DNA from: Actinomycetes bacterium
GTDB lineage: Bacteria > Actinomycetota > Humimicrobiia > Humimicrobiales > Humimicrobiaceae
NCBI GenBank assembly: GCA_030609215.1
Contig: JAUWCR010000006.1
Location: 1-15,204 of the forward strand
Direction: 5' to 3'
Length of the DNA: 15,204 nt
The translations under genes and the position numbers were made by a program. The notes beneath the pieces were generated by a model, which made no database searches, had not been told where the DNA came from, and was given only the letters and a program-made list of their open reading frames with translations. Shown here piece after piece: positions 1 through 15,204 of the stretch (the stretch's first letter is position 1; every line of letters begins with the position of its first letter).

Positions 1-284
1 AGTTTCCAACATCTCCTTTCCAAATAACGGGAGGCTAATCTGTTTCCAAAACTAACCCTATCGCTCAAAAATCCTTAGTAATCCTAATTCTCATCTTAAT
101 ATTCTAATACCTTAGGATAGTTGAGTCGGAGACAATATTTAATTTTTAAACGTTTCCTTTAACAGTGATTTTTGATTATATTATTTTTAAAAAATATTCG
201 CAAATATAAATCAAACTTGTTTTAGATTTCCGATCGCTATTGTGCTCTCTGATTATAAATGTAGGCCTGCAAATCTTTAGATTC
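1..284. other. AT-rich non-coding stretch downstream of the malic enzyme gene
   Basis: I see no convincing gene, RNA or GC-rich terminator here. An AATCT-AA-AGATT inverted repeat lies just past the malic enzyme stop (about 273-284) but has no following T run. On the minus strand AAAGGAG is followed by ATGTTGGAAACT at the very left edge (positions 1-12), so a gene may start there and run out of the window. Four codons are too few to support a call. Confidence 0.4.
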
Positions 285-1505
285 CTATCTCTTTAATATG
301 TTCCTGGCTCTATCCTCAATCCATTCTAAATCTGTATCTTTAGGGGCATAACCTGTTTCAACTGCAGCTTTTGCAACACTTACTGCAACTGCAGGTAGAA
401 CACGCCCGTCAAATGGTTTTGGAATAATGTAGTCTTCTCTTATTTCATCAGATATAGTATCAGCAAGAGCTCTAGCTGATGCTAATTTCATCTCCATATT
501 TATTTCTTTTGCATTTGCATCCAGTGCCCCCCTAAATATCCCTGGAAATCCAAGTACATTATTTACCTGGTTGGGATAATCCGATCTGCCTGTAGCAATA
601 ATTTTTACTCCGCACTTTTCTGCAAGCTCTACTTTTATTTCCGGCTCAGGATTTGCAAGAGCAAATATTATCGGCTTTGACTTCATTTTAGCTATCATAG
701 AGGGAGTAAGTACATCTGCAGCTGATACACCTATAAATACATCTGCATCCACAATTGCATCCTCAAGATTACCCAAAACACCTTCCGGGTTTGTAATAGA
801 TGCAATTTCAGTTTTTGGCTTATTAAGATCAGTTCTTCCTGGTCCTATTATTCCCCTGCTGTCACAAACTATGATATTTTTTGCATTTATATAATTTAGC
901 AGTTTTGTAATAGATGTCCCTGCTGCCCCTGCTCCCATTATAATAATTTTTATATTCTTAATATCCTTGTCGTATATAGTTAAAGCATTAAATAAGCCTG
1001 CCAGGACTACAATTGCTGTTCCATGCTGGTCGTCATGAAAAGTAAGCATATCTGTTTCTTTTTTCAAACGGTCCTCTATTTCAAAACAGCGGGGTGCTGA
1101 AATATCCTCCAGGTTTATTCCAGAAAATGATGGCTCAAGCAGTTTTACAGTTTCTACTATGGTACCGGTATCCTGGCTATCGATACAAATAGGAAAAGCA
1201 GATACACCGCCAAACTGGCGAAAAAGAACACATTTCCCTTCCATTACAGGAAGTGATGCCCTTGCACCAATATTACCCAGACCAAGTACTGCAGAGCCAT
1301 CTGACACAACTGCTATCATATTGCCTCTTGCAGTATAAGTATTAAGCAGACTTCTATCCTTTGCAATTACCCGGCATGGTTCTGCTACGCCCGGAGAATA
1401 AGCAAGAGAAAGATCGTGTTCATTTTCTGTTTTTACTTTACTTATTACATCAATTTTACCCACATTTTTCTTATGCATTGCAAGTGCTTCAGAATAAATA
1501 TCCAA
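285..1505 (-). CDS. NAD(P)-dependent malic enzyme (single-domain, decarboxylating)
   Basis: The product should oxidatively decarboxylate malate to pyruvate in the cytosol. At 406 residues it has the short bacterial form, with no phosphotransacetylase-like C-terminal domain. Visible motifs are AYSPGVAEP with Tyr36, EGKCVLF with Lys91, metal-site acids NLEDI (133-134) and FHDDQHG (158-159), a Rossmann GAGAAG at 191-196, NPEPEI near 285 and GRSDYPNQ near 306. Asp215 at the end of the second Rossmann strand (VCDSRG) favours NAD, which is inference. The start is TTG at 1505: GAGGGGG sits 6-7 nt upstream, and the moeA stop ends only 3 nt before, so translation is probably coupled. An ATG nine codons later is the alternative. 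It is the last gene of the folate-moeA run. The family call is secure; the physiological direction of the reaction is unknown. Confidence 0.95.
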   Translation of the reverse strand: MDIYSEALAMHKKNVGKIDVISKVKTENEHDLSLAYSPGVAEPCRVIAKDRSLLNTYTARGNMIAVVSDGSAVLGLGNIGARASLPVMEGKCVLFRQFGGVSAFPICIDSQDTGTIVETVKLLEPSFSGINLEDISAPRCFEIEDRLKKETDMLTFHDDQHGTAIVVLAGLFNALTIYDKDIKNIKIIIMGAGAAGTSITKLLNYINAKNIIVCDSRGIIGPGRTDLNKPKTEIASITNPEGVLGNLEDAIVDADVFIGVSAADVLTPSMIAKMKSKPIIFALANPEPEIKVELAEKCGVKIIATGRSDYPNQVNNVLGFPGIFRGALDANAKEINMEMKLASARALADTISDEIREDYIIPKPFDGRVLPAVAVSVAKAAVETGYAPKDTDLEWIEDRARNILKR

Positions 1506-1508
1506 ATT

Positions 1509-2726
1509 CTACCCCCTCTTAATTAAATAAACCTCTATCTTGCTACCTTTTTTAATATCTCCCATATCCTCGGAAAATAATGCTATGCCATCTGCTAAAA
1601 CCATCGATGTTAAAATACCAGAACCTTGCATTCCAGTAGTACTGAAGAAATAATCATCGCCCTTTTTTTTGATAATAACCCTTGTAAAATTTGCTCTCCC
1701 TTTTTTATGATCCATATCACAGGCAGCCTTTGCTGTAATTGTTTTTCTAAATAATCTACTACTGCCCATCATCTTTCTAATTAAAGGTCTTACATACATC
1801 TCGAAACATACCATAACAGAAACAGGATTTCCTGGAAGTCCAAAAATGAATTTATCCTTGTAAGTTAAAAAAGCAAGAGGTTTCCCTGGTTTTTGATTTA
1901 CTCTCCAGAATACAAGATTTGCTCCTATCTTAATTAGAATATCTTTAACATAATCATAATCACCAACCGATACTCCTCCGCTTAAAAGCAAAACATCACA
2001 TTCTGCTAAAGCCTCTAAAATCTTTTCCTCAAGTGCTTGTTTATCATCTTTTACAATACCATATCTTATATATTCAGTTCCCATTTCTTTAACCTGCGCA
2101 GAAAGGGAGTAGCTGTTACTATCTCTTACTTTCCCGGCAGTCAGCTTGCCCCTTACATCCACAAGCTCACTTCCAGTAGTTATTATTCCAATTAAAGGAG
2201 AAACATAAACAGAAACTCTACTAATCCCTACAGATGCCATAACACCAATATCTGCAGGATAAATCTCTTTGCCTTTTTTAAGTACCATACTGCCTTTTTT
2301 TATATCTTCTGCCTTGTATCTAATATTTTCTCCTGCCCTGCACTCCTTATATACTAATACGCAATCTCCCTCTTTTTTTGTATCTTCTTTCATTACCACA
2401 CAATCACAACCTCCAGGAGTAGGTGCACCTGTCATTATAGACATGCAATAGCCTGATTTTAATACAGCCGATGGAACATACCCTGCAGGAATATCCTCCT
2501 CTAGTAACTTCAATTTTTTAGGGCTAATCTTACCAGCCCCAAAAGTGTCCCCTGCTTTAACAGCAAACCCATCCATTGCTGAATTATCATTTACCGGTAT
2601 GTCATCAGAAGAAATTATATCTTCAGCTAAAACTAAACCAAGGCTGCTAATAATTGGAATTTCCTTTTTCTTGACTCTTATTTTAAAATTTAATATTTTA
2701 CCCTGTGCCTCTTTTACTGAAAGCAT
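1509..2726 (-). CDS. moeA: Molybdopterin molybdotransferase MoeA
   Basis: MoeA inserts molybdate into adenylylated molybdopterin in the last step of molybdenum cofactor synthesis (cytosolic). The length of 405 residues is typical. The order of motifs is complete: DNSAMDGFAV (47-56, with the conserved Asp52), IMTGAPTP (97-104), TTGSELV (183-189, Glu187), SGGVSVGDYDYV (249-260, Asp256), QKPGKPLAF (278-286) and LPGNPVSVM (297-305), followed by the small C-terminal beta domain (about 325-405). The ATG is preceded by AAAGGAGAGAA, a good ribosome binding site. The gene lies 56 nt after folBK and directly before the malic enzyme gene, so it is probably in the folate operon. I see no Moco-riboswitch-like structure in the short gap upstream. 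No molybdoenzyme gene lies in the window; the FdhD homologue about 11 kb upstream is the only related gene. Confidence 0.96.
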   Translation of the reverse strand: MLSVKEAQGKILNFKIRVKKKEIPIISSLGLVLAEDIISSDDIPVNDNSAMDGFAVKAGDTFGAGKISPKKLKLLEEDIPAGYVPSAVLKSGYCMSIMTGAPTPGGCDCVVMKEDTKKEGDCVLVYKECRAGENIRYKAEDIKKGSMVLKKGKEIYPADIGVMASVGISRVSVYVSPLIGIITTGSELVDVRGKLTAGKVRDSNSYSLSAQVKEMGTEYIRYGIVKDDKQALEEKILEALAECDVLLLSGGVSVGDYDYVKDILIKIGANLVFWRVNQKPGKPLAFLTYKDKFIFGLPGNPVSVMVCFEMYVRPLIRKMMGSSRLFRKTITAKAACDMDHKKGRANFTRVIIKKKGDDYFFSTTGMQGSGILTSMVLADGIALFSEDMGDIKKGSKIEVYLIKRG

Positions 2727-2782
2727 TTCTCTCCTTTGATTTATCCATCTTAAAGATTTTAAAATTTACTTAAAATTCCTTT

Positions 2783-3664
2783 CTACCAATTTCTAACTAA
2801 ATCTACTTCTTCGGAAAAATTACAATCTCTGGTGAATTTTCTAATATTTTTACCACCTATCTCTAAATCCGGGGATATCTCACTGAGAGGTATCAAAACA
2901 AAGTTTCTCTCAGGGATTTTAGGATGAGGAATTGTTAAAAAATTAGAATCTATACAAATATCACCGTAATACAATATATCTATATCAATAATCCTTGGAC
3001 CATACCTCTTATCATCTCTCTCCCTGCCCATTTCATACTCTATGCTTTTTAAAAAACCTAAAAGCTCAAAAGGGCTAAATTCTTTTTTAACCTCAGCGCG
3101 CAGAACAATATTATAAAAAGTATCCTGTTCCTTCACATACATAGGTTCAGTTTTGTAAATAGAAGACACAGCTGCTGTATCAATGTAGGGATGTTTGCTA
3201 ATTTTACTAACAGCCCTCCTCAGGTTCTTTTCCTTATCTCCAATATTAGAGCCCATAGACAGATACACGTCATTCCTGCCCCTTCCAGATTTGGTTTTTT
3301 CTTCCTTTCTGTTTAATATGTATTCCACTCCAACCGATCGCAGATCTTCTTTTATCGGCGGGGAAGTCTTTTCTATCTTAACTATTACTTTTTCCACCAG
3401 TGGTGACATATCCATTATTTGATATGCTAAAACTTCTGAGAAAGTTTCCAGAAGGTCAAATCTTCTCTTTGTGTTTAAATTTTTTATTTGTCTTATTACA
3501 TCAGAATAATTAATAGTACTATCAATACTGTCATCATCTGTAAAACTATATTTATTTATAAATATTTCAATGTTAAAGCAAAAATTTTGACCATCTCTTT
3601 TCTCATGTTCCCTAACACCATGATAGCCAAATAAATTAAAATCTTTTATCAGTACCTTAAACAT
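2783..3664 (-). CDS. folBK: Bifunctional FolB-FolK: dihydroneopterin aldolase / HPPK fusion
   Basis: Two successive folate enzymes are joined in 293 residues. Residues 1-117 are dihydroneopterin aldolase: GYHGVREHEKRDGQ with Glu21, LLETF with Glu73, and KIEKTSPPI with the conserved Lys99. A charged linker (about 118-131) leads to 6-hydroxymethyl-7,8-dihydropterin pyrophosphokinase (132-290): YLSMGSNIGDKEKNL, YKTEPMY, and GPRIIDIDIL with the metal-binding Asp227 and Asp229. The FolB part makes 6-hydroxymethyl-dihydropterin and the FolK part pyrophosphorylates it for FolP. Such fusions are known (SulD of pneumococcus). The start ATG overlaps the end of folP by 8 nt (ATGTTTAA), which implies translational coupling. 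Nothing appears missing; both active sites look intact. Confidence 0.95.
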   Translation of the reverse strand: MFKVLIKDFNLFGYHGVREHEKRDGQNFCFNIEIFINKYSFTDDDSIDSTINYSDVIRQIKNLNTKRRFDLLETFSEVLAYQIMDMSPLVEKVIVKIEKTSPPIKEDLRSVGVEYILNRKEEKTKSGRGRNDVYLSMGSNIGDKEKNLRRAVSKISKHPYIDTAAVSSIYKTEPMYVKEQDTFYNIVLRAEVKKEFSPFELLGFLKSIEYEMGRERDDKRYGPRIIDIDILYYGDICIDSNFLTIPHPKIPERNFVLIPLSEISPDLEIGGKNIRKFTRDCNFSEEVDLVRNW

Positions 3665-4907
3665 TTCTTATATTTCTTATACTCTTTACAATTTTTACTG
3701 CCCTTATCGTTTCTTTTACATCATGAACTCTTAAAATACTTGCCCCATTTACAACAGAACAAACTGCTGCAGCAATACTTCCTTCCAGTCTTTCCTCCAC
3801 CGGTAAATCCAGTATCTTTCCAATAAAAGATTTTCTTGAAGCACCCACCAGCACTGGATATCCAAGTATGCCAAACTCTGAGAGATTGTGTAGTATTTCC
3901 AAATTATGCTCAAGCTTTTTCCCAAATCCAATACCAGGATCAATTATAATCTTATCTTCCTTTATGCCTGATTCTATTGCTAAATTAATCCTATCACCTA
4001 AAAAATCATAAATCTCTTCAATAACGTCTTTGTATTCAGGGTTTAGCTGCATATCTTTAGGAGTCCCTTTCATATGCATAATAATTACCGAAACTTTACT
4101 TTTAGAAACAACATTTACCATTTCCCTGTCAAAAGTCATTGCACTGATATCATTTACAATATGTGCCCCTGCATCAATTGCTCTTTCTGCCACTTCCGAA
4201 CGATAAGTATCAATAGAGACCAGAATATCATAATTTTTAACAACATGCTCTACTATTGGAATGGTCCTGCCTATCTCTTCATCAAGAGTTACCGGCTCCG
4301 AACCTGGCCTTGTTGATATTCCTCCTATATCAACAATATGTGCACCCTCACTAACAATCTCTTCTATTCTCCTGAAAGCTTTATCCTTTTTAAAATAAAA
4401 ACCTCCATCATAAAAAGAATCAGGGGTTACATTTAGTATGCCCATTATCGGCACTTCATTTACCAGGTTAAATTTACGATTCGATATCTTTAAGAAACTT
4501 CTTTTCTTAATATTTTCTAATCTTTCAATAAAGGCATTTAACTCAACAGATAAAACTTTCAAACCAAACGGCTGCATTTTTATTTTACCTGCAAGGTTTT
4601 TAATTATTTTCTTAGTTCCAAGAATAATAACATCAGTCTTAGCCTCAGCTCCTAAAAGTGAATCCCTTGAAGTAACAACATCTCCGCCCCGTGAAAGCAT
4701 TTCCTGTTTTAATATATTCGCAGCTTTTGAATCAACACCTCTTATTTTTAAAGCCAGCGGAAGAATCTTTCCTGTCATAATTTGCTGGCCCTGCGGGGTT
4801 GCGCCAATCTTTTTAAATTCTTTTAATCCTTTTTCCCTTGTCTTAATATCTAAAGTTCTTATCCTGTATTTCATAAACATAATTCGTTCTTGCTTATTAC
4901 CATTCAT
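3657..4907 (-). CDS. folP: Dihydropteroate synthase with N-terminal extension
   Basis: FolP condenses hydroxymethyl-dihydropterin pyrophosphate with p-aminobenzoate; it is the sulfonamide target. Residues 153-412 are a complete TIM-barrel DHPS: MGILNVTPDSFYDGG (155-169), DIGGISTRPGSEPV (193-206), SIDTYRSEVAERAI, IIDPGIGFGK, VGASRKSFIG (354-363) and ILRVHDV. About 140 residues precede the barrel and include AANILKQEMLSRGGD (63-77) and MQPFGLKVL (111-119). I recall this extra domain from longer DHPS forms in some anaerobes and archaea; its role is not established here. The start is uncertain. The ATG at 4907 has no clear ribosome binding site, nor do in-frame ATGs at residues 10 and 12. An AAAAAGGAA lies 37-45 nt upstream of the ATG. 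The gene follows folE by 65 nt and overlaps folBK. Confidence 0.94.
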   Translation of the reverse strand: MNGNKQERIMFMKYRIRTLDIKTREKGLKEFKKIGATPQGQQIMTGKILPLALKIRGVDSKAANILKQEMLSRGGDVVTSRDSLLGAEAKTDVIILGTKKIIKNLAGKIKMQPFGLKVLSVELNAFIERLENIKKRSFLKISNRKFNLVNEVPIMGILNVTPDSFYDGGFYFKKDKAFRRIEEIVSEGAHIVDIGGISTRPGSEPVTLDEEIGRTIPIVEHVVKNYDILVSIDTYRSEVAERAIDAGAHIVNDISAMTFDREMVNVVSKSKVSVIIMHMKGTPKDMQLNPEYKDVIEEIYDFLGDRINLAIESGIKEDKIIIDPGIGFGKKLEHNLEILHNLSEFGILGYPVLVGASRKSFIGKILDLPVEERLEGSIAAAVCSVVNGASILRVHDVKETIRAVKIVKSIRNIRNV

Positions 4908-4972
4908 ATTATCAGTTATAATGCTAACAATAACATTTTCCTTTTTGGCAGCAATAATTTCTATATTTTTAT

Positions 4973-5542
4973 TTATCTATTTATTCCTTTTATTAATGCC
5001 ATTGCCTCTGCTCTTGATGCTGGATTTCTCCTAAATAATCCTCTTACTGCAGAAGTTACAGTTATAGTATTTGGTTTTTTCACACCTCTCATGCTCATAC
5101 AAAGGTGTTCTGCTTCTACTATAACCATAGTCCCTTTAGGATCAAGTTTTTTCATAATGGCTTCAGCAACTATAGTAGTCAGCCTTTCCTGGACCTGGGG
5201 ACGTCTGGCAGCTATCTCAAACACCCGGGTTAGCTTACTTAAACCTATAATCTTTCCACTCTCATTTGGAACATAAGCTATATGGGCTTTGCCTATAAAG
5301 GGGATTAAGTGATGCTCGCAGAAAGAATAAAATGGAATATCTTTAACAATAATTATTTCATCATGATTTTCCTCAAACATCGGCTCAAGTACTTCTGCAG
5401 GATCTTCCCCAATTCCACTAAATAACTCTTCATACATATCAGCAACTCTAGTGGGAGTACCCAGCAGACCCTCTCTGCCTATATCTTCTCCCATCCCTTT
5501 AAGTATTAACTTTACTCCTTCTTTTATCATTTCCTTATCCAT
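4973..5542 (-). CDS. folE: GTP cyclohydrolase I (type IA, zinc-dependent)
   Basis: FolE converts GTP to 7,8-dihydroneopterin triphosphate, the entry step to folate. At 189 residues it has normal length. Motifs: LLGTPTRVADMYEEL (26-40), FYSFCEHHLIPFIGKAHIAY (71-90), IGLSKLTRVFEIAARRPQVQ (99-118) and EAEHLCMSMRGV (143-154). The zinc ligands Cys75, His78 and Cys148 are all present, so this is the canonical zinc enzyme and not FolE2. AGGAG with about 9 nt spacing precedes the ATG. The gap to vapC is 62 nt and contains a weak promoter-like pair (TTGAAA at 5599-5604, TAATTT 18 nt on). Transcription could also come from the toxin-antitoxin promoter. It is the first gene of the folE-folP-folBK-moeA-malic enzyme run. 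Confidence 0.97.
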   Translation of the reverse strand: MDKEMIKEGVKLILKGMGEDIGREGLLGTPTRVADMYEELFSGIGEDPAEVLEPMFEENHDEIIIVKDIPFYSFCEHHLIPFIGKAHIAYVPNESGKIIGLSKLTRVFEIAARRPQVQERLTTIVAEAIMKKLDPKGTMVIVEAEHLCMSMRGVKKPNTITVTSAVRGLFRRNPASRAEAMALIKGINR

Positions 5543-5604
5543 TAGATAAATCTCCTAACTTAAATTTATATTTAAAATTAATTACATTATTTAAAAAATT
5601 TCAA

Positions 5605-6078
5605 TTAAAAGTAATGCTCATTAAAATCTGATAAAAGAATTACATTATAATCATTATCTCTTACATTTTTATATAACCTCTGGTCTGCAGTTATCAGCGG
5701 CGCATTTAATTCTTCAGATAATGCAATAAAAACTGAATCATAAAATGACTGGTTTATTGCTCTTGATATTGTAAAAGCTTTTTTAAATAATATTCTATCT
5801 AAATTTACAATAAATAAAATATCATATATTTCTTTAATAATTTCATCTATTACATCTTCATGAATTTCTAATTTAGATCTAAATCCATTTAGCAGCTCAT
5901 AACACATGAGTCCTGGTGATATTATTATAATCTTATTTTCATTCAGTTGTTCGTAAAAATAAATAGCTTTATCAACATTATCTTCATTCTCTTGATGATA
6001 CCACTTAAAAACAATTGATGTATCAAGTATATACTTTCTTTTCACTCCTTCCTTGATCATAAATTCTTTCAATTCCAT
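5605..6078 (-). CDS. vapC: PIN-domain ribonuclease toxin (VapC type)
   Basis: This is a probable toxin of a type II toxin-antitoxin pair; PIN proteins are Mg-dependent RNases. The four acidic residues of the PIN active site are present: Asp19 (ILDTSIV), Glu61 (YELLNGF), Asp114 (SFYDSVFIAL) and Asp132 (LITADQRL). The last two motifs are diagnostic of VapC. The ATG directly abuts the antitoxin stop (TAAATG) with AGGA 6 nt upstream, which gives 157 residues. A GTG at 6045, preceded by AAGGAAGGA, would give a 146-residue protein starting closer to the first catalytic Asp and is a serious alternative. The pair sits between a dehydrogenase gene and folE, inside otherwise housekeeping genes, which suggests later insertion. 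The RNA target cannot be told from sequence. Confidence 0.88.
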   Translation of the reverse strand: MELKEFMIKEGVKRKYILDTSIVFKWYHQENEDNVDKAIYFYEQLNENKIIIISPGLMCYELLNGFRSKLEIHEDVIDEIIKEIYDILFIVNLDRILFKKAFTISRAINQSFYDSVFIALSEELNAPLITADQRLYKNVRDNDYNVILLSDFNEHYF

Positions 6079-6369
6079 TTATATTCCTAATCTCCTTTTC
6101 ATTTCTTTTTCTCGCAAGTCCCGCATTTTCCTTACCTCTGAAGTAGTATCCCAATCCTTAATGCCAAGTTTCATTATTTTTTCACTTGTCTTTTTTAACC
6201 TTTTAATTGCATCTCGCCTTCTTTCAAGAGCTTTCTCATCCTCTATAATATCAAAATATACTCTTGCAGCATCTATTATAAATTGTGAACGGTTAACTTT
6301 CTTATATTCTTTGTACTTATCAATTTCCTTTAAGAAACTATCAGGAATTGATATATTTACTTTAGCCAT
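6079..6369 (-). CDS. Ribbon-helix-helix antitoxin (VapB-like, CopG/Arc fold)
   Basis: A small, highly charged protein (96 residues from the ATG at 6369) sits immediately upstream of the PIN toxin. Residues about 3-42 read as a ribbon-helix-helix DNA-binding domain: the beta strand KVNISIPDSFL, helix KEIDKYKEY, then NRSQFIIDAARVYF. The remainder is a Lys/Arg/Glu-rich helical tail expected to wrap the toxin. GGGTGGT 5-6 nt upstream selects the ATG at 6369. An in-frame GTG at 6378 falls inside that ribosome binding site and is unlikely. RHH antitoxins normally repress their own operon; a candidate operator (6390-6406) and a promoter (6435-6463) lie directly upstream. Confidence 0.85.
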   Translation of the reverse strand: MAKVNISIPDSFLKEIDKYKEYKKVNRSQFIIDAARVYFDIIEDEKALERRRDAIKRLKKTSEKIMKLGIKDWDTTSEVRKMRDLREKEMKRRLGI

Positions 6370-6389
6370 TTTTACCACCCATTATTACA

Positions 6390-6406
6390 ATAACTTTTAT
6401 AGTTAT
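6390..6406. promoter_or_regulatory. Candidate antitoxin operator, inverted repeat ATAACT-N5-AGTTAT
   Basis: There is a perfect 6-bp inverted repeat with a 5-bp centre, 20 bp ahead of the antitoxin start codon and downstream of the predicted transcription start. RHH proteins bind short inverted or direct repeats near their own promoter, so autoregulation is plausible. AT-richness makes chance occurrence possible. Confidence 0.4.
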
Positions 6407-6434
6407 CTTATTTAAAATACTAATATATGTAACA

Positions 6435-6463
6435 ATTATAATTATCTATCATTAATTTGTAAA
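6435..6463 (-). promoter_or_regulatory. Sigma-70 type promoter of the toxin-antitoxin operon
   Basis: TTTACA (6458-6463), a 17-nt spacer and a consensus TATAAT (6435-6440) read on the minus strand, about 65 nt ahead of the antitoxin ATG. This is the best promoter match in the window and could also feed the folate genes downstream of vapC. Confidence 0.6.
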
Positions 6464-6566
6464 CATATATTTACACCTTTTTATACATATAAATAGAGAT
6501 ATAATTATGTGGCTGACAACTTTTCAAAAGCTCAAGACATCTTCTTTTGTATTCTTATTCTATATA

Positions 6567-7730
6567 TCATTTTAGGGCTATCTTTAGTATTTCTAGTACA
6601 TCTTTCTTATTTAATTCTTTAAATTTTCCTATCGGTCCGTCTTCAACACATTTTGCAGCCATTTCCTCTAATCTATCCCCGCCAATGCCGATCTCTTTCA
6701 AACTGATGGGAAGGCCTATTTCTCTATAAAAATCTTCTAACTTCTTGATTCCCTCTAAAGCCATTTTTTCTAAATCATCCAAATAAGCTTCTGCATTAAA
6801 CACTCTTAATGCAAACTGAGCAAATCTTTGAATATTAAATCTATATACATACTTCATCCAGGCTGGAAATACTATAGCCAGCCCTTCTCCGTGAGGGATA
6901 TCATAAATTGCACTAATTTCATGTTCAATCATATGAGAACCCCAGTCTGGTATTCTACCTGTAGATAGCAGATTGTTATGGGCAACACTCCCGGACCACA
7001 TAATCTCAGCCCGGGCATTATAATTTTTTGGATCGAAAAGGATTATTTTAATATTATTAATTACTGTCTTTAGGGTAGCTTCTGCCAGCCTGTCAGTAAG
7101 TTCAGTATTTTTTACCTGAGTAAAATATCTTTCAAGTACATGGGCCATGATATCAGACACTCCAATAATTGTTTGCTCACTAGAGAGAGTAAATGATATC
7201 TCAGGATTTAATATAGAAAATTTTGGATAAGTTCCTTCACCACCAGATCTTTTATACCAGCCATCCTCATTGGTTATTACCGAATCGCCACTTACTTCAC
7301 TACCAGCTGCTGGAATAGTAAGCACCGTTCCTAAAGGAAGCGACTCTTTAACTTTGGCTTTTCCGCTGTAGAAATCCCATACATCCCCCTGGTATAGTAC
7401 CCCAATGGCAATAGCCTTTGCTGAATCAATAGCACTTCCTCCCCCAACTGCCAGTATGAATTTTATATTTTCTTTCCTACAAAGTTTGATTCCATCTCTT
7501 ACCATACTCAGTCTAGGATTAGGCTTAACTCCACCCAGCTCCACTACTTCAATTCCTTCTTTCTTTAGAGACTTCATTATTCTATCATAAAGACCAAATC
7601 TTTTTATACTTCCTCCGCCATAGTGAATTAACAGCTTATTCCCATATTTTTTTACCTCTCTCCCAACTTTGTCTTCAGCAGCTCTGCCAAAAATTATCTT
7701 AGTAGGAAATGCAAACTCAAAATTCTCCAT
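6567..7730 (-). CDS. Iron-containing alcohol dehydrogenase, butanol dehydrogenase/YqhD type
   Basis: A group III alcohol dehydrogenase of 387 residues that interconverts aldehydes and alcohols in the cytosol with NAD(P)H. The nucleotide site shows HYGGGSIKRFGLYD (36-49) and AVGGGSAIDSAKAIA (94-108). The metal ligands are in canonical places: Asp193 and His197 (VSDIMAHVLERY), His266 (GSHMIEHE) and His280 (DIPHGEGLAI). The HYGGGSIK-type loop resembles YqhD and clostridial butanol dehydrogenases, which prefer NADPH; that preference is inference. GGAGG 5 nt before the ATG is a strong ribosome binding site. The gene is followed by 188 nt of AT-rich sequence before the toxin-antitoxin genes and preceded by a remnant of a different (zinc-type) dehydrogenase. 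The substrate is unknown; a fermentative or detoxifying reductase fits. Confidence 0.93.
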   Translation of the reverse strand: MENFEFAFPTKIIFGRAAEDKVGREVKKYGNKLLIHYGGGSIKRFGLYDRIMKSLKKEGIEVVELGGVKPNPRLSMVRDGIKLCRKENIKFILAVGGGSAIDSAKAIAIGVLYQGDVWDFYSGKAKVKESLPLGTVLTIPAAGSEVSGDSVITNEDGWYKRSGGEGTYPKFSILNPEISFTLSSEQTIIGVSDIMAHVLERYFTQVKNTELTDRLAEATLKTVINNIKIILFDPKNYNARAEIMWSGSVAHNNLLSTGRIPDWGSHMIEHEISAIYDIPHGEGLAIVFPAWMKYVYRFNIQRFAQFALRVFNAEAYLDDLEKMALEGIKKLEDFYREIGLPISLKEIGIGGDRLEEMAAKCVEDGPIGKFKELNKKDVLEILKIALK

Positions 7731-7754
7731 TTTTGCCTCCGTTATTTTTTAACC

Positions 7755-7955
7755 TTAAATAATATTATCTATCATCGCTTCTTCAACCATCACTGTATTA
7801 ATTCCTTCTACAATGCTTCCGGTAGAAAATTTATATGTAATGTATTTAGATGCTGATATCTTTTTACTGCTAATTAAATTTATAGCAGTATATGAATGAT
7901 ATCTTTTACATTTATAAAACTTTTTTAGATTTTTTAATAGAGATTTATTAATTTC
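7755..7955 (-). pseudogene. C-terminal remnant of a zinc-type (MDR) alcohol dehydrogenase
   Basis: The only open frame between ftsH and the iron ADH gene (7755-8018) would need a TTG start without any ribosome binding site. Its first part is low-complexity Tyr/Ile/Lys. The last ~65 residues, however, resemble the C-terminus of medium-chain dehydrogenases: YTAINLISSKKISASKYITYKF corresponds, in pieces, to the usual 'AL.LI.SGKI....LITHRF' segment, and SIVEGINTVM to the '.EINEAFE..' helix. The zinc-binding and Rossmann parts are absent, since ftsH ends at 8020. I read it as a decayed tail, not a working gene. The match is from memory of family patterns, so confidence is moderate. Confidence 0.45.
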
Positions 7956-8019
7956 TATAAAATAGATAACTATAGCTATTTTGTGGATAAAGCAGTAACT
8001 GTATTTGTAGTATTGCAAT

Positions 8020-10113
8020 TTACATTTTTTTAGATGTTACTCTGGATACTTTTTTTCTGGCAGGCTTATTGTTTAAAACATCGTAAGCATTACAAATTTC
8101 TTCATACTCTTTTTTGGTCCCAATTTTACCAGGATTATTACCTGCTTTATATTTTTTAGATAATCTTTCAAATACTTTTTTTATCTCATTCTTTGTTGCA
8201 GTCTTACTTAATCCTAATATTTTATATGCCCTCTCCCTGCTTATTTTTCTTGATTTAGGCTTTATAGAATTTTCTTGTATTGCCGGCCTTTTTACTTTCC
8301 TTGTTTTCCCACTTTTAACCTTAAAGAGTATCTTCATTACTTCTCCTCTGCTCAAAGTCTCTTTTTCCATTAATTCGCTAGCAAGATTACTTAGAGCATT
8401 TTTATTTTCTAAAAGTATTTTCCTTGCCTTATCGTAGCTATCATTTATGATTCTATGAATCTCTTCATCTATTGTAGAAGCTACTTGCTCACCATAATGT
8501 GGCTTGGATATTATTTCCCTGCCTAAAAACACCTCTTCTTCATCAACCTTGTAAGTAACAGGACCAATTTTTTCACTCATTCCATATTCAGTTACCATTT
8601 TTCTAGCTAGTTTCGTAGCTCTATCCAGATCATTTTGAGCTCCAGAAGTTATATCATTAAAATTCATTTCCTCGCTTACCCTTCCACCAAGTAGTTGAGT
8701 TATATTATCCAGCAACTCTTTTTTGGATTTTAGGTATCTATCTTCTTCTGGAAGAGTAATCACATATCCTAATGCTTTACCCCTTGAAATAATTGATATT
8801 TTATGAATTGGATCAGTATTTGGCAAAATATGAGAAAGTAAAGCATGTCCTGATTCATGATAAGCAATTATTTTCTTTTCCTTTTCTGATATTATTCTCG
8901 TTTTTTTCTCAGGTCCTGCTATAACTCTCTCTATAGCTTCCTCAATTTCAAACATACTGATTTTTTTCTTATTGTGCCTTGCTGCAAGAAGCGAAGCTTC
9001 ATTAAATAGATTGGCTAAATCCGCTCCTGTAAATCCAGGAGTTTGCTTGCCTATTGTTTTTATATTAACATCCTTATCAAGAGGTTTTCCTCTTGAATGT
9101 ATCTTTAATATCTTTTCTCTACCCAGTAAATCTGGTCTATCTACAACTATTTGCCTGTCAAACCTTCCAGGTCTGAGTAACGCTGGGTCCAGTATGTCAG
9201 GTCTGTTTGTTGCAGCTATTAAAATAACAGTACTGTCTACATCAAAACCATCCATTTCAACTAAAAGTTGGTTTAATGTCTGTTCTCTTTCATCATGACC
9301 TCCACCAAGTCCTGCACCCCTATGCCTTCCAACTGCATCTATTTCATCCATAAACACAATAGAAGGTTGAGTAGCTTTTGCCTTAGCAAAAAGATCTCTC
9401 ACTCTTGAGGCGCCTACGCCTACAAACATTTCTACAAATTCAGAACCACTAATACTATAGAAAGGAACACCAGCCTCACCTGCCACAGCCCTTGCAAGCA
9501 GTGTCTTGCCGGTTCCAGGCGGACCAAATAATAGAACACCCTTTGGAATTTTTGCTCCCATTGCTTTAAATTTACCAGGGTTTTCCAAAAATTCTTCAAT
9601 CTCTCTTAACTCTTCAACTGCCTCATCAACACCTGCAACATCTTTAAAGGTCACCTTCTGTTTGCCTTTATTCGCCAACCTTGCCTTGCTCTTCCCAAAT
9701 TGAAGAATCTTAGATCCCCCACCCTGCAGTTGATTCATCATAAAGAAAATCAATCCAAACATTATAATAAAAGGTAATGCTCCAATTAAAATCTGCAGCC
9801 ATATAGATTGCTTCTGATTATTTACCTTAAATGGGACATCCTCCTCTAGAAGTAATTGTGTGACATCATAATTATCCAGAAAAGTAACTTTAAACTTATT
9901 TCCGCCAATCATTTCGCCTTCTATTACTTTATCTTCTCCCATAACTTCTAAAGGAACAGAAGCACTTATCTCTCCATTCTTCACTTTACTAACAAACTCA
10001 GTCATATTTAATTCTGTTACCTCAGGTTTTAGAAAAAACGGGTTCCTGAAAATTATAAACACAATTACTATTAGTAATACTAGAAGCCCTATATTTTTAA
10101 CACTTCTTTTCAA
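8020..10113 (-). CDS. ftsH: FtsH membrane AAA+ zinc protease with J-like C-terminal extension
   Basis: FtsH is a hexameric, membrane-anchored ATP-dependent protease for misassembled membrane proteins and regulators. This copy has 697 residues. TM1 is about 8-27, an extracytoplasmic domain about 28-103 and TM2 about 104-127. The AAA module has Walker A GPPGTGKT (197-204), pore loop FVG (230-232), Walker B IVFMDEID (252-259) and the second region of homology [20 protein letters not shown] (301-320, Arg314 and Arg317). The protease site is HESGH (419-423) with the third zinc ligand Asp495. The conserved part ends near 600. A basic linker follows, then residues 624-690, which align with a DnaJ J-domain whose HPD is replaced by KAG (656-658). 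The start is TTG at 10113, with AGGAG 13 nt upstream to its first base. A single frame covers everything, so the tail is not a frameshift artefact. Confidence 0.96.
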
Positions 10114-10186
10114 ATCTAAGCCACTCCTATTTATTATTTTTTAAATTTTTGATAATAATGCTAAACAGCAACACTCCATATTATAT

Positions 10187-10215
10187 ATTATATGATAAAA
10201 TATTAAAATGAAGAA
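10187..10215 (-). promoter_or_regulatory. Possible ftsH promoter
   Basis: In the 152-nt gap between hpt and ftsH the minus strand carries TTCTTC (10210-10215), 17 nt and TATAAT (10187-10192), with a second overlapping TATAAT just after. The -10 is consensus but the -35 is poor. The AT-rich background makes this tentative. I see no CIRCE element. Confidence 0.3.
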
Positions 10216-10265
10216 AAAATGAAGATTAACATATTTTTGGCATTTTAATAATGACTATTACTTAT

Positions 10266-10799
10266 CTATTGTTCATCCTTAATATACCCTACAAAGGGAA
10301 GATTTCTATATCTTTCCCCTACATCAAGACCATACCCTATAACAAATTTATCAGGAATGTCAAAACCTTTGTATTTTATTTTATTTTTCTTCTTTCTTGG
10401 GACATCTTTATCCAGAAGTGCACAAACTTCTATACTTCTTGGGTTTCTCGCTTCTAAATTTTTTATCATATAATTAAGTGTGCGGCCAGAATCTATTATA
10501 TCCTCTATTATCAATACATCTCTATTTTCAATACTGAAATCCAAATCCTTTGTAATTCTAACTATACCTGAACTTACCCTAGAATTTCCATAGCTTGAAA
10601 CTGCCATAAAATCAAATACCACAGGAACTTTTATCTGCCTGCATATATCCGCAACAAATATAAAAGAGCCTTTAAGTACCGCAATCAACACAGGGGTTTT
10701 ACCATTGTAATCCTCTGTAATTTCTTTACCTAATTCTTTTACCTTATCTCTAATTCGCTTTTCATCTATCAATACTTTTATCTTTCTATCATTATTCAT
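10266..10799 (-). CDS. hpt: Hypoxanthine phosphoribosyltransferase
   Basis: Hpt salvages hypoxanthine and guanine with PRPP to IMP and GMP (cytosolic). The 177-residue length is standard. Motifs: VLKGSFIF (41-48, phosphate/PPi loop), SSYGNSRVSSG (68-78, flexible active-site loop), the PRPP-binding VLIIEDIIDSGRTL (95-108), and the purine-binding KFVIGYGLDVGERYRNLP (151-168). AAGGA 4-5 nt ahead of the ATG is a good ribosome binding site. The gene lies between tilS and ftsH, the classic Gram-positive order. A 135-nt gap to tilS holds a possible promoter, so hpt may have its own transcription start. Confidence 0.96.
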   Translation of the reverse strand: MNNDRKIKVLIDEKRIRDKVKELGKEITEDYNGKTPVLIAVLKGSFIFVADICRQIKVPVVFDFMAVSSYGNSRVSSGIVRITKDLDFSIENRDVLIIEDIIDSGRTLNYMIKNLEARNPRSIEVCALLDKDVPRKKKNKIKYKGFDIPDKFVIGYGLDVGERYRNLPFVGYIKDEQ

Positions 10800-10826
10800 A
10801 AAGTCCTTCGCTTCCTTTTAAATTTG

Positions 10827-10856
10827 CTTATAACTTATAATCATAATTACTAACAA
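10827..10856 (-). promoter_or_regulatory. Possible hpt promoter
   Basis: TTGTTA (10851-10856), 18 nt and TATAAG (10827-10832) read on the minus strand, about 28 nt upstream of the hpt start codon. Each box has one or two mismatches. Further upstream (10867-10917) short CCTGG/CCAGG complements could form a weak stem; I cannot assign it. Confidence 0.35.
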
Positions 10857-10934
10857 AACCATATTTACCTGGTTATAAAACTTACAGAATCTGGTAATAC
10901 TCCCAGGAAATCCTATGCCCTTTTTTATATTAAC

Positions 10935-12443
10935 TTAATTTTTAAATAATTTAATATGTAAAATTTTCTTAGTATATCCATTTATTTTAACTCTTTCGTC
11001 AATCCTATAATTTCCAATCCAGATTATTTTTTCCTTGTCAGTAAAAATCGGTACCTGCCTTCTATGGTTTCTGCTAACCTTGCAATCAATAAAAAAATCA
11101 TGAAGTTTTTTTTCTTTCTTCATTCCCAGTGGATAAAACCTATCTCCACTTTCCCATCTCTTAATTTTAACTGGAAATTTTATTTTATCATAATCAGCAA
11201 AAGCTTCCATACTTTTAATTGAATTAAAGTCAACTCTTGTATTATAAGCATCCAGAACTTCAGAAAATATCTCTATCCCAAATTCTTCACTTTTTATCCT
11301 TTTACCTATTCCAACTTCCAGTTGCCTTCCACTCGTAGTATCATCTTTAACCTTTTTCTCTTCACATAAAAGTGCCTTCAATTCTTTAGGTAACTTATCC
11401 AGCTTATTTATATTAAATATATAGATATCTCTGTAATCTTTAACCAGTCCTATATTTTTTGATATATTAATTTCTTTTCTTCCTCCACCATCTCCACAAA
11501 TTTTTAAAATATCATTAATATTGCTACTGGAAATATCAATCAAATTTCCTTTTATTTTTTCTATTCCACTCAGGATAACTCTTCTCCTTACAGCATCTGG
11601 CATACTACTTATTTTTAAAACTGGAATTCTTATAAAATTTATATAATTTCTACCTGGTTCTTTTTTAAAATATGCTATTTGTATTAACTTATTTTCAGAA
11701 TAATTTATCATGAAATCATTTTCAGCTCTTAAAAGTTCAATTGATTTAATCACATTTTTATCAAATTTCTTTAAAAATTTTTCCTTTATAAAAGGTATCA
11801 GGCTGTTTCTAATTTTATTTCTAAAATATATATTCTCCAGATTTGTTTTATCTATACAGTAGCGTATACCATTTTCTTCTAGATAATCGATTATATCTTT
11901 TCTAGGAGTATTAATAAGAGGTCTTATAAATTTATCCCTAACCGGTTGTATACCAGAAAGCCCCCGACTGCCAGCGCCTCTTATCAGGCGCATGAGAAAT
12001 GTTTCTATATTATCATCTGCGTTATGACCCAATGCAATTTTTTCTATATTATTTTTTTTATAAGCTTCAAGCAGTAATTTTATCCTTAATTTTCTTGCCC
12101 CTTCCTGGAATGTTAGTTTCTTTTGCCTGCACCATTTTCCTACATCTACCTTTTTCTTTATTAACTCAATACCTAACTTTTTGTATAACTTTTCAACAAA
12201 CAATGCGTCCTTCGTCGATTGTCCGTTTCTGGTAAGATGATCAAGATGAAATCCTAAAATAGTAAAATCTAAATCCTTTTTTAAATAATAAAAAATATAA
12301 GTTAAAAAAACTGAATCCGGTCCGCCTGAAACTGAAATTAAAATCCTATCTCCTTTTTGGACCATATTAAAACTATCAATAGTTTTTATTACACTATCTA
12401 TAACTTTACTTTTATGAGTATTTTTATAATCTTTCAGTTTCAT
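10935..12443 (-). CDS. tilS: tRNA(Ile)-lysidine synthetase TilS
   Basis: TilS adds lysine to C34 of tRNA-Ile(CAU), converting it to an AUA reader. It is essential and especially important here because AUA codons are frequent. The N-terminal PP-loop ATPase has SGGPDS (39-44), GFHLDHLTRNG (64-74), ALGHNADDNIETFLMRL (137-153), the RGAGSRGLSGI signature (155-165) and YFRNKIRNSLIP (206-217). The C-terminal substrate domain is recognisable at about 422-500 (KRWESGDRFYPLGM, KVSRNHRRQVPIF). Length 502 fits the longer TilS form. There is no clear ribosome binding site before the ATG, but the ymdB stop lies only 9 nt upstream, so translational coupling is likely. The middle region (230-420) is variable, as usual. 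Confidence 0.95.
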   Translation of the reverse strand: MKLKDYKNTHKSKVIDSVIKTIDSFNMVQKGDRILISVSGGPDSVFLTYIFYYLKKDLDFTILGFHLDHLTRNGQSTKDALFVEKLYKKLGIELIKKKVDVGKWCRQKKLTFQEGARKLRIKLLLEAYKKNNIEKIALGHNADDNIETFLMRLIRGAGSRGLSGIQPVRDKFIRPLINTPRKDIIDYLEENGIRYCIDKTNLENIYFRNKIRNSLIPFIKEKFLKKFDKNVIKSIELLRAENDFMINYSENKLIQIAYFKKEPGRNYINFIRIPVLKISSMPDAVRRRVILSGIEKIKGNLIDISSSNINDILKICGDGGGRKEINISKNIGLVKDYRDIYIFNINKLDKLPKELKALLCEEKKVKDDTTSGRQLEVGIGKRIKSEEFGIEIFSEVLDAYNTRVDFNSIKSMEAFADYDKIKFPVKIKRWESGDRFYPLGMKKEKKLHDFFIDCKVSRNHRRQVPIFTDKEKIIWIGNYRIDERVKINGYTKKILHIKLFKN

Positions 12444-12452
12444 TATTTAGAA

Positions 12453-13247
12453 TTAATCATTACTTACACTTGAATTAATCCGAACAATACTTATTGCCCT
12501 GCCACTGGATTCATCTACTTCAACTATAACTCCATTAATCCAGTTATCATCTTTTGCTACAATAAATTTTTGAGGCATTAGAGTCACAAATCGCTCCATA
12601 ATCAAATCTTTTCTTACTCCAATTACTGAATCCCTTGGACCTACCATACCTACATCTGTAATATATGCAGTTCCTTTTGGGAGTATGCGTTCATCAGCTG
12701 TTTGAACATGAGTGTGGGTGCCAATTACTGCACTTACTCTACCATCCAAATACCATCCCATTGCTACTTTTTCAGAAGTAACCTCAGCATGAAAATCCAC
12801 GATTATAATCTTCACTTCATTTTTTATATCATCCAAAAGCTTATCAATACATCTAAAAGGACAATCAAAATTCTCAATAAAAACCCTTCCGCAAATATTT
12901 ATAATTGCTACTTTTTCTCCACCAGTATTCCTATCTGACAAGATATACAATCCATTTCCTGGAGTATTAGGTGGATAATTTGCAGGTTTTAATAGTCTTG
13001 GTTCAGTATCAATATAATCATATATTTCCTTTTTCTTATAAATATGGTTGCCTGAAGTTACAACATCTATCCCCATCTCAAAAAGACTATCACATATTCT
13101 AGGGCTTATTCCCAGCCCTCCAGCTGTGTTTTCTCCATTTGCTATCACTACATCAATAAGATTCTTTTCTACTATATTTTTCAACTCCTTGCTAATGCAT
13201 ATCCTTCCTGGCTTGCCAAAAATATCCCCTAAAAATAGTACTTTCAC
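12453..13247 (-). CDS. ymdB: YmdB-family metallophosphoesterase (cyclic nucleotide phosphodiesterase)
   Basis: This belongs to the YmdB/DR1281 family of dinuclear-metal phosphodiesterases; B. subtilis YmdB acts on cyclic nucleotides and affects motility versus biofilm choice. Length 264 is typical. All metal-site motifs are present: FLGDIFGKPGR (5-15, Asp8), IANGENTAGG (35-44, Glu39 and Asn40), TSGNHIY (64-70), IVDFHAEVTSEK (149-160, His153) and IGTHTHVQTAD (175-185, His178 and His180), plus TDVGMVGPRDSVIG. The start is GTG, with GAAAGGT 5 nt upstream. It is followed by tilS after 9 nt and preceded by fdhD with a 93-nt gap that is AT-rich and may contain a promoter, though I cannot pick one. 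The in vivo substrate is unknown. Confidence 0.94.
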   Translation of the reverse strand: MKVLFLGDIFGKPGRICISKELKNIVEKNLIDVVIANGENTAGGLGISPRICDSLFEMGIDVVTSGNHIYKKKEIYDYIDTEPRLLKPANYPPNTPGNGLYILSDRNTGGEKVAIINICGRVFIENFDCPFRCIDKLLDDIKNEVKIIIVDFHAEVTSEKVAMGWYLDGRVSAVIGTHTHVQTADERILPKGTAYITDVGMVGPRDSVIGVRKDLIMERFVTLMPQKFIVAKDDNWINGVIVEVDESSGRAISIVRINSSVSND

Positions 13248-13340
13248 TTTTTACCTTTCTCGTATAATAAGATAATTGATATTTATTAATGATATTTCAT
13301 AATTTTAATTATAATATTCCTCTGGTATCTTCTCTATTCT

Positions 13341-14210
13341 TTATTTAATAATCCTCCATGGGCATGAATAAACATTAAACCTGTTTCCCCTTGCATAACC
13401 TACTACTGTTAAATTTAATTTCTCTGCTACGGTAACTGAACTATAGGTAACAGAAGAATTAGTAACTACTACAGGAATAGACATCCTGTAAATCTTAAAA
13501 ATAATACCCAGCGATACTCTTCCTGTTGTAAAGAGAATTTTATCTTCGAGTGAAATATTATTCATCATTGAATAACCAATAATTTTATCTATGCAATTAT
13601 ACTTTCCTATGTCCTCAATAATTTTTATAGCATCACCACTTTTTGAAAATAGCACCCCGCTATGCAGACCGCCAAATTCCTTCTTGTGTTTCTGATAACT
13701 TAAAGCTTCCTTATTTAATTTTAAAATAATCTTAGGATCAAATTCTATACTGCTTTTTGTTTTTTCCAACCTTTCATCAGATACAAAATCGCTAATACTA
13801 CTATAGGCAGGTGAAATAAATTTTATTTTTTTAGCCCTAATTACATCTTCATCCCCAGCATTGCAGCTAACTTCAATTCTTCTAGCAAAAGGGAATCTAT
13901 CGCTGCCGATGTTTCTTCCATTTCTGCTATCCTTTTTTTTATTTTCCATATTATATTTCTCATCATCACAGTAAAAAACAGTATCTATATCTGAATATTT
14001 ATCCAAATATCCACCAGAAAGCAAATAACCAATAGCAAGCTGTATCTCATTTTCCGGTGAACAGGAAACTACAGAAATTAAATTCTTATTTAAAAATATT
14101 GACAGTTGCATCTCATCAGGAATAATATCTAATAATTGCTCGCATCCCGAAGAAGCCTTTATTTTCTTTATCTTAACTTTCTTTCCTAGTTCCAAAATTT
14201 TATTTTCCAA
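13341..14210 (-). CDS. fdhD: FdhD-like sulfurtransferase homologue lacking the CxxC pair
   Basis: FdhD passes sulfur from a cysteine desulfurase to the molybdenum bis-MGD cofactor of formate dehydrogenase. Family features visible: SCSPENEIQLAIGYLLSGGY (49-68), FGGLHSGVLFSKSGD (179-193), IIEDIGKYNCIDKIIG (197-212), FTTGRVSLGIIFKIY (227-241) and the C-terminal NVYSCPWRI. Two oddities stand out. The CxxC loop expected before the HSGVLF block reads SPAYSSISD (133-141), without cysteine. The nearly invariant 'RHN' in the EDxGRHN motif is KYN. Six other cysteines exist but none is paired as CxxC. The TTG start overlaps the lipoprotein gene by 25 nt; AAGGA is 12 nt upstream. The family call is firm, but activity as a standard sulfurtransferase is doubtful. 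Confidence 0.85.
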   Translation of the reverse strand: MENKILELGKKVKIKKIKASSGCEQLLDIIPDEMQLSIFLNKNLISVVSCSPENEIQLAIGYLLSGGYLDKYSDIDTVFYCDDEKYNMENKKKDSRNGRNIGSDRFPFARRIEVSCNAGDEDVIRAKKIKFISPAYSSISDFVSDERLEKTKSSIEFDPKIILKLNKEALSYQKHKKEFGGLHSGVLFSKSGDAIKIIEDIGKYNCIDKIIGYSMMNNISLEDKILFTTGRVSLGIIFKIYRMSIPVVVTNSSVTYSSVTVAEKLNLTVVGYARGNRFNVYSCPWRIIK

Positions 14211-14665
14211 CTTTCATTTTCATCCTTAATTAAAGAAACAAGTATATCCTTATATATTTTTTCTTCTCCATCATAATAATCAATTAAATCTATTTCTACC
14301 AAAGCTATATTGTTTTTAATTTCTACACTATTTATATCTATAGAAACTATATCAGTAACATTGCCCATTTCTTTTTTAAAATTATCCAATGTATTATTTT
14401 TTTCATTATCTATATAAATATATTTATATGCACTATTATAATCTTTTTCCATTAGCATATTAAAAAATTCATTAACTACTTCTACTACTCTATCAATCTC
14501 TTTATCACTGGATAATTTGCTTGTAATAAAATCTTTAGTCTGCTGCACCTGCGAGCAAGACGTAAAAACAAGACAAAGTAAAAATATTGCTAAAAAAATC
14601 ACTATATATCTAAAAATTATCTGATACCTGGAGGTAAAAATTTTTACCTCCTCTTTAAAAGCCAA
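14186..14665 (-). CDS. Small lipoprotein of unknown function
   Basis: Up to 159 residues. A hydrophobic segment (about 16-36) ends in a lipobox-like VFTSC with Cys37, so the mature protein is probably lipid-anchored. The mature part is acidic and has an NTF2-like flavour: a helix VVEVVNEFFNMLMEKDYNSAYKYI (61-84, written here only to locate it by its ends VVEVV and YKYI), then beta strands VEIKNNIALVEIDLID and a terminal ESWKIKFW. The fold assignment is a guess from pattern. Three starts compete: TTG at 14665 (AAAGGAAG 7 nt upstream) gives an over-long N-region, and a rare ATT at 14641 has the far better GAGGAGGT at 5 nt and an ideal signal peptide. A later GTG at 14602 lacks the positive charge. 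It overlaps fdhD by 25 nt. Confidence 0.75.
   Translation of the reverse strand: MAFKEEVKIFTSRYQIIFRYIVIFLAIFLLCLVFTSCSQVQQTKDFITSKLSSDKEIDRVVEVVNEFFNMLMEKDYNSAYKYIYIDNEKNNTLDNFKKEMGNVTDIVSIDINSVEIKNNIALVEIDLIDYYDGEEKIYKDILVSLIKDENESWKIKFWN
14630..14651. repeat. Perfect 22-bp palindrome over the lipoprotein ribosome binding site
   Basis: The arms GGAGGTAAAAA and TTTTTACCTCC are exactly complementary. In mRNA this can form a stem of about 9 bp with an AAUU loop, pairing the GGAGG Shine-Dalgarno with CCUCC just after the possible ATT start. It may also be a DNA operator. It lacks the flanking U-run position expected of a terminator for upstream genes. Confidence 0.7.
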
Positions 14666-14977
14666 ATTACACTTTCCTTCCTATGCCTATCTCAATACTC
14701 AAAATCAAGTAAAATTCCATAGCGCAATGTAAAAAAACTATTTACTTTCACCCTCCTTGTCTTTACTTATATTATACTCTTCTGCTCTTATATATCTCTG
14801 CCTTTTAATTATTAACAAATTATACTTAATTACCTTAAAACCAATTAAATACAGCTAAATTATAATTGAAAATTTACATTAATTAAAATTCTCTTTAGAT
14901 TCTTTATGAAAGATATTTTGGGGATTATATCTTATATTTATTTTTCAATTGAAATGCGGGGAAACCTTTGATTGAAT
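14666..14977. other. 312-bp AT-rich spacer between lipoprotein gene and tRNA
   Basis: No firm gene. On the minus strand a strong AAGGAGGG (14751-14758) runs directly into a GTG that opens a 19-codon frame ending at TGA (14692-14694). TATAAT-like boxes occur at about 14770 and 14820 without good -35 partners. A TTCAATTGAA palindrome (14944-14953) and a CCCCGCA heptamer (minus strand, 14955-14961) complementary to the tRNA 5' end follow the tRNA gene. No strong terminator is visible. Confidence 0.4.
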
Positions 14978-15054
<77 letters not shown>

Positions 15055-15075
15055 ACACTTCTTAATGATTTGAAT

Positions 15076-15104
15076 ACTATAGACTATAAAAAATATATTG
15101 TATA
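15076..15104 (-). promoter_or_regulatory. Probable promoter of tRNA-fMet
   Basis: TATACA (15099-15104), a 17-nt spacer and TATAGT (15076-15081) on the minus strand place transcription initiation about 15 nt before the tRNA 5' end. A second ACTATA copy lies at 15083-15088 (plus-strand reading), so the exact -10 is uncertain. Confidence 0.45.
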
Positions 15105-15149
15105 TGCCTTTTTATATCTACTATATATATTTTACGTTCTTACATTATA

Positions 15150-15198
15150 GTGACGCTCCACAGGACAAGTCCCGTGGCTTCTGTTTAGTTATCTAAAC
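15150..15198 (-). mobile_element. Probable right end / omega-RNA 3' end of an IS200/IS605-type element (partial)
   Basis: On the minus strand there are two consecutive hairpins: GTTTAG-N4-CTAAAC (15183-15198) and CCACGGGAC-TT-GTCCTGTGG (15158-15177, one G-U pair). The second is flanked by GAAG before and AGCGTCAC after. A 'GAAGC-hairpin-GAG.GTCAC' arrangement recalls the right ends of TnpB-encoding IS200/IS605 elements, where the omega-RNA ends. The body, with any tnpB, would lie beyond position 15204. The hairpins are plain in the sequence; the family assignment is from memory. Confidence 0.45.
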
Positions 15199-15204
15199 AT
15201 TCTT

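Follow-up and report, generated by a model that had tools for sequence, protein, structure and literature searches.

An HPD-less J-like domain at the C terminus of an FtsH protease in Actinomycetota

The FtsH protease encoded in the window, the whole analyzed stretch of 15,204 bases that constitutes one entire contig of a draft MAG (1.34 Mb, 73.81% complete, 3.84% contamination), ends in a domain that is homologous to the J domain of DnaJ and is predicted to adopt the same class of fold, with Lys-Ala-Gly at the place of the HPD tripeptide. Both this tail and a second one, from the Actinomycetota MAG fen_731 (G017), have lost HPD together with charges that correspond to DnaK contacts, and both have retained the hydrophobic core. 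With a probability of about one half, the tail is a DnaK-independent docking arm that is kept for its fold.

FtsH body and J-like tail

The ftsH reading frame is open, and the encoded protein is the sole match to this FtsH in its own assembly (73.8% complete). The FtsH equivalog model TIGR01241 matches residues 11 to 591 with 838.1 bits (cut-off, 600); the AAA, AAA lid, and Peptidase_M41 domains are all recognized by Pfam, and the HExxH zinc motif can be read directly from the translation as HESGH in the M41 domain. The body is like FtsH of related Actinomycetota, with 74 to 84% identity to the other rows of the family alignment. Behind it, residues 624 to 690 map to positions 8244 to 8044 when computed from the ORF start (features are listed in Table 1). 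The first-pass annotation had described this part as a J-domain-like module in which HPD has become KAG, and its reading was confirmed by Pfam, phmmer, and alignment, as were the coordinates it gave for the tail and the tripeptide. The Pfam DnaJ profile scores well above its gathering cut-off; the 97-residue tail alone gives an E value of 1.9e-12 with PF00226, and phmmer against PDB chains retrieves the J domain of DnaJ (1bqz, E = 4.8e-9), in an alignment that sets K-A-G under H-P-D without gaps. Chance similarity to DnaJ is ruled out by the E values from Pfam, NCBIfam, and the PDB sequences.

Table 1. Features of ftsH and its C-terminal tail in the window
Feature	Position	Strand	Basis
ftsH, ATP-dependent zinc metalloprotease with C-terminal J-like tail	8020..10113	minus	697 aa, TTG start
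AAA+ ATPase domain, residues 193-325	9139..9537	minus	PF00004, 156.3 bits
Peptidase M41 domain, residues 406-595	8329..8898	minus	PF01434, 237.9 bits
Basic linker, residues 596-628	8230..8328	minus	between M41 and DnaJ matches
J-like domain, residues 629-687	8053..8229	minus	PF00226, 43.1 bits, E 4.5e-11, cut-off 27.8
Lys656-Ala657-Gly658 replacing HPD	8140..8148	minus	ungapped alignment to DnaJ

Three helices were predicted by AF2 for either tail, each from a two-row alignment. In the window tail (mean pLDDT, 70.0; pTM, 0.50), they span positions 29 to 36, 44 to 59, and 70 to 83 of a 100-residue stretch, with ten-residue pLDDT means of 80 to 90 in helices I and II, 58 in the loop, and 86 and 69 in helix III; the basic linker ahead of the first helix stays mostly at 50 to 65. 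The G017 tail (mean pLDDT, 73.9; pTM, 0.47) has helices at 51 to 58, 66 to 79, and 83 to 97, and its J part reaches pLDDT means of 85 to 93. J domains lead the Foldseek matches in the PDB with a probability near 1 and with weak best E values of 0.028 (window tail) and 0.016 (G017), which agrees with the fold proposed in the first-pass annotation; no match at an E value of 0.001 or below was found for either tail (best 50 of 112 and best 50 of 145 matches), and some lower matches bear no J-protein name. DnaJ bound to DnaK (5nro) is among the matches, at ranks 6 and 11.

Like the J domain of DnaJ (PF00226), the tail shows the helix I to III pattern and the hydrophobic core and, in the window species, the length too; unlike it, the tail has no HPD, is acidic at position 26, and is appended to the end of a protease instead of leading a chaperone. 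The combination of a J fold with an absent or altered HPD would put it, by sequence and model, among the J-like (type IV) proteins. The type IV examples given in excerpts of PMC11349236 (Pam16/Tim16, TbPam18, and plant J-like/CPP1) likewise have a J fold in which HPD is not intact, but they are eukaryotic and are not fused to an AAA protease; according to the same excerpts, HPD-less or HPD-altered J-like domains such as Pam16 and TbPam18 are regarded as having no direct stimulatory effect on Hsp70. The Pam16 family gave no Pfam match to the window tail up to an E value of 1 and none to the G017 tail up to an E value of 10, in searches where the HMMER filters drop most weak matches, and a CPP1-like match below its own cut-off appeared with the G017 tail only. 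No described FtsH-J fusion was found among the titles, abstracts, and excerpts of the open-access papers searched. The FtsH-type proteins in an excerpt of PMC7159879 were set aside as a precedent: they carry a pair of AAA domains and are components of conflict systems, and DnaJ is fused there to an FNIII-repeat protein instead.

Elsewhere in the window, an iron-containing alcohol dehydrogenase (6567-7730, minus strand) and a PIN-domain protein (5605-6078, minus strand) are encoded between ftsH and folE. A small ORF (6079-6378, minus strand) scores 26.9 with a HicB-like antitoxin profile, just under the cut-off of 27.0, and by their sequences this ORF and the PIN-domain protein are perhaps a toxin-antitoxin pair. 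A folE-like start, recognized by eye from its likeness to folE of the window, lies within 700 bases after ftsH in five or more relatives (among them G023, G015, G003, G010, and G001). The product of another ORF (14186-14665, minus strand, 159 aa), which overlaps the fdhD start, looks lipoprotein-like by eye and has no Pfam match at an E value of 0.001.

The HPD loop and the DnaK contact positions

Both tails were compared with a class-wide reference set: 57 J domains of DnaJ length that are not part of FtsH, and nine J ORFs that are small or unusual (L085 to L093); position numbers follow E. coli DnaJ. HPD is carried by 57/57 of the former and 9/9 of the latter, and both groups were rejected as an HPD-less source of the tails. 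Six positions invariant in the 57 standalone domains (Y7, L10, L28, A53, Y54, and L57) are kept by both tails. H33, P34, and D35, equally invariant, are K, A, and G in the window tail; in G017 they are deleted, within an alignment gap of nine columns that spans the HPD loop and corresponds to about nine missing residues, so that neither tail has the tripeptide between helices II and III. Further positions that are constant in all 57 have changed: R26 is E in the window tail and D in G017, hence acidic in both; K48 is E and R, respectively; D5 is R and K; Y6 is A in both; and in the window tail A and V stand for K62 and Y66, with R63 retained, while the G017 tail stops before position 62. A29 and F47 (56 of 57) are lost from both. 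Three departures common to the two tails, a basic residue at position 5, Ala at 6, and an acidic residue at 26, are found in 0 of the 57 standalone domains. D5, Y6, and Y66 are invariant yet lost, and we would not call them DnaK contacts.

The DnaK contacts of DnaJ comprise HPD and R22, K26, R27, K48, and K51, as stated in an excerpt of PMC8215388. At the five charged positions, the window tail reads K, E, R, E, and C, and the G017 tail reads R, D, S, R, and K; the loss of several of these charges argues against a simple DnaK decoy. From the sequences, we infer that the tail would be unable to stimulate DnaK. The earlier proposal that the fold has been kept and DnaK activation lost is supported at this level by both species, in which the six hydrophobic positions persist, HPD is gone, and position 26 is acidic. 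It is very improbable that the tail docks DnaK in a noncanonical way, by helix II and despite KAG, and brings in DnaK-bound clients; the window tail does retain basic residues at 22, 23, 27, 30, and 31 plus Asn37, but against this stand the missing HPD and the acidic position 26 of both tails, E at position 48 in the window tail, the lost loop of G017, and the statement, in an excerpt of PMC8215388, that a change of H or D in HPD abolished Hsp70 stimulation in every tested system.

Eight of the small J loci (L085 to L092, from G013, G014, G015, G011, G050, G004, G020, and G043) encode HPD-containing proteins of about 104 to 124 codons whose C-terminal ends are alike (e.g., RRFYDGWVS). Three of these genes (L088, L090, and L091) are flanked by what we take to be RecO-like and GlyQ-like genes.

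The assembly that contains the window has a dnaK gene, which is truncated at the edge of its contig (G000:C155:2-1063, minus strand). Its own dnaJ was not found there, the FtsH tail being the sole PF00226 match, and the genome's own DnaJ, considered as a source of the tail, is not in the 73.81% complete assembly. A J match lies downstream of dnaK on the same contig in five relatives (G007, G003, G015, G023, and G001). Because dnaK is cut at the contig edge and J follows dnaK in these relatives, dnaJ is probably missing through incomplete assembly.

These genes bear on a further explanation, which we consider improbable: in the manner of Pam16, the tail might pair with a regular J protein (DnaJ) and control or recruit it, so that DnaK clients reach FtsH indirectly. 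Such pairing of a J-like with a J protein is known for Tim16 with Tim14 (Pam16/Pam18; excerpts of PMC11349236), DnaK and DnaJ bring sigma32 to FtsH in E. coli (excerpt of PMC3486835), and dnaK is at hand in this genome; however, Pam16 is not among the Pfam matches of either tail, and the partner dnaJ is the very gene that the assembly lacks.

A second tail and the distribution of the architecture

The family comprises 35 species including that of the window, and the FtsH C terminus was found and read in 32 of them; the assemblies of G007, G008, and G022 did not yield it. J-like tails are present in two of the 32, those of the window species (G000) and of G017, whereas the other 30 C termini are low-complexity, mostly basic tails without a J-like domain. 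The survey of FtsH homologues suggested in the first-pass annotation yielded two tails, with HPD missing from both; with 30 of 32 C termini (the window's own being one of the 32) lacking it, the tail comes close to the absence from all close relatives that was named there as a refutation, G017 being the exception. The G017 tail passes the DnaJ cut-off of 27.8 with 29.9 bits over profile positions 2 to 55, and its last 75 residues alone reach 32.8 bits with Pfam DnaJ. An N run of 2 bases interrupts FtsH of G017, but the part that bears the tail reads as a single open frame, which starts in the M41 region and continues for 246 codons up to the stop.

That the architecture is an assembly artefact, a chimeric join of ftsH with a stray dnaJ fragment, is hardly credible. 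The draft state of the MAG, with the completeness and contamination given above, would allow for it, as would the G017 contig, which ends 34 bases past the ftsH stop and contains the N run; however, the same architecture occurs in two assemblies of different genera, the window is free of N, and neither tail is a piece of one of the compared J domains of the class, all of which (57/57 and 9/9) carry the HPD that both tails lack.

Wider searches used profile A1, which joins the FtsH end to J. Among 40 genomes of the class, only G000 and G017 gave a joint match in an open reading, after a G012 row that extends to column 153, and other rows of lesser extent, had been left out because they run through stop codons. 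Among the matches listed for 396 Actinomycetota genomes, there was no FtsH-J joint match beyond these two; in the class of G033, 10 of 36 genomes matched A1 at an E limit of 1e-20, and none of the matches extends into J. IMG/VR yielded no relative with A1, and none of the 111 matching plasmid records or the 19 matching phage records covers 80% of the query (best 10 of 111 and best 10 of 19). The rarity of FtsH-J accordingly holds within the sampled Actinomycetota. A scan of named genomes returned three loci: L082, which is the fen_731 contig (G017:C46) with the same tail, L083 (Candidatus Calidifonticultor daggyaiensis), and L084 (a Desulfovibrio MAG), the last with a weaker match. In two genomes of genus g75 (G281:C58 and G242:C121), the FtsH end lies inside 1088-codon open frames, which suggests that FtsH is joined to another protein there.

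G003, which is by label of the same genus as G017 and has no J-like tail, is its partner (79%) in the FtsH tree; genera g2, g4, g11, and g8 form a clade at 84%, and G000 joins the clade of G017 at only 45%. In the J-domain tree, the two tails have very long branches and group as sisters (69%) if the loop columns are included, but not if these are removed. One gain with several losses and two gains are both compatible with these trees; the sequence departures that the tails have in common (positions 5, 6, and 26) hint at one origin.

The extent of constraint was estimated from the two species. pS is 0.82 at the M41 end (132 codons) and 0.85 in the J part (53 codons), which means that synonymous sites are saturated, and pN is 0.16 and 0.44, respectively. 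Because pS is saturated and pN is 0.44 versus 0.16, the J part would, given a single ancestor of both tails, be under much weaker constraint than the protease, though still under some. In a crude neutral simulation of the window tail (63 codons; 4,000 runs each at 0.6, 0.8, 1.0, and 1.5 substitutions per site), about 1% of the runs retained an open frame from 0.6 substitutions per site upward, and 0 of 4,000 runs at each distance combined this with hydrophobic residues at every one of 12 core positions of our own choice; both real tails are hydrophobic at all 12. The argument presupposes one origin and fails if each lineage acquired its tail recently.

Docking arm or decaying remnant

The patchy distribution could also mean that an ancestral fusion of FtsH and J, once equipped with a functional HPD, became dispensable and is now eroding, has been dropped in most relatives, and has no function. 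We regard this as possible though rather unlikely. Such decay would leave a tail in only two of 32 species, different damage to the loop of each (substitution in the window tail, deletion in G017), rapid evolution, and long branches. Five relatives that belong to the same FtsH clade as G017 (G023, G015, G001, G003, and G010) have low-complexity tails only, and no DnaJ match was present in the ten of the 30 J-less tails that were scanned with Pfam. Erosion is at odds, however, with the fact that both species keep the frame open and the hydrophobic core complete although their synonymous sites have diverged to saturation, and no recognizable trace of a tail was seen in the 700 bases after M41 of these five relatives, where the only tblastn matches to either tail had E values of 0.23 or worse.

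We favor a docking role over a decaying remnant. The repetition of the architecture in G017, with a loop that is disrupted differently, speaks for a docking arm as far as the sequences go; against it speak the presence in only 2 of 32, the fast evolution of the J part and its long branches, the loss of invariant positions that are not contacts, and the weak Foldseek E values. FtsH is a hexamer whose C terminus is cytosolic. According to the docking model, a J-fold domain of DnaJ descent would hang by a flexible basic linker on an otherwise normal FtsH C terminus, and the hexamer would thereby present six copies of the tail. The tail would persist because the folded three-helix module does something itself, and the module would most likely hold a partner protein, be it a substrate, an adaptor, or a further J protein, beside the protease without an Hsp70 cycle, by analogy with what has been proposed for HPD-less J-like domains elsewhere. 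The more specific form of this model, in which a J domain has been turned into a built-in, Hsp70-independent arm that brings partners or substrates to the FtsH protease, is put forward only tentatively.

The known cooperation between chaperones and FtsH, as in the case of E. coli sigma32, involves separate proteins. If the docking model is true, the J fold can serve an AAA+ protease directly, covalently fixed to FtsH, and these species would offer a simple system in bacteria for finding out which partners are bound by HPD-less J domains.
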